A stretch of 64,000 nucleotides of DNA from the NCBI GenBank assembly GCA_002839155.1, contig PGXM01000003.1:124001-188000 (forward strand). The letters are read 5' to 3'. Numbering within the stretch: position 1 is the first letter of the stretch; each line of letters opens with the position of its first letter. A model generated the notes under the pieces. It had not been told where the DNA came from and did no database searches. It saw only the letters and a list, made by a program, of their open reading frames with translations. Origin of the DNA: Tenericutes bacterium HGW-Tenericutes-1. Lineage in GTDB: Bacteria; Bacillota_I; Bacilli_A; Izemoplasmatales; Hujiaoplasmataceae. Below, piece by piece: positions 1-64,000 of the stretch. A program made the translations under genes and the position numbers.

Positions 1-491
1 GTTTTATGGTAATAGATGCTTATGCCAAGTTAAAAGAACTGAAGTTTGTTAAAGAAACCAAATTTCAAGGTGAACTTGTTAAGTATCAAGATGTTATTTT
101 ATTAAAACCAAAAACGTTTATGAATAATTCTGGTGTTTCTGTTAAAGCTGTTGCGCAGTTTTATCAAATTGCCAACGAAGATATCTTAGTCATTTCTGAT
201 GATTTGGATCTTCCGTTTGGAAAACTGAGATTGCGTGAATTTGGAAGTGCTGGCGGGCATAATGGACTAAAGTCGATTATTGCGATGTTAGGGGATCAAA
301 AATTTAATCGTTTACGTATCGGAATCGATCGAGATGATAAAGAAGTTGTTGATTATGTTTTGAGTAAATTAACAAAAGAACAATCGAAACAACTTGCTGA
401 CTTATTAATAACAACCAATAATATTGTTGATGATTTTGTTTCTGGAAAAGTATATAACGATATTATGAATACTTACAACTCGAAAAAATAA
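1..491 (+). CDS. pth: Peptidyl-tRNA hydrolase, 5' end truncated by window
   Basis: LLKPKTFMNNSGVSV, DDLDLPFGKLRLREFGSAGGHNGLKSI are Pth motifs; N-terminal GLGNPG segment lies outside the window. Confidence 0.95.
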   Translation, partial: FMVIDAYAKLKELKFVKETKFQGELVKYQDVILLKPKTFMNNSGVSVKAVAQFYQIANEDILVISDDLDLPFGKLRLREFGSAGGHNGLKSIIAMLGDQKFNRLRIGIDRDDKEVVDYVLSKLTKEQSKQLADLLITTNNIVDDFVSGKVYNDIMNTYNSKK

Positions 492-492
492 A

Positions 493-528
493 AAATGGGT
501 GTTTCGTTTAATTGCGAAACACCCTTTT
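493..528 (+). terminator. Rho-independent terminator after pth
   Basis: GGGTGTTTCG ttTAAttg CGAAACACCC followed by TTTTAG. Confidence 0.8.
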
Positions 529-535
529 AGTTCAT

Positions 536-2356
536 TTAAATTAGTTTGAGTATTTTGTATCCATAAGGAGATAATTCAATTTTTTCCTTCGCTAGCAAGG
601 CTATATTTTGTTCAACATCTATAAGGTTTTTACCTATTAGATCAGAAGGAAAATCAATCACTTTTGTTTCTTGATTATTGTTAATAATGATGTATATTGA
701 TCCTTTTTGATAGATTAATATGCCGTCTTTGGCATGGTGCCAAGTGATATCGACCATCGTAAATTCTGGATTATTTTTACGAAGCTTAATTAAATTCTTA
801 AAAAATGATAGTAACGATAAATCTTGTTTTGATTCATCCCAAATCATGCATCTTCTGTTATCAGGATCATGGTCGCCTTCCATGCCAATTTCATCTCCGT
901 AATAGATGGCTGGAGAACCGCAGAAACTGAAGATAAAAAGGTAAATCAATTTTACTTTTCTAACGTCGTTATCACATCTTGTTTTGATGCGCATTGTATC
1001 ATGTGACGAGACAAGATTGAACATGTTGATAGCGACAGTTTTAGGATATGATAGTAAGAGATTATTTACCCGATACTTAAACATTTCGGCGTCAATGGGA
1101 TCACTATTTTTATAAGTCGAGATAAATTGCCATAAAGGATAACTAATTTCATAATTCATTACGGCATCAAATTGATCTCCTTGTAGCCAAGGGGTTGAAT
1201 CGTCCCAATTTTCTCCAATGATGTATAAGTCTGGTTTGATTGCTCTAACAACTTGTCTAAACTTTCTCCAAAATGAATGACTGACTTCGTTTGAAACATC
1301 CAGTCTCCAACCATCAATATCATATTCTTTAACCCAATAAGCGGCGACATCAAGCAAATATTTCTCCATGATTGGATTAGAGGTATTGAGTTTTGGCATG
1401 AACGGTGTCATCGCAAAAGTTTTATATTTTGGGGTTATGTTATATACGGCAGGTCTACCATTTTTATCAAGAGGAAAATCAATAAAATTATCTTCTAAAA
1501 TATAAAAACAATCCCAATATTTCGAAGCGCGTTTATTTTTAATAACATCCTGAAAATATGGATGATCCCATCCGCAATGATTGAATACGGCGTCAAGCAT
1601 GACTTTAATTCCGGCTTTATGACAGGCATCGACCATTGCTTTAAAATCATCATTTGTACCAAAGGTTGGATCAATTGTAAAATAATCTTCTGTATCATAT
1701 TTGTGTGCCGAATAAGCTTTAAATATCGGTGTGAAATAGATACCTGTAATTCCCAAGTCCACTAGATAAGGAATTTTTTCAATAACGCCTTTTAAGTCTC
1801 CACCGAAAAACATATTGTTTTTTATTTTATCGGTAATAGATCCGAAGGGAAGATATCCTTCCTTTTGATCTATGCTTTTATTAAAGCGGTCTAAAAATAT
1901 TTGATACCATACTGTATCTTTTGTCCAAGATGGAGAATCAATTAAATCTTCTTCATTGATATAAGGATAATTGAAATATCCCGCTAAGTCATGAATAAAA
2001 TTGAGATCTTTTTTAATATCAACTTCTTTTAGATGGCGACACCCATAGAAGTAAGTTTTGTCTTTTGAATGTAATAAAAAAGCATATTTTGAACGAGTTG
2101 ACAAAGTACCTGATTCGATGAAGAAATGATCAAATAACTCCGTTTCATACACTTTTTCCATTTTTTCAAGTGGAAACAAGTTACCACTCCATACATATTT
2201 TCCATCTTCATATCGCCATTCAAAAGGATCACCAATGATTAATTCGATATAATCGACATCGTTTTTTGCGGTTTGTAAAAAGATATGAAGTTTTGATTGA
2301 TTGAAAGCATAGGCCATTTTGCTTTTTGGGACATGTCTAATTGCAGCTAAATTCAT
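536..2356 (-). CDS. GH13 alpha-glucosidase/neopullulanase/cyclomaltodextrinase-type enzyme, no signal peptide (cytoplasmic)
   Basis: GITGIYFTPIFKAYSAHKYDTEDYF, DAVFNHCG, DGWRLDVSNEV, IIGENWDD, LVSSHDT, GDEIGMEGDHDPDNRR: GH13 conserved regions. Confidence 0.9.
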   Translation of the reverse strand: MNLAAIRHVPKSKMAYAFNQSKLHIFLQTAKNDVDYIELIIGDPFEWRYEDGKYVWSGNLFPLEKMEKVYETELFDHFFIESGTLSTRSKYAFLLHSKDKTYFYGCRHLKEVDIKKDLNFIHDLAGYFNYPYINEEDLIDSPSWTKDTVWYQIFLDRFNKSIDQKEGYLPFGSITDKIKNNMFFGGDLKGVIEKIPYLVDLGITGIYFTPIFKAYSAHKYDTEDYFTIDPTFGTNDDFKAMVDACHKAGIKVMLDAVFNHCGWDHPYFQDVIKNKRASKYWDCFYILEDNFIDFPLDKNGRPAVYNITPKYKTFAMTPFMPKLNTSNPIMEKYLLDVAAYWVKEYDIDGWRLDVSNEVSHSFWRKFRQVVRAIKPDLYIIGENWDDSTPWLQGDQFDAVMNYEISYPLWQFISTYKNSDPIDAEMFKYRVNNLLLSYPKTVAINMFNLVSSHDTMRIKTRCDNDVRKVKLIYLFIFSFCGSPAIYYGDEIGMEGDHDPDNRRCMIWDESKQDLSLLSFFKNLIKLRKNNPEFTMVDITWHHAKDGILIYQKGSIYIIINNNQETKVIDFPSDLIGKNLIDVEQNIALLAKEKIELSPYGYKILKLI

Positions 2357-2435
2357 AAATAAGATACCTACCTTTGAGTCTATTGACCCATAATCATTGT
2401 AACATTAAAACAAGAATTTACAATTATTGAAAAGG

Positions 2436-2449
2436 TGAAATAGCTTTCA
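2436..2449. promoter_or_regulatory. Candidate cre/LacI-family operator
   Basis: TGAAATAGCTTTCA; 13/14 match to cre consensus TGWAANCGNTNWCA, in the divergent intergenic region. Confidence 0.5.
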
Positions 2450-2534
2450 TCTTTTTGTAAACGAAGATATTATTTAAAAGATATGGAAAAATTATAGTAT
2501 AATGTAAATGCAAGAATTTGATAGCGAGGCGATA

Positions 2535-3029
2535 ATGATGAATTCATTTGAAAGACGAATCAGAGCGTTTTCAATTGATATTTCTATGGCAACAGTAATG
2601 TTCATATTAATGATTGTACTTATAGGTGCATTTGAAGCTGTTTCTAACGAACTTAAACTTACAATAGCGGCTGGAATATCTTATTTTGGGTCGCTTATCA
2701 TCCCGCATTTTTTCTCTAAAGGTCAATCCTTTGGAAAAAGAAATCAAAAAATGAAAATTGTTAATATTAAAAGTAATGAACCTCCTCATTTGATAATTTT
2801 GGTTTTAAGAGAAATTGTTAAAGGGTTTTTAATGATAGGAACATTCGGATTTTATTTGATGATATGTGGCATCATTGCTTCTTCACGCAAAGACGGTAGA
2901 GTTATTCATGATTTTATGTTTAAAACGAAAGTGATTTGTTTGACACTCTATGTCAGCGATAAAGAAGGCTCAGTTTTAACCCAAACACAAAGCGTTAAAA
3001 AACATTTGGAGGGCAGTAGCTATGATTAA
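2535..3029 (+). CDS. RDD family membrane protein
   Basis: ERRIRAFSIDISMATVMF ... SFGKRNQKMKIV ... LREIVKGFLM ... KDGRVIHDFMFKTKVI typical RDD; ORF track starts at 2508 but ATG with RBS (gcgaggcg) is near 2535. Confidence 0.75.
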   Translation: MMNSFERRIRAFSIDISMATVMFILMIVLIGAFEAVSNELKLTIAAGISYFGSLIIPHFFSKGQSFGKRNQKMKIVNIKSNEPPHLIILVLREIVKGFLMIGTFGFYLMICGIIASSRKDGRVIHDFMFKTKVICLTLYVSDKEGSVLTQTQSVKKHLEGSSYD

Positions 3030-4620
3030 AAAGATTATTATCGTAACGGTTTTACTTATATCCTCTTTAACATTATTTGCATGCAATAAAGAAATGGATT
3101 GGGAATCAGTCAATCCTGAAAATGGAGTATACTACGAGATTTTTGTTCGTAGTTTTGCGGATAGTGATGAAGATGGTATCGGTGATTTCAAAGGCATAAC
3201 CGATAAATTATCTTATCTTCATGATTTAGGGATCACCGGATTATGGCTTATGCCAATCCATCCGTCTTCTAGTTATCATGGTTATGACGTTGAAGATTAT
3301 TATGATGTCAACGAAGATTACGGAACCATGGAAGATTTTGAAAATTTAGTTCAAGAAGCCAATAAATTAGGCATGAGGATCATGCTTGATATGGTATTTA
3401 ATCATACTTCCAATCAACATCCTTGGTTTTTAGCCGCTTTAGAGGGTGATACAACTTACCAAAATTATTATAATTTTATTCCCAGCACCACTGACACTTC
3501 AAAATTAACTGGAAGCTGGAATCAAAATATTTGGCATACCACCGATATTGGTAAATATTGTGGATATTTTTCACATACAATGCCTGATTTAAATATGTTT
3601 AATGATGAAGTCGTCAATGAGATTGTCAATATCACGAAGTTTTGGATTGATAAAGGTGTCAAAGGTTTTAGGTTAGATGCTGCCCATCATTTCTTTGGTA
3701 CGAATGAATTTATTGGTGAGTCTTATGACTATTTTGACAACGTCTTATTCTTAAGGGATTATACCGATGAAATCGATGAATACGCTGATGATATCTTTAT
3801 CATTGGTGAAATTTATGAAGAATCATTATTTCAAGTTGTAGGCGAGTATTTTATGGGACTTGATTCGCCGATTGATTTTCCTGTTGCTGCTCGCATCCGC
3901 AGTTCGTTTATGAATAACGTCAACCGTGGGTATGTTTCGAATTTAAATACCATATATTCGAGTTACCGTGAAATTGATGCGAACTTTATCAGTACGCCTT
4001 TTATAATCAATCACGATATGGATCGACTAGCTTCTTTAGCTTATGGTGATCAAACATCCATGAGACTCGCTACTGAGATGCTGCTTGTATTACCTGGTAA
4101 TCCTATTATTTATTATGGTGAAGAAATTGGAATGTATGGGTATAAAGCCAATGGCCCAGATATTTGGGATGAGACACGAAGATTACCAATTCTTTGGGGC
4201 GATGATTATACAACCGATTGGTTAACTTCTGGACACGCTACATTATTTGCGGTGAATGAACAAAATGACAATGTGTATACCGTTAAAGAACAATTAGAAG
4301 ATAATGAATCGTTATTAAATTTATATAAAGCAATTTTAAAAGTTAGAAACGATAATATAGCGATGAAATACGGAAATAGTTTTGTTCCATATGAAGATAA
4401 TACCGGATCAATTCAAGGATTTTATCGTGAATATGATTACGAGGATTATCATCAAAAACTATTGATTATCCATAATTTTGGCACTTCCGAATCAGTAGAA
4501 ATTGAGTTTAATGGAACCATCATTTATCTCAGCAATACAACGGATTTTACCGGCGTAAGCAAGATTCCAGCTAAATCAACCATCATCATTGATGTCACAG
4601 AAGGTGCACCGGATGCTTAA
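3022..4620 (+). CDS. GH13 alpha-amylase-family lipoprotein
   Basis: Lipobox signal peptide MIKKIIIVTVLLISSLTLFAC; YEIFVRSFADSDEDGIGDFKGI, DMVFNHTS, GFRLDAAHH, IIGEIYEE, INHDMDR. Confidence 0.9.
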   Translation: MIKKIIIVTVLLISSLTLFACNKEMDWESVNPENGVYYEIFVRSFADSDEDGIGDFKGITDKLSYLHDLGITGLWLMPIHPSSSYHGYDVEDYYDVNEDYGTMEDFENLVQEANKLGMRIMLDMVFNHTSNQHPWFLAALEGDTTYQNYYNFIPSTTDTSKLTGSWNQNIWHTTDIGKYCGYFSHTMPDLNMFNDEVVNEIVNITKFWIDKGVKGFRLDAAHHFFGTNEFIGESYDYFDNVLFLRDYTDEIDEYADDIFIIGEIYEESLFQVVGEYFMGLDSPIDFPVAARIRSSFMNNVNRGYVSNLNTIYSSYREIDANFISTPFIINHDMDRLASLAYGDQTSMRLATEMLLVLPGNPIIYYGEEIGMYGYKANGPDIWDETRRLPILWGDDYTTDWLTSGHATLFAVNEQNDNVYTVKEQLEDNESLLNLYKAILKVRNDNIAMKYGNSFVPYEDNTGSIQGFYREYDYEDYHQKLLIIHNFGTSESVEIEFNGTIIYLSNTTDFTGVSKIPAKSTIIIDVTEGAPDA

Positions 4621-5455
4621 GATTATTGCCAATAGTTTTAAATTTAAAAATATTTTTAAACTTCGAAATCATCCATTAAAACATTTTATTTTCTATTTTT
4701 TGATTTTAGTGTTTATCATCAGTTTTCCGTTAAATTATCAAATCATTAAAACCGGTGGGTGGGATTTATATAATTTTTCTGCGGGTATTAGGCAACAATA
4801 TCCTGATTGGCTTCCTTCAGAGTTACCAGAAGATATAGAAATAAGTAAATCAGGGATGTATTTTGAAAATGAAGTAATTTCAACGTTTCAAACATCAAAT
4901 TTAAATGGGGAAGAACTCAATATCATCTTCATGCCTTTTGATGACTATGATATCAATAACCGTTCGTTAGTATTCGAAACCGATAGAATTGTTTATTATG
5001 ACGTTGATGGCATTCAAATACTTGAAGTTGGTTACTCAAACATTAAAACGGTTGTGAGATTTTCTGACTTAAGAATGACGACACAAGCGGATGCGGTTTC
5101 AAAATTCGCTACAATGCTTGATGAAGCATTTTCATCATATGCGATATTCGTTTCCGTCGTTTATTACACGGCAATAACCGCATTTCTAAATTTGGTATTA
5201 ATACTGGTTGTAAGTGCGATTTTCATATTCGTTCGAATCAGATATCAAAAAGTAACGAATTTTAAAGAGAACTTAAAGATTGTTATTGCATCCATGACAA
5301 TTCCGTCGCTCATCAGTTTTATCGTAGGGATTTTAGGAGTCATGGAAATCAATGCATTTACTGTCGTAATCTATCAGTTTGCCACCCCATTAATTGCATT
5401 AGTTGCGATTTATAAAGGGTCTAAAATTAAGGAAATCAGTAACAAAAACGTATAA
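4613..5455 (+). CDS. DUF1189 family membrane protein (maltodextrin-locus associated, YvdJ-like)
   Basis: IIANSFKFKNIFKLRNHPLKHFIFYFLILVFI ... several TM segments; position in a mal locus; start reassigned to ATG at 4613. Confidence 0.65.
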   Translation: MLKIIANSFKFKNIFKLRNHPLKHFIFYFLILVFIISFPLNYQIIKTGGWDLYNFSAGIRQQYPDWLPSELPEDIEISKSGMYFENEVISTFQTSNLNGEELNIIFMPFDDYDINNRSLVFETDRIVYYDVDGIQILEVGYSNIKTVVRFSDLRMTTQADAVSKFATMLDEAFSSYAIFVSVVYYTAITAFLNLVLILVVSAIFIFVRIRYQKVTNFKENLKIVIASMTIPSLISFIVGILGVMEINAFTVVIYQFATPLIALVAIYKGSKIKEISNKNV

Positions 5456-5460
5456 GAAAA

Positions 5461-5486
5461 AAAATCACCAAATTTCTGGTGATTTT
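5461..5486. terminator. Bidirectional terminator between convergent genes
   Basis: AAAATCACCA aatttc TGGTGATTTT followed by T tract. Confidence 0.85.
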
Positions 5487-5499
5487 TTGTTTGATTTAA

Positions 5500-8340
5500 T
5501 TAGATTTTTTTTCTAAATAAGAAGAATAAGCCAATGACTAATACGTTCATTCCTAAGATAGCTGCATTCAATTCTTGACAAGATCCGCAACCAGTTGGTT
5601 TTTCTATAGGAACTTCATTCAGTCCACGGTAGAGAATGACCGTTTCGTTTTCTAATAACGGTATATTTGCGCCACCTTCATAAGTCTTGATAATTTCTTC
5701 ACCGATACCGTTGCGATTACCAATTAAAGCCCATGTTTCGCCTTCAGGAAGAGGAACTGAAGCGAAATCACCGGTATTATGAATAATCAATAGTTCATCA
5801 TAAGGAGTAAATTCTTCATCATAATTAGATAAAGTATAACCAATGACAGTAGGATCGGTAAATTCCACAAAATTAAGCACGGCTTCAACTTGTTCAGCAG
5901 TCGATAATCTTAACATCGGTTGTGACTTTCTGAATTCGATTAAATCTTTGTAGTATTCAAAAACTGCTAAATTATCTTCTTCAGCTTTTAGATTCCATCG
6001 GAGTTGATTGACTGAATCAGGAGATTGATACGAGTTATGGTCATATTTTTTCCCTGCATCGCATGTATCGGTATAGCCGGTAGCACATGGTTTTGAACGC
6101 ATGAATTCTTCACCGGCATGGATAAATGGAATTCCTTGCGCTAATAAAACAACAGCATTTGCTTGTTTAATCATGTTAGGAATATATTCTTTTTGAGTAT
6201 AGTTCGTTGACATCATGAGTTTATCGTAAAGCGTGTTGTTATCATGAGCACTAACATAGTTAATCACTTGACTTGGATTATTTCCCCAGAATCTTGTATA
6301 GGATAAGTATGCACTATCAATACCTGCAAATTCAGTACCGCCAACGATACCATATTTTAACTTGTTAATGGTTGGAAGACTGATATTACCTTGAATAAAT
6401 CCGCCTTCAGATGCATTAAATACAGAACCTTTTACACCATCACGAATTTCATCGTTAAATGCGGCAACGCCCGGCATATCTTCTAAGTTTACTTTATCTG
6501 CCGCAATACTCGATGAAAGAGTTGTTCCTCCACCCGTCCATGGTTCGCCAAAGACAAGAATTGTATCATCTATTTCATGTAAAGCAGCGACAATTTTATT
6601 CATTGTTTCAACATCGTGTAAAGCCATTAAGTCAAAACGGAATCCTGAGATATTATATTCGCTTGCCCAGAAGACTGTTGAATCCACCATAAATTTTTGC
6701 ATCATGAAACGTTCTGAAGCTGTTTCATTACCAGTACCTGAACCATTTGAGAAGGAACCATCTTGATTCATTCTGTGATAATACCCAGGAAGAATCAAAT
6801 TGAAATTCGAGTCTCCGCTTTGACCGGTATGATTATAAACAACATCCATGACAACTCTTAGATTATTTTTATCCATGGTCATCATTAGTTGTTTGAATTC
6901 ATTGATTCTTACAGCTCCATCATACGGATTCGTAGAATAATGACCTTCTAATGCGTTGAAGTTAAGAGGCATATAACCCCAGTTGAATTGTGTTGAAGAA
7001 CCAGATTCGTCAACTGCATTTCCATAATCGAAGAATGGAAGAATTTGTACGTGTGTTACACCTAATTCTTTAATGTGATCAATACCAGTTGAAACGCCTT
7101 CATAAGTAGTGCCTTCTACGGTGAATCCCATGAATTTACCACGGTATTTTTCAAATTCTGAAGCGACTTGCCAACTTGAATGACTGGTCAAATCACGAAC
7201 ATGAATTTCATAAATAATAGCATCGGTGTAATTTGTCATGGTATCTGGTCTTTTGTTATAAGTAAATCCTGTTGGATTCGTTTGAGAGAAATCAACAACC
7301 ATACCCCTTAAACCATTGACGCCAACGCTTTTCGCGTATGGATCAACGACTTCATTGGTTTTGATACCGTTAGTCACTTCATAAGTATAATATTTTCCAT
7401 GAAGATTTCCATTGATAGACGCAACCCAAGTTCCTTTTTCACTTTTTGTCATAGATATTGTTTGTGAAGGAGTATCAGTTGCGGTAGAATCTTTTTGAAT
7501 TAAGTAAGCGGGTGAGCCTGAATCGTATATTTTAAGTACGACTGATGAAGATATCGGAGCCCATACTCTGAAATTCGTTGATGTAGCGCCAACTACAGCA
7601 CCAAGATCATTACCGGTATATCCAAAAGCAGTTTCAAACTCTTCGGTATCATAAATACCATCAAAAGTGACATCGTAAGATTTTACACCTTCTGAGAATT
7701 CAACGTTTATCGTGTAAGTGTTTGATAAATCTACATCTGACGAAATGGTCATTGTTCCTGATTGATTGTTCATTGTAACAGTCGCTGATGCAGGTGCATT
7801 ATTAATTAACAAACTGACTTTGTCCGAAGTAACAGCTGAAGTTAATGAGAATTTAATAGTTCTCATTGCATTAAAATAAGCGCCAGTCACTTTGTTGCTT
7901 TTATCAGGTCCAGACGGATCATCTACAGAGTAACCAATACGTTCATCACCTTCAACGAGATAAACATGGAATATTCCATCTTCAGCGGTGGTTGGAATAT
8001 TGATAAAACGGTCTTTATCTATATCTTTTTTAACCCATTCTCCTAATCTAACAATTATTCCCATCCTTGAAGCAGTAACACTACTAATATCAACAATAGT
8101 CACAGAACCAAACGAATCAGTAACGATTGCGCCTAAATCATCTGTGTCGATTGCTTGTGAAGCTCCTGCTCCACCTTCTGGCCATACCCAGAAATTCCAT
8201 CCATCGTCATAATCATTCGCATAACGAAAATAATGGATAACCATGGTATCTGGCGTGGTTAATTCTGCAGAAACTGTAACGGATGGTATAAATACCAACC
8301 CAAAAATAAACACGATAAATAATATCATTATTTTTTTCAT
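5500..8340 (-). CDS. pulA: Type I pullulanase, secreted, with N-terminal PUD/CBM41-like domain and C-terminal Cys-TM-basic tail
   Basis: MKKIMILFIVFIFGLVFIPSVTVSAE signal peptide; PUD domain VIHYFRYANDYDDGWNFWVWPEG; CBM48-like FGYTGNDLGAVVGATSTNFRVWAPISS; YEIHVRDLTSHSSW; DVVYNHTGQ; GFRFDLMALHD; FGEPWTGGG; NYVSAHDNNTLYDKL. Start reassigned from 8424 to ATG at 8340 with upstream GGAG. Confidence 0.92.
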   Translation of the reverse strand: MKKIMILFIVFIFGLVFIPSVTVSAELTTPDTMVIHYFRYANDYDDGWNFWVWPEGGAGASQAIDTDDLGAIVTDSFGSVTIVDISSVTASRMGIIVRLGEWVKKDIDKDRFINIPTTAEDGIFHVYLVEGDERIGYSVDDPSGPDKSNKVTGAYFNAMRTIKFSLTSAVTSDKVSLLINNAPASATVTMNNQSGTMTISSDVDLSNTYTINVEFSEGVKSYDVTFDGIYDTEEFETAFGYTGNDLGAVVGATSTNFRVWAPISSSVVLKIYDSGSPAYLIQKDSTATDTPSQTISMTKSEKGTWVASINGNLHGKYYTYEVTNGIKTNEVVDPYAKSVGVNGLRGMVVDFSQTNPTGFTYNKRPDTMTNYTDAIIYEIHVRDLTSHSSWQVASEFEKYRGKFMGFTVEGTTYEGVSTGIDHIKELGVTHVQILPFFDYGNAVDESGSSTQFNWGYMPLNFNALEGHYSTNPYDGAVRINEFKQLMMTMDKNNLRVVMDVVYNHTGQSGDSNFNLILPGYYHRMNQDGSFSNGSGTGNETASERFMMQKFMVDSTVFWASEYNISGFRFDLMALHDVETMNKIVAALHEIDDTILVFGEPWTGGGTTLSSSIAADKVNLEDMPGVAAFNDEIRDGVKGSVFNASEGGFIQGNISLPTINKLKYGIVGGTEFAGIDSAYLSYTRFWGNNPSQVINYVSAHDNNTLYDKLMMSTNYTQKEYIPNMIKQANAVVLLAQGIPFIHAGEEFMRSKPCATGYTDTCDAGKKYDHNSYQSPDSVNQLRWNLKAEEDNLAVFEYYKDLIEFRKSQPMLRLSTAEQVEAVLNFVEFTDPTVIGYTLSNYDEEFTPYDELLIIHNTGDFASVPLPEGETWALIGNRNGIGEEIIKTYEGGANIPLLENETVILYRGLNEVPIEKPTGCGSCQELNAAILGMNVLVIGLFFLFRKKI

Positions 8341-8363
8341 TTTAAGTATTTTCTCCTTTTTTT

Positions 8364-8377
8364 TACAAACGTTTACA
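8364..8377. promoter_or_regulatory. Candidate cre/LacI-family operator upstream of pullulanase
   Basis: TACAAACGTTTACA, palindromic core AAACGTTT; 12/14 to cre consensus on the reverse strand. Confidence 0.5.
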
Positions 8378-8433
8378 TGAATATATTTTATCATATTTCT
8401 ATAACATTTGTTATATATCATCACATATCCGCA

Positions 8434-8447
8434 TGTAACCGATTACC
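8434..8447. promoter_or_regulatory. Candidate cre/LacI-family operator
   Basis: TGTAACCGATTACC; 13/14 to TGWAANCGNTNWCA, near-perfect dyad GTAACCGATTAC. Confidence 0.55.
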
Positions 8448-8460
8448 CTTTAGAGGTTAA

Positions 8461-8498
8461 TAAAAACGCTTGCATTCATTACATGTAAGTAGTATTAT
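8461..8498 (+). promoter_or_regulatory. Promoter of the CBM protein with overlapping cre-like site
   Basis: TTGCAT (8470-8475) - 17 bp - TATTAT (8493-8498); TAAAAACGCTTGCA at 8461-8474 matches cre at 12/14 and overlaps the -35. Confidence 0.55.
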
Positions 8499-8558
8499 AT
8501 TTGCGTAAATTGGCCCAATATATTTATTGGGTCACAAAATTCTTAATAGGAGGATAAA

Positions 8559-11000
8559 ATGAAAAAAAGCTTATTGCTATTGTTTCTTGCAGTATTCACT
8601 TTAGTAGGAATCGCTACAACTGTACAAAATACTGTTGTTGAAGCGGCTACTGGTAAAGTGGTATACCATTATCAAAAATGGTATGGTGATTATGACAATG
8701 TCGGTCTTTGGGTCTGGGGAACCGGAACTGGTGGATCAAACGAGGGTGTTGAAGTAACAGGAACTGATGATTTCGGAGTATACTTTGATGTTAATATCGG
8801 TTCAGACGCTACTACAATGGGTTCTATCCCAATTGCTGACGAATTTGACGACGCTACAAATCGTTGGAATCACAAAGATACATATCCAGGCAATGATGGG
8901 CCAATGAATATTGAATTTGATGTTACAGCAGCAGCTGCTGGAGCAACAATGCATGTTTATTTCTTTAGTGGATCTAACAAAGTATTTGTTGCTAGCGCTG
9001 ACTATTCAAACGTATTCATTGTTTACTTCACTGCAACCGAAGAATATGAAGCAAACTTAGGCCTTCATGCTTGGGGCGGATGGTACAATGACGCAAACGT
9101 TGGACAATGGGGCGTTTGGGGAACTCCAACACCAATCTTCACAGCTAACTTCTTAACTCCAGAAGGTAAAGAAGGACGTATCGGAATGGCTAACGGTCTT
9201 GTAGGAACGGAAGCTGCTTCAGCAAACTTAATCGTTTATGCTGGCAACGACGCTACTAAGAAAACTGGTGACGTTACCGATGCAGCCGCTGGACTTGAAG
9301 CTGGCGATGTAACAGCAATTTATGTAGCAGGTGATGTTTATAAAGGCCTCGACAAAGTACAACAATTTGCTGACGCTTCATTTGCTTTCAAGATGATTGC
9401 TTTCAATAATGCTTCTTATGTATTAAGTGGAACTTATGCTTCAATGAAAAATACTATTTTAGTAAAATTCTCAGCTGATGTTCCTATCGCTTTCTATGAT
9501 GAAACACAAACTCCAACTGTAACAACTTATGAAAAATATGAAATCGTTGGTTATAATTATGTTCCTACCGGTGAAGGTGGAATTACAATTGACGATACCG
9601 CATATCCTGCATATGTTGCAACAGACATTCCTTCAAACGTTGCTGGACGTGTTGTATTCCATTACCAAAAATGGGATAGCAATTATGCTTCAGTTGGTCT
9701 TTGGACTTGGGGAACTGGTGCCGATGGTACAACTGCTCCCGTAGAAAAATCAGGTGTTGATGATTTTGGCGCTGTTATGGTTATTAACGTTGATGATGAT
9801 GCATCAGATACAATTGGTATTATTCCTCTTGCTAAAGACATCACAACCGATGATCGTTGGGCATCTAGAGAAACACCAGATGGACAAGAAATTCAATTTG
9901 ATGTTACAGCAATTAAAAACGGAACAGTTGATGAAATCCATGTTTATTACTTCCAAGGTGGACATCAAACCTATTTCGTTGCTGATCAAACAAAAGCTAA
10001 CGTTATCGTTCTTTACTTAAATCAAACAAATACATACGAAGAATCTCTTGGTATCCATAACTGGGGTTGGGATGTCAACGCAGCTGGTTGGACAGAACCA
10101 CTTCCAATGGTTGATGCTTTCAAAACTCCTGACGGCGTACCTGGTAAAGGTATTCTTGTAACAGGTGCTGTTCCTGCTACCGGCGGAATTATCGTTCATG
10201 CTGGCGACACTAAATATTCTGGTGATGCCAATATTGAAGGATTTGGAACAATGGTTGCTGGCGATGTTGAAGTTATTTACGCTGGTATTTCTGGCGAAAC
10301 TTCTGGATCATTTGGATATACAACAAATCATGACGATTTCGTAATGGAATTAATGGTTCCAACAGAAAAAGTTGCAATTTATGACTATGTTGAATATGAA
10401 GAATTAACTTATCCAAGAGAATTAATCGATCTTGCTCCAAACTTTGTTTTAACGAAAAACGGAACAGTTGTTGCTGATCCATTTGAATCAATTGACTATG
10501 ATAATGAAAAAGATTCATTAACAGAGTTAGTTCTAGTTCTTAATGCTGATCTTGATAATACCGCAACTTATGTATTAACATATGACAACGGTAAAGAAGG
10601 ATTAGACGCTCAACAAGCTGATCTTACTATCAATATGGATACAACAGCTCCAGTAATCACTTTCATCGATGACGACACAGTAACTATCGTTGCTGGCGAA
10701 GGCTGGGATGATGCATTGTGGCCAAACATGAGAGCTATGGATGATCGTGATGGCAACGTTACAAATCGTCTATATGTTAAAGAAGGCAACGGAACAGTTA
10801 ATGTTAACGTACCTGGTGAATACCCTGTTATTCTAACTGCTTTTGATGAATGGGGTAACGAAACTAACGCAACCTTTACAATTGTTGTAGAAGCTCCTGA
10901 AACAGGATGTGCTGCTAGAAACGCTTCAATCTTCACGATTGGCGGAATCGGCTTACTTTCTGTAGGATTCTTCTTAGCAAGACGTAAAGAATGGTTATAG
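8559..11000 (+). CDS. Non-catalytic secreted surface glycan-binding protein with four PUD/CBM41-like modules (ABAB), Ig-like domain and C-terminal Cys-TM-basic tail
   Basis: Signal peptide MKKSLLLLFLAVFTLVGIATTVQNTVVEA; A modules VVYHYQKWYGDYDNVGLWVWGTG / VVFHYQKWDSNYASVGLWTWGTG; B modules LGLHAWGGW..NAN / LGIHNWGWDVNAAGW with GDxxxxGD; DRDGNVTNRLYV..VPGEYPVILTAFDEWGN Ig-like; tail TGCAARNASIFTIGGIGLLSVGFFLARRKEWL; no GH13 catalytic motifs. Confidence 0.8.
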   Translation: MKKSLLLLFLAVFTLVGIATTVQNTVVEAATGKVVYHYQKWYGDYDNVGLWVWGTGTGGSNEGVEVTGTDDFGVYFDVNIGSDATTMGSIPIADEFDDATNRWNHKDTYPGNDGPMNIEFDVTAAAAGATMHVYFFSGSNKVFVASADYSNVFIVYFTATEEYEANLGLHAWGGWYNDANVGQWGVWGTPTPIFTANFLTPEGKEGRIGMANGLVGTEAASANLIVYAGNDATKKTGDVTDAAAGLEAGDVTAIYVAGDVYKGLDKVQQFADASFAFKMIAFNNASYVLSGTYASMKNTILVKFSADVPIAFYDETQTPTVTTYEKYEIVGYNYVPTGEGGITIDDTAYPAYVATDIPSNVAGRVVFHYQKWDSNYASVGLWTWGTGADGTTAPVEKSGVDDFGAVMVINVDDDASDTIGIIPLAKDITTDDRWASRETPDGQEIQFDVTAIKNGTVDEIHVYYFQGGHQTYFVADQTKANVIVLYLNQTNTYEESLGIHNWGWDVNAAGWTEPLPMVDAFKTPDGVPGKGILVTGAVPATGGIIVHAGDTKYSGDANIEGFGTMVAGDVEVIYAGISGETSGSFGYTTNHDDFVMELMVPTEKVAIYDYVEYEELTYPRELIDLAPNFVLTKNGTVVADPFESIDYDNEKDSLTELVLVLNADLDNTATYVLTYDNGKEGLDAQQADLTINMDTTAPVITFIDDDTVTIVAGEGWDDALWPNMRAMDDRDGNVTNRLYVKEGNGTVNVNVPGEYPVILTAFDEWGNETNATFTIVVEAPETGCAARNASIFTIGGIGLLSVGFFLARRKEWL

Positions 11001-11019
11001 TAGGTAGGAGGAAAATAAG

Positions 11020-12333
11020 ATGAAAAAGCTTGCTGTTTTATTCGTATCAATTTTCGCACTTTTCACTTTGGTTGCTTGTACACCTACTTTAGAAGATCTC
11101 ATTATCGACTTTAGTGAAAGTCAACAAAAAACCACCACTATCCGTGTATGGATGGATGATACTGACGGTTTATTCATGGCCGACTTGATTCCAGCTTTTA
11201 ACGCGGTATATCCTGACATCGAAGTTCAATTCCAACACATGGGAGCTCTTGATTCTCGTGACCGTTTAAAAACTTATGGTGTTTCTGGTAACGGCGCTGA
11301 CGTATTCATGTTCCCTCATGACCATTTGTCGCTTGCTATGTTAGAAGATTTGGTATACCAATTACCAAATGAATTATTCGAAACATTAGACGCTTCAATG
11401 CTTGATGTTGCTATGGATATTGCAACTGCAGGTACAAGAGATTCAGATCAACCTAAACTTTATGCAGTACCACTTTCTATCGAATCAATCTTCTTGATGT
11501 ATAATAAAGATTTGATTACTGATGAAGAAGTAGCTGCTTTAACTTCTTGGGAAGATATCATTACTTATTCAGAAACTTTCAAAACTGAAAACCCAGGTAA
11601 ACAATTATTAACAACGAATTCACACTGGGCTGATAACTATTACTTGCAAACTGTTTATTCAGCATTCGGATGGAGACCACACGGTGAAAACGGTGTTGAT
11701 CCAACGGCTGTTGGTTTTGAATCAGATGAATTATTAGCTGCTTTAACTTGGTTAAGCACAGAATTAAAACCAGTTGTTACTGGTAATGCTGCTTACAACT
11801 CTTATGGAACAACTCCATTTGAACAAGGCAATGCTGCTATGATTATCACTGGTCCTTGGGCAATTACAACATTTGAAGATAAAATTGATCCAGATGGCGA
11901 AGGAAAACTAGGTGCTGTTGCGCTTCCTAACTTTGAAGGTATCGAAGGCGCTACAAACCCAGCTTCAACATTTGCTGGTTCACAAATGGTTGCAGTTTAT
12001 AAATATTCTTCTAATAAAGAAGCTGCGATTAAATTTGTTGAATTCTTAGCGACTCCAGAAGCTCAAAACATTCTTTATCAAACTTCGAATGACTGTCCAG
12101 CTTTAAAAGATTTATCAGAAATCGAAGGAATTGCAACTGACCAATACATGCAAGTCATGCTTTCTCAATTAGCTACATCCATTCCAATGCCTACAATCGC
12201 CGAAGTAACTTATTACTGGGCTGCTGCGCAAACAATGGTTGTTAACGTTTGGGACCAAGGTGCAGATATCGTTACTGAACAAAAGAAAGCCGAAGCTTCA
12301 TATCTTGCTTCTAAAGCTTTAGGTTCTAAATAA
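11020..12333 (+). CDS. malE: Maltodextrin ABC transporter, substrate-binding lipoprotein (MalE/MdxE type)
   Basis: Lipobox LFTLVAC; TIRVWMDDTDGLFMADLIPAFNAVYPDIEVQFQHMG; family-1 solute-binding protein; adjacent to malF/malG. Confidence 0.85.
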   Translation: MKKLAVLFVSIFALFTLVACTPTLEDLIIDFSESQQKTTTIRVWMDDTDGLFMADLIPAFNAVYPDIEVQFQHMGALDSRDRLKTYGVSGNGADVFMFPHDHLSLAMLEDLVYQLPNELFETLDASMLDVAMDIATAGTRDSDQPKLYAVPLSIESIFLMYNKDLITDEEVAALTSWEDIITYSETFKTENPGKQLLTTNSHWADNYYLQTVYSAFGWRPHGENGVDPTAVGFESDELLAALTWLSTELKPVVTGNAAYNSYGTTPFEQGNAAMIITGPWAITTFEDKIDPDGEGKLGAVALPNFEGIEGATNPASTFAGSQMVAVYKYSSNKEAAIKFVEFLATPEAQNILYQTSNDCPALKDLSEIEGIATDQYMQVMLSQLATSIPMPTIAEVTYYWAAAQTMVVNVWDQGADIVTEQKKAEASYLASKALGSK

Positions 12334-12356
12334 TTCATTAGTGCATTATGTTAGCT

Positions 12357-12374
12357 GGCCTTCGCAAGAGGGCC
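12357..12374 (+). terminator. Stem-loop between malE and malF (candidate attenuator/processing site)
   Basis: GGCCTT cgcaag AGGGCC followed by TTCTTT. Confidence 0.6.
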
Positions 12375-12415
12375 TTCTTTCATAATATTCAAGATGCTTT
12401 AGATAGGAGAATGAC

Positions 12416-14878
12416 ATGGGAAACAGAACTAAACATGTATTGAAAGCTATTGCTTCAGGCTTCTTACCGGGGCTTGGGCAACTAATTAATAAACAATTTC
12501 TCAAAGCGCTATTCTTCTTTGTCTTTTTCGCCGCTTTTATATCAATTGAATTAACATCAGGTAAGTATTTCTCTGAGTTTGATCCCTATGATAATTTGAC
12601 CGAAGAGACAGGAGAGCTATTCACTGATGACTTTTCTAAGAGTTTTTATCAGATGTATCAATTTCAAAAATCGTTAGGTGAAGTTGATCTTCCTGAATTT
12701 GAAGCTTATTATGAATCAGTCAAAAGTAATGGCTTTACGATGCGAGAATTAATTGATTACACTGCAGAGGATATTTTGAAGTCTTCGACGCCAAGATATT
12801 TCTTGTTAATTGACGATTTGGTTATCAGTGGGACGAAAGCTTCAACCTCAGATACTGGAGAAATCAATGATTCAGACTTAATTATTGGTGAAGATGATGC
12901 CGCTATTGAAGCAAAAGGTTTTTTACCAATCATTACTGGTGTATCGATTTATGAAATGAATGACAAAGAGTATTACCGAATTATTACCGGTGAAGGCGAT
13001 ACTCGCGAAATCACTTATATCAATGTCAACGATCCTTCTGATATTATTGATGACGTCACTGGATTCACCGTTTCAACCAGGACTGGACAATTATATTTAG
13101 AACAATCATCAGGAAAAATTTATGTACGTTCGACACAACAACTATCGGTTTTAGAAACCGTTGAATATCGTTATACGAATGTAGCAGATAGTACTGATTA
13201 TTACGTTACTGCAGATTCTTTAACAACCATCGCTACTTTTAAATCATTAGTCATTAAAGGATCGGTTGTGTATGATAATGAGGGAACTATTTATGTTAAA
13301 TACCTTCCTGAATTAGCGTATGAAATGGTTCATGGATATAATAAGACACCATTTTCTGAATATTTGCGCAACTATATTACTAAGCGATATAATGTTTCTA
13401 CGAGTAGTTATAATTCAACGAATTACAACCGTTTTTTAATTGAAGTCTATTTTTCAATGCATCCAGAATTAAGAGCGGAGTTTGAAACAGAATTTTACAA
13501 CTTTTATAACGACCGAGCAGGTTTCTTCGTCAAAGGTATTTGGGCAATATTGACATTAGGTACGAGAGAAAAAGTCACCTATAATTATAAGAGTTTACAT
13601 GACCCATTAAAATCAGTAACCTTTACTGAAGATGGCATTCAATATGCTGGGGTATCTGGCATTTTAGATGAAACGCCTCTGCTTGGGCACGTATCGTCTT
13701 ATTTATTGATTTTAGGCTTAATTTCGACCTTGTTAATGGCTTACTTTATCTTTGCGTGGATTTGGTCTGTTCGAGATGCATATGCTACAAGTATTAAATA
13801 TGCGATTACAAAAACACATGTCAGTGATAAAGAATGGTTTATTGAAGTATACAGTCATGGATTTGAATATATCATGATTTTACCTGCTTTATTCGTCATT
13901 ACGTTTATTTCTATCATGCCGATATTATTTGGCTTCTTAATCGCATTTTCAAGTTATAGTGGATTTGACTCCGACACAGGATTATTCTCATGGGTAGGAT
14001 TTTATAACTTTACAAGAATCTTTAATTTTGGAGAAGGAATTCCATTCGCGGAAACCTTCTGGAAAGTCTTTGTTTGGACGGCAATATGGGCTGTTTTCTC
14101 AACCGCTACTGTCTTCTTCGGCGGTATGTTCCAAGCGCTTGTGATTAGTTCAGACCGTGTTCCGTTTAAAAAATTCTGGAGAACGTTATTGATTTTACCG
14201 TGGGCCGTTCCAGCGTTAATTTCACAAATGGCTTTCTCAATTATATTCAGTGAGAAAGGTATTATTAACTCGATACTAAAGAACATCGGATTTGGTAAAA
14301 CATTCTATGAAGTCTTTACGGATTGGGGTATTTTAGGGGTTGGATATAATCCAGAAACAATGAATTTCTTCCAACGAATTTTCTACCTTGGTTATGATGA
14401 CATCCAATGGTTTACCAACGCTAATAATATTTGGTTCGTCAGAATTATATTAATTGTCGTTAATATTTGGCTCGGTGCTCCTTATTTCATGGCATTAATG
14501 ACATCGATTATGACATCGATTGACCGAACTTTATATGAAGCTGCCGATATTGATGGTGCGACGAAATCACAAAAATTCCGATTTATTACATTCCCATTGA
14601 TTATGTATTCAACTGCACCACTGCTTGTTATGGCATTTTCAGGGAACTTTAATAACTTTGGTGTTATCTACTTCATTACTCAAGGAGGTACGGGTGCCGG
14701 TGATATCGACACTGCCTTTGCGGGTAGTACAGACATTTTGATTTCTTGGATGTATACCCTCACTGTCGAAAAGAAAGTTTATAACATGGCCTCGGTCTTC
14801 TCTATATTTATCTTCCTGATTGTGGGATCAGTAGCTGCATGGAACTACTCTCAGACAAAAGCGTTTAAGGAGGACTAA
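12416..14878 (+). CDS. malF: Maltodextrin ABC transporter permease MalF-type, with large N-terminal extracytoplasmic insertion
   Basis: N-term GFLPGLGQLINKQFLKALFFF; C-terminal permease SFSSYSGFDSDTGLFSWVGFYNFTRIF, EAADIDGATKSQKFRFITFPLI (EAA loop); 820 aa. Confidence 0.85.
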   Translation: MGNRTKHVLKAIASGFLPGLGQLINKQFLKALFFFVFFAAFISIELTSGKYFSEFDPYDNLTEETGELFTDDFSKSFYQMYQFQKSLGEVDLPEFEAYYESVKSNGFTMRELIDYTAEDILKSSTPRYFLLIDDLVISGTKASTSDTGEINDSDLIIGEDDAAIEAKGFLPIITGVSIYEMNDKEYYRIITGEGDTREITYINVNDPSDIIDDVTGFTVSTRTGQLYLEQSSGKIYVRSTQQLSVLETVEYRYTNVADSTDYYVTADSLTTIATFKSLVIKGSVVYDNEGTIYVKYLPELAYEMVHGYNKTPFSEYLRNYITKRYNVSTSSYNSTNYNRFLIEVYFSMHPELRAEFETEFYNFYNDRAGFFVKGIWAILTLGTREKVTYNYKSLHDPLKSVTFTEDGIQYAGVSGILDETPLLGHVSSYLLILGLISTLLMAYFIFAWIWSVRDAYATSIKYAITKTHVSDKEWFIEVYSHGFEYIMILPALFVITFISIMPILFGFLIAFSSYSGFDSDTGLFSWVGFYNFTRIFNFGEGIPFAETFWKVFVWTAIWAVFSTATVFFGGMFQALVISSDRVPFKKFWRTLLILPWAVPALISQMAFSIIFSEKGIINSILKNIGFGKTFYEVFTDWGILGVGYNPETMNFFQRIFYLGYDDIQWFTNANNIWFVRIILIVVNIWLGAPYFMALMTSIMTSIDRTLYEAADIDGATKSQKFRFITFPLIMYSTAPLLVMAFSGNFNNFGVIYFITQGGTGAGDIDTAFAGSTDILISWMYTLTVEKKVYNMASVFSIFIFLIVGSVAAWNYSQTKAFKED

Positions 14879-15942
14879 TGATGTTATATACAATTATTGG
14901 CGTTTTCCTAGCACTTGTCTTATGGTTCACCCACAGTTCAATCGCAGGACAAGTATTTGAAAAGAAAGGCTATAGCAAGACTTGGGGTAGTTTAGTAGGA
15001 TTAATTCCGGTTTACGGACTCTATAGCGCTTTTACAGTTAGAAGCAAGAAAGAACTTCATAAAGGTGCTTTTAGAAGCATTATTGGTTTCAAAGAAATAT
15101 TGATGAAGATTTTGACTTTCGGTCAATTGGTTTTAGCCGCTGGCGTCGTGTTGTTCCCAATTTTATATTTAGTGGGATCTTCATTCACAAATACCAGTGA
15201 ATTACCTAATACACTTTGGCCTTCAGTCATGTATTTCCAAAACTATACGAAATTATTCGCTGAAACAAAATTCCTTATCTGGTATAAAAATACCTTTATC
15301 ATCGCAATATTAAGCATGGTTTTGGGTGTTATTTTCATTACTGGTGCGGGTTATGTTTTCGCTCGTTTCAAATTTAAAGGTAAAAAAGCAGGTTTAATGG
15401 GCATTTTAGTCTTACAGGTATTCCCTTCATTTATGGGACTCGTTGCAATGTTTACCTTGTTCCAAGTATTTGGACTCTTAGGGAAACCAACCGCATTAAC
15501 AATTCTTTATGTCGGTGGATCTGTACCTGGTAATATTTGGTTAATTAAAGGGTATCTATCACAAATACCAAAAGACTTAGATGAATCTGCGATGTTAGAC
15601 GGTGCAAGTAAATCACAAATATTCTTTAAGATTATTTTACCGTTGTCAGTCCCAATTCTATCCTTCGTTGCCGTTGGTCAATTTATGGCTCCATGGATGG
15701 ATTATATGCTTCCAAAATATTTACTAGACGTTCAGCTCGCCGGATCGGTTGGCACCGATATTGTATCGAGACAATGGACGCTCGCAGTTGGGTTATTCTC
15801 AATGATTTCTAATCCACAAACAACCTCTTACACGATGTTTGCGGCTGGCGCATTAATCGTTGCAGTTCCAATTACAATTCTTTATATGTTGTTCCAACGT
15901 TACTTAATCGAAGGTATTACTGCGGGAGCAACAAAAGGATAA
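14878..15942 (+). CDS. malG: Maltodextrin ABC transporter permease MalG-type
   Basis: YLVGSSFTNTSELPNTLWPSVMYFQNYTKLF; DESAMLDGASKSQIFFKIILPLSVPIL EAA loop; start overlaps malF stop (TAATG). Confidence 0.88.
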   Translation: MMLYTIIGVFLALVLWFTHSSIAGQVFEKKGYSKTWGSLVGLIPVYGLYSAFTVRSKKELHKGAFRSIIGFKEILMKILTFGQLVLAAGVVLFPILYLVGSSFTNTSELPNTLWPSVMYFQNYTKLFAETKFLIWYKNTFIIAILSMVLGVIFITGAGYVFARFKFKGKKAGLMGILVLQVFPSFMGLVAMFTLFQVFGLLGKPTALTILYVGGSVPGNIWLIKGYLSQIPKDLDESAMLDGASKSQIFFKIILPLSVPILSFVAVGQFMAPWMDYMLPKYLLDVQLAGSVGTDIVSRQWTLAVGLFSMISNPQTTSYTMFAAGALIVAVPITILYMLFQRYLIEGITAGATKG

Positions 15943-15956
15943 AAAATTTAAAAATC

Positions 15957-15977
15957 GGCATGAGAAAAACTCATGCC
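15957..15977 (+). terminator. Terminator after malG
   Basis: GGCATGAG aaaaa CTCATGCC TTTTTT. Confidence 0.9.
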
Positions 15978-16060
15978 TTTTTTAATCAAATCAAGGATAA
16001 TAATTTAACGAATTTTACACATTATTTTCGATGAACGCGTTTTTAAATACAGCGAAAATA

Positions 16061-16069
16061 TGATATAAT
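16061..16069 (+). promoter_or_regulatory. Extended -10 promoter of lgt
   Basis: TGATATAAT upstream of GGAG and ATG at 16092. Confidence 0.6.
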
Positions 16070-16091
16070 AGTCAATAAAAGGAGTGATGAA

Positions 16092-16886
16092 ATGTATCCT
16101 TATCTTTGGCCGGAATTATTTGGTTTTAATATTCCAATGTATGATTTATTGATTACGATTGGGGTATTGTTTTTAATGATTTATGTTGCAAGACGTTTTG
16201 ACAATCAAGACGGTTATGAAAGACGATATTCGAACCGAATTCTTGTTTTTCTTGCGGTTAGTTTAGGTGTTGCTTTAGGAACGTCTTATTTATTTGATGG
16301 ATTATTTCATTCAATCGCTGAAGGAGAACCAACATTTGGCTCGATTACGTTTATCGGTGGATTGATTGGTGGATTAACGAGTTTTATTTTATTACTAAAA
16401 TACGCTGTAAAAACCAACGGAGCTCAACTGCTTAAAATATTAAACACCGTCATCGTGGGTGTCGTTTTAGCGCATGCATTCGGTAGAATAGGATGTTATT
16501 TAGCGGGTTGTTGCTATGGTATACCAACAGAATCGTTTTTAGGTGTTGATTTTCATGCTGGCGAATCTGTCGGTTCGGTTCTTCCAACAAATCTCTATGA
16601 AGCCTTATTTTTGTTTGGATTATTCGCTGCATTAAACTTTGTTAAATCGTTTAAGAACAGAGAATTTAGCGTCTATTTAATGGCTTACGGAACTTTCCGT
16701 TTCCTTATAGAATTTATTCGTGGTGACGACCGTGGGTCTTTATTTGGTTTTATTCAAACCGCTTATAACACGTATCCCACACCATCACAATATTTAAGTT
16801 TAATCATGATTGGAATCGGCGTTTACATGTATATTAAATATCAAAAGAAATTGAATATTGTTGAAACAAACGAGGTAAAGGAATGA
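16092..16886 (+). CDS. lgt: Prolipoprotein diacylglyceryl transferase family protein
   Basis: MYDLLITIGVLF, FIGGLIGG, HAFGRIGCYLAGCCYG, FRFLIEFIRGDDRG: Lgt signature features. Confidence 0.85.
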   Translation: MYPYLWPELFGFNIPMYDLLITIGVLFLMIYVARRFDNQDGYERRYSNRILVFLAVSLGVALGTSYLFDGLFHSIAEGEPTFGSITFIGGLIGGLTSFILLLKYAVKTNGAQLLKILNTVIVGVVLAHAFGRIGCYLAGCCYGIPTESFLGVDFHAGESVGSVLPTNLYEALFLFGLFAALNFVKSFKNREFSVYLMAYGTFRFLIEFIRGDDRGSLFGFIQTAYNTYPTPSQYLSLIMIGIGVYMYIKYQKKLNIVETNEVKE

Positions 16887-18565
16887 ATCAACTAGGTTTT
16901 TTCCATCATGCGAATTCAGAGTGGAGTTATATCGATAATGATTTGATAACCCTTCGTTTTCGGTCGGTTAAAGATGATATATTATTGATAAACGTGGTTG
17001 AATATAACCGGTTTACCGATTATCAAAAACGGATAAAACATGATATGAAAAAGTATTTATCTGATACTTTTTTTGATTATTTCACGGTTACGTTTAAACC
17101 CTTTAATGAGGGTTGCATCTATTATTTCGAACTCAACGATGGTATAAACAAAGGTTATTATGGTGAATATGGATATTCATCTACGGAGTTTGTCCGAATG
17201 GGAGCGTATGAAATCCCAAGAATTCAAAAAACGGATGTCTATCAAGCTCCATCGTGGGTTCATGATGCCATATTTTATCAGATTTATCCCGATCGATTTT
17301 GCAAAGCAAATTTAAGCGATGATACGTTTGAACCTTGGGGAAATAAACCGACGTTTTGGAATGTTTTTGGTGGCGATTTTCAAGGGATCATCAAGCAAAT
17401 TCCTTATTTAGTTGAATTAGGAATCAATGCGATATATATGACTCCTATAAGTTTGTCGCATTCTTCTCACCGCTATGATACCATCGACTATATGCAAGTC
17501 GATCCTCGTTTAGGAACTGAAGATGATTTTAAACAATTGGTGCAAACCTTACATCATAATGGCATTAAAATCGTTTTAGACGCGGTTTTTAATCACTCTA
17601 GCAGTGATTTCTATGCATTTCAAGATGTGCTTCAAAATCAAGAAAATAGTGTCTATAAAGAGTGGTTTTTAATAGAAAAGTTTCCAGTTAAAGTTCAAAG
17701 AGATAAAACGTATCAAACATTTGGTTATGAACCGCATATGCCAAAGTTAAATTCTCATCATCCTGACGTTAGATCTTATTTAATTAACGTTGGTAAACAC
17801 TATATTGAAACCTTTGATATCGATGGTTGGAGGCTAGATGTGGCGGACGAAGTTGATTCAGAATTTTGGCGATTTTTTAGAAGTGAAATTAAAAAATTAA
17901 AACCTTCTGCTTTAATCATTGGCGAAGTTTGGCATAACAGCGATTATTACTTACGCGGTGATCAATTTGATTCTGTTCAAAATTATCAATTTTTCGAAGT
18001 GTGCAATAACTATTTTTTACGTAAAAATACGGATTTAGTCACATTTCATCATCAATTGGTCCATTTATTGATGATGTATCCTGATCCAGTTCAAAGAGCG
18101 CTCCTTAATCAACTTGGATCACACGATGTTCCAAGAATGCTAAGTGTTGCGAATGGGGATATTGAAGCTGTTAAACAAGCTGTCTTATTTCAAATGACCT
18201 ATATCGGCATGCCTTGTATTTATTATGGCGATGAAATTGGCATGGAAGGGTTAAGTGATCCGGATAACCGTCGTTGTTTTAATTGGAATCGAGAAAGTTG
18301 GAATCAAGACCTCTTCAATTTTTATAAATCAGTTATTAATTTAAGAAACAACAATATAGCATTGAAATATGGATCATTTTCGATAATTGAACATTCAAAA
18401 ATTCTAATTTATGAACGAATATATCAAAATCATGGTGTATTGATTTGCATTAATTCTTCAACCTCAGACGAATTAATTGATATTCCGTTTGACTATAGAA
18501 CTAATGAAATCAAATCACCCGTCGCCATTCAATCGAAGTCTTTTCAATTGTTTTACAAAAATTAA
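16883..18565 (+). CDS. GH13 neopullulanase/cyclomaltodextrinase-type enzyme (cytoplasmic), second paralogue
   Basis: PSWVHDAIFYQIYPDRFCKAN, NAIYMTPISLSHSSHRYDTIDYM, DAVFNHSS, DGWRLDVADEVDSEFWR, IIGEVWHN, LGSHDVPR. Confidence 0.9.
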   Translation: MNQLGFFHHANSEWSYIDNDLITLRFRSVKDDILLINVVEYNRFTDYQKRIKHDMKKYLSDTFFDYFTVTFKPFNEGCIYYFELNDGINKGYYGEYGYSSTEFVRMGAYEIPRIQKTDVYQAPSWVHDAIFYQIYPDRFCKANLSDDTFEPWGNKPTFWNVFGGDFQGIIKQIPYLVELGINAIYMTPISLSHSSHRYDTIDYMQVDPRLGTEDDFKQLVQTLHHNGIKIVLDAVFNHSSSDFYAFQDVLQNQENSVYKEWFLIEKFPVKVQRDKTYQTFGYEPHMPKLNSHHPDVRSYLINVGKHYIETFDIDGWRLDVADEVDSEFWRFFRSEIKKLKPSALIIGEVWHNSDYYLRGDQFDSVQNYQFFEVCNNYFLRKNTDLVTFHHQLVHLLMMYPDPVQRALLNQLGSHDVPRMLSVANGDIEAVKQAVLFQMTYIGMPCIYYGDEIGMEGLSDPDNRRCFNWNRESWNQDLFNFYKSVINLRNNNIALKYGSFSIIEHSKILIYERIYQNHGVLICINSSTSDELIDIPFDYRTNEIKSPVAIQSKSFQLFYKN

Positions 18566-18616
18566 AAGCGATGATATAAGTCATAATAAAAAATAGAAAA
18601 GTTGGGAGAAATAACG

Positions 18617-19366
18617 ATGTACTCACTCATTACAGGAGCATCTAGCGGAATTGGTAGAGCAATGGCATTAGAATTAGCCAAAAGGGGAAGCGACCTTATT
18701 TTGGTTGCGAGACGAGAAACCGAACTTAAAGAATTGAAAGATATCATCACAACGCAATATAAAGTAGCGGTTGTAATTAAAGTTTTAGATATTTCTATAG
18801 TAGATAATTGTAAACAATTGCATTTAGAGGTACAACCATTGAATCCTTTCATTGTGATAAATAACGCCGGATTTGGTAGAGTCGGTTTATTTTCTGAAAT
18901 TGATCTTGATACAGAACTATTAATGATTGATACCAATATCGTCGCCGTGCAAGTGTTAACCAAACTTTTCGTTAAATCAATGTCCGACGGCATTATATTA
19001 AATGTATCGAGTGTTGCGGGTATGTTACCAACACCTTTAATGGCAACGTATGCAGCGACTAAGTCTTACGTTTTAAATTTTAGTCGAGCGATTAATCACG
19101 AATTAAAATCATCGAAATCAAAATTAAGGGTATTATCTTTAAATCCAGGACCTGTGATTACAGAGTTTGGAAAAGTCGCTCAAACCAAGCAAAAAATGCA
19201 AGGAATGAGTGCAGAAAGATGTGCTAAAATCGCTGTAAAAGGATTATTAAAAAGAAAAAGCGTGATTGTCCCAGGCTTTTCCATGAAGATGATGAGACTC
19301 CTTGTAAAATTCATTCCAATGGGAATCGTTATGCCGCTTGCTTATAAAATTCAAAATAAAAAATAA
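18617..19366 (+). CDS. SDR family short-chain dehydrogenase
   Basis: SLITGASSGIGRAMALELAKRG, INNAGFG, SSVAGMLPTPLMATYAATKSYVLNFS, NPGPVITEF. Confidence 0.88.
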   Translation: MYSLITGASSGIGRAMALELAKRGSDLILVARRETELKELKDIITTQYKVAVVIKVLDISIVDNCKQLHLEVQPLNPFIVINNAGFGRVGLFSEIDLDTELLMIDTNIVAVQVLTKLFVKSMSDGIILNVSSVAGMLPTPLMATYAATKSYVLNFSRAINHELKSSKSKLRVLSLNPGPVITEFGKVAQTKQKMQGMSAERCAKIAVKGLLKRKSVIVPGFSMKMMRLLVKFIPMGIVMPLAYKIQNKK

Positions 19367-19374
19367 TGAAATTA

Positions 19375-19395
19375 GCGCTCATAAGAGCGTTTTTT
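19375..19395 (+). terminator. Terminator after SDR gene
   Basis: CGCTC ataa GAGCG TTTTTTT. Confidence 0.8.
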
Positions 19396-19511
19396 TCTTC
19401 ATTAATTCTGATTGTCATCATAGTATTATCCTTAAAAATATGATATACTATCGAATGAAATTTAATAGTGATACCTAGGCGAGTTGGATAAACTCGCCAA
19501 AACGACGTGAG

Positions 19512-22500
19512 GTGGATGCTGTGAAACAAATTATTAAACATGTCAATCAAAACTCCGTATTTAAACAGTATATCGATGGAATTATTCAAGATAAATCCCA
19601 GTTAATCAATGAGTTAACGGATGAAGCAATGGTGCTATTGATTATTGATGCGTTTTATTCTTCAAATAAAACGATTTTTGTGGCTACACCGAACTTATAT
19701 AAAGCACAGCTTTTATACGATCGATTAAATTCTGCTATTTCTGCCGATTTTATTGCTTTTTTTCCTCAAGATGAATTTATTACAAGTGAAATGTTGGTCA
19801 GTTCCAATGAATTTAAGATGGAACGAATCAATACCATTAGAGATTTGTTATCAAATAAACGTAAAATTGTCATTACTCATACGACAGGTATCATCAAGCC
19901 TCAACTTCCAAAAAAGGCATGGATTAATGCAATTTTAAATTTAAAAACTAATTTTGAATATGGCATGAAAGAACTGTCAAAGATTTTTGTTTCATACGGT
20001 TATAAAAGAGAGTATACGGTTGAAAAACCGGGCGATTTTAGCGTTAGAGGCGGTATCCTTGATATTTTCCCTCTCAACCATACAAAACCTTATAGGCTCG
20101 ATTTTTTTGGCGATACCATTGAAAAAATAAAAGTGTTTGATATTGAAACGCAACGTTCAACCGAACAAATCAATGAATTACAAATTATGCCAATGTATGA
20201 ATTTTTCTATGGTGATAGTGAACTTGAGAAAATAAATGATTATATTAATGAAAAAAAGAAAGAGATTCAGTTTTCTGAGATTGCACTTGAAAAGATTCAT
20301 AAAGATCAGGAATCATTGTACAAACATGAGGAATTAGACCGATTGACGAGATATATTCCATTAATGTACTCTGATAGAACAACCATTCTTGATTTTGTCG
20401 AAGATAAACTCGTATTTTTCTATGACTATCATCGAGTGTTAGAACAATATGAAATCATAACATCGGAAATAGCTGATTGGTATATGTCTACAGATGACTA
20501 TACATTAATGGGATTTGAACTCATGTATTCTATTCAAAGCATCATGACTAAAAATCGAGTTTGCATGGATTACTTAGACCATTTCTATCGAGATAGTTTT
20601 GATATGAAACTTAAGATTTTTGGAAAAGAGCCATTCAAATATGATGGCGATTTTACTACGTTATATAGCAATTTAAAAAAACATCAAGGAAAAACAACAG
20701 TTTTACTCGCATTTAGTTCGATTAAAATGCGAGATAATATGAGAGATTTATTAGAACAAGAAAAGATACCTTATTCAATTTTATCTGAAGAAGATGATTT
20801 GTTTGAAAATCGATTGAATCTTATTTATGGAGATCATTTCGTTGATTTAGATTTAGAAACAGGTCACATTAAGGTATTAACAGAAAAATCGATTGTTAAA
20901 AAAGGACAAGTTCATAATAAGGGTCGATATGTTTCGGTATATCAAAACACAAAACGGGTTTTTTCAGTGAATGACTTAAAGCCCGGTGATTATATTGTTC
21001 ATAACGATTATGGCATTGGTCAGTTCCTTGAAATAAAAACGATGGAACTTGGTTCAACAAAAAACGATTATATTCACATAGAATATCGTGATGGAGATAA
21101 ATTATATATTCCCGTTGATGCAGTCTCTCAAATTCAAAAATACGCGGGTAGTGAAGGGTTCTCCCCAAGGCTTAATAAACTTGGAGGAACTGAATGGGCA
21201 AAAACTAAACAAAGAGTCAGAGCGAAAGTTAAAGATATTGCAGAAAAACTAATTACATTATACGCCGAGAGAGAACATAGTGAGGGATTTGCCTTCATTG
21301 AAAATAATTCAATGCAAGATGAATTCGATAACGATTTTGAATATGATGAAACACCAGATCAAATCAAAGCAATTGAAGATGTTAAAAAAGACATGGAAAG
21401 TCATAGACCCATGGATAGACTTCTTTGTGGGGATGTTGGTTTTGGTAAAACTGAGGTAGCATTAAGGGCGGCTTTTAAAGCGGTTTTATGTAATAAACAA
21501 GTCGCTTATCTTGCGCCAACGACAGTCCTTTCTAGACAACATTACTTAACGTTTAGCAACCGAATGGAAAAGTTCGGCATTAACGTGCGTTTGTTAAACA
21601 GGTTCGTAAGTCGTAAGCAGCAAACACAAACGATTAAGGACATAAAAGCGGGGAACGTTGATGTTCTTATAGGGACACATAGAATTTTAAGTAAGGATAT
21701 AGAGTTCAAAGACTTAGGGCTACTTGTTATTGACGAAGAACAAAGATTTGGTGTAGAACATAAAGAAAGAATTAAGGAAATGAAGATTAATGTAGATGTT
21801 TTATCATTATCCGCAACCCCCATTCCAAGAACACTTCAAATGGCTATTATGGGTGTGAAAAGCATGTCGATTTTAGAAACAGCACCGGAAAATAGATACC
21901 CGATTCAAACCTACGTTTTAGAGAGAAATGACACGATTATTAAAGATGCTATAGAACGGGAACTCGCCAGAAATGGGCAAATATTTTATATTTATAATCG
22001 GGTTGACGATATCGATTTAATCGAAGCAAAAATCCAAAAATTAGTTCCAGATGCTCGTATAGATATCGCTCATGGACAGATGAATAAATTAGCACTTGAA
22101 GCTGTTGTATCAGACTTTATTGATAAAAAAATTGACGTATTAATATCAACTACGATTATTGAAACTGGGATTGATATACCCAACGCAAATACCCTTATTA
22201 TTCATGACGCAGATCGTCTAGGTCTCTCTCAACTCTATCAAATTAGAGGTCGTGTTGGACGTTCAAATCGAATTGCTTATGCGTATTTAATGTATACAAA
22301 AAATAAAGTTTTAACTGAAGATGCGGAAAAAAGATTGCGAGTAATTAAGGAGTTTACGGAACTTGGGAGCGGTTTTAAAATTGCAGTTCGAGATCTTTCA
22401 ATTCGTGGAGCTGGCGATGTTTTAGGTAGTGAACAGTCAGGATTTATCGACTCTGTTGGTGTCGATTTGTATATGAGAATCCTTCAAGAAGAAATCAAGA

Positions 22501-22985
22501 GACAGCAAGGAATTGAACCTGAAATTGAACCGATTTCAAAAGTTAGAGCGCGTGTATCTAAATACATTGACGAACAATATATTAATGACGATTTTGTTAA
22601 ATTAGAGATGCACACGAAGATTACAAGCGTAAAAAGCGTTAACGAACTTCGCGCTTTACTTGATGAATTTATTGATAGGTTTGGTAGATATGATACTGAT
22701 CTTGAAATTTACATGTATGAAAAACTGTTTGAATACTTTTCGGCCAAGTTAGACATTGAAAAAATTAACGAGTCAAAGACAAATATTTCATTGATCATAT
22801 CGGAAGATGGCACTAAACGTTTAGCGGGAGATAAACTATTTTCAACCGGAATGAAAATATCTAAATTTTTACGCTTTACATACAAAGAAAATAAAATACA
22901 TATTATCTTAGATACCATTCAACTTGATAAACATTGGTTATATACAATGTGTGAGTTTTTAGAATTAATTCAACCGACAAAATAA
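19512..22985 (+). CDS. mfd: Transcription-repair coupling factor
   Basis: YIVHNDYGIGQFLEIKTMELG, DRLLCGDVGFGKTEVALRAAFKA, DEEQRFGVEHKERIK, LSLSATPIPRTLQMAIMGVKSMSILETAPENR. Confidence 0.97.
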   Translation: MDAVKQIIKHVNQNSVFKQYIDGIIQDKSQLINELTDEAMVLLIIDAFYSSNKTIFVATPNLYKAQLLYDRLNSAISADFIAFFPQDEFITSEMLVSSNEFKMERINTIRDLLSNKRKIVITHTTGIIKPQLPKKAWINAILNLKTNFEYGMKELSKIFVSYGYKREYTVEKPGDFSVRGGILDIFPLNHTKPYRLDFFGDTIEKIKVFDIETQRSTEQINELQIMPMYEFFYGDSELEKINDYINEKKKEIQFSEIALEKIHKDQESLYKHEELDRLTRYIPLMYSDRTTILDFVEDKLVFFYDYHRVLEQYEIITSEIADWYMSTDDYTLMGFELMYSIQSIMTKNRVCMDYLDHFYRDSFDMKLKIFGKEPFKYDGDFTTLYSNLKKHQGKTTVLLAFSSIKMRDNMRDLLEQEKIPYSILSEEDDLFENRLNLIYGDHFVDLDLETGHIKVLTEKSIVKKGQVHNKGRYVSVYQNTKRVFSVNDLKPGDYIVHNDYGIGQFLEIKTMELGSTKNDYIHIEYRDGDKLYIPVDAVSQIQKYAGSEGFSPRLNKLGGTEWAKTKQRVRAKVKDIAEKLITLYAEREHSEGFAFIENNSMQDEFDNDFEYDETPDQIKAIEDVKKDMESHRPMDRLLCGDVGFGKTEVALRAAFKAVLCNKQVAYLAPTTVLSRQHYLTFSNRMEKFGINVRLLNRFVSRKQQTQTIKDIKAGNVDVLIGTHRILSKDIEFKDLGLLVIDEEQRFGVEHKERIKEMKINVDVLSLSATPIPRTLQMAIMGVKSMSILETAPENRYPIQTYVLERNDTIIKDAIERELARNGQIFYIYNRVDDIDLIEAKIQKLVPDARIDIAHGQMNKLALEAVVSDFIDKKIDVLISTTIIETGIDIPNANTLIIHDADRLGLSQLYQIRGRVGRSNRIAYAYLMYTKNKVLTEDAEKRLRVIKEFTELGSGFKIAVRDLSIRGAGDVLGSEQSGFIDSVGVDLYMRILQEEIKRQQGIEPEIEPISKVRARVSKYIDEQYINDDFVKLEMHTKITSVKSVNELRALLDEFIDRFGRYDTDLEIYMYEKLFEYFSAKLDIEKINESKTNISLIISEDGTKRLAGDKLFSTGMKISKFLRFTYKENKIHIILDTIQLDKHWLYTMCEFLELIQPTK

Positions 22986-22992
22986 TAAAATA

Positions 22993-23028
22993 GAGGATGC
23001 ATTTTCCAAAGTGCAATCCTCTTTTTAT
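22993..23028 (+). terminator. Terminator after mfd
   Basis: AGAGGATgCAttttccaaagtgcAATCCTCT TTTTA. Confidence 0.75.
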
Positions 23029-23087
23029 TTGGTATTTTTGCATTAATAATACACCTTCATTTTATCAAATCAAAAGGAAATAAAAAC

Positions 23088-23116
23088 TTGAAAATTATAT
23101 ATAAATATTATATAAT
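23088..23116 (+). promoter_or_regulatory. Promoter of yaaA-recF-gyrB-gyrA within AT-rich palindromic tract
   Basis: TTGAAA (23088-23093) - 17 bp - TATAAT (23111-23116), flanked by two TTATATATAA copies. Confidence 0.55.
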
Positions 23117-23155
23117 ATTATATATAAGTTATTAACGTTATTTTGAGGTGAAATC

Positions 23156-23368
23156 ATGAAGAAAATTAAAATTAGCACTCCCTATATTACACTTGGACAA
23201 TTCTTGAAATTCGCTGATTTAATTTCAAGTGGTGGCGAAACAAAATTTTATTTGACTGAAAATGACGTTCATGTAAATCAAGAATTAGAAGTAAGACGCG
23301 GCCGCAAATTGTATCCTGGAGATCAAGTAACAGTTGACGGCAAAGAATCTTATATGATTGTTCGCTGA
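23156..23368 (+). CDS. yaaA: S4 domain RNA-binding protein YaaA/RlbA
   Basis: ITLGQFLKFADLISSGGETKFYLTENDVHVNQELEVRRGRKLYPGD; upstream of recF. Confidence 0.9.
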   Translation: MKKIKISTPYITLGQFLKFADLISSGGETKFYLTENDVHVNQELEVRRGRKLYPGDQVTVDGKESYMIVR

Positions 23369-23373
23369 TAACA

Positions 23374-26383
<3,010 letters not shown>

Positions 26384-26394
26384 GGGGGCTTATC

Positions 26395-29055
26395 ATGGAT
26401 GATCAAAACAAACCGGTTATAAATCCAGATTTTGTCAGTAAAGTTATTGAGGTCAACATTTCGAATGAAATGAAAACTTCTTTCTTAAGTTACGCAATGA
26501 GCGTTATTGTTGCTCGTGCACTTCCTGATGTTAGAGACGGTTTAAAACCCGTTCATAGACGTATATTATTTGGTATGGATGAATTAGGAGTCTACCCTGA
26601 TAAATCGTATAAAAAGTCAGCGAGAATCGTCGGTGACGTTATGGGTAAATACCATCCTCATGGCGACTCAGCGATTTATGATTCGATGGTACGTATGGCT
26701 CAAGATTTCAGTTATCGATATCCACTTGTCAATGGCCATGGGAACTTTGGTTCCATTGATGGTGACGGCGCAGCAGCAATGCGATACACCGAAGCAAAAA
26801 TGGAAAAAATCACCGTTGAGATGTTAAAAGATCTCAGAAAAAATACCGTCGATTTTGTCGATAACTATGATGGTTCAGAAAAAGAACCAAAAGTACTACC
26901 GTCAAAATTTCCAAATATTTTAGTCAACGGCGCAACGGGTATCGCTGTTGGTATGGCGACCAATATTCCGCCCCATAGTTTAACTGAAGTAATTGATGGT
27001 TATATCGCTTTTGTTAAAAATCCAGATATTACTACTGAAGAATTAATGGAACACATTAAAGGACCAGATTTTCCTACAGGTGGTATTATTTTAGGGTTAT
27101 CAGGTATTAGAGAAGCCTACGCAACGGGTAGAGGAATCATACGCGTTAAAGCTAAAACCGAAGTCAAAGAAATGGCTAACGGGAAAAAGATGATTATCAT
27201 CAAAGAAATACCTTATCAAGTTAATAAAACGACATTGATTGAACGTATCGCAGAATTAGCTAAAGATAAAAAAATTGAAGGGATTACCGATTTAAGAGAT
27301 GAATCGAACCGCAATGGTATGCGTGTTGTGATGGAACTCAGAAAAGACGTTAATCCAGAAGTTTTACTGAATAACTTGTATAAAAATTCACAACTACAAA
27401 TTACTTTTAGTATCAATATGCTTGCGCTTGTGAATGATAAACCTGAAACACTCCCATTAAAATCGGTTTTAAATCATTATTTCAATCATCAAGTAGAAGT
27501 TTTGATTCGTAAAACGAATTTCGATTTAGATAAAGCAATGCAAAGAGAACACTTATTAAAAGGATTCATCATTGCACTTGATAACATTGATGAAGTTGTA
27601 AAAACAATTCGTGAATCTTACGATAATACAGAAGCTAAATTAATGGAACGGTTTGCTTTATCTGAAATTCAAGCAAAAGCGATTTTAGCAATGCAACTTC
27701 GAAAATTATCAGGATTAGAACAAAACAAAATTCATGAAGAATTAAAAGAAATCGAGAAAGCTATTTCCTTCTTCAATTCCATATTATCAAGCAAAGAATT
27801 GCAACACCAAATTTTAATCGATGAAGCACTCGATATCAAAAACCGTTTTGGTGATGGTAGACGGACTGAAATTGATCCATTTGGCGATTATGACATTGAA
27901 GATGAAGATTTAATTCCGGTTGAAGAAGTTATCATCGCTGTCACAACGAATGGCTACGTTAAACGTATGAATATCGATGTCTATAAGTCACAAAATCGTG
28001 GTGGACGTGGTAAGACGGGTATGAAAATGAATGAAGATGATGTCATTGATTCAATCATCTCGACTTCAACCCATGATTATCTATTATTCTTTACTACTTT
28101 AGGTAGAGTATACAAGATGAAAGGATATAAAATTCCAAATCTTGGCAGAAACTCCAAAGGACTTCCAATCGTTAACCTTCTTAATTTATTAGAAGGCGAA
28201 GAGTTAGCTTCAATCATGAGTGTTAAAGATTTTAATGAAGGATATTTGTTCTTTACGACCTTGCAAGGTGTTGTAAAAAGAACGAGAGTTTCCGAATTTC
28301 AAAACATCAGGACAAACGGTATTCGCGCGGTTTCCTTGCGTGATGGAGACATGCTTCATAGCGTCAGATTAACTGATGGAAATAGAGATATTTTAATCGG
28401 TGCATCCAACGGAAAAGCGATTCGATTTAACGAAAATGATGTTCGTGATATGGGAAGAAACGCTGCCGGTGTCAAAGGTATTGACCTCACAGAAGGTGAA
28501 ATTGTTATCGGAGTGACTGCTGTTGCGGATGAACAAAATGAAATATTAGCAATTACGGAAAAAGGTTATGGCAAACGGACTGTCGTTGATGAGTACCGTC
28601 TCCAAGGCCGTGGTGGTAAAGGTGTTAAAACCATTAATATTACGGAAAAGAACGGAAACCTTAAGAAACTAGTCAGTGTTACAAGTGAAGAAGATTTACT
28701 CGTTGTCACTGATAAAGGAATGATTATTAGAGTTCCGATTGACCAAATCGCCCAAACAAAACGTTCAACTCAAGGAGTTAAGATTATCAATTTGTTAGAA
28801 TCGCATTTAGTTGCGACCATCGCAATTGTTCCTAAAACCGAAGAGGATGAAGGTGTTTTCGACGAAAATGACAATTCTGAAATTGAAATTTCCGATACAT
28901 CTGTGAAGTCTTCTGTTACAATTGAAGATAATGAAGAATTTAACAAACAATACAAATCATTCCTCAACCAAGATTTTGATCAACTAGATGAAGATTCTGA
29001 AGAAGAAGATGAAGATTCAAGTGACGTCGATGATTTACTGAGCGACAGTTATTAA
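26395..29055 (+). CDS. gyrA: DNA gyrase subunit A
   Basis: [50 protein letters not shown]; acidic C-terminal tail. Confidence 0.97.
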
Positions 29056-29071
29056 AAGGAGGTAATTCTAA

Positions 29072-30346
29072 ATGTTAGATATTAAATTGATTCGCGAAGA
29101 AACTGATAAGGTTTATGAATTACTCTCACGTCGTAATGGTGATTTTCATTACATTTACGACATCGTTGCCAAAGATAAGGAACGTCGTGAAGCCATCCAA
29201 CAAGTCGAAGCAATGAAGGCAAAGAAAAACGAAACTTCGCGTTTAATTGGCACTTATAAACGCGAAGGAAAAGACACTTCTGAAATTCAAGCTTCAATTC
29301 AATCGATTTCAGATGAAATCAAACGTCTAGATGATTTAGTTGTCAAACTCGATGAAGAAATCAAAAACTTATTGTTATGGACACCCAATATTCCAAATGA
29401 ATCGATTAAAGTTGGAAAAGATGATTCTGAAAATCGTGAAATCAAACGATATAAAGAACCAACCGTCTTTGATTTTCCAATTAAGTCCCATTACGAACTA
29501 GGTGAATCACTCGATATATTAGATTTTAATCGTGCTGGCAAGATTACGGGTAGCCGTTTTGTAGTATATAAAGGACTAGGTGCAAGATTAGAACGCTCAT
29601 TAATCATGTTCATGATGGATTTGCATTCTAATTACCATGGATACCGTGAAATCATCCCACCATATATTGTCAATGAAGCTTCAATGTATGCGACGGGACA
29701 ATTTCCGAAATTTAAAGAAGACGCTTTTAAACTCTATGATGATCGTAACTTCTATTTAAATCCAACTGCAGAAGTTCCAACGATTAATCTTCATCGAGAT
29801 GAAGTCTTAGATGTTGCTCAATTACCAATCAAATATGTCTCTTATACCACTGCGTTCCGTCAAGAAGCGGGATCTGCTGGTAGAGATACCAGAGGAATTT
29901 TACGTCAACACCAATTTAATAAAGTTGAATTGATTAAATTCTCTAAACCCGAAGAATCCTATGATGATTTAGAAGCCATGTTAAAGGATTCTGAATCCGT
30001 GCTTCAAGCATTAAACATTCCTTACCGTGTCGTTGAATTATGTACTGGTGATTTAGGTCAAAGTATGAGAAAAACCTATGATATTGAAGTTTGGTTACCT
30101 TCAGAAAACAAATACCGTGAAATTGGCTCAATTTCAAATGCTGAAGACTATCAAGCTAGAAGAGCAAATATCAAATTCCGACGCAGCGCTGATTCAAAAC
30201 TTGAATTAGTTCATACCTTAAATGGTTCAGGACTCGCAGTCGGCAGAACGGTTATTGCGGTCATGGAAAACTATCAACAAAAAGATGGAACAATCATCGT
30301 ACCTGATGTATTACGTCCCTACATGGGAACAACAATCATTAAATAA
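29072..30346 (+). CDS. serS: Seryl-tRNA synthetase
   Basis: [22 protein letters not shown]; class II motif [45 protein letters not shown]. Confidence 0.96.
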
Positions 30347-30350
30347 ATAA

Positions 30351-30376
30351 AAAACCCTCGTTTCGGCGAGGGTTTT
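30351..30376. terminator. Bidirectional terminator between serS and hit
   Basis: AAAACCCTCG tttcgg CGAGGGTTTT. Confidence 0.9.
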
Positions 30377-30389
30377 GTCTATTTATAGG

Positions 30390-30803
30390 TTATTTTAGTT
30401 TTTCTTGAATGGCTTTTTGGGCTTCGAGATATTGTTCTTTTGTTGTATTGCCCATATTGTTAATAAAGTCAATTTCAACACCGTCATGGACATATCTTGG
30501 AATCAAGTGAACATGGAAATGGAATACTGTTTGAAGTGGCTTTTCGGTGTTAATTAACACGTTTAATCCAATAGGATTGAAGGCGGCTTTAAGGGCGTTG
30601 GCGATTTTAGGAATTACTTTAAAGATTCTTCCCGCTAAATCTTCGTCAATGTCATATAAGTTTTTGAAATGTTGTTTCGCTAAAATTAAAGTATGACCTT
30701 TCGTTGCTTGTGAAATGTCGAGGATAGCAAGGACATTTTCATCTTCATAGACTTTGTAACTTGGAATTTCACCGTTTAAAATACGACAGAATACACAATC
30801 CAT
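30390..30803 (-). CDS. hit: HIT family hydrolase
   Basis: MDCVFCRILNGEIPSYKVYEDE; HFHVHLIPR histidine triad; start reassigned from 30818. Confidence 0.92.
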   Translation of the reverse strand: MDCVFCRILNGEIPSYKVYEDENVLAILDISQATKGHTLILAKQHFKNLYDIDEDLAGRIFKVIPKIANALKAAFNPIGLNVLINTEKPLQTVFHFHVHLIPRYVHDGVEIDFINNMGNTTKEQYLEAQKAIQEKLK

Positions 30804-31468
30804 TATGATTCCTCCCATTGTTTATTATAGTTTACAATCATCTGATAAAGATGACTGAAATCATCTAACCAAAAATCCGGATTTAATTGTTTGATTTCTT
30901 CTTTTCTATAAGACCAATCTACGCCACATGATAATATACCAGCATTTATGCCCGCTAGTAAATCAGAAGGACTGTCACCAATCATCACAGCCCCTTGATG
31001 ATTAAAACGCGCTAATGCTTTTTTAATCGGTTCTGGATGGGGTTTGTGATTCGTGACATCATCTAACCCAATAATGACGTCGATGTATTGATCAAGTCCA
31101 TAATGTTTTAAAGATGGAATGGCGGATACCTTGAATTTTGTTGTGACAATACCAATGTTAAAGTGAGCTTCTTTCAATGTTTTTAAACATTCAATGACAT
31201 GCGGATAAGGTTTAATAAAATCGAATTCGATTTCTTTGTAAATCGATCGATAAGTATTAATCATTTCATTTACCTCATCAGAAGAATCGGTCATCGATGC
31301 GAATGTTTCAGACAACGGCGGACCCATCATTTGTATTAAATCCGAATGAGTAAATGTTTTTAACGGAAAATGGACTTGATAGGTTCTTCTGAATGTCTCT
31401 AAGATTAAATCGTTTGAATCTACCAAAGTGCCATCTAAATCAAATAGTATCGTATCGATTGGAAGCAT
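30803..31468 (-). CDS. HAD-superfamily hydrolase (PpaX/phosphoglycolate phosphatase-like)
   Basis: DTILFDLDGTLVDSNDLI, GIVTTKFK, MIGDSPSDLLAG. Confidence 0.88.
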   Translation of the reverse strand: MLPIDTILFDLDGTLVDSNDLILETFRRTYQVHFPLKTFTHSDLIQMMGPPLSETFASMTDSSDEVNEMINTYRSIYKEIEFDFIKPYPHVIECLKTLKEAHFNIGIVTTKFKVSAIPSLKHYGLDQYIDVIIGLDDVTNHKPHPEPIKKALARFNHQGAVMIGDSPSDLLAGINAGILSCGVDWSYRKEEIKQLNPDFWLDDFSHLYQMIVNYNKQWEES

Positions 31469-31559
31469 ATTATCACCGTTGTTTATTATATCATTGATTA
31501 CTTATCTTGTGATAAAAATACGAAAAATTCTCTTATTTCTAACAATGCTTTAGGCGTTG

Positions 31560-31568
31560 TGATATAAT
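31560..31568 (+). promoter_or_regulatory. Extended -10 promoter
   Basis: TGATATAAT immediately upstream of the lipid kinase gene. Confidence 0.55.
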
Positions 31569-31584
31569 GAATTCGGTGATTTTA

Positions 31585-32523
31585 ATGAAAAAATGTACAT
31601 TGATTTATAATCCAAAAAGTGGTAAGCAAGACTTTGCGGATAAAGCAGATTATGTTGTAAAAAGATTAGAAGCAGCCGGATACGTCGTTAAAGCAAATGA
31701 AACCTGTTGCCAAAATGAAGCGACTGAGTTATCTCGAAATGCTTGTAAAGAAATGGTAGATTTACTTGTTATTGCTGGCGGAGATGGAACATTTAATGAG
31801 TGCGTTAACGGATTAATGCATTCCCATTATCGTCCTACAATAGGATATATTCCCGCAGGTACGTGTTGCGATATTGGTAATACGCTTGGATTATCTAAGG
31901 ATGTTAAAATCGCTGTTGATAATATTTTAAACGGTAAAAATGTAAAAATGGATGTTGTAAAATCCAACGACCGTTATTTTTGTTATGTCTCAGGTAACGG
32001 TGCATATATCGATATTAGTTATGTTACTGATTCTAAATTAAAACGAAAAATTGGATATTTTGCTTACCTTATCAAGGGAGCAGAAGAACTCTTGACTATT
32101 CCTAAAATTAGAATGAGAGTTCAATATGACAAAGGGGAATTCAAAGGAAAGTTTTCTTTGATATTACTCATCAATTCTAAACGAGTAGCTGGAATTAATA
32201 TGATTTATAAACCAACACTTGATGATGGTTTAATCAATGTTGTATTGTATAGATACTTGTTTCCATTTAATAATATCATCTATTTCATTTCGTTCTTCTT
32301 ACCGTTTTGGTCAACGCCTTTGGTAAAAAGATTTAAGACAAAAAAATTAAAAATTACGACTAACTCAAAATCAAGATGGAACATTGATGGTGAATCTGGT
32401 GGAATTGGAAATCAAGAAATTCAAGTGGCCAAACAAGCCATCTCTATTATCGTTCCACAATACATTAAAAAACGCTATTTCCGTAATCAACCAACACCAA
32501 AACAATTAGATCAAGAGGTATAA
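31585..32523 (+). CDS. Diacylglycerol kinase-family lipid kinase (YegS/DgkB type)
   Basis: YNPKSGKQDF, VIAGGDGTFNECVNGL, IPAGTCCDIGNTLGL; start reassigned to 31585. Confidence 0.88.
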   Translation: MKKCTLIYNPKSGKQDFADKADYVVKRLEAAGYVVKANETCCQNEATELSRNACKEMVDLLVIAGGDGTFNECVNGLMHSHYRPTIGYIPAGTCCDIGNTLGLSKDVKIAVDNILNGKNVKMDVVKSNDRYFCYVSGNGAYIDISYVTDSKLKRKIGYFAYLIKGAEELLTIPKIRMRVQYDKGEFKGKFSLILLINSKRVAGINMIYKPTLDDGLINVVLYRYLFPFNNIIYFISFFLPFWSTPLVKRFKTKKLKITTNSKSRWNIDGESGGIGNQEIQVAKQAISIIVPQYIKKRYFRNQPTPKQLDQEV

Positions 32524-33057
32524 ATGTATAAAGAAATTATTGTCGTTGAGGGGACTCATGACAAACAAAAGTTAGAGAGTATTTTTCCTGGGATCGAGTG
32601 CATTATTACCAATGGTAGTTCAGTCAGTGAAGAGACAATAAGTGCTATTATCCTGGCTCAAAAGTCCAGAGGAGTCATCCTCTTTTTAGACCCCGATTTT
32701 CCGGGTAAGAAAATTTCAAATTTTATTTTAGAGCGTGTTTCAGGGCTAAAAATAGCGTTTCTTTTAAAAAAAGATGCTATCTCAAAGAATAAAAAGAAGG
32801 TTGGAATTGAGCATGCGTCTCCTGAGGCTATAAAACGAGCTTTAGAAGGCGTTTTTACTGTCGAGACAGAGATTTTTTCACCAATTTCAAGAGAAGATTT
32901 AGCACATCTACAATTGTTCGGACAATCCAACTCACAAGTTAAAAGACAAGCATTATGTGAGCGTTTAGGCATTCCTTTATGTAACGGAAAAGCGCTAATT
33001 AGCTGGATAAACCGATTACATATTACAATAAAACAGATTGAGGAGGCAATGTTATGA
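32524..33057 (+). CDS. rnmV: Ribonuclease M5
   Basis: KEIIVVEGTHDKQKL, FLDPDFPGKKI, GIEHASPEAIKRAL; adjacent to rsmA. Confidence 0.93.
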   Translation: MYKEIIVVEGTHDKQKLESIFPGIECIITNGSSVSEETISAIILAQKSRGVILFLDPDFPGKKISNFILERVSGLKIAFLLKKDAISKNKKKVGIEHASPEAIKRALEGVFTVETEIFSPISREDLAHLQLFGQSNSQVKRQALCERLGIPLCNGKALISWINRLHITIKQIEEAML

Positions 33058-33926
33058 GTTCGAGTGATTTTCGTGATTCAGTTAAAGATTTGTTATCAAA
33101 TAATCAATTCAGAATTAAGAAACATTTAGGACAAAATTTTCTAAAAGATCGTAATATCCTTCAAAAAATTGTAAAAGAAGCAAAAATTGATAAAACTGTC
33201 GGTGTCATCGAAGTTGGACCTGGTCTTGGTTCTCTCACTGAATACTTGATTGATTCTGCTCTAAAAGTTGTAGCTTATGAGATAGATAATGAACTTGTGC
33301 CTATCCTCAAAAACCGTTTCAGTCAGGCAGATAATTTGGAGCTTCTACACAAGGACATTTTGAGTGTAGAAATTGATAAAGATATCGATCAATATTTTAC
33401 CGGATGTAACGAAATTGTTGTTGTGGCTAACCTTCCTTATTACATCACGACACCGATTTTAATGCGATTTTTAGAATCGTCAAAAAAGGTCAATCGAATG
33501 ATTTTAATGATGCAATCTGAAGTTGGAATGCGGGTTACATCAAAACCTTCGACGAAAGATTATAATGCATTGACCGTTGTTATTAACTATCGAGCTGAGA
33601 CTAAATATTTGTTTAAGGTTCCAAAAACCGTGTTTGTTCCTGAGCCTAATGTTGACTCCGCTATTATTGAAATAAAGATAAGAAATTTCATTGAAAGAAA
33701 ACCAAATAACGAATCTTTCTTTTTTGATTTCGTGCACCGTTGTTTTACTCAGAGAAGAAAAACTTTACTCAATAATCTAAGGGATTCATATTCTCAATTT
33801 GATCGTGCTGTTTGGGAAACGTTATTGATTGATATGGGATATAATCCAACAATTCGCGCTGAAGCTTTAAGCATTGATGATTTTATTAAATTGTCTGATA
33901 GGGTTGACGAGATGATTAATCGGTAA
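33054..33926 (+). CDS. rsmA: 16S rRNA dimethyladenosine transferase RsmA (KsgA)
   Basis: KKHLGQNFLKDRNIL, GVIEVGPGLGSLTEYL, VVANLPYYITTPILM, CFTQRRKTLLNNL. Confidence 0.96.
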   Translation: MSSSDFRDSVKDLLSNNQFRIKKHLGQNFLKDRNILQKIVKEAKIDKTVGVIEVGPGLGSLTEYLIDSALKVVAYEIDNELVPILKNRFSQADNLELLHKDILSVEIDKDIDQYFTGCNEIVVVANLPYYITTPILMRFLESSKKVNRMILMMQSEVGMRVTSKPSTKDYNALTVVINYRAETKYLFKVPKTVFVPEPNVDSAIIEIKIRNFIERKPNNESFFFDFVHRCFTQRRKTLLNNLRDSYSQFDRAVWETLLIDMGYNPTIRAEALSIDDFIKLSDRVDEMINR

Positions 33927-33943
33927 TACAAAGGAGTGGTAAG

Positions 33944-34843
33944 ATGAAAAAAATAGGCGGGTTAATTTCTATATCGCTTGTCGTAATATTTTGGGGAATC
34001 TCTTTTGTTAGTATTTCGATAATGCTTGAGGTTGTGAATCCGGTTGTCTTAGGATTTTTACGATACGTTTTAGCGGTGTTATTTGTTTTGATACTTGCGT
34101 TTTCAAAACGAATGAGTTTTAAGATTACAAAAGCTGATTTCCTTATTTTCTTTTTAGCAGCACTCATCGGTATTTTTCTTTATTCATCACTAGAGAATAC
34201 TGCATTACTTTTTATCTCTTCGTCGGCTGGAGCAATTTTTGCTTCACTAACGCCCATGTCGACTATGATTGGAAATCGACTTGTTTTTAAAGAATCGATT
34301 CGCCCAAGAAATATTCTATTCATTATTATTTCGATGATTGGTGTTGGATTGGTTGTTGCGTCCGATTTAACTTTAGAATTATCTTGGTGGTCTATATTAG
34401 GATATGGACTAATGATCCTTTCAATCATTTCGTGGACTGCATACAATATCTTTACAAAAAAAGTGACTCTAAAATACGATAGTTTAAAAGTAACGACGAT
34501 TCAATCAATTATTGTCTTGTTTATCTTTTTGCCTTCCTTGTTTATCGCGCCGCCTAATTTTACCGCTTTTGAACCAAAACATTGGTTTCATTTATTGTTT
34601 TTAGGAATTATCTGTTCTGGTGTTGCTTATTACCTTTATGTTCATTCAGTTGATACATTAGGATTAACAATTCCAAACATATTTATTAATTTCTTACCTG
34701 TTGTAACCATAATAACAAATGCAATCCTATTTAAAACACAAATTCATTTCATTCAAGTTATTGGTGGATTGTTAATTATACTAACAATGACCTTATTAAC
34801 GCTTGATAGTGTTCGTCAAACAAAAGAAAAGTTGCTTACGTAG
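33944..34843 (+). CDS. EamA/DMT family transporter
   Basis: Ten-TM hydrophobic pattern; VIFWGISFVSISIMLEVVNPVVLGFLRYVLA. Confidence 0.82.
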   Translation: MKKIGGLISISLVVIFWGISFVSISIMLEVVNPVVLGFLRYVLAVLFVLILAFSKRMSFKITKADFLIFFLAALIGIFLYSSLENTALLFISSSAGAIFASLTPMSTMIGNRLVFKESIRPRNILFIIISMIGVGLVVASDLTLELSWWSILGYGLMILSIISWTAYNIFTKKVTLKYDSLKVTTIQSIIVLFIFLPSLFIAPPNFTAFEPKHWFHLLFLGIICSGVAYYLYVHSVDTLGLTIPNIFINFLPVVTIITNAILFKTQIHFIQVIGGLLIILTMTLLTLDSVRQTKEKLLT

Positions 34844-34887
34844 TACTATTTTCTTTTTTTTCACACATTGATATGATAATATCTTTA

Positions 34888-34901
34888 TGTAACAGGTTTC
34901 A
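34888..34901. promoter_or_regulatory. Candidate cre/LacI-family operator upstream of GH16 genes
   Basis: TGTAACAGGTTTCA; 13/14 to TGWAANCGNTNWCA, just downstream of TATGATAAT. Confidence 0.5.
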
Positions 34902-34922
34902 CATGAATGGAGAAGATAAAAT

Positions 34923-36176
34923 ATGCCTCGTAAACTCTTGCTTTTATTATTATCAGTTTTAACAGTTTTTACCGTTGTTGCTTGTGATGAAATAACCACA
35001 ACCACAACTACATCGAATACTACATCAGATACAACAACCACAACAACGACTACTACCACCACCACTACTTCAGTGGTTACAACGCAACTCGTTGATTTAA
35101 TTCCATCCGAATGTTCTTCTATTGATATCGTTGATGGTTGGGTCCCTACTTGGTGTGATGAATTCAAATACGAAGGATCTGTCGACCCTTTAAAATGGAA
35201 ACATCAAAACGGTGGCGGAGGATTTGGCAATAATGAAGCACAATACTATACTAGCCGAACCGAAAATGCATATGTCGATGGGGAATATCTTACCATTACT
35301 GCGTTAAAAGAATCCTATATGGGATATGAATATACTTCTTCTAAAATTTGGACTCAAGGATTAGAAAATTTTAGATATGGTAAGTTTGAAATGCGCGCTA
35401 AATTACCATCGGGTCGCGGAACATGGCCTGCTTTTTGGATGATGCCTTCTATTTCTAAATATGGCGGATGGCCAGATAGTGGTGAAATTGATATTATGGA
35501 ACATGTTGGGTACGACCCAAATGTTGTTCATGGAAATACTCATACAGATCGATTCTGGGGAACAAATGGTCGTGGTGCAAGCACGGAATCATTGCTTGAC
35601 AACGGAACTTTTACTTCTATCGATGTTTTAAATGAATTCCACACTTATGGTGTTATTTGGACGGAAACAACAATTGAATGGTTCTTTGATGGTTATTCAA
35701 TGGGATCAATGGGTTATACACCAACCAAAAACCAAAGTTTCTTATTACCTACATCCGTGGATTGGCCATTTGACCAAAATTTCTATTTAATATTGAACTT
35801 AGCGATTGGTGGAGATTGGGGCGGCGCACAAGGAATTGATAATACCATTTTCCCAACTGAGTTTGTCATTGATTATGTTCGTGTTTTCCAACAAGATTAC
35901 ATCAGCGATGACACTGAAAATCCAACAGCACCTAGTAGTCCTCAAGTTTTATCTTTAGTTGATCGTACTGCTTATTTGGTTTGGAAACCATCCACTGATG
36001 ACAATGCGATACGTCGTTATGCAATCTATGTCAATGACATTTTAAAGGGTTATACTTCAGTATATGGTATTCAACTCACGGGATTACCTGCAGATCGAGA
36101 TAATATTATTAAAGTCGTTGCAGAAGATTATGCCGGAAATTTATCAGAACCAATGGAAACATTGATTTCAACTTAA
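34923..36176 (+). CDS. GH16 family glycoside hydrolase lipoprotein (laminarinase/beta-glucanase-like), Thr-rich linker and C-terminal FN3-like domain
   Basis: Lipobox VFTVVAC; GRGTWPAFWMMP; catalytic GEIDIMEHVG; C-terminal APSSPQVLSLVDRTAYLVWKPSTDDNAIRRYAIYVN. Confidence 0.88.
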   Translation: MPRKLLLLLLSVLTVFTVVACDEITTTTTTSNTTSDTTTTTTTTTTTTTSVVTTQLVDLIPSECSSIDIVDGWVPTWCDEFKYEGSVDPLKWKHQNGGGGFGNNEAQYYTSRTENAYVDGEYLTITALKESYMGYEYTSSKIWTQGLENFRYGKFEMRAKLPSGRGTWPAFWMMPSISKYGGWPDSGEIDIMEHVGYDPNVVHGNTHTDRFWGTNGRGASTESLLDNGTFTSIDVLNEFHTYGVIWTETTIEWFFDGYSMGSMGYTPTKNQSFLLPTSVDWPFDQNFYLILNLAIGGDWGGAQGIDNTIFPTEFVIDYVRVFQQDYISDDTENPTAPSSPQVLSLVDRTAYLVWKPSTDDNAIRRYAIYVNDILKGYTSVYGIQLTGLPADRDNIIKVVAEDYAGNLSEPMETLIST

Positions 36177-36188
36177 AAGGAGGTTAAC

Positions 36189-37415
36189 ATGATTAAGAAA
36201 TCAGTACTCTTATTAACCTTTATCATGACTTTGTTTGCGATATTTGGTTGTACAAATGAAACTTCAACCACAACGACAGTAACTTCAATTTCATCATCTG
36301 AAACCGAATCAACGACCACAACCCAAAATCCTAATAGTTTACTTCTTCATATTCCTGCAGATTGCACGAATGTTGAAATCGTTGATGGATGGGTACCAAC
36401 TTGGTGTGAAGAATTTGATTATGAAGGTGCAGTGGATTCAACTAAATGGCGTCACCAAACCGGTGGCGGCGGTTATGGAAACAATGAATTACAAAATTAT
36501 ACTTCTAGACCAGAAAATGCTTACGTTGATGGTGATAAATTAATCATAACAGCGTTAAGAGAAGATTATGGCAATGAAGATTACACTTCAGCTAAAATAT
36601 GGACACAAGGCGTAAAAAATTGGAAATATGGTAAGTTTGAAATTCGTGCTAAAGTACCAGCAGGCGTTGGAACATGGCCAGCATTTTGGATGATGCCTAA
36701 AAGTTCTGTTTATGGCGGATGGCCAGCCAGTGGTGAGATTGATATTTTAGAACATACCGCTAACTTTGGTGGTTTAAATAAAGCTGTTGGATCGATTCAT
36801 ACTTTAGCTTATAATCATAAAATCGGAACACAAATCAGTTATTCAAGATTTGATGCAACACTTTCTTCTGAATTCCATACTTATTCGATCATTTGGAACG
36901 AATTTAGTATTACTTGGTACTTAGATGGTTCTCAATATGGAAAAACAACGTTTAACCCCTTAAAAGAAACAAGCGTTAACAAAGTTTCTGATGCATGGCC
37001 TTTTGATCAAGAATTCTATTTGATTATTAATCTAGCGATGGGTGGTGCAATGGGCGGTACGGTTGATCCTAACTTTGTTTCTGATACCTTCGAAATCGAT
37101 TACGTTCGAGTTTTCCAACAAGATTACGGAATGAATGATTATGAAGCCCCAACAAGCGTTACGAATTTACAAGCTGTTAAGGCTGTAAACACAAAAGCTT
37201 ATATGTTTTGGACCCGCGCTACTGATAATGAGGCAATCAAACGCTATAACATTTACGTTGATGGAGTATTCTTAAAATCCGTCGGAGTTAATATGTATAT
37301 TTTTAATAACTTGACTGCAGGCCAAGAATATACGGTTGAAGTTGAAGCTGAAGATTATGCCGGTAACGTTTCAGAGAAAGAATCGATTACGGTTAAAACG
37401 ACAATTGTTAGCTAA
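36189..37415 (+). CDS. GH16 family glycoside hydrolase lipoprotein, tandem paralogue
   Basis: Lipobox LFAIFGC; GVGTWPAFWMMP; GEIDILEHTA; FN3-like C-terminus; near-colinear with the preceding gene. Confidence 0.88.
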   Translation: MIKKSVLLLTFIMTLFAIFGCTNETSTTTTVTSISSSETESTTTTQNPNSLLLHIPADCTNVEIVDGWVPTWCEEFDYEGAVDSTKWRHQTGGGGYGNNELQNYTSRPENAYVDGDKLIITALREDYGNEDYTSAKIWTQGVKNWKYGKFEIRAKVPAGVGTWPAFWMMPKSSVYGGWPASGEIDILEHTANFGGLNKAVGSIHTLAYNHKIGTQISYSRFDATLSSEFHTYSIIWNEFSITWYLDGSQYGKTTFNPLKETSVNKVSDAWPFDQEFYLIINLAMGGAMGGTVDPNFVSDTFEIDYVRVFQQDYGMNDYEAPTSVTNLQAVKAVNTKAYMFWTRATDNEAIKRYNIYVDGVFLKSVGVNMYIFNNLTAGQEYTVEVEAEDYAGNVSEKESITVKTTIVS

Positions 37416-37434
37416 TGAAAATAAATCATTTTTC

Positions 37435-37460
37435 AGCCCTGAATTTTCAGGGCTTTTCTT
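37435..37460 (+). terminator. Terminator after GH16 genes
   Basis: AGCCCTGA attt TCAGGGCT TTTC TTTTT. Confidence 0.9.
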
Positions 37461-37469
37461 TTTAAAAAA

Positions 37470-37478
37470 TGATATAAT
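37470..37478 (+). promoter_or_regulatory. Extended -10 promoter of pyrR
   Basis: TGATATAAT upstream of GAGGTG and ATG at 37497. Confidence 0.6.
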
Positions 37479-37496
37479 GATTTCGAGGTGAACTAA

Positions 37497-38024
37497 ATGC
37501 CATTAGTTATTAATCAAGAAACAATACAAAAAACATTAAGAAGAATTACTCACGAAATCATTGAAAAGACCGATGATTTATCAACAGTTCTTTTAATTGG
37601 AATTAAAAATAAAGGTGTCCCAATTGCGAAAATGATTCAAGAGAATATTAAAACTTATACCAACACATCGGTTGAAATGGTTGAACTAGATATTTCAATG
37701 CATCGCGACGATGATAAAAAGAAACCAACACAACCCATCCAAATCGATGTCAATGGTAAAATTTGTATTTTAATAGACGATGTTTTATATACTGGAAGAA
37801 CCGTTAGAGCGGCGATGGATGCGATTGTAGAATTTGGCCGTCCTAAAAAGATTGAACTGGTCGTTTTAATCGACCGGGGTCACCGTGAACTACCCATCCG
37901 TGCTGATTACGTAGGAAAAAACATGCCTACAGCGAAAGATGAGATTGTGAGAGTACAAATGGTCGGCAGTGAAGCTGGCGTATATATAGAAAAGAAAGGT
38001 ACTGATTATGGGAAGACTAATTGA
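37497..38024 (+). CDS. pyrR: PyrR bifunctional regulator / uracil phosphoribosyltransferase
   Basis: [24 protein letters not shown]-binding motif; [25 protein letters not shown]. Confidence 0.95.
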
Positions 38025-39249
38025 TACAGATTTAGAGTTATTTGAGATTATTGAAAGAGAAAAAGCAAGACAAAAATCGCACATCGAATTAATCGCTTCT
38101 GAAAACTTTGTTTCACCTTCAGTTTTAGAAGCAGCTGGAAGTGTATTAACCAATAAATACGCTGAAGGTTACCCTAAGAAACGCTATTACGGTGGTTGTG
38201 AATTCGTTGACCAAGCAGAAGATTTAGCGAGAGAACGTTTAAAAGCGTTATTTGGCGTTAAATATGTGAATGTTCAACCTCATTCTGGTTCACAAGCCAA
38301 TATGGGAGCTTACCGTGCAATTATCAATCCAAAAGATAAAGTCATGGGCTTAGCATTAGATCAAGGGGGACATTTAACGCATGGACATCCACTTAATTTT
38401 TCTGGTGTGGATTATGAGTTTCATCCTTACTTTGTATCTAAAGAAACTGAAATGATCGATTATGACGATTTAGCACAAAAAGCACTAGAGATTCAGCCTA
38501 AACTCATCGTCGCTGGCGCAAGCGCTTATCCAAGAACCTTAGATTTCAAACGTTTTAGAGAAATCGCTGATTCTGTTGGCGCACTTTTAATGGTTGATAT
38601 GGCTCATATCGCTGGTTTAGTCGCCGCGAAAGTTCATCCTAATCCCTGTGATTACGCTGATATCGTAACTTCAACGACTCATAAGACATTAAGAGGTCCT
38701 AGAGGCGGTATTATTCTAACAAATAACCAAGCAATCTCAGAAAAACTTGACAAAATTGTATTTCCTGGCATTCAAGGTGGCCCTTTAATGCATGTTATCG
38801 CTGCGAAAGCAGTTGCTTTTAAAGAAGCATTAGAACCTTCTTTTACTGAATACCAAAAACAAGTTGTCATGAACGCTAAAGCATTCGCTGATGAATTTGT
38901 TAAATTAAATTACCATGTGGTTAGTGGTGGTACGGATAACCATTTATTACTTCTTGAAGTAAAATCAAAAACAGGATTAACCGGTAAAAAAGCAGAAAAT
39001 TTACTCGATAGAGTCAATATTACCTGTAATAAAAATACCGTTCCTTATGACACTGAGAAACCTTTTATCACCAGTGGCATTCGTTTAGGAACACCGGCCA
39101 TGACAACCAGAGGATTTAATGAAGAAGACTTTAGACTTGTTGCTCGCTTAATTGATAAAACATTATCGAATCCAGACAATGAAGTGATTCTTGAAGAAGT
39201 TAGAACATCAGTTCAAGTATTGACTGACCGTTATCCATTACCTTATTAA
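38008..39249 (+). CDS. glyA: Serine hydroxymethyltransferase
   Basis: [55 protein letters not shown]. Confidence 0.97.
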
Positions 39250-39252
39250 CCT

Positions 39253-39819
39253 ATGAAGAAGATTTTAGTATGTGCAGAAGACTCGCTTTCAATCATTCGG
39301 ATTGAACGTCTTTTGTTCGCTAAAAATCTGGCCTTTGACATTCAGAAGTCACCCATCAAGAAAGATGAATTATTTCGCTATGAAATCATCATCATTCATT
39401 CTTCATGGCGACTTGCGAATGTCTTTTCTTTTATTGAAAATATCGTACTATCTAAAACTATACCTGTATTGTATGTTACTTCATTAATTAACATTGCCCC
39501 ATTTACTAAAATCAAAGATCATCCGTATTTTTCCATCATTGAAGAAGGAAAACTTGACACTGAATTGCCAATTGCGATAACTTTAATGAAGAAATTCGCT
39601 AGTGAGATGGAAAAGTTACAAACAGAAAATAATAAAATCAAGAATAAAGAAGAATTATCAAAATTAATGGAATCCTGTAAAAAAGTACTTATTAATCAAG
39701 GGATGACTGAAGACACAGCCCACAAATATATCTTAAAACGGGCAATGGATGACCAAATAAGCAAATATGATAGTTGTTTACGAATTATTCAAGAGAATAC
39801 TAAAAAAGATATTGATTAA
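39253..39819 (+). CDS. ANTAR domain protein with degenerate receiver-like N-terminus
   Basis: C-terminal LMESCKKVLINQGMTEDTAHKYILKRAMDDQISKYDSCLRII resembles ANTAR; N-term VCAEDS..IIIIHSSW lacks the phospho-acceptor Asp. Confidence 0.7.
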   Translation: MKKILVCAEDSLSIIRIERLLFAKNLAFDIQKSPIKKDELFRYEIIIIHSSWRLANVFSFIENIVLSKTIPVLYVTSLINIAPFTKIKDHPYFSIIEEGKLDTELPIAITLMKKFASEMEKLQTENNKIKNKEELSKLMESCKKVLINQGMTEDTAHKYILKRAMDDQISKYDSCLRIIQENTKKDID

Positions 39820-39839
39820 ATCATCGAAATTAGTATAAT
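39812..39839 (+). promoter_or_regulatory. glnA promoter
   Basis: TTGATT - 16 bp - TATAAT overlapping the 3' end of the ANTAR gene. Confidence 0.6.
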
Positions 39840-39852
39840 TATTAGCATATAA

Positions 39853-39870
39853 ATGGGCAATGGCGCTCAT
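39853..39870 (+). promoter_or_regulatory. Candidate ANTAR-target RNA hairpin in the glnA leader
   Basis: AUGGGC [AAUGGC] GCUCAU: 6-bp stem (one G-U), hexaloop with A1 and G4. Confidence 0.5.
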
Positions 39871-39939
39871 AAAAAGAAAGGTTGTCGTTTTTTACCGAGT
39901 GCGATGCATGGTCGAAAAGAACAGACAAGGAAAAATTGT

Positions 39940-41280
39940 ATGGCTAAATACACGAAAGAAGAGATTTTAAGAATTGCGAAAGAGGAGAATGTTCGGTACA
40001 TAAGGCTCATGTTTACTGATATTAACTCCGTCATCAAGAGTGTTGAAATTCCAGTTAAAAGACTTGAAACGGCACTTGAAGGCAAGGTCATGTTTGATGG
40101 ATCATCGATTGAAGGGTTTGTGAGAATCTTAGAAGCGGATATGTATCTTCGCCCGGATTTGAATACTTGGATGATTCTCAGTTGGGAAGAAACAAGTTAC
40201 GGAAAAGTTGCAAGACTGATTTGTGATGTTTACACCCCTGAAGGAAAACCATTCCAAGGCGATCCACGTTCGAATTTAAAAAGAGTGGCAGCAAGAATGG
40301 AAAAGTTAGGATTTTCCACGTTAAATATTGGCTTTGAACCTGAATTTTTCTTATTTAAATTAGATGAAAAAGGCGAACCAACGTTAGAGTTCACCGATCA
40401 TGGTGGTTATTTCGATTTATCACCGATTGACGGTGCTGGGGATTGCCGTAGAGATATCGTATTAGAATTAGAAAGAATTGGTTTTACCATTGAAGCAAGT
40501 CATCACGAAGTGGCGAATGGTCAAAATGAAATCAATTTTGAGTTTTCAAATATCGTTGAAGCGTGTGATAATATCCAAACATTTAAATTGGTGACGAAAA
40601 ATATTGCAAGAAGACATGGATTGCATGCGACATTTATGCCAAAACCGGTTGCGAAGATCAATGGTTCTGGGATGCATACCAATTGTTCTCTAGCGGACTT
40701 AGAAGGTAAAAATGCTTTTTATGATCCCAATGATCCAATGGGTTTGTCCTTAACATGCCGCAAATGGATCACGGGAATTTTATCGCACGCAAGAGGATTC
40801 TGTGCAATCACTAATCCAATCGTTAATTCATATAAGCGTTTAGTTCCTGGATATGAAGCGCCATGTTACATTTCTTGGTCTGAACATAACCGTTCTGTCA
40901 TGGTTCGAATTCCTGCAACGAGGGGTAGAACGACGAGAACTGAAGTTAGAAGCGTTGACGCTGCGACAAATCCATATTTAGCGATGGCAGTATTACTTGC
41001 AAGTGGTCTTGATGGCATTGAAAATGATATGCCACTCATTGGACCGGTTAATGAGAACTTATTTGAAAAAACACCCGAAGAAAGAAAAGCATTAGGTGTT
41101 AAGAACCTGCCAGATAATCTTTATGAAGCCATTAAAGCTTTAGGAGAAGATGAAGTGGTTAAAGAAGCATTAGGCTCTCACATTTATAATAAGTTCGTTG
41201 AACTTAAGAAACATGAGTGGGACGATTTTAGAACCACAGTGACTGAATGGGAAATTAAACGCTACATAAAAATGATGTAA
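39940..41280 (+). CDS. glnA: Glutamine synthetase type I
   Basis: [31 protein letters not shown]-type region, [54 protein letters not shown]; start reassigned from 39853 to ATG at 39940 with AAGGAAAA. Confidence 0.96.
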
Positions 41281-41282
41281 TT

Positions 41283-41314
41283 AAAATGGTAAACCGTTGC
41301 TGGTTTACCATTTT
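41283..41314. terminator. Bidirectional terminator between glnA and hslO
   Basis: AAAATGGTAAACC gttgct GGTTTACCATTTT. Confidence 0.9.
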
Positions 41315-41318
41315 TTAA

Positions 41319-42200
41319 TTATTTTGCGGCTTCAAGTAATTTTATTAAGTCTTCTTCAGAAAAAACATATTTTTTATTACAGAAGTGACAAACCGTTTCA
41401 ACCGGTTCTTTTTCTAAAATCAATTTATCGATTTCATCTTTTCCTAACGCAATAAGTCCTTTAGAGAATCGTTCTCTTGAACAATCACAAGCATAGTGTA
41501 GACTCATTGTCTCAATGAATTGATGGCTTCCTTTTGTGATTTCGTTAATCATCATTTCCGGTGTATAATCCGCTTTGATTAACTCACTGACAGGACGCAT
41601 TGCTTTAATATTTCTTTCGATTTCATCTAAAGTATTTGGTTTTGCGCCAGGCATAACTTGAAGAATAAATCCACCCGCGGCCTTTGTTTCATTCATTTCA
41701 TTAATCAAGACACCTAAACCAACGGCAGAAGGAATTTGTTCACTCATTGTGAAATAATATGCTAAATCTTGTGCGATTTCTCCGGTTCTAATTTCAGAAC
41801 TTGAAGTAAAGATATTTCTGACATTTAAGTCTTTGGTCACATGAATAAATCCATCATTACCAACCGCATAAGCGTCAGCGAGTTTATCATCATTGGTTGA
41901 AGCGTGGATATGGGGGTTCCCGACATAACCACGAACTTCACCATTCGCGTTCGTCGTTGTGACGATGCCCCCAATCGGTCCAGAACCATCAATTCGAATT
42001 GTTAAGTTTTGGTCGCCTTTGTACATCGCTCCCATAATGATTGAACCAGTTAAAGCCTTCCCAAAAGCAGCGGTCGCTGCGGGCCAAGTATCATGGATTT
42101 GTCTTGCTTCTTCAACTAAATCAGTTGTTTTCGCAGCATAGATCCTTACGGTGCCGTCAAATGCATAAGCTTTTACTAAATAATCTACCATGTTAGTCAC
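41319..42200 (-). CDS. hslO: Hsp33 redox-regulated chaperone
   Basis: DYLVKAYAFDGTVRIYAAKTTDLVEEA; C-terminal CDCSRERF...CHFCNKKY zinc cysteines. Confidence 0.95.
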   Translation of the reverse strand: MTNMVDYLVKAYAFDGTVRIYAAKTTDLVEEARQIHDTWPAATAAFGKALTGSIIMGAMYKGDQNLTIRIDGSGPIGGIVTTTNANGEVRGYVGNPHIHASTNDDKLADAYAVGNDGFIHVTKDLNVRNIFTSSSEIRTGEIAQDLAYYFTMSEQIPSAVGLGVLINEMNETKAAGGFILQVMPGAKPNTLDEIERNIKAMRPVSELIKADYTPEMMINEITKGSHQFIETMSLHYACDCSRERFSKGLIALGKDEIDKLILEKEPVETVCHFCNKKYVFSEEDLIKLLEAAK

Positions 42201-42298
42201 ACTCCGAAGAATATTATAACATATGAAATCATAATTGGTTTCAATTGTGTTTCATGAGGGTTTATAATATAATTGTTGCGAACGGTATGGTGAATTTT

Positions 42299-43300
42299 AT
42301 GAAATGGAAAATTGGAAATGTAGAACTTAAAAATCAGGTAGTCGTCGCTCCCATGGCGGGGGTTACAAACCCTGCATTTAGAAAAATAGCAAAAGAGTTT
42401 GGCGCTGGTCTAATTTATACTGAAATGGTTTCAGATAAAGGATTAGGTCATAATAATGTTCGCACGAGAGAAATGCTAAGGGTTGATCTAGATGAAAAAC
42501 CTATTAGTTTACAAATCTTTGGTGGTGACATTGAAAGCATGGTTCAAGCTGCGATTATCGTCGACCAAGAAACAAATGCCGATATCATTGATATTAATAT
42601 GGGTTGTCCTGTTCCAAAAGTCACAAAAAGTGATGCTGGAGCCAAACTGATGAAAGAACCTGAAAAGGTCTATCAACTGGTTAAAATGATTGTTGACCAA
42701 GTGAAAAAACCGGTCACTGTTAAAATTCGAAGTGGTTGGGACTATGATAACATTACCGCGGTTGAAGTTGCGAAAAATGCCGCTAAAGCGGGGGCTAGCG
42801 CGATTGCGGTTCATCCGAGAACAAGAACACAAATGTATGAAGGAAAATCAGATTGGTCCATTATCAAAGCGGTTAAAGAAGCTGTCAATATCCCTGTGAT
42901 TGGAAACGGTGATATTCATACACCAGAAGATGCCAAAAGAATGCTTGATGAAACCGGTTGTGACGCGGTCATGATTGGAAGAGGAATTTTAGGAAATCCA
43001 TGGCTTGTTAAACAAGTCATTGATTATTTAGAAACCGGTCATTATGATAAAGAGATTTCATTAAGTGAAAAAGAAAGTTATATCTACAAACACCTTGATC
43101 AGTTAATGAAAGATCGCGGCGAGAAAGTCGCAGTTCTTGAAATGAGAGGACATACTGCCTGGTATTTAAAGGGGTTAAAACACTCTACACATGTCAAAAA
43201 TCAAATCATGCAAGCAAAAACAGCGGATGAAATTCGTTTGATTGTTAAATCATATTTTGAATTACTTATAAAAGATGAATTATCGACTAAAGATTTATGA
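42299..43300 (+). CDS. dusB: tRNA-dihydrouridine synthase B
   Basis: [77 protein letters not shown]; start reassigned from 42245. Confidence 0.93.
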
Positions 43301-43318
43301 GGATAGGATGGAAGTAAT

Positions 43319-43903
43319 ATGAAAAGAGTACTATTGCTAGGTGATTCAATTAGAATTGGATATCAAGATTATGTTAGAGAATTTTTAAAAGAGGAATGCG
43401 AAGTCATTTATTGGGCTGATGATAATGGAAGGTTTGTCCAATATAATTACTGGCAACTTAATCAGATGTTTCGCATTCATGGCCATTTTGATATTGTCCA
43501 TTTCAATAATGGTTATTGGGATATGAATATCGAACCCCCTTGTGAAGAAGCGTTAAATCCCATTCCTGAATATATTGCCGGATTAAAAAAGATTGTTACA
43601 TATATTAAAAAACAAAAGGCAATTCCCATTTTCGCAAATACCGTTCCGATTTATTCAGATGGATCAAGTAATGATAACACTGGAACGAAAGCATCAATTA
43701 CCTATAAAAATGAATGGGTCATTGACTATAATAAAGCAGCTGAAACATTAATGAAGAAAGAAAATGTTCAAATAAATGACATGTACTCAAGAATGTTAAG
43801 TGGTCCCAAGTATTTTAAATGTCCTGATATGTTACACCTAACAGAAAATGGTTATAAAGAATGTGCCATTCTTACCGCTGAAGCCATAAGAAGACATCTA
43901 TAA
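43319..43903 (+). CDS. SGNH/GDSL hydrolase-like protein
   Basis: VLLLGDSIRIGYQDYV block I; VHFNNGYWD; CPDMLHLTENGYKECA block V. Confidence 0.8.
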   Translation: MKRVLLLGDSIRIGYQDYVREFLKEECEVIYWADDNGRFVQYNYWQLNQMFRIHGHFDIVHFNNGYWDMNIEPPCEEALNPIPEYIAGLKKIVTYIKKQKAIPIFANTVPIYSDGSSNDNTGTKASITYKNEWVIDYNKAAETLMKKENVQINDMYSRMLSGPKYFKCPDMLHLTENGYKECAILTAEAIRRHL

Positions 43904-43906
43904 TAA

Positions 43907-43949
43907 AAAAAGTTGTTAGTTATTCCATTCAGGAATTTAACAACTTTTT
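43907..43949. terminator. Bidirectional terminator
   Basis: AAAAAGTTGTTA ... TAACAACTTTTT. Confidence 0.8.
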
Positions 43950-43961
43950 ATTTTGACTTAA

Positions 43962-45233
43962 TTATTCTTTCTTGCCATTTTCAATGACATATTCATGATA
44001 GAGCTTCAAATGATAATCGGATAACTCAACATCTAAATGGATGCCATCGGCTTCGTAAACTGTCGCTTTAATATGTGCGTTTTCGCGTAAGAATCCATAA
44101 ATATTTCCTTTTTCAAAGGGTAAAACCATTTTGACATGATGCATTTTATTATAAAGAGTCGAGTCAATTAATTCTACAAGGTCTTTCATACCTTCTCCGG
44201 TTATCGCAGAGACAGAAATTTGAGGAAGTTTATCAAAAACTTGTCTTTCTTTTACCATATCAATTTTGTTAAAAACATAGATTGTTGGGATATCGCTTGC
44301 TCCTAATTTGTTCAATACCTCTTCAACAACTTCCATTTGTTGAACACATTCTTTATTGGCCGCATCAATAACATGAAGGATTAATGAAGCTTCAGTGATT
44401 TCTTCTAACGTTGATTTAAATGCTTCAATTAAATGATGCGGTAATTTAGAGATGAAGCCAACCGTGTCAGTGACTAAAAATTGATGCTTATTCGCTAGCG
44501 TTATATTTCTCGTTGATGTTTCTAACGTAGCGAATAGCATATCTTTCTCAAACACATATTTTTCAGAATTTTGAGCGGAAAATTCAAGTAATTTATTGAG
44601 CATGGTTGATTTACCCGCATTGGTATATCCCGCTAAAGCAACGGTAAAGACATCCTCTTTTTTTCGCTTTTCACGTTGGACCCGGCGAATTGTCACCAAT
44701 TCTTTTAATTCTTGTTTTAAATGATAAGCTCTATCTTTTAAAATACGGCGATCTAGTTCTAATTTAGTTTCACCAGGGCCCTTCGATCCAGTTCCGCTTT
44801 TTTGTCTTGATAAAGATGAATATAAACCCACAACTCTAGGAAGCATGTATTGACATTGGGCTAATTCAACTTGAAGCATTGCTTCTTTCGTTTTAGCACG
44901 TCTAGCGAAGATATCTAGAATTAAAATGGTGCGATCAATGACTTTAACATCTAATGATTTTTCTAGATTACGAATGTGAGAAGGCGATAACTCATCGTCA
45001 AAAACAACAACGTTGGCTTCTAACGTTATTACAGCTTGTTTTATTTCTTCAACTTTACCACTTCCAACATAAAAATTTGGCGTTGGACTGTTAAGTCTTT
45101 GTGTTATAGTATCAAGAACTTCGATGTTACAAGCCAATGCAAGATTCTTGAGTTCTTCCATTGCTTCCTTGAAATGATTTGATTCAGGGGTTTCAAGTCC
45201 CACTAAGATTGCTTTTTCCATTATCTCACCCAT
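43962..45233 (-). CDS. hflX: GTPase HflX
   Basis: VVFDDELSPSHIRNLEKSL, RQKSGTGSKGPGETKLELDRR, ALAGYTNAGKSTMLNKL, TDTVGFISKLPHHLIEAFKSTLEE. Confidence 0.96.
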   Translation of the reverse strand: MGEIMEKAILVGLETPESNHFKEAMEELKNLALACNIEVLDTITQRLNSPTPNFYVGSGKVEEIKQAVITLEANVVVFDDELSPSHIRNLEKSLDVKVIDRTILILDIFARRAKTKEAMLQVELAQCQYMLPRVVGLYSSLSRQKSGTGSKGPGETKLELDRRILKDRAYHLKQELKELVTIRRVQREKRKKEDVFTVALAGYTNAGKSTMLNKLLEFSAQNSEKYVFEKDMLFATLETSTRNITLANKHQFLVTDTVGFISKLPHHLIEAFKSTLEEITEASLILHVIDAANKECVQQMEVVEEVLNKLGASDIPTIYVFNKIDMVKERQVFDKLPQISVSAITGEGMKDLVELIDSTLYNKMHHVKMVLPFEKGNIYGFLRENAHIKATVYEADGIHLDVELSDYHLKLYHEYVIENGKKE

Positions 45234-45355
45234 TACTATTATATAACATTATTTGGTTATCTGTGTTTATTTTCATATTTTAAATAATGTAGAAATAGAG
45301 CGCTTTATTATGGTATAATAACAAGTGCCATTTTAAATTAAAATGAGGTCTATGC

Positions 45356-48300
45356 ATGACAACTACTAAGAAACGCTTTAGAGAATGGTTCAAAAAGAAA
45401 TCTGAACTGTTCAATCTTAAAATCACGGAAACATTTGAATCTCCGAAAAAAACGTTCAAATTTTTGGCGATTTTTATATTTTCAATTTTATTCTTTATTG
45501 AGATGGGAATTATTTTAATTAACAATAGTTTTTATAATAATTTCTCTGATGACATCTTGCAATATTACACAATCATTGTTGATTTTGTCGCTCAAATCAA
45601 AGCAGGAACATTATCTTCGTTTAATTTAAATAATTATTTAGGGGCATCGTATTTTTCTGATGTTTATTATGTTCCTTTAGATATTTTCACTGCGATTACA
45701 TTTGTATTAAGCTATATCATGCCTACAGAACTTGCTTATTCCGTTACTGAACTTGTCAAGATATGGGCAGGTGTGATGATATTTGCTTATTACCTCCATA
45801 TGAATAAAATGAAACCTAGAACCATTTTTTGGATGGCGGTTATTTATTTTATCAGTGGTGGCTCCGTTAGTTTCATGGCATTCCCAGCATTCTTATCTTT
45901 AGCGTTTTATTTACCGTTAGGACTGGTTGTTATTCAGTGGTTTATGAGAGGGAAGAAGTGGGTTGTTCCTCTGTATGTCTTGGCTTTAATCCTTTATGAC
46001 TTTTATCTTGGTTATACGGCCATTGCGTTTGTTTCAATTCTTTATATTATTGAAACCATTAAACAACCCGGTTTTAAATTCTTTAAATTTATCTTTGACG
46101 GAATGCAATTCTTAGGATTAATTCTTTTAGGGGTTTTAATGTCAACGGTGATATTATATCCTTCAATCCTCTTTATTTTAGAACAAACATACCGTCCAGA
46201 AAATACATTTAATGGATGGGTCGTTAATGTTTTGGGCCGTGAAATCAAATTATTTCAACCAACAATCTATATCAGAATGTTCGCTAAAATGTTCGTCGAA
46301 CAAAAACCGATTGGCTTTTATGGGTTTGAGAATCATTATGGATTAGAACATTTCTCTTTATTCATATCAGTCATTGGATTTGTCTATATGAATTACATTT
46401 TTTTCATGAAGGATAAAATTGCTTGGATTTATAAAGTCGTCATGTTCTTAGGGATCATCATGATGTTTTTCCCAATCTTTAGTTACGTATTATCTGGAAC
46501 GACGGATGTCCCTTATACAAGATGGATCAATATGTTGCCGCTGGTTCAAATCATGATTTTAGCCCATGTTTTTGACCGCTATGGCTTCGAAGAAATCAAA
46601 ATGAAATGGTTGACTATCCCAATCGTCATTATGCTTGGAACGCTTGCTTATACGATGTATTATTACATCATTCATCTAATGACAGATGTGAAATATGTTT
46701 CTCGTGACGTGATGACAGCTGATACGGTTTTGATGGGTGTTGCAGGACTTATCTTAATTTTGATTATCATTTTTGGATGGCTCAAAAAATATCGATGGAT
46801 TAAAAGAGTCTTTTGGGTCGAATTTATCATTGCGCTTGTTTATATCTATTCAGGTCCATTTTCAATTCGCAATAAAATTGATACATTCCAAGAAATGGAT
46901 GAAATCAGTGATTTCTTAGAAGATTCACTGGATCATGATGAATTTTTCCGAGTGTATGTGGATTTTGAACACTTTGACGCAGAAGACATTAACTTCAACC
47001 GCATGACTCAGTTTCCGACAAACACTGAAATTTTCCATTCGTGGACCGATAAAGAAACGAATGATATTAGTATGCTTTTGTTTAACGTTTATGAGTATCA
47101 AAGTAAAGACAGACTAGATATGTTATCCGTCTATTTAAATCATTTCTTAGGATACAAATATATTTTAATCAGTGCAGAGGCTAATTTGGAGTTGCCTGAG
47201 GATTATTTCACTTTGTTCAGTGAAAATGAAAAATTTAGATTATATGAAATCTTGAACGCTGAACCGTTCCAAGTTTATGAGAGTTTTTTGACCTATAGTC
47301 AATTTAAATCAATGAGTGAGTATTCAAAACAAAAACTGCTATTAATGACGGCTGTTATTGACGCAGAAAGATATGCTACCAATGATTTAAATCTTGAAGA
47401 TCAAAGCCCGATCAATCCAAGTTATTATTCAACAGCTAAATCTTATACATCAGTCACGAATTCAACTGGAACCGCAGTTATGGCTACAGGCATTACAAAT
47501 ACCGAATCAAGAGCTTTTATTCAGTATTCTGCAGAACAATTTAAAGTTGATTTCTCGAGTGGAGCCGCTTATATTCGGTCCACTTATGGCACCATGAGTC
47601 TAGGTGAGAGTGACTATGGTGAAATCTATATGACGTTTGATGATGGGACAAGTCAATCTTGTCAATTAATGACCGATTCTGATTTAACACATCGAATAAA
47701 ATGCGAATTTGGAAAACAACCAAATGCATTCTTCTTCGAGGTCACTGATAATTATAAATCAATTGGAAAAACCGACGTTCGTTTAGAAAGAGCACTTAAT
47801 GGAGCCGCTTATTTAGTGTATGATTTTAATAATATGCAACCCAACGGAATGATGGCTTTTAAGATTGGGTCAATGGATATCGAAAGAGCTTTTATGGTCG
47901 ATATCGACGGAAACGAAACAGAATGCTTTAATAGACTTTGCTTCATAGAATCGCAACCGTTAAGAATCTATGTCTATAAAACGGGAGATATGTATAATTC
48001 TGACAATCTCTTCGCATTAGATTTCCAATATTTATATGATGATTTAAGTGATTACTCCGAAAATATTGAATCAAATATCTCAAACAATCATTCATTAATC
48101 ATTGAAAATGGTAAAATTGAATTATCTTATACAAGAACAAGCGATACTTCATATGATCAAATTGTTATGATTCCAGTTGCATATTCAGAGGAATGGATTG
48201 TAACATCAGAGATTTTATATGAGACGATGTCGGTTTCAGGAGGGTTCTTAGGAATTGTTATTCCTCATGGAACCTCAAATATTGAAGTCAGCTTGAAATT

Positions 48301-48475
48301 TGTACCCGAAGGTTTAAAAGATGGCGCGAAAGCCAGTGTTGCTGGATTTGGAATTTACGCGGTAATCTTCCTTCCTGTTTTATTAGAAAGTCGCAAGCGT
48401 AAACTATTCAGTCGCTTGAAAGAAACGGAGGTCAATGACCATGAAGAAATTGACAATCATAGTACCAGCTTATAA
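45356..48475 (+). CDS. YfhO-like polytopic membrane protein (GT-C-like)
   Basis: Multi-TM N-terminal half, DDILQYYTIIVDFVAQIKAGTLSSFNLNNYLGASYFSDVYYVPLDIFT; large soluble C-terminal domain and terminal TM; upstream of csbB-like GT2. Confidence 0.75.
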   Translation: MTTTKKRFREWFKKKSELFNLKITETFESPKKTFKFLAIFIFSILFFIEMGIILINNSFYNNFSDDILQYYTIIVDFVAQIKAGTLSSFNLNNYLGASYFSDVYYVPLDIFTAITFVLSYIMPTELAYSVTELVKIWAGVMIFAYYLHMNKMKPRTIFWMAVIYFISGGSVSFMAFPAFLSLAFYLPLGLVVIQWFMRGKKWVVPLYVLALILYDFYLGYTAIAFVSILYIIETIKQPGFKFFKFIFDGMQFLGLILLGVLMSTVILYPSILFILEQTYRPENTFNGWVVNVLGREIKLFQPTIYIRMFAKMFVEQKPIGFYGFENHYGLEHFSLFISVIGFVYMNYIFFMKDKIAWIYKVVMFLGIIMMFFPIFSYVLSGTTDVPYTRWINMLPLVQIMILAHVFDRYGFEEIKMKWLTIPIVIMLGTLAYTMYYYIIHLMTDVKYVSRDVMTADTVLMGVAGLILILIIIFGWLKKYRWIKRVFWVEFIIALVYIYSGPFSIRNKIDTFQEMDEISDFLEDSLDHDEFFRVYVDFEHFDAEDINFNRMTQFPTNTEIFHSWTDKETNDISMLLFNVYEYQSKDRLDMLSVYLNHFLGYKYILISAEANLELPEDYFTLFSENEKFRLYEILNAEPFQVYESFLTYSQFKSMSEYSKQKLLLMTAVIDAERYATNDLNLEDQSPINPSYYSTAKSYTSVTNSTGTAVMATGITNTESRAFIQYSAEQFKVDFSSGAAYIRSTYGTMSLGESDYGEIYMTFDDGTSQSCQLMTDSDLTHRIKCEFGKQPNAFFFEVTDNYKSIGKTDVRLERALNGAAYLVYDFNNMQPNGMMAFKIGSMDIERAFMVDIDGNETECFNRLCFIESQPLRIYVYKTGDMYNSDNLFALDFQYLYDDLSDYSENIESNISNNHSLIIENGKIELSYTRTSDTSYDQIVMIPVAYSEEWIVTSEILYETMSVSGGFLGIVIPHGTSNIEVSLKFVPEGLKDGAKASVAGFGIYAVIFLPVLLESRKRKLFSRLKETEVNDHEEIDNHSTSL

Positions 48476-49367
48476 TGAGGAAAAAAACGTTCGTCCGTTT
48501 TATGATGAAACGCTTCAGTACCTGAATAATCCTAATTATGAATATGAGATTTTATATATCAATGATGGATCTAAAGATCAAACATTAAACGAAATCAAGG
48601 CTTTAAAGAAACTTGATCAAAGAGTCTCTTATATTAGTCTTTCAAGAAACTTTGGTAAGGAATCAGCGATGCACGCTGGATTAGTTCATTCTAAGAACAG
48701 CGATGCAGTTATCTTTATCGATTGCGATTTGCAACAACCACCGTTTTTAATTCCTGAAATGATCAAGGAATATGAAGCGGGAAATAAAATTGTTTATACC
48801 AAAGGTAGAAGTAGAAAAGGTGAGCCGAAAATGCGAACGATTTTCGCAAACCTTTATTACAAATTTTATAATTCATATACCGAACAGCCTTTGGATAATG
48901 GTGCAAAAGATTTCCAATTGCTCGATAAACAAGTCGTTGAAGCTTATTTAAGCATCAAAGATAATTACAGATTCATGAAAGGCATATTTTCTTGGGTAGG
49001 TTATCAACGTAAATGTCTTGAGTATGATTTTATTCCAAGAAAATATGGAAAAAGCACATGGAGCTTTAAATCATTATTTAAATATGGATTCAATGGAATG
49101 AATCAGTTCTCAAATGTCATGATGATTTTACCAATATTATCGCTCTTTTTTGGAGTTTTATTATTAACCGGAAATATCTTGTTATTAGTTTTTAATGTCT
49201 TTACGCTTCAAAACTTCTTAATTGGTTTACAAATTAATCTTCTTTGGTTCATGATGTCCTTTCTCGCCTATGGACTATTTTATCTTCAATACGGTTTGAA
49301 ACGACAAGTAATGAACCGACCTATTTATCTTATTGACGAGGACTCGGATTTAAACAATGATAAGTAA
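48441..49367 (+). CDS. GT2 family glycosyltransferase (CsbB/DPM-like polyprenyl-phosphate glycosyltransferase)
   Basis: LTIIVPAYNEEKNVRPFYDE, YINDGSKDQTL, SLSRNFGKESAMHAGL, DCDLQQPP, C-terminal 2 TM. Confidence 0.88.
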   Translation: MKKLTIIVPAYNEEKNVRPFYDETLQYLNNPNYEYEILYINDGSKDQTLNEIKALKKLDQRVSYISLSRNFGKESAMHAGLVHSKNSDAVIFIDCDLQQPPFLIPEMIKEYEAGNKIVYTKGRSRKGEPKMRTIFANLYYKFYNSYTEQPLDNGAKDFQLLDKQVVEAYLSIKDNYRFMKGIFSWVGYQRKCLEYDFIPRKYGKSTWSFKSLFKYGFNGMNQFSNVMMILPILSLFFGVLLLTGNILLLVFNVFTLQNFLIGLQINLLWFMMSFLAYGLFYLQYGLKRQVMNRPIYLIDEDSDLNNDK

Positions 49368-49824
49368 AACTTGGAATTTTATCAAAACAAAGTTTTTAAC
49401 GAAGAAGTTTTTGATCTTCGGATTAATCGGTGTCATTAATACCGGCATTCATATGGGTGTTTATTGGGTCGCATTTAATCCATTAAAACTCGGACCGTTT
49501 TTTTCAAATACGATTGCGTTTATCGTTGCATCGGTATTCTCTTATTTTGCGAATGCGATATTAACCTTCAAACCTAAAAATAAATCTTCAATGCAATTTA
49601 CAGCCGTCATGGCTGTGTTCTTAATGAGATTAATTATTAGTGGTTTATTAACAACTGGTTTTGATTATATTATTCAAAACTGGATAGGAATCGACTACGG
49701 AACTTACAACTGGACGACTATTATTGCGCCGTTCTTCGCATCGGCGTTATTGATTCCGATTGCGTATTTTGCTTTAGAGTATGTGTTTAAGGCTACTGAT
49801 CATCAAAAACAAATACAAGAATAA
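49357..49824 (+). CDS. GtrA family membrane protein
   Basis: FLIFGLIGVINTGIHMGVYWVAF ... NTIAFIVASVFSYFANAILTF: four-TM GtrA pattern. Confidence 0.82.
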   Translation: MISKTWNFIKTKFLTKKFLIFGLIGVINTGIHMGVYWVAFNPLKLGPFFSNTIAFIVASVFSYFANAILTFKPKNKSSMQFTAVMAVFLMRLIISGLLTTGFDYIIQNWIGIDYGTYNWTTIIAPFFASALLIPIAYFALEYVFKATDHQKQIQE

Positions 49825-49982
49825 AGGGTTTGGTCTTTTCAAATATCAAATAATAGCGTAAAATAAAAGAAGAATATTTTTTTAGTTAATCAATATTTGT
49901 TTCTTCAATTATTTTTATGATTTATCGCTTAAAATAGGCTTTTCCTGTTTATATTTAACTACTTAATGGAAGAAGGGATTAT

Positions 49983-50732
49983 ATGAAAAGTTTTGATTTT
50001 CTTGTTTTAGTTAGTTACCTCTACGCCATTTTTATTTTGACGCTTAGAACCAAGGTCAGTCATAAAGCGATTCGGGTCTTTAAAATCTTTTTGATTGTTC
50101 TTTTTGGATTGTCAGTTTATTACATGTTCGCAGTTGGAGGTTCTGATTTACCACTTATCACAAAACTCGCCACAATCCTTCCGTTAGGGTATGTTTTCGT
50201 TATGATTTATATCAACGAGATAACGACTTTATTAAAAAAATTAGGTGTAGGCGCAACGAAAAAGAAAACAAAAGGATCAAAAACCAATAACGAACTCGCA
50301 AGTAAATTAATATCCACGATTGAGTTTTTATCGAACCGTAAAATCGGAGCGTTAATTACCATCGAAAGAGATATTAAATTATCGGGTTATGTTAATAAAG
50401 CAATGTTAATTAACGCTCCGGTTTCGAGCGAATTATTAGCATCAATCTTCATTCCAACGACCCCTTTACATGATGGAGCGGTTATTATTCGCGACAATAC
50501 AATTGTATGTGCTAAAGCTTATTATCCTTCCACTGAAAGAACGGATTTACCTTTGCATTTTGGTACGAGACATCGCGCCGCGATTGGCATCAGCGAACAA
50601 ACCGATGCTTTAACCGTAGTTGTATCGGAAGAAACGGGTTATGTTAGTCTAACAATTAATCGCCAAATTGACTATAACGTCAGCAAAGAGACACTCAATC
50701 TATATTTCGAAAAGTATCTTAAATTAAGATAA
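49983..50732 (+). CDS. cdaA: Diadenylate cyclase (CdaA type)
   Basis: TPLHDGAVIIRDN and FGTRHRAAIGISEQTDALTVVVSEETG: DisA_N DGA and RHR motifs; N-terminal TM segments. Confidence 0.92.
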   Translation: MKSFDFLVLVSYLYAIFILTLRTKVSHKAIRVFKIFLIVLFGLSVYYMFAVGGSDLPLITKLATILPLGYVFVMIYINEITTLLKKLGVGATKKKTKGSKTNNELASKLISTIEFLSNRKIGALITIERDIKLSGYVNKAMLINAPVSSELLASIFIPTTPLHDGAVIIRDNTIVCAKAYYPSTERTDLPLHFGTRHRAAIGISEQTDALTVVVSEETGYVSLTINRQIDYNVSKETLNLYFEKYLKLR

Positions 50733-50750
50733 AGTGCCTTTGCACTTTTT
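50731..50750 (+). terminator. Terminator after cdaA
   Basis: AAAGTGC cttt GCACTTT TT. Confidence 0.75.
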
Positions 50751-50798
50751 CTTCTTTCATATCAACGTATCATCAATTAAAAAGCGAGGTGAGTGATT

Positions 50799-53147
50799 AT
50801 GGAACAATATGATGTTTTAATTGTTGGCAATGACATCGGATCTTTAGTCACTGCGCTTTTTTTAGCACGTAAAATGCGTAAAGTTGTCGTATTTTCAGAA
50901 CCTGAACCAAAGTCTTTTAAAGATATAATCGAACTTTCAGATGATCAAGGCAATAAATATACTTTTAAAAATCATTTGTTAAACACGGTACCAGGCATTG
51001 AAAAGCCTTCATTGATGTATCGCTTTTTAAATCTTTGCGGATTATCGAATGATCTTCAAACAATCGTATCTATTTCAGATAAAATTGTAAAAAAAGATAA
51101 TACGATGGTTGAAAGACTACAGGATTTTGAAGGATTACTCATTTATTTCGTTAGATACTATCCGAAGCAACGCGATCGAATCCATAAATTTTTCCGAGAT
51201 CTAAAACGACACTTTGATAATTATGTCGAGCAACAATATAGTATGATTGCTAATACGGGATATACGATTTCATCGTTGATGATCGAATGGGGAGATTATA
51301 GTTTAAAAGATTTGTTGCAAAAGTATTTTACTGATCCGGCATTAATCGATGAGTTCATGTATCACCCTTCGATTAACGGACTCAATATGAATGAGGTTTC
51401 TTGTTATAACTATTTTATTAATTTCTTTACCGGCGTTTATTCGAAAGAATACTATTTAAATCACAGCATTGAAGATATTCGTAAATTACTATTAACTAAG
51501 TTGTCTGCGATTAATCGCAATATCATTCAAAACCGGACGATTAAACAAATCATTCTTGATTCAGATGGAACGGTTTTAAAAGTTATCGCTGATAATTCTA
51601 ATGAATTTCATGCAAAACATTATGTTATTGCTGGAAAACCTCATGATGTGTATCAAAACTATTTTCCGGAATTAGATAAAGAATTACTTGAAGTATTAAA
51701 ATATTATCCTCATATTGAAACAAATAAAAGAATCCAACCGATTTATCTTGGTTTAAATCACAAACCAGAATCCATTGGCATAGATTCTTTGAATTACTTC
51801 TTTGAGACCAATGAAAATGAATCGGTTAAATTAGTTCGCATGTTCAATGAGAAACTTTTCAATAAGGATGCATGTTCTAATAAAAACGGTGCAATAATTC
51901 TTGAAGTAGTTTATGATGAAGGAACCAAAATTGATATTCCTAAAATCATATCTCAATTAGAGGATATTTTCCCTAAATTAGCTAAATCTATAGCAGTGTC
52001 TAAATTAGGAAAAATCAGACCTATTTACTCAATGCTTTCATTGCCCGAAGTCAGAAAAGGATTATCGATTGATGATCAAATTGCCATCGAAACCTTATCG
52101 CGGCAACAAATCTTCGAGAACTTATATTTGATTGGTGATTGGTTAAGACCAGAAGCGGGGTTATTCGGTTTATTTCAGGCGGGTATCATTTATGGTGACG
52201 CAATTGAAGAAAAACTGTATTACGGCGATGACGATGATGAATTTTTCTATTTATCGAATGATGAAATAATGATGATGTTACGCCATAATTATGGTAAAAA
52301 ACTATTAGGAAAAACGGAAAAACACATCAACTTTCATATTGGTAAAAGTAATTATTTTATTCGGACGAAAGCGAAAAATATTACCGTTCACCGTGGAGAG
52401 TATTTTAGTCCAGATTTATCGATTTATACCACAAATGATAAATTATCGAGTTTATTACTGAAAAAAACCACATTGGAAGATGTATTAAAGAGTGGTGGAT
52501 TTAAATATCAAGGAAAAGAATCAGACTTGTTTGATATCGCTGAAGCTTTTAATTTAGATGATTATAAAGAAGAAGATACTTCATATCAACCAAAATCCAA
52601 GATTTATTTCTTGGGGGTGAAGTTTTTATTCTTCTATCTCATGATTTGGAGTGCAATGGCATTTCTATCCAATTTCATTAAGATTTTATGGGTAGCTCCA
52701 TTTGCGTTAATACTGACATTATTAACCACTTACACCAAGTATTTAAAGTATCGCGATATTTCTTGGTTTGAGTATTTGATGAATTCATTGCTAGCTTTAA
52801 TTGTTTTAACATCTGCGCTATGGCCAGCCTTTAACAACGCTTTATCAGACGATATATATCTTGGGATGATGGCACTTGTCTTTCTAATCTCTTGGATTGT
52901 GAACAAGCCGATTGTTCATGATTTCCATCAATATGATTTCAAACGTGACTATGCGCAATCTTCCTTATTCAAAGTCATCAATAACGGGTTAACGCTCGTT
53001 TGGTCATTGATTTTTATATCCATATTAGTGTTCACATATGTTACAGGTGAGCGTTATATTTCAGCGCTTTATAATTTGGTTTTTTTAGGGTTCTTTATGA
53101 CTTATTTTTACCCCGTTTTATACGTTAGGGGAAACATCAAAAGTTAA
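50799..53147 (+). CDS. FAD-dependent oxidoreductase (phytoene-desaturase/amine-oxidase-like fold) fused to SCP2-like segment and C-terminal membrane domain
   Basis: DVLIVGNDIGSLVTALFLARKMRKVVVFSEPEP Rossmann; NLYLIGDWLRPEAGLFGLFQAGIIYGDAI C-terminal FAD motif; FSPDLSIYTTNDKLSSLLLKKTTLEDVLKSGGFKYQGKESDLFDIAEAF SCP2-like; ~6 TM C-terminus. Confidence 0.65.
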   Translation: MEQYDVLIVGNDIGSLVTALFLARKMRKVVVFSEPEPKSFKDIIELSDDQGNKYTFKNHLLNTVPGIEKPSLMYRFLNLCGLSNDLQTIVSISDKIVKKDNTMVERLQDFEGLLIYFVRYYPKQRDRIHKFFRDLKRHFDNYVEQQYSMIANTGYTISSLMIEWGDYSLKDLLQKYFTDPALIDEFMYHPSINGLNMNEVSCYNYFINFFTGVYSKEYYLNHSIEDIRKLLLTKLSAINRNIIQNRTIKQIILDSDGTVLKVIADNSNEFHAKHYVIAGKPHDVYQNYFPELDKELLEVLKYYPHIETNKRIQPIYLGLNHKPESIGIDSLNYFFETNENESVKLVRMFNEKLFNKDACSNKNGAIILEVVYDEGTKIDIPKIISQLEDIFPKLAKSIAVSKLGKIRPIYSMLSLPEVRKGLSIDDQIAIETLSRQQIFENLYLIGDWLRPEAGLFGLFQAGIIYGDAIEEKLYYGDDDDEFFYLSNDEIMMMLRHNYGKKLLGKTEKHINFHIGKSNYFIRTKAKNITVHRGEYFSPDLSIYTTNDKLSSLLLKKTTLEDVLKSGGFKYQGKESDLFDIAEAFNLDDYKEEDTSYQPKSKIYFLGVKFLFFYLMIWSAMAFLSNFIKILWVAPFALILTLLTTYTKYLKYRDISWFEYLMNSLLALIVLTSALWPAFNNALSDDIYLGMMALVFLISWIVNKPIVHDFHQYDFKRDYAQSSLFKVINNGLTLVWSLIFISILVFTYVTGERYISALYNLVFLGFFMTYFYPVLYVRGNIKS

Positions 53148-53173
53148 TGTTCAAGTGAAATGAGGATGAATCT

Positions 53174-54346
53174 ATGAACGACATACTTTTATACGCATCA
53201 TTCGCCCTAGGAGTTGTACTAACGATACTATCCTCCTTGATTTATAAGAAATGGCGAATTTGGAAAATAATTGTTTTGATTTTATTGGGTGGAGCTTACG
53301 CTATCTACCGTCTAAAACCTGAATGGATTCCATTAATTTCGACTGAGTTGTTTATCGAATATTATGGATATGTTTTGTATTTAGCGGTTATTCTTATTGC
53401 CATTTTCTTTACTTCAAAAATTCGAATTACCCAGAATTTAACGGATTATGATTTCTTTGAAATGGAAAAAGAATTAGATGAAATCAAATCCTCATCTGAA
53501 TTACTACGTTTAAGATATATTTCTACGATTGGTTTGGTACCTGATGCACTATTATTCTACAATGATGATTTAAATGGCTTTTTCGTCACAGAACAATTTC
53601 AAAGAATTATTGATAAAAAGCAAACTGAATTTACGTTAGATGAATACGCTGAATTAATTCACAATGATGACCGTAATCAATATCTCACAACGATTCGGAA
53701 AGTCAGTAAAAAAACACCGGCATTTGATTTTAAATACCGCGTATTACGCAATGGGGTTTATATTTGGGTTGAAGAGCGCGCAAAAGTCTTTGAGTTTGAT
53801 AAAAAGATTCAATTGATATCAATCATTAAAGGCGTTGATATGAAGTTATTCCCTGAAACGTTGATTCATGAAATTGATTCCTTACCCACTGAACAACATC
53901 TTATTCAATATTTAACACAGGCCTCCAAAGAACCAGAAGCTTTTTACCTCGTCATGATTCAATTAACCAATATTCCCGATATCAATCAAAGATTTGGTCG
54001 GGACGTTGGGAATTTAATGATAGCGGAATATATCAAAAAAATGCGATACCATTTTGCGAAAGATATGAATTCAATTTTTAGAATTACAGGTATTCAATTT
54101 GCGTTGATTATCAAAGAACAACGCAAATACGATGTCTTATTACGAGCATTGCAAAGTGGCGGCGATTTAATCAATTTAGCGATTAATATTGGCGGAATCC
54201 AACAAGTTGTTTATCCTAATTTAGGTGTCATTAAACACGAACCTTGGTCTACTTATTCATTGAATGAATTTGTTGGTTTAGCTTCAAAAGCCCTAGATGA
54301 AGCAATTCGTAATCCTAAGAAAAATTACTCCATATTTGGTGAATAA
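53174..54346 (+). CDS. Membrane PAS + degenerate GGDEF domain protein
   Basis: Three N-terminal TMs; PAS-like FDFKYRVLRNGVYIWVEERAKVFEF; GGDEF-fold with FRITGIQFALII in place of RxGGDEF. Confidence 0.65.
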   Translation: MNDILLYASFALGVVLTILSSLIYKKWRIWKIIVLILLGGAYAIYRLKPEWIPLISTELFIEYYGYVLYLAVILIAIFFTSKIRITQNLTDYDFFEMEKELDEIKSSSELLRLRYISTIGLVPDALLFYNDDLNGFFVTEQFQRIIDKKQTEFTLDEYAELIHNDDRNQYLTTIRKVSKKTPAFDFKYRVLRNGVYIWVEERAKVFEFDKKIQLISIIKGVDMKLFPETLIHEIDSLPTEQHLIQYLTQASKEPEAFYLVMIQLTNIPDINQRFGRDVGNLMIAEYIKKMRYHFAKDMNSIFRITGIQFALIIKEQRKYDVLLRALQSGGDLINLAINIGGIQQVVYPNLGVIKHEPWSTYSLNEFVGLASKALDEAIRNPKKNYSIFGE

Positions 54347-54376
54347 TCATCATAAGTAACAATTGTGAGGTGTGAG

Positions 54377-55033
54377 ATGTATACAGCTTTGATTGTCGCA
54401 GCGGGAGCGGGATCTCGTGTTGATTTAGGATATAATAAAGTCTTTTATGAAGTTCATTCAAAACCGATTCTTTTATTTAGCGTGGATCAATTTATCAAAG
54501 ATAGTGAATTTTCTGAGATTATCGTTGTTTACGCTAAAGGCGAATATGAGCGAATGAAGGATGTTTTGAAGAACCGTGAAATAATCCTCATCGAAGGTGG
54601 AACAACACGCCAAGAGAGCGTTTATAACGGTTTAAAAGCCGTTACGAATGCGGTGGTATTTATTCATGATGGAGCGAGACCTAATTTAAAAACTCAGTAT
54701 TTAGAACAGTTAAAATCAAAACTCTGTGAAGCGCAAGCGTTGACGCTTGCGACGAAATCAAAAGATACGATTAAGATTGTTCAAAACGGAAAAATCATGA
54801 GTGACGTTCCTAGAGATCAAAGTTATCTCATTCAAACTCCTCAAGTCTTTATTACGGATGAAATAAAAAAGGCCCATGAAGCTTTTTTAAAGTCAGATAG
54901 ATTATTTACTGATGACACAGCCATTTATATGGCGTATAATCAAGGTGTTGTTTTAATCGTTGAAGGCGACGATGAAAATATCAAAGTCACAACCAAATTT
55001 GATTTGTTAAAATTGGAGGATATTTTATGTTAA
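54377..55033 (+). CDS. ispD: 2-C-methyl-D-erythritol 4-phosphate cytidylyltransferase
   Basis: ALIVAAGAGSRVDLGYNKVF, VFIHDGARPNL, PRDQSYLIQTPQVF, DDTAIYMAY; upstream of ispF. Confidence 0.93.
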   Translation: MYTALIVAAGAGSRVDLGYNKVFYEVHSKPILLFSVDQFIKDSEFSEIIVVYAKGEYERMKDVLKNREIILIEGGTTRQESVYNGLKAVTNAVVFIHDGARPNLKTQYLEQLKSKLCEAQALTLATKSKDTIKIVQNGKIMSDVPRDQSYLIQTPQVFITDEIKKAHEAFLKSDRLFTDDTAIYMAYNQGVVLIVEGDDENIKVTTKFDLLKLEDILC

Positions 55034-55518
55034 GGATTGGTTTTTCAAAAGACATTCACCCACTTGCAGAAGGAAGACCTTTTATTTTAGGTGGAATTAA
55101 ACTCGATCATCCAAAGGGACCTGTTGGACATTCTGATGCGGATTGTTTATTGCACGCTATCGCAGAATCGATATTAGGAGCGATGGCATTGGGTGATTTA
55201 GGGAAATTTTTCCCAGACACAGATCCCAAATATAAAAATTATGATTCATCGCTCATCTTACAAGAAGTCTATAATTATATTGAAAGTAAAGGGTACGTAG
55301 TTAAAAATCTTGATTGTATGGTTTCATTAGAAAAACCAAAATTAAGACCTTACGTCGATGAAATGAGAAAACACATCGCGGGTATCTTAAATATTGATAT
55401 CGGAGAAGTTTCTGTGAAAGCAACGACATTTGAAGGTTTGGGTATTGTTGGAGAAGAAAAAGCGATTATTTGTGAAGCAATTGTCATGTTGGAATCTGAT
55501 GCAATTATCATGTTATAA
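55027..55518 (+). CDS. ispF: 2-C-methyl-D-erythritol 2,4-cyclodiphosphate synthase
   Basis: GFSKDIHPLAEGRPFILGGI, GHSDADCLLHAIAESILGAMALGDLGKFFPDTD, VKATTFEGLGIVGEEKAI. Confidence 0.96.
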   Translation: MLRIGFSKDIHPLAEGRPFILGGIKLDHPKGPVGHSDADCLLHAIAESILGAMALGDLGKFFPDTDPKYKNYDSSLILQEVYNYIESKGYVVKNLDCMVSLEKPKLRPYVDEMRKHIAGILNIDIGEVSVKATTFEGLGIVGEEKAIICEAIVMLESDAIIML

Positions 55519-55521
55519 AAT

Positions 55522-55540
55522 ACGGGCGAAAGCCCGTTTG
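55522..55540 (+). terminator. Terminator after ispF
   Basis: ACGGGC GAAA GCCCGT TTG. Confidence 0.75.
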
Positions 55541-55592
55541 TTTTCTCAAAACAAGGATACAGGACATATATTGCTTGTAAAACTTGAAAATA

Positions 55593-55601
55593 TGATACAA
55601 T
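55593..55601 (+). promoter_or_regulatory. Extended -10 promoter
   Basis: TGATACAAT upstream of the yutD-like gene. Confidence 0.5.
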
Positions 55602-55626
55602 ATTAAGTGCGACAGGAGTTGGGACA

Positions 55627-55911
55627 ATGTTAGAAACATTACATGGAGAATTCGAATTAATTAAAGACTATCGAGACGGTTTCGTACTTGATGATTTTAA
55701 TAAACGTTATTTAGATATTTTTGATATCTATCCTTATATCGTAGGCGATTATGCATCGGGTGTTTTACGGATTAAAGGATTTTCAAAAAACGGTAAAACT
55801 AATAATTTTCGTTTGATTCCAGACTATTTGCTTGAATCATGTGCTATGAATTGTCCGTATTTTATCTTAAAAAATCCTAACTTTAATCCCAATAAGAAAC
55901 GAGAACAATAA
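55627..55911 (+). CDS. YutD-like (DUF1027) protein
   Basis: LIKDYRDGFVLDDFNKRYLDIFDIYPYIVGDYASGVLRIKGF ... CPYFILKN; clustered with NifU-like and PgpA-like genes as in Bacillus yut region. Confidence 0.75.
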   Translation: MLETLHGEFELIKDYRDGFVLDDFNKRYLDIFDIYPYIVGDYASGVLRIKGFSKNGKTNNFRLIPDYLLESCAMNCPYFILKNPNFNPNKKREQ

Positions 55912-55941
55912 GAAAGTTCTCATGGCATCGAGGTGACCAAT

Positions 55942-56175
55942 ATGACATATGATGAAATAATTGAAGAAATCCAATCCGTTTTAAATGTGATTCGTCCTTA
56001 TATCCAACGTGATGGCGGAGACGTAGAATTCATCAAATTTGAAGACGGTATTGTATATATTAACATGACTGGCGCTTGCGTCGGTTGTGGTGGATTTGAA
56101 TCAACATTAAGAGAAATCGTTGAAGACACTTTATTAGAAAGAGTTCCAGGAGTAATTGGTGTCGATCACGTGTAA
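55942..56175 (+). CDS. NifU-like Fe-S scaffold domain protein (YutI/NfuA C-terminal type)
   Basis: IRPYIQRDGGDVEFIKFEDGIVYINMTGACVGCGGFESTLREIVEDTL. Confidence 0.92.
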   Translation: MTYDEIIEEIQSVLNVIRPYIQRDGGDVEFIKFEDGIVYINMTGACVGCGGFESTLREIVEDTLLERVPGVIGVDHV

Positions 56176-56191
56176 TTAAGAGAGGTATATA

Positions 56192-56686
56192 ATGGATAAG
56201 TATAGTGGCCCAATGAAAGATTTATGTATTAAACTATTTAAAGAACGTGGCGTTGAATTAAGTGATATTACTGAAATTGTCTATGACTTACAAAAAAAAT
56301 ACGTCCCAAATTTAAAGATGGAAGTATGCGCCGAAGCGGTAGATCGCGTTTTATCAAAACGTGAAGTTCATAATGCCATTTTAACCGGAATTGAACTTGA
56401 TCGTTTAGCAGAAGAACATAAGTTATCTGAGCCGTTACAAACCTTAATTAACGAGGATAATGCACTTTATGGCATTGATGAAATTTTAGTGTTATCCATA
56501 TGCAATATCTATGGTTCAATTGGATTAACTAATTTTGGTTATGTCGATAAAACAAAACCAGGAATCATCGGTAGACTTGATAAACTCGGAAAAGACACAG
56601 ATGTTTGCCACACATTTATGGATGATCTCATCGGGGCGATAGCGGCCGCAGCGGCTAGTTCAGTTGCCCATAATTCTGCACTTTAA
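56192..56686 (+). CDS. Phosphatidylglycerophosphatase A-related protein (YutG type)
   Basis: GVELSDITEIVYDLQKKYVPNL, GIDEILVLSICNIYGSIGLTNFGYVDKTKPGIIGRLD, DDLIGAIAAAAASSVAH. Confidence 0.82.
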   Translation: MDKYSGPMKDLCIKLFKERGVELSDITEIVYDLQKKYVPNLKMEVCAEAVDRVLSKREVHNAILTGIELDRLAEEHKLSEPLQTLINEDNALYGIDEILVLSICNIYGSIGLTNFGYVDKTKPGIIGRLDKLGKDTDVCHTFMDDLIGAIAAAAASSVAHNSAL

Positions 56687-56701
56687 ATTCTTTAAACTAT
56701 C

Positions 56702-56735
56702 AAAAACGTTCGTAAAATTACAAACGTTTTTTTTC
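56702..56735 (+). terminator. Terminator after pgpA-like gene
   Basis: AAAACGTTCGTAA aa TTACAAACGTTTT TTTT. Confidence 0.85.
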
Positions 56736-56812
56736 AAATCAATCGAAAATTTATAAAATTTATTGATTCTTATGGTATACTTTATTCATACAATCTATAT
56801 GAGGTGTTTGAT

Positions 56813-57145
56813 ATGAAAAAAGGTGACGTCGTTAAAGGACGAATTACCGGAATCAAACCATATGGGGCGTTTGTCAAAATCGATGAGAATATCGATGGAT
56901 TGGTACATATTTCAGAAATAAGCGACGGATACGTCAAGAACATTGAAGAGTATTTCAAAATCGGAGATGTAGTAAAATTAGAAATCCTTGATATCAACGC
57001 CGATGAAAAGGTCAGTCTTAGCTATAAAAAAGTCAATGTGACCAACAAGAAAAAATATGTCAACATTCATTTAAAAATCGGTTTCGAACCGCTCAAGACA
57101 ATGTTACCAATATGGATCCAAAATTATGGAAAAAGCGACGATTAA
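56813..57145 (+). CDS. S1 RNA-binding domain protein (YugI/GSP13/CvfD-like)
   Basis: MKKGDVVKGRITGIKPYGAFVKIDENIDGLVHISEISDGYV. Confidence 0.87.
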   Translation: MKKGDVVKGRITGIKPYGAFVKIDENIDGLVHISEISDGYVKNIEEYFKIGDVVKLEILDINADEKVSLSYKKVNVTNKKKYVNIHLKIGFEPLKTMLPIWIQNYGKSDD

Positions 57146-57218
57146 TCAGTCGCTTTTCTTTTTGAATTCAAGAAAGCGTTTTTAGCAATGAAACAATGTT
57201 TAAACGTGTTTCGAAATA

Positions 57219-57227
57219 TGATATAAT
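57219..57227 (+). promoter_or_regulatory. Extended -10 promoter of pgi
   Basis: TGATATAAT upstream of AGGAGG and ATG at 57255. Confidence 0.6.
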
Positions 57228-57254
57228 AATGAGTGTTTTTTTAGGAGGATAGCT

Positions 57255-58589
57255 ATGGAAAAATATTTGAAACTTGATATTGCTCATGCGTTACCATTTG
57301 TCGATGAGTCAATGTTCAAAGTCATACAAAAGGAAATCAATCAAGCACATAAAACTTTAAAATTTAAATCCGGAAAAGGCAATGACTTTTTAGGGTGGGT
57401 TGACTTACCAAGCAATTATGATAAAGAAGAATTTAAAAGAATTCTTTCAGCGTCAAGGAAAATTCGCAAACAAGCAAAGATTTTGATAGTTATTGGTATT
57501 GGCGGTTCCTATTTAGGCGCAAAATCTGCACTTGAAATGTTAACACCTTACTTCGCTCAAAGAAAGAAACTTGAAGTCATATTTGCTGGACATCAAATGT
57601 CTTCAACGTACTTAAATGAGCTAGTTGAGTACGTGAAGAATAAAGATTTCTCAGTGAACGTTATTTCTAAATCAGGAACGACGACTGAACCGGCAGTTGC
57701 ATTTAGAGTCTTTAAGAAATTACTTGAAGAAAAATATGGCTTAGAAGGTGCGAAAGACCGTATCTATGCTACCACAGATAAAACTAAAGGCGCATTAAGA
57801 ACTTTAGCGGTTGAAAACAGCTATGAAACATTTATTGTACCCGATGATATTGGGGGAAGATACAGTGTGTTAACCGCTGTTGGATTACTTCCAATTGCGG
57901 CTGCGGGAATTGATATCAGAGAAATGATGAAAGGTGCGAAAGCAGCTAAATCTGAATATAAATCAGCTGATATTGAGAAAAATGATGTTTATAAATATGT
58001 CGCTATTAGGAACATGCTTTATAGAAGCAATAAAGCGATTGAAATGCTCATTAACTATGAACCATCATTAACGTATTTTTCAGAATGGTGGAAACAACTA
58101 TTCGGTGAATCCGAAGGTAAAGATAGACAAGGACTCTTCGTCGCTAGTGCGAATTTCTCAACAGATTTGCATTCATTAGGTCAATATATTCAAGATGGAC
58201 GTCGTTTAATGTTTGAAACAATTTTAAACGTTGACACACCTGCGAAAGAAATTTATATTGAAAAAGAAAAATTTGATTTAGATGGTTTAAACTATTTAGC
58301 GGGAAAATCCTTGGATTTCGTTAACAAAAAAGCATTTGAAGGTACCTTGCTCGCTCATGAAGAGGGGTTAGTTCCAAACATCGTCATTACCATTCCAAAG
58401 ATTGATGCTTTTGCATTTGGTTATTTGGTTTACTTCTTTGAATTAGCATGTGGTGTAAGCGGGTATGTGTTAGGTGTCAATCCATTTGATCAACCTGGTG
58501 TTGAAGCTTATAAGAAGAATATGTTTGCTTTGTTAGGTAAGCCCGGATACGAAACTTTAAAAGCTGAACTTGAAAAGAAATTAAAATAA
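57255..58589 (+). CDS. pgi: Glucose-6-phosphate isomerase
   Basis: [72 protein letters not shown]. Confidence 0.96.
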
Positions 58590-58591
58590 AA

Positions 58592-58618
58592 AAAATGGAT
58601 AGCCGCGCTATCCATTTT
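58592..58618. terminator. Bidirectional terminator between pgi and lipid kinase
   Basis: AAAATGGATAGC cgc GCTATCCATTTT. Confidence 0.9.
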
Positions 58619-58625
58619 CTAACAG

Positions 58626-59513
58626 TTATTTAGTTTCATTAATTTTTAAAACGTTTTTAGGATTATAAGCATAAAAATCTCTCGATATAGCTTTGTTCAC
58701 TTCAACGATACTTACATTGTCGATTACTTCACCATCAGTTTGGAAGTAGTTTGGTAAATCAGACGATATTTTTATCGATTTTCCAGAAAGTATCGTGACC
58801 CATTTTTTGAGATGAACATGAAAACCAGAATATATTGTAACAAAAAGCAAACTGATTAATGCTTTTGAAATACTATGAGCTACAATCACTTGATACTCAT
58901 CACTTGATGGGTTGGCATCTGGAGCGACTTTCATACCACCGCCAAAGTATTTTCCGTTTTGGACAGCTACAAAGAATGCTTTACTAAAATGATATAGTTT
59001 TCCATCAATGGTTACATCCATGTTCGTGGGTTTAAACTGGGAAATTGCTTTAAAAGTATTGATGAAATAGGAAAGTTTATTCTTTTTCGTATCTGCATTC
59101 ACATAATGACAAACAGCTGCATCAACGCCAAGACCACAGCCATTGATAAAACGGACAGGAGTTGTATTGTTATTGGCTTGTCCAATGGTGATATTACCAT
59201 ATTGAATGCGTTTTAATGTACGAATAAAATCATTACCAGAACCACTTTGTGCAAGATGAATTCTTTGAGTAATAGCATTCACGTCTACGTGATTTACAAG
59301 ATAGTTAAATGATCCATCTCCACCGCAATAGATGATATCGGTGATTTGTGGATTTTTGTTTAAAAAATCATTAAGATTGTCAATTTTTAATGTTGAACGA
59401 AGGTTAAATGCAATATCGTTCTTTTGACAGAACTTTACGATTTTTGAAGTTCTTTTCTTTGATTTTTTATTACTCGATAATGGGTTATGAATAATCAGGA
59501 ACATGGTTTTCAT
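58626..59513 (-). CDS. Diacylglycerol kinase-family lipid kinase, second paralogue
   Basis: IIHNPLSSNKKSKK, IIYCGGDGSFNYLVNHV, LAQSGSGNDFIRTLK. Confidence 0.82.
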   Translation of the reverse strand: MKTMFLIIHNPLSSNKKSKKRTSKIVKFCQKNDIAFNLRSTLKIDNLNDFLNKNPQITDIIYCGGDGSFNYLVNHVDVNAITQRIHLAQSGSGNDFIRTLKRIQYGNITIGQANNNTTPVRFINGCGLGVDAAVCHYVNADTKKNKLSYFINTFKAISQFKPTNMDVTIDGKLYHFSKAFFVAVQNGKYFGGGMKVAPDANPSSDEYQVIVAHSISKALISLLFVTIYSGFHVHLKKWVTILSGKSIKISSDLPNYFQTDGEVIDNVSIVEVNKAISRDFYAYNPKNVLKINETK

Positions 59514-59655
59514 GTATTATAGTCATGATAGGGTGTCGTTTATTGACTATACTCCTTGTTTGACAATTATAGCATATTAATGTGAATATCGATAGTGAAT
59601 TACGCAAATTTTTCGTGCAAATCAGTGAATATACAAGTTATAAAAAAGTAATATA

Positions 59656-59664
59656 TGATATAAT
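59656..59664 (+). promoter_or_regulatory. Extended -10 promoter of the tsaE operon
   Basis: TGATATAAT upstream of ATG at 59695. Confidence 0.6.
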
Positions 59665-59694
59665 TTTCATGAAGTAAGTTGAATGGGTGAAAAG

Positions 59695-60156
59695 ATGAAA
59701 AGAAGCTTTATTGTTAAAAATTTGAATGATATGGAATTACTTGCTAAATCAGTTGCAGAAACAGTAAAACCAGGATTTATTATCGGTCTAAAAGGGACTT
59801 TAGGTAGTGGTAAAACAACATTTACCCAATTTTTGGCGAAGTATATCGGCATCAAAGATAACGTCAATTCTCCAACTTTCACAATTCTTAAGGTCTATAA
59901 AGGACCTCTACCCTTGTATCACATGGATGTATACCGGTTAGAAAATATTGGTTATGACTATGAACTAGATGATTTTATCTATGGTGATGGAGTAGCGGTT
60001 ATCGAATGGTACCCATATATTTTAGGGATGCTACCAAAAGAAATTTTAGAAATATCAATAGATGTTGTAAACGAATCAAATCGTATCGTCACAATGGAAG
60101 GAAGTGGAATATATGAAGATGCCCTCGAAATTATTAGCAATCGATACGGCAACTAA
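59695..60156 (+). CDS. tsaE: tRNA threonylcarbamoyladenosine biosynthesis ATPase TsaE
   Basis: GLKGTLGSGKTTFTQFLAKYIGI, VNSPTFTILKVYKG, LYHMDVYRLE. Confidence 0.95.
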   Translation: MKRSFIVKNLNDMELLAKSVAETVKPGFIIGLKGTLGSGKTTFTQFLAKYIGIKDNVNSPTFTILKVYKGPLPLYHMDVYRLENIGYDYELDDFIYGDGVAVIEWYPYILGMLPKEILEISIDVVNESNRIVTMEGSGIYEDALEIISNRYGN

Positions 60157-60718
60157 GTCTATTTACCTTGCGTTAGTCATTAATGGCGTGGTCGTTGATT
60201 CAATTAATCAAGAAGGTGCAAGTAACCATTCAGTGACGATTATGCCATTGATTGATCAACTACTAAAAAAACAATCACTGACTCTTAGAATGATTGAAGG
60301 CGTTTTAGTTGGTATCGGACCAGGGAGTTATACCGGTGTAAGAATCGGTGTTGCTATTGCGAAAATGATTGGATATTTAAACCCTATTGAGATTTATACT
60401 TTTTCTTCATTGGCTTTATTAGCTACAGTATCGGAATCAGATGATATTTTAGCATATATTGATGCTAGAAGAGGAAATGCATTCCTCGCAACCTTTAGTC
60501 AGAAACAAAGTATAATGACCGTTGTTCAAGAAGACTCTTTAGTTAATTTTGAGGAGTATAAAAAATCATTAAAAACAAGTTATGATGAAGTCTCAGAAGG
60601 TATGCCAAACATTATCAAATTAATTGGTAGTGGACTCATTACCAAGGTTGAAGATGTTCATGCATTGGTTCCAAATTACTTACAAATCACAGAAGCCGAA
60701 AGAAATAAGGTTATTTAA
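60113..60718 (+). CDS. tsaB: tRNA threonylcarbamoyladenosine biosynthesis protein TsaB
   Basis: LLAIDTATKSIYLALV, GIGPGSYTGVRIGVAIAKMIGY; overlaps tsaE. Confidence 0.94.
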   Translation: MKMPSKLLAIDTATKSIYLALVINGVVVDSINQEGASNHSVTIMPLIDQLLKKQSLTLRMIEGVLVGIGPGSYTGVRIGVAIAKMIGYLNPIEIYTFSSLALLATVSESDDILAYIDARRGNAFLATFSQKQSIMTVVQEDSLVNFEEYKKSLKTSYDEVSEGMPNIIKLIGSGLITKVEDVHALVPNYLQITEAERNKVI

Positions 60719-61165
60719 ATGAATACGAGAATACGGTTTATGGAAGAAAGTGACATATCAGTCGTTGTCTATAATGATCGCCGTATTTTAGGGCAATCAT
60801 TGGGAGAAGAAACCTTAAAAAGCGAATTAAACAACAACCCTTTTGCTTATTATTTTGTTATGGAAAATCCCGAAGATTCGGCATTTCTTGGGCATGTCAG
60901 TTTATGGATTGATTCACCTATGGCACAGATACTAAATATCTATGTCATTCCTGAACTTCAATCGCACGGATTAGGGTCGGTCTTAATGGACTTTGTCTTG
61001 GAATTCTTAAAGCAACATGAGGTATCAACGTTAACCTTAGAAGTGAGACAAACAAATACTTCTGCACAGTTATATTATAAAAAATATGGATTTACTAAAG
61101 TCGCAATTAGAAAACAATATTATGAGAATGGCGAAGACGCTGATCTCATGCTAAAGAATCTTTAG
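60719..61165 (+). CDS. rimI: GNAT N-acetyltransferase RimI-like
   Basis: ILNIYVIPELQSHGLGSVLMDFVLEF, LTLEVRQTNTSAQLYYKKYGFTKVAIRKQYYENGEDADLM. Confidence 0.92.
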   Translation: MNTRIRFMEESDISVVVYNDRRILGQSLGEETLKSELNNNPFAYYFVMENPEDSAFLGHVSLWIDSPMAQILNIYVIPELQSHGLGSVLMDFVLEFLKQHEVSTLTLEVRQTNTSAQLYYKKYGFTKVAIRKQYYENGEDADLMLKNL

Positions 61166-61183
61166 CGAAAGTGAAGTGAAAAA

Positions 61184-62179
61184 ATGATTGTATTAGGAAT
61201 TGAAAGCAGCTGTGATGAGACCAGTGTAGCGGTCGTTAAAGATGGTAAGACAGTGCTTTCTAATGTGGTATTAAGCCAAATAGATATACATAAAGAGTAT
61301 GGCGGTGTTGTTCCTGAAATCGCTTCAAGGGAACATGTTAAAGGCGTGACACTTGTCTTTGATCAAGCCATGAAAAAAGCGGGTATTTCCTATGAAGATG
61401 TTGGTTTAGTCGCTGTAACGGAAGGTCCTGGTTTAATTGGATCTTTACTGATTGGCGTTTCTGCCGCAAAAGTAATCGCCATGAATTATAATATACCGCT
61501 CATAGGCGTTCATCACATAGCGGGTCATATCTATGCAAACAACTTAGAACGAGACATTGAATTCCCTTGTTTGGCTCTTGTTGTATCAGGCGGACATACC
61601 GAATTGATTTTAATGAAAGAACACTTTGATTTTGAAAAGTTAGGTGAAACCATGGATGATGCAGTTGGTGAAGCCTACGATAAAATCGCTCGTGTTTTAA
61701 ATTTACCTTATCCTGGCGGACCTCAAGTTGATAAATTATCGGCTTTAGGACAAGATTTATATCATTTTCCAAGACCGATGATGGACAGTGACGATTTCAA
61801 TTTTAGTTTCTCTGGTTTAAAATCGCATGTGATAAACTTTCATCACAACAAAGTTCAAAGAGGCGAAGAAATTAACAACGCTGATTTTTCTAGAAGCTTT
61901 CAAGAAGCAGTCACCGATGTTTTAGTTCATAAAACTGCCAAAGCAGCCAAGACCTATCAAGTGAAACAAATTATCGTTGCTGGCGGTGTTGCTGCAAACC
62001 GTGGATTAAGAGCGAAAATGTTAGAACGTATTACGTTTGTTCCTGTCTATTTTCCATCGATGCAATATTGTACCGATAATGCAGCAATGATTGCTGCCGC
62101 AGGCTATTTTAAATATCAAAAAACACAAACCCCATCAGACTTTTACTTAAATGCTGATTCTAGGCTTGTACTCAAATAG
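61184..62179 (+). CDS. tsaD: tRNA N6-adenosine threonylcarbamoyltransferase TsaD
   Basis: VLGIESSCDETSVAVVKDG, HHIAGHIYANNL, SGGHTELILM, VAGGVAANRGLRAKM. Confidence 0.97.
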   Translation: MIVLGIESSCDETSVAVVKDGKTVLSNVVLSQIDIHKEYGGVVPEIASREHVKGVTLVFDQAMKKAGISYEDVGLVAVTEGPGLIGSLLIGVSAAKVIAMNYNIPLIGVHHIAGHIYANNLERDIEFPCLALVVSGGHTELILMKEHFDFEKLGETMDDAVGEAYDKIARVLNLPYPGGPQVDKLSALGQDLYHFPRPMMDSDDFNFSFSGLKSHVINFHHNKVQRGEEINNADFSRSFQEAVTDVLVHKTAKAAKTYQVKQIIVAGGVAANRGLRAKMLERITFVPVYFPSMQYCTDNAAMIAAAGYFKYQKTQTPSDFYLNADSRLVLK

Positions 62180-62197
62180 GTTTAGGAGGAATTACTT

Positions 62198-63832
62198 ATG
62201 GATATGTCATCAAATTTTATCAAAACGATTATGGAAGAAGATTTAGCGAGTGGAAAAGTCAAAGAGATTATAACGCGTTTTCCACCTGAACCCAATGCAT
62301 ACTTACACATTGGTCACGCTCGAGCAATTATAACGAATTTTGAATTAGCAAAAATGTTTGGTGGAAAGACAAACCTCCGTTTTGATGATACAAACCCCGT
62401 TAAAGAAGATGCTATGTTCGTTGAAGCAATTAAAGGTGATATCGAGTGGTTAGGTTATCATCCTGCAAATGTGTTATTTGGATCAGATTATTTTGAAGAA
62501 TCCTACGAAAGAGCAATCATGCTAATCAAAAAAGGATTAGCTTATGTATGTGATTTGAATGCTGAAGATATGTCAAAATATCGTGGCACCTTAAATACAC
62601 GTGGAACAGATTCCCCCAATAGAAACCGTAGTGTTGAAGAAAATTTAAAGTTGTTTAGTGAAATGCGTGATGGAAAATATAATGACGGAGAAAAAACACT
62701 AAGAGCGAAAATTGATATGGCAAGCCCTAATATTAATATGCGTGATCCGGTTATTTACCGTATCATCCATATTAATCATCATAATACCGGTAATAAATGG
62801 TGTATTTATCCGATGTATGATTTTGCTCACCCATTACAAGATGCGATTGAAGGAATTTCACATTCACTTTGTTCTTTAGAATATGTTGATCACAGAGTTT
62901 TATATGACTGGTTTGTTGAAAAATGTGAAATGCCTCATATTCCACACCAATATGAATTTGGCCGTTTGAATATTACTAATACAATCATGTCAAAAAGATA
63001 TTTGAAACAACTCGTTGATGCAAAACTCGTTAAAGGGTATGATGATCCAAGAATGCCTACTTTAGTTGGCCTTCGTCGCAGAGGATACACCCCTTCAGCG
63101 ATTCGTCATTTTGTCTTATCGACCGGTTTATCAAGGATAAACTCAACGGTATCTAATGAAATGTTAGAAAACTCCTTAAGAGACGATTTGAGATTGGTTA
63201 ATAAACGTGTCAATGCGATATTAAATCCTCTAAAAGTTGTTATTACCAATTATCCTGTGGGTGAAATTGAATATTTAGAATTACCCAATAACAATGAAAA
63301 TGAAGCGTTAGGCACAAGAACAATTGCTTTTGGAAGAGAAGTTTACATTGAAAAAGACGATTTCATTGACGGAACGCCTGAAAAAGGATGGAAACGTCTA
63401 GCAAAAGGATTAGAAGTTCGCTTAATGCATGCTTACTTTGTAAAATGTGAAGATATTATCTATAACCCCGACGGGTCAATTAAAGAATTACATTGTACCT
63501 ATGATCCAGAAACGAAATCCGGTTCAGGATTTAATGCTAGAAAACCGAATGGAAATATTCATTTCGTTGAAGAAAGCACGGCTATCCCGGCTAAATTCAA
63601 TTTATTTGAACCCTTAATGGTTGATAGTGATGCAGATAGAAAATTAGAAGATCGTTTGAATCCTAATTCATGGAAAACATTGGAAGGATTTGTAGAAGCG
63701 TCATTAAAGGATACTTTGCCAGAAGAAAAATTCCAATTTGTTCGTAATGGATATTTTTCAGTTGATTACGATACTGTAAAAGGAAACTTGGTATTCAATC
63801 GCACAGTTGAATTGAAATCAAGTTATAAATAG
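62198..63832 (+). CDS. glnS: Glutaminyl-tRNA synthetase
   Basis: [96 protein letters not shown]. Confidence 0.95.
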
Positions 63833-63836
63833 TCTT

Positions 63837-64000
63837 ATGAGAAAACATATCATCAACGTGAGCGGGTATATTTTACTAGCCATCGCTTCTATGATAGGTG
63901 TAATCGCCAATTTATTAACCTTAATAAATTTTGATTCAGAGATTCACTCCATTTGGATAAAATGGCAAGCGATTGTCTTTGTTGCAGTACTGGGTATCTT
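63837..64000 (+). CDS. Unidentified membrane protein, 3' truncated by window
   Basis: ORF MRKHIINVSGYILLAIASMIGVIANLLTLINFDSEIHSIWIKWQAIVFVAVLGI runs off the window end. Confidence 0.5.
   Translation, partial: MRKHIINVSGYILLAIASMIGVIANLLTLINFDSEIHSIWIKWQAIVFVAVLGI

Follow-up and report, generated by a model that had tools for sequence, protein, structure and literature searches.

A three-part membrane protein with a flavoprotein fold and an SCP2-like fold encoded next to cdaA in Candidatus Izemoplasmatales

Directly 3' of the diadenylate cyclase gene cdaA, Tenericutes bacterium HGW-Tenericutes-1 encodes a 782-residue membrane protein that joins a flavoprotein fold and an SCP2-like fold to a set of membrane helices. 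What is this protein, and what might it do beside a c-di-AMP synthase? Its host belongs to Candidatus Izemoplasmatales, a mostly uncultured order. We analysed the gene within a stretch of 64,000 nucleotides (contig PGXM01000003.1, positions 124,001 to 188,000), referred to below as the window, whose numbering is used throughout. A sequence-only reading had described a novel-looking fusion of an FAD oxidoreductase, an SCP2-like segment and a six-helix membrane domain. The three-part architecture is borne out, with borders refined to residues 1-480, 484-585 and 605-778:

50799..53147, + strand: fusion ORF of 782 aa, with flavoprotein fold, SCP2-like fold and six membrane helices
50799..52238, + strand: CrtI/MAO-type FAD-fold domain with degenerate cofactor motifs, residues 1-480 (Foldseek, motif counts, hhalign)
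50826..50843, + strand: GNDIGS in place of GxGxxG, residues 10-15 (motif counts)
52149..52160, + strand: the family's PEAG signature, C-terminal within the FAD fold, residues 451-454 (E452 in 31/31 members)
52248..52553, + strand: SCP2-like fold, putatively lipid-binding, residues 484-585, the slowest-evolving domain (Foldseek, Pfam, dN)
52611..53132, + strand: six predicted transmembrane helices, residues 605-778 (structure model; weak VC0807 similarity)

A maintained fusion within one order

The ORF runs uninterrupted from the ATG at 50799 to a stop codon ending at 53147. A ribosome-binding site, AGGTGAG, lies just 5' of this ATG, and a GTG at 50793 offers an alternative start that would give a fusion of 784 aa. 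Searching with the single sequence yielded a match in 46 of 61 related genomes and true fusions, almost always full length, in 44 of them; this count leaves out G034 and G040, whose matches are CrtI-like proteins some 510 aa long. When about 85,000 species were scanned, 43 loci came back, most of them from metagenome-assembled genomes that bear the labels Izemoplasmatales, Izimaplasma, Tenericutes, Mycoplasmatota, Bacilli or Bacillales. The same architecture thus recurs at full length throughout Izemoplasmatales; the sequence-only reading had suggested looking for it in other Mycoplasmatota. Among 395 genomes of the class searched with a profile, those outside the order yielded only partial N-terminal CrtI-like matches and no relative of full length. 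A wider spread in the class was rejected, as the best outside match (E 1e-36, in G082) is a CrtISO-like protein of the ordinary kind, whose motif is intact and which has neither an SCP2 nor a membrane part.

Comparison with the nearest relative gives dN values of 0.05-0.18 with dS above 1, indicating strong purifying selection in each segment; dN is lowest in the SCP2-like segment (0.047, against 0.07-0.18 for the others). Since full-length relatives occur across the order and every segment is under purifying selection, the three-part fusion is real, old and maintained. That the ORF is two genes joined in error by assembly or gene prediction, a view whose sole support is the unusual architecture, is scarcely conceivable: it is ruled out by the same full-length ORF in dozens of independently assembled genomes, single-contig chromosomes included, and selection across all segments also speaks against it. 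A literature search found no paper on the fusion protein or on c-di-AMP in Izemoplasmatales. No well-known architecture with an assigned function emerged either, in keeping with the novelty first surmised, and the fusion is a previously undescribed three-part membrane protein of Candidatus Izemoplasmatales.

Folds and cofactor motifs

Using a 31-sequence alignment, AlphaFold2 modelled the whole fusion with a pLDDT of 87 and a pTM of 0.71, and the C-terminal part alone with values of 91 and 0.85. All three segments are modelled, and Foldseek comparison with the PDB confirms the first two folds. Residues 1-480 match 4rep (E 1e-15), CrtI (4dgk, E 3e-14) and Rab GDI (3p1w, E 1e-12), the best match being a carotenoid desaturase, and they also group with monoamine oxidases and protoporphyrinogen oxidase; hhalign relates them to the host's own CrtI-like protein with an E-value of 3e-10. 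The phytoene-desaturase/amine-oxidase-like N-terminus proposed earlier is thereby confirmed as a CrtI/MAO-type fold. The domain shares the overall fold of the CrtI/CrtISO/MAO superfamily (TIGR02734, TIGR02730), and its G...PEAG...G...D segment sits at the C-terminal FAD-binding segment of that superfamily. Unlike these enzymes, however, it scores far under the family cut-offs, its GxGxxG is degenerate, the GG after the second strand is missing, and it continues into SCP2-like and membrane domains in a host without phytoene synthase.

The loss of cofactor motifs differs between lineages. GNDIGS, which lies within the N-terminus quoted in the sequence-only reading, is not an intact dinucleotide-binding motif. 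In the window's family this motif is mostly G-x-D/N-x-x-S/A, against G-x-G-x-x-G in ordinary relatives; position 12, that of the second glycine, is D or N in 21/21 members of the family, and 8/8 members of the Izemoplasmataceae core have G there. Alignment with intact relatives shows that the window's family also lacks their GG after the second strand, and it has no conserved acid there, while the Izemoplasmataceae core keeps both G-x-G and a glutamate after that strand. Towards the C-terminus of the FAD fold, N441, G446 and D467 are almost invariant alongside E452. Clade g18 retains the full architecture (hhalign E 3e-27 over residues 1-772) with the flavin signatures gone at both ends, the PEAG signature included. 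The host's separate CrtI-like protein (L128) has its cofactor motifs intact. Judged by these residues, flavin chemistry has likely been lost in the window's family, and the Izemoplasmataceae core, with its G-x-G and glutamate, may still bind flavin. The eroded motifs, together with a clade that keeps the architecture without them, argue for a pseudo-oxidoreductase.

The same residues can be read the other way. The fusion could still be a working flavoenzyme, whose SCP2-like module presents a membrane lipid to the CrtI/MAO-type domain; the lipid would be an unsaturated acyl or polyprenyl chain rather than a carotenoid, and would be reduced, isomerised or desaturated. The high confidence of the fold, the purifying selection over the FAD domain, the residues retained in the Izemoplasmataceae core and the near-invariance of N441, G446, E452 and D467 all speak for an enzyme. 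Against this stand the window's family, in which the second glycine is uniformly D or N, the acid is not conserved and the GG is lost, and a clade, g18, that dispenses even with PEAG, so that we consider a working enzyme rather unlikely.

The more specific proposal of the earlier reading, an oxidoreductase of polyprenoid, carotenoid or sterol-like lipids, is not supported. Far less probable than a working enzyme of the kind just described is one that uses FAD to desaturate or isomerise carotenoids or sterols. It would agree with the top Foldseek match and with weak matches of members to the crtI and carotenoid isomerase families (best E 2e-7; TIGR02734 is matched by 11/31). However, the window protein reaches 20.8 bits against a TIGR02730 cut-off of 586.9, its FAD residues are degenerate, and the motifs are intact in another, CrtI-like protein of the host. 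Squalene/phytoene synthase (PF00494) was found in none of the 34 genomes of the host's family, the host included, with positive controls. It occurs in 11 genomes, namely in all seven that have cdaA but lack the fusion and in only 4 of the 44 that have it. Most of these genomes fall in one clade of the tree (g16, g17, g18, g20, g21, g22), where the fusion either disappeared, on at least two occasions, or became highly divergent, and this negative association, suggestive as it is, therefore reflects one clade and is not independent evidence. On motif loss, family scores and the missing synthase, the carotenoid or sterol enzyme is rejected and close to refuted, and carotenoids are very unlikely to be the fusion's usual substrate.

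In two loci of the clade in which the fusion is lost or eroded (L118 and L120), the squalene/phytoene synthase gene adjoins genes that look, by sequence, like phytol/dolichol-kinase-type and DUF92-type membrane proteins.

Residues 484-585 match the C-terminus of the alkylsulfatases SdsA1/Pisa1, mosquito SCP-2L2 and UbiJ, with Foldseek E-values of 1e-4 to 1e-3, a probability of 1.00 for the matches to SdsA1, SCP-2L2 and UbiJ, and TM-scores by target of up to 0.67. Pfam finds Alkyl_sulf_C in 29/31 members and SCP2 in 17/31, all weakly, and the window segment stays below the gathering cut-offs of both (PF02036 SCP2, 13.7 against 21.3 bits; PF14864 Alkyl_sulf_C, 22.8 against 27 bits). The segment thus resembles SCP2-fold proteins in fold and, weakly, in sequence; it differs in these sub-threshold scores and in its place inside a fusion, with a flavoprotein fold before it and membrane helices after it. 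The SCP2 similarity first placed at about 52310-52560 stands, with a fold that spans 52248-52553. By analogy of its predicted fold, this domain may bind lipid.

The proposed six-helix C-terminal membrane anchor is likewise recovered, with helices at residues 605-778. Foldseek returned no PDB match for this domain. Similarity to the uncharacterised VC0807 family (NF041646) is weak: the window protein scores 14.6 bits against a cut-off of 65, and 8/31 members match (best E 2e-7). A literature search on VC0807 retrieved nothing.

The cdaA locus and its gene order

Throughout the order, the genes are arranged as cdaA - fusion - PAS/degenerate-GGDEF - ispD - ispF, and those upstream of cdaA vary by family. 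Around the fusion, the window contains:

49983..50732, + strand: cdaA, membrane diadenylate cyclase, the c-di-AMP synthase (Pfam DAC E 8e-39; TIGR00159)
50731..50748, + strand: terminator-like hairpin AAAGTGC-CTTT-GCACTTT with a T-rich tail, directly 3' of cdaA (sequence; 33/35 loci)
53174..54346, + strand: TM-PAS-degenerate GGDEF protein, after a 26 nt gap 3' of the fusion (Pfam PAS_3 and GGDEF)
54086..54100, + strand: TGIQF, the degenerate GGDEF active-site motif of that protein (motif inspection)
54365..55033, + strand: ispD, MEP pathway (match to E. coli ispD, NC_000913; synteny)
55027..55518, + strand: ispF, MEP pathway (match to E. coli ispF, NC_000913; synteny)

The cyclase scores 181.8 bits (E 1e-53) against the NCBIfam CdaA model TIGR00159, just below the cut-off of 188.8, and keeps the active-site motifs DGA and RHR, which are present in 38/40 and 40/40 relatives, respectively. 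In all 40 PAS/degenerate-GGDEF proteins, the GGDEF motif is replaced by TGIxF, SGIxF, QGILF or GGINF. The possibility that this gene is the genome's own truncated GdpP was rejected, given a separate full GdpP fused to ribosomal protein L9.

In the 35 loci measured, the fusion always lies on the cdaA strand and is the next gene, except in L037, where one ORF intervenes. The gap between fusion and PAS/degenerate-GGDEF gene is -8 to 29 nt, and that between cdaA and fusion 27 to 962 nt, with 156-962 nt in five loci of family f3. A hairpin equivalent to that of the window occurs in 33/35 loci, with base changes that preserve pairing, and could act as a terminator or attenuator ahead of the following genes. 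Given this hairpin and the long gaps in f3, simple co-transcription of cdaA with the fusion is improbable, which weakens the idea of a simple operon; the fusion would probably be transcribed with the PAS/degenerate-GGDEF gene, and with cdaA only partly, if at all. In six measured loci that have cdaA but lack the fusion, cdaA and the PAS/degenerate-GGDEF gene lie 16-26 nt apart with no terminator, a spacing that suggests that the pseudo-GGDEF protein itself belongs to the c-di-AMP module.

The earlier reading had taken the nearby ispD and ispF as a functional hint. Their neighbourhood is indeed conserved, about as well as that of cdaA, but cdaA and the PAS/degenerate-GGDEF gene adjoin the fusion more closely. 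As both cdaA and ispD/ispF are conserved neighbours, adjacency alone cannot tell which is the fusion's partner. Here the losses are more informative. All 44 fusion-bearing genomes have cdaA, and the fusion never occurs without it. In family f2, all seven genomes lack both a diadenylate cyclase domain and the fusion and retain the PAS/degenerate-GGDEF gene and ispF; the order maf-like gene - PAS/degenerate-GGDEF - ispD - ispF is intact in the five loci read. On the tree, f2 and the window's family are sisters (bootstrap 99), so this pattern is read as a joint loss of cdaA and the fusion, a single event, and not as primitive absence. That ispD and ispF stayed when the fusion vanished with cdaA tells against them as the functional hint.

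Two further observations concern f2. The whole family (G034, G036, G038, G040, G042, G044, G046) seems to live without c-di-AMP synthesis, and its PAS/degenerate-GGDEF protein is kept where both cdaA and the fusion are lost. At L044:4448-7817, a gene for a CrtI/CrtISO-like protein is followed by one resembling flavin/2Fe-2S NADH oxidoreductases, a possible redox pair in a family that has no phytoene synthase.

A possible accessory of the c-di-AMP module

In Firmicutes, the gene after cdaA is that of the membrane regulator CdaR, which in Listeria contacts CdaA via the membrane region of the latter (PMC8573169). In the genome G082, which belongs to the same class, a YbbR protein gene and a GlmM-like gene come after cdaA, the arrangement described for Firmicutes (PMC8573169). 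CdaR is present in 61/198 genomes of the class; in all 61 related genomes, CdaR (YbbR, PF07949) is absent, with a positive B. subtilis control, and the fusion protein itself has no YbbR domain match. The peptidoglycan loss reported for Izemoplasmatales (PMC10868615) would fit the missing cdaR-glmM arrangement. Like CdaR, the fusion is a membrane protein encoded directly 3' of cdaA and found only with cdaA. Unlike CdaR, it has cytosolic folds in place of YbbR repeats, its gene is parted from cdaA by a hairpin, and no glmM follows.

Taken together, these data lead us to favour, tentatively, a membrane-anchored, lipid-binding pseudo-oxidoreductase that serves, in CdaR's place, as an accessory regulator of the c-di-AMP module, which we infer to comprise CdaA and the PAS/degenerate-GGDEF protein. 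A link to c-di-AMP is suggested by the strict co-occurrence with cdaA, the joint loss in f2, the absence of CdaR and the gene order. The partnership with CdaA, their physical contact and the direction of regulation are put forward on these grounds, and are weakened by the hairpin, by the long f3 gaps, by f2 being a single loss, and by seven genomes of three genera that have cdaA without the fusion, from which it follows that CdaA can work without it. The six helices would anchor the fusion in the membrane, next to those of CdaA itself. A membrane lipid would be taken up by the cytosolic SCP2-like fold and probably also by the hydrophobic pocket of the former flavoenzyme, and lipid occupancy or membrane state would alter the contact with CdaA or with the PAS/degenerate-GGDEF protein and so tune c-di-AMP synthesis. 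Such tuning would matter where a bare membrane bears turgor.

Precedents exist for parts of this proposal. The likeness of GDI to flavoproteins has been noted (PMC4915359); Rab GDI/REP shares the flavoprotein fold (Foldseek 3p1w), which in the proposed accessory regulator would hold lipid without flavin. The fusion differs in being membrane-anchored, in having no demonstrated sequence relationship to these proteins, and in a host with no known prenylated GTPase. In the Ubi metabolon, the flavoenzymes UbiI, UbiH and UbiF work with the SCP2 protein UbiJ (PMC9499169). By analogy, a flavoprotein domain and an SCP2 domain may act together on a membrane lipid in the fusion too, although in the metabolon they are separate polypeptides and the flavoproteins are of another class.

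The same precedents would serve a carrier or chaperone for undecaprenyl-phosphate or another MEP-derived isoprenoid, working like Rab GDI/REP, as a FAD fold that binds a prenyl chain without FAD, or like UbiJ, as an SCP2 protein for polyprenyl intermediates, with its place near cdaA incidental. Besides the Foldseek matches to Rab GDI and UbiJ, the conserved ispD/ispF downstream would suit such a carrier, as would the genes for a GT2, a GtrA-type and a large membrane protein just upstream in the window's family, and the loss or erosion of the fusion in the clade that has squalene/phytoene synthase. However, f2 keeps ispD/ispF although the fusion is gone, and the GT2/GtrA neighbours are confined to the window's family and absent in Izemoplasmataceae. 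With cdaA proximity as mere coincidence, we hold this explanation to be unlikely, but it overlaps with that of a c-di-AMP accessory and both can be true.

Even for model Bacilli it is unsettled what regulates CdaA, and the mode of action of CdaR is stated to be unclear (PMC8573169). Lacking both peptidoglycan and CdaR, and with another membrane protein in CdaR's place, the order offers a natural test of the inputs to CdaA. If the fusion binds lipid and shifts c-di-AMP, the state of the membrane would feed directly into turgor signalling in wall-less cells, and a bacterial flavoenzyme fold would have been reused as a non-redox, lipid-binding regulator. The fuller scenario, that this wall-less order replaced CdaR with a new membrane lipid sensor made of a retired carotenoid-desaturase-like flavoenzyme, an SCP2-like module and six membrane spans, is more doubtful than the accessory role itself; if true, it would link the lipid state of the membrane to the second messenger that controls turgor.

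Two observations on the surroundings may be added. At 45356-49824, genes for a large membrane protein, a PgfS/CsbB-like GT2 and a GtrA-type protein form a set that resembles polyprenyl-phosphate-sugar glycosylation genes; in no family but the window's do they precede cdaA. A domain search found no DHHA2, a result without bearing on c-di-AMP here. Turnover of c-di-AMP is otherwise ordinary in the host: PgpH (PF07698) is absent from the 61 genomes, and a GdpP-type phosphodiesterase is present, fused in one ORF to ribosomal protein L9 (L127:626-3088, G000:C14; 672 against 707 bits for NCBIfam PRK14538), a known but odd combination.
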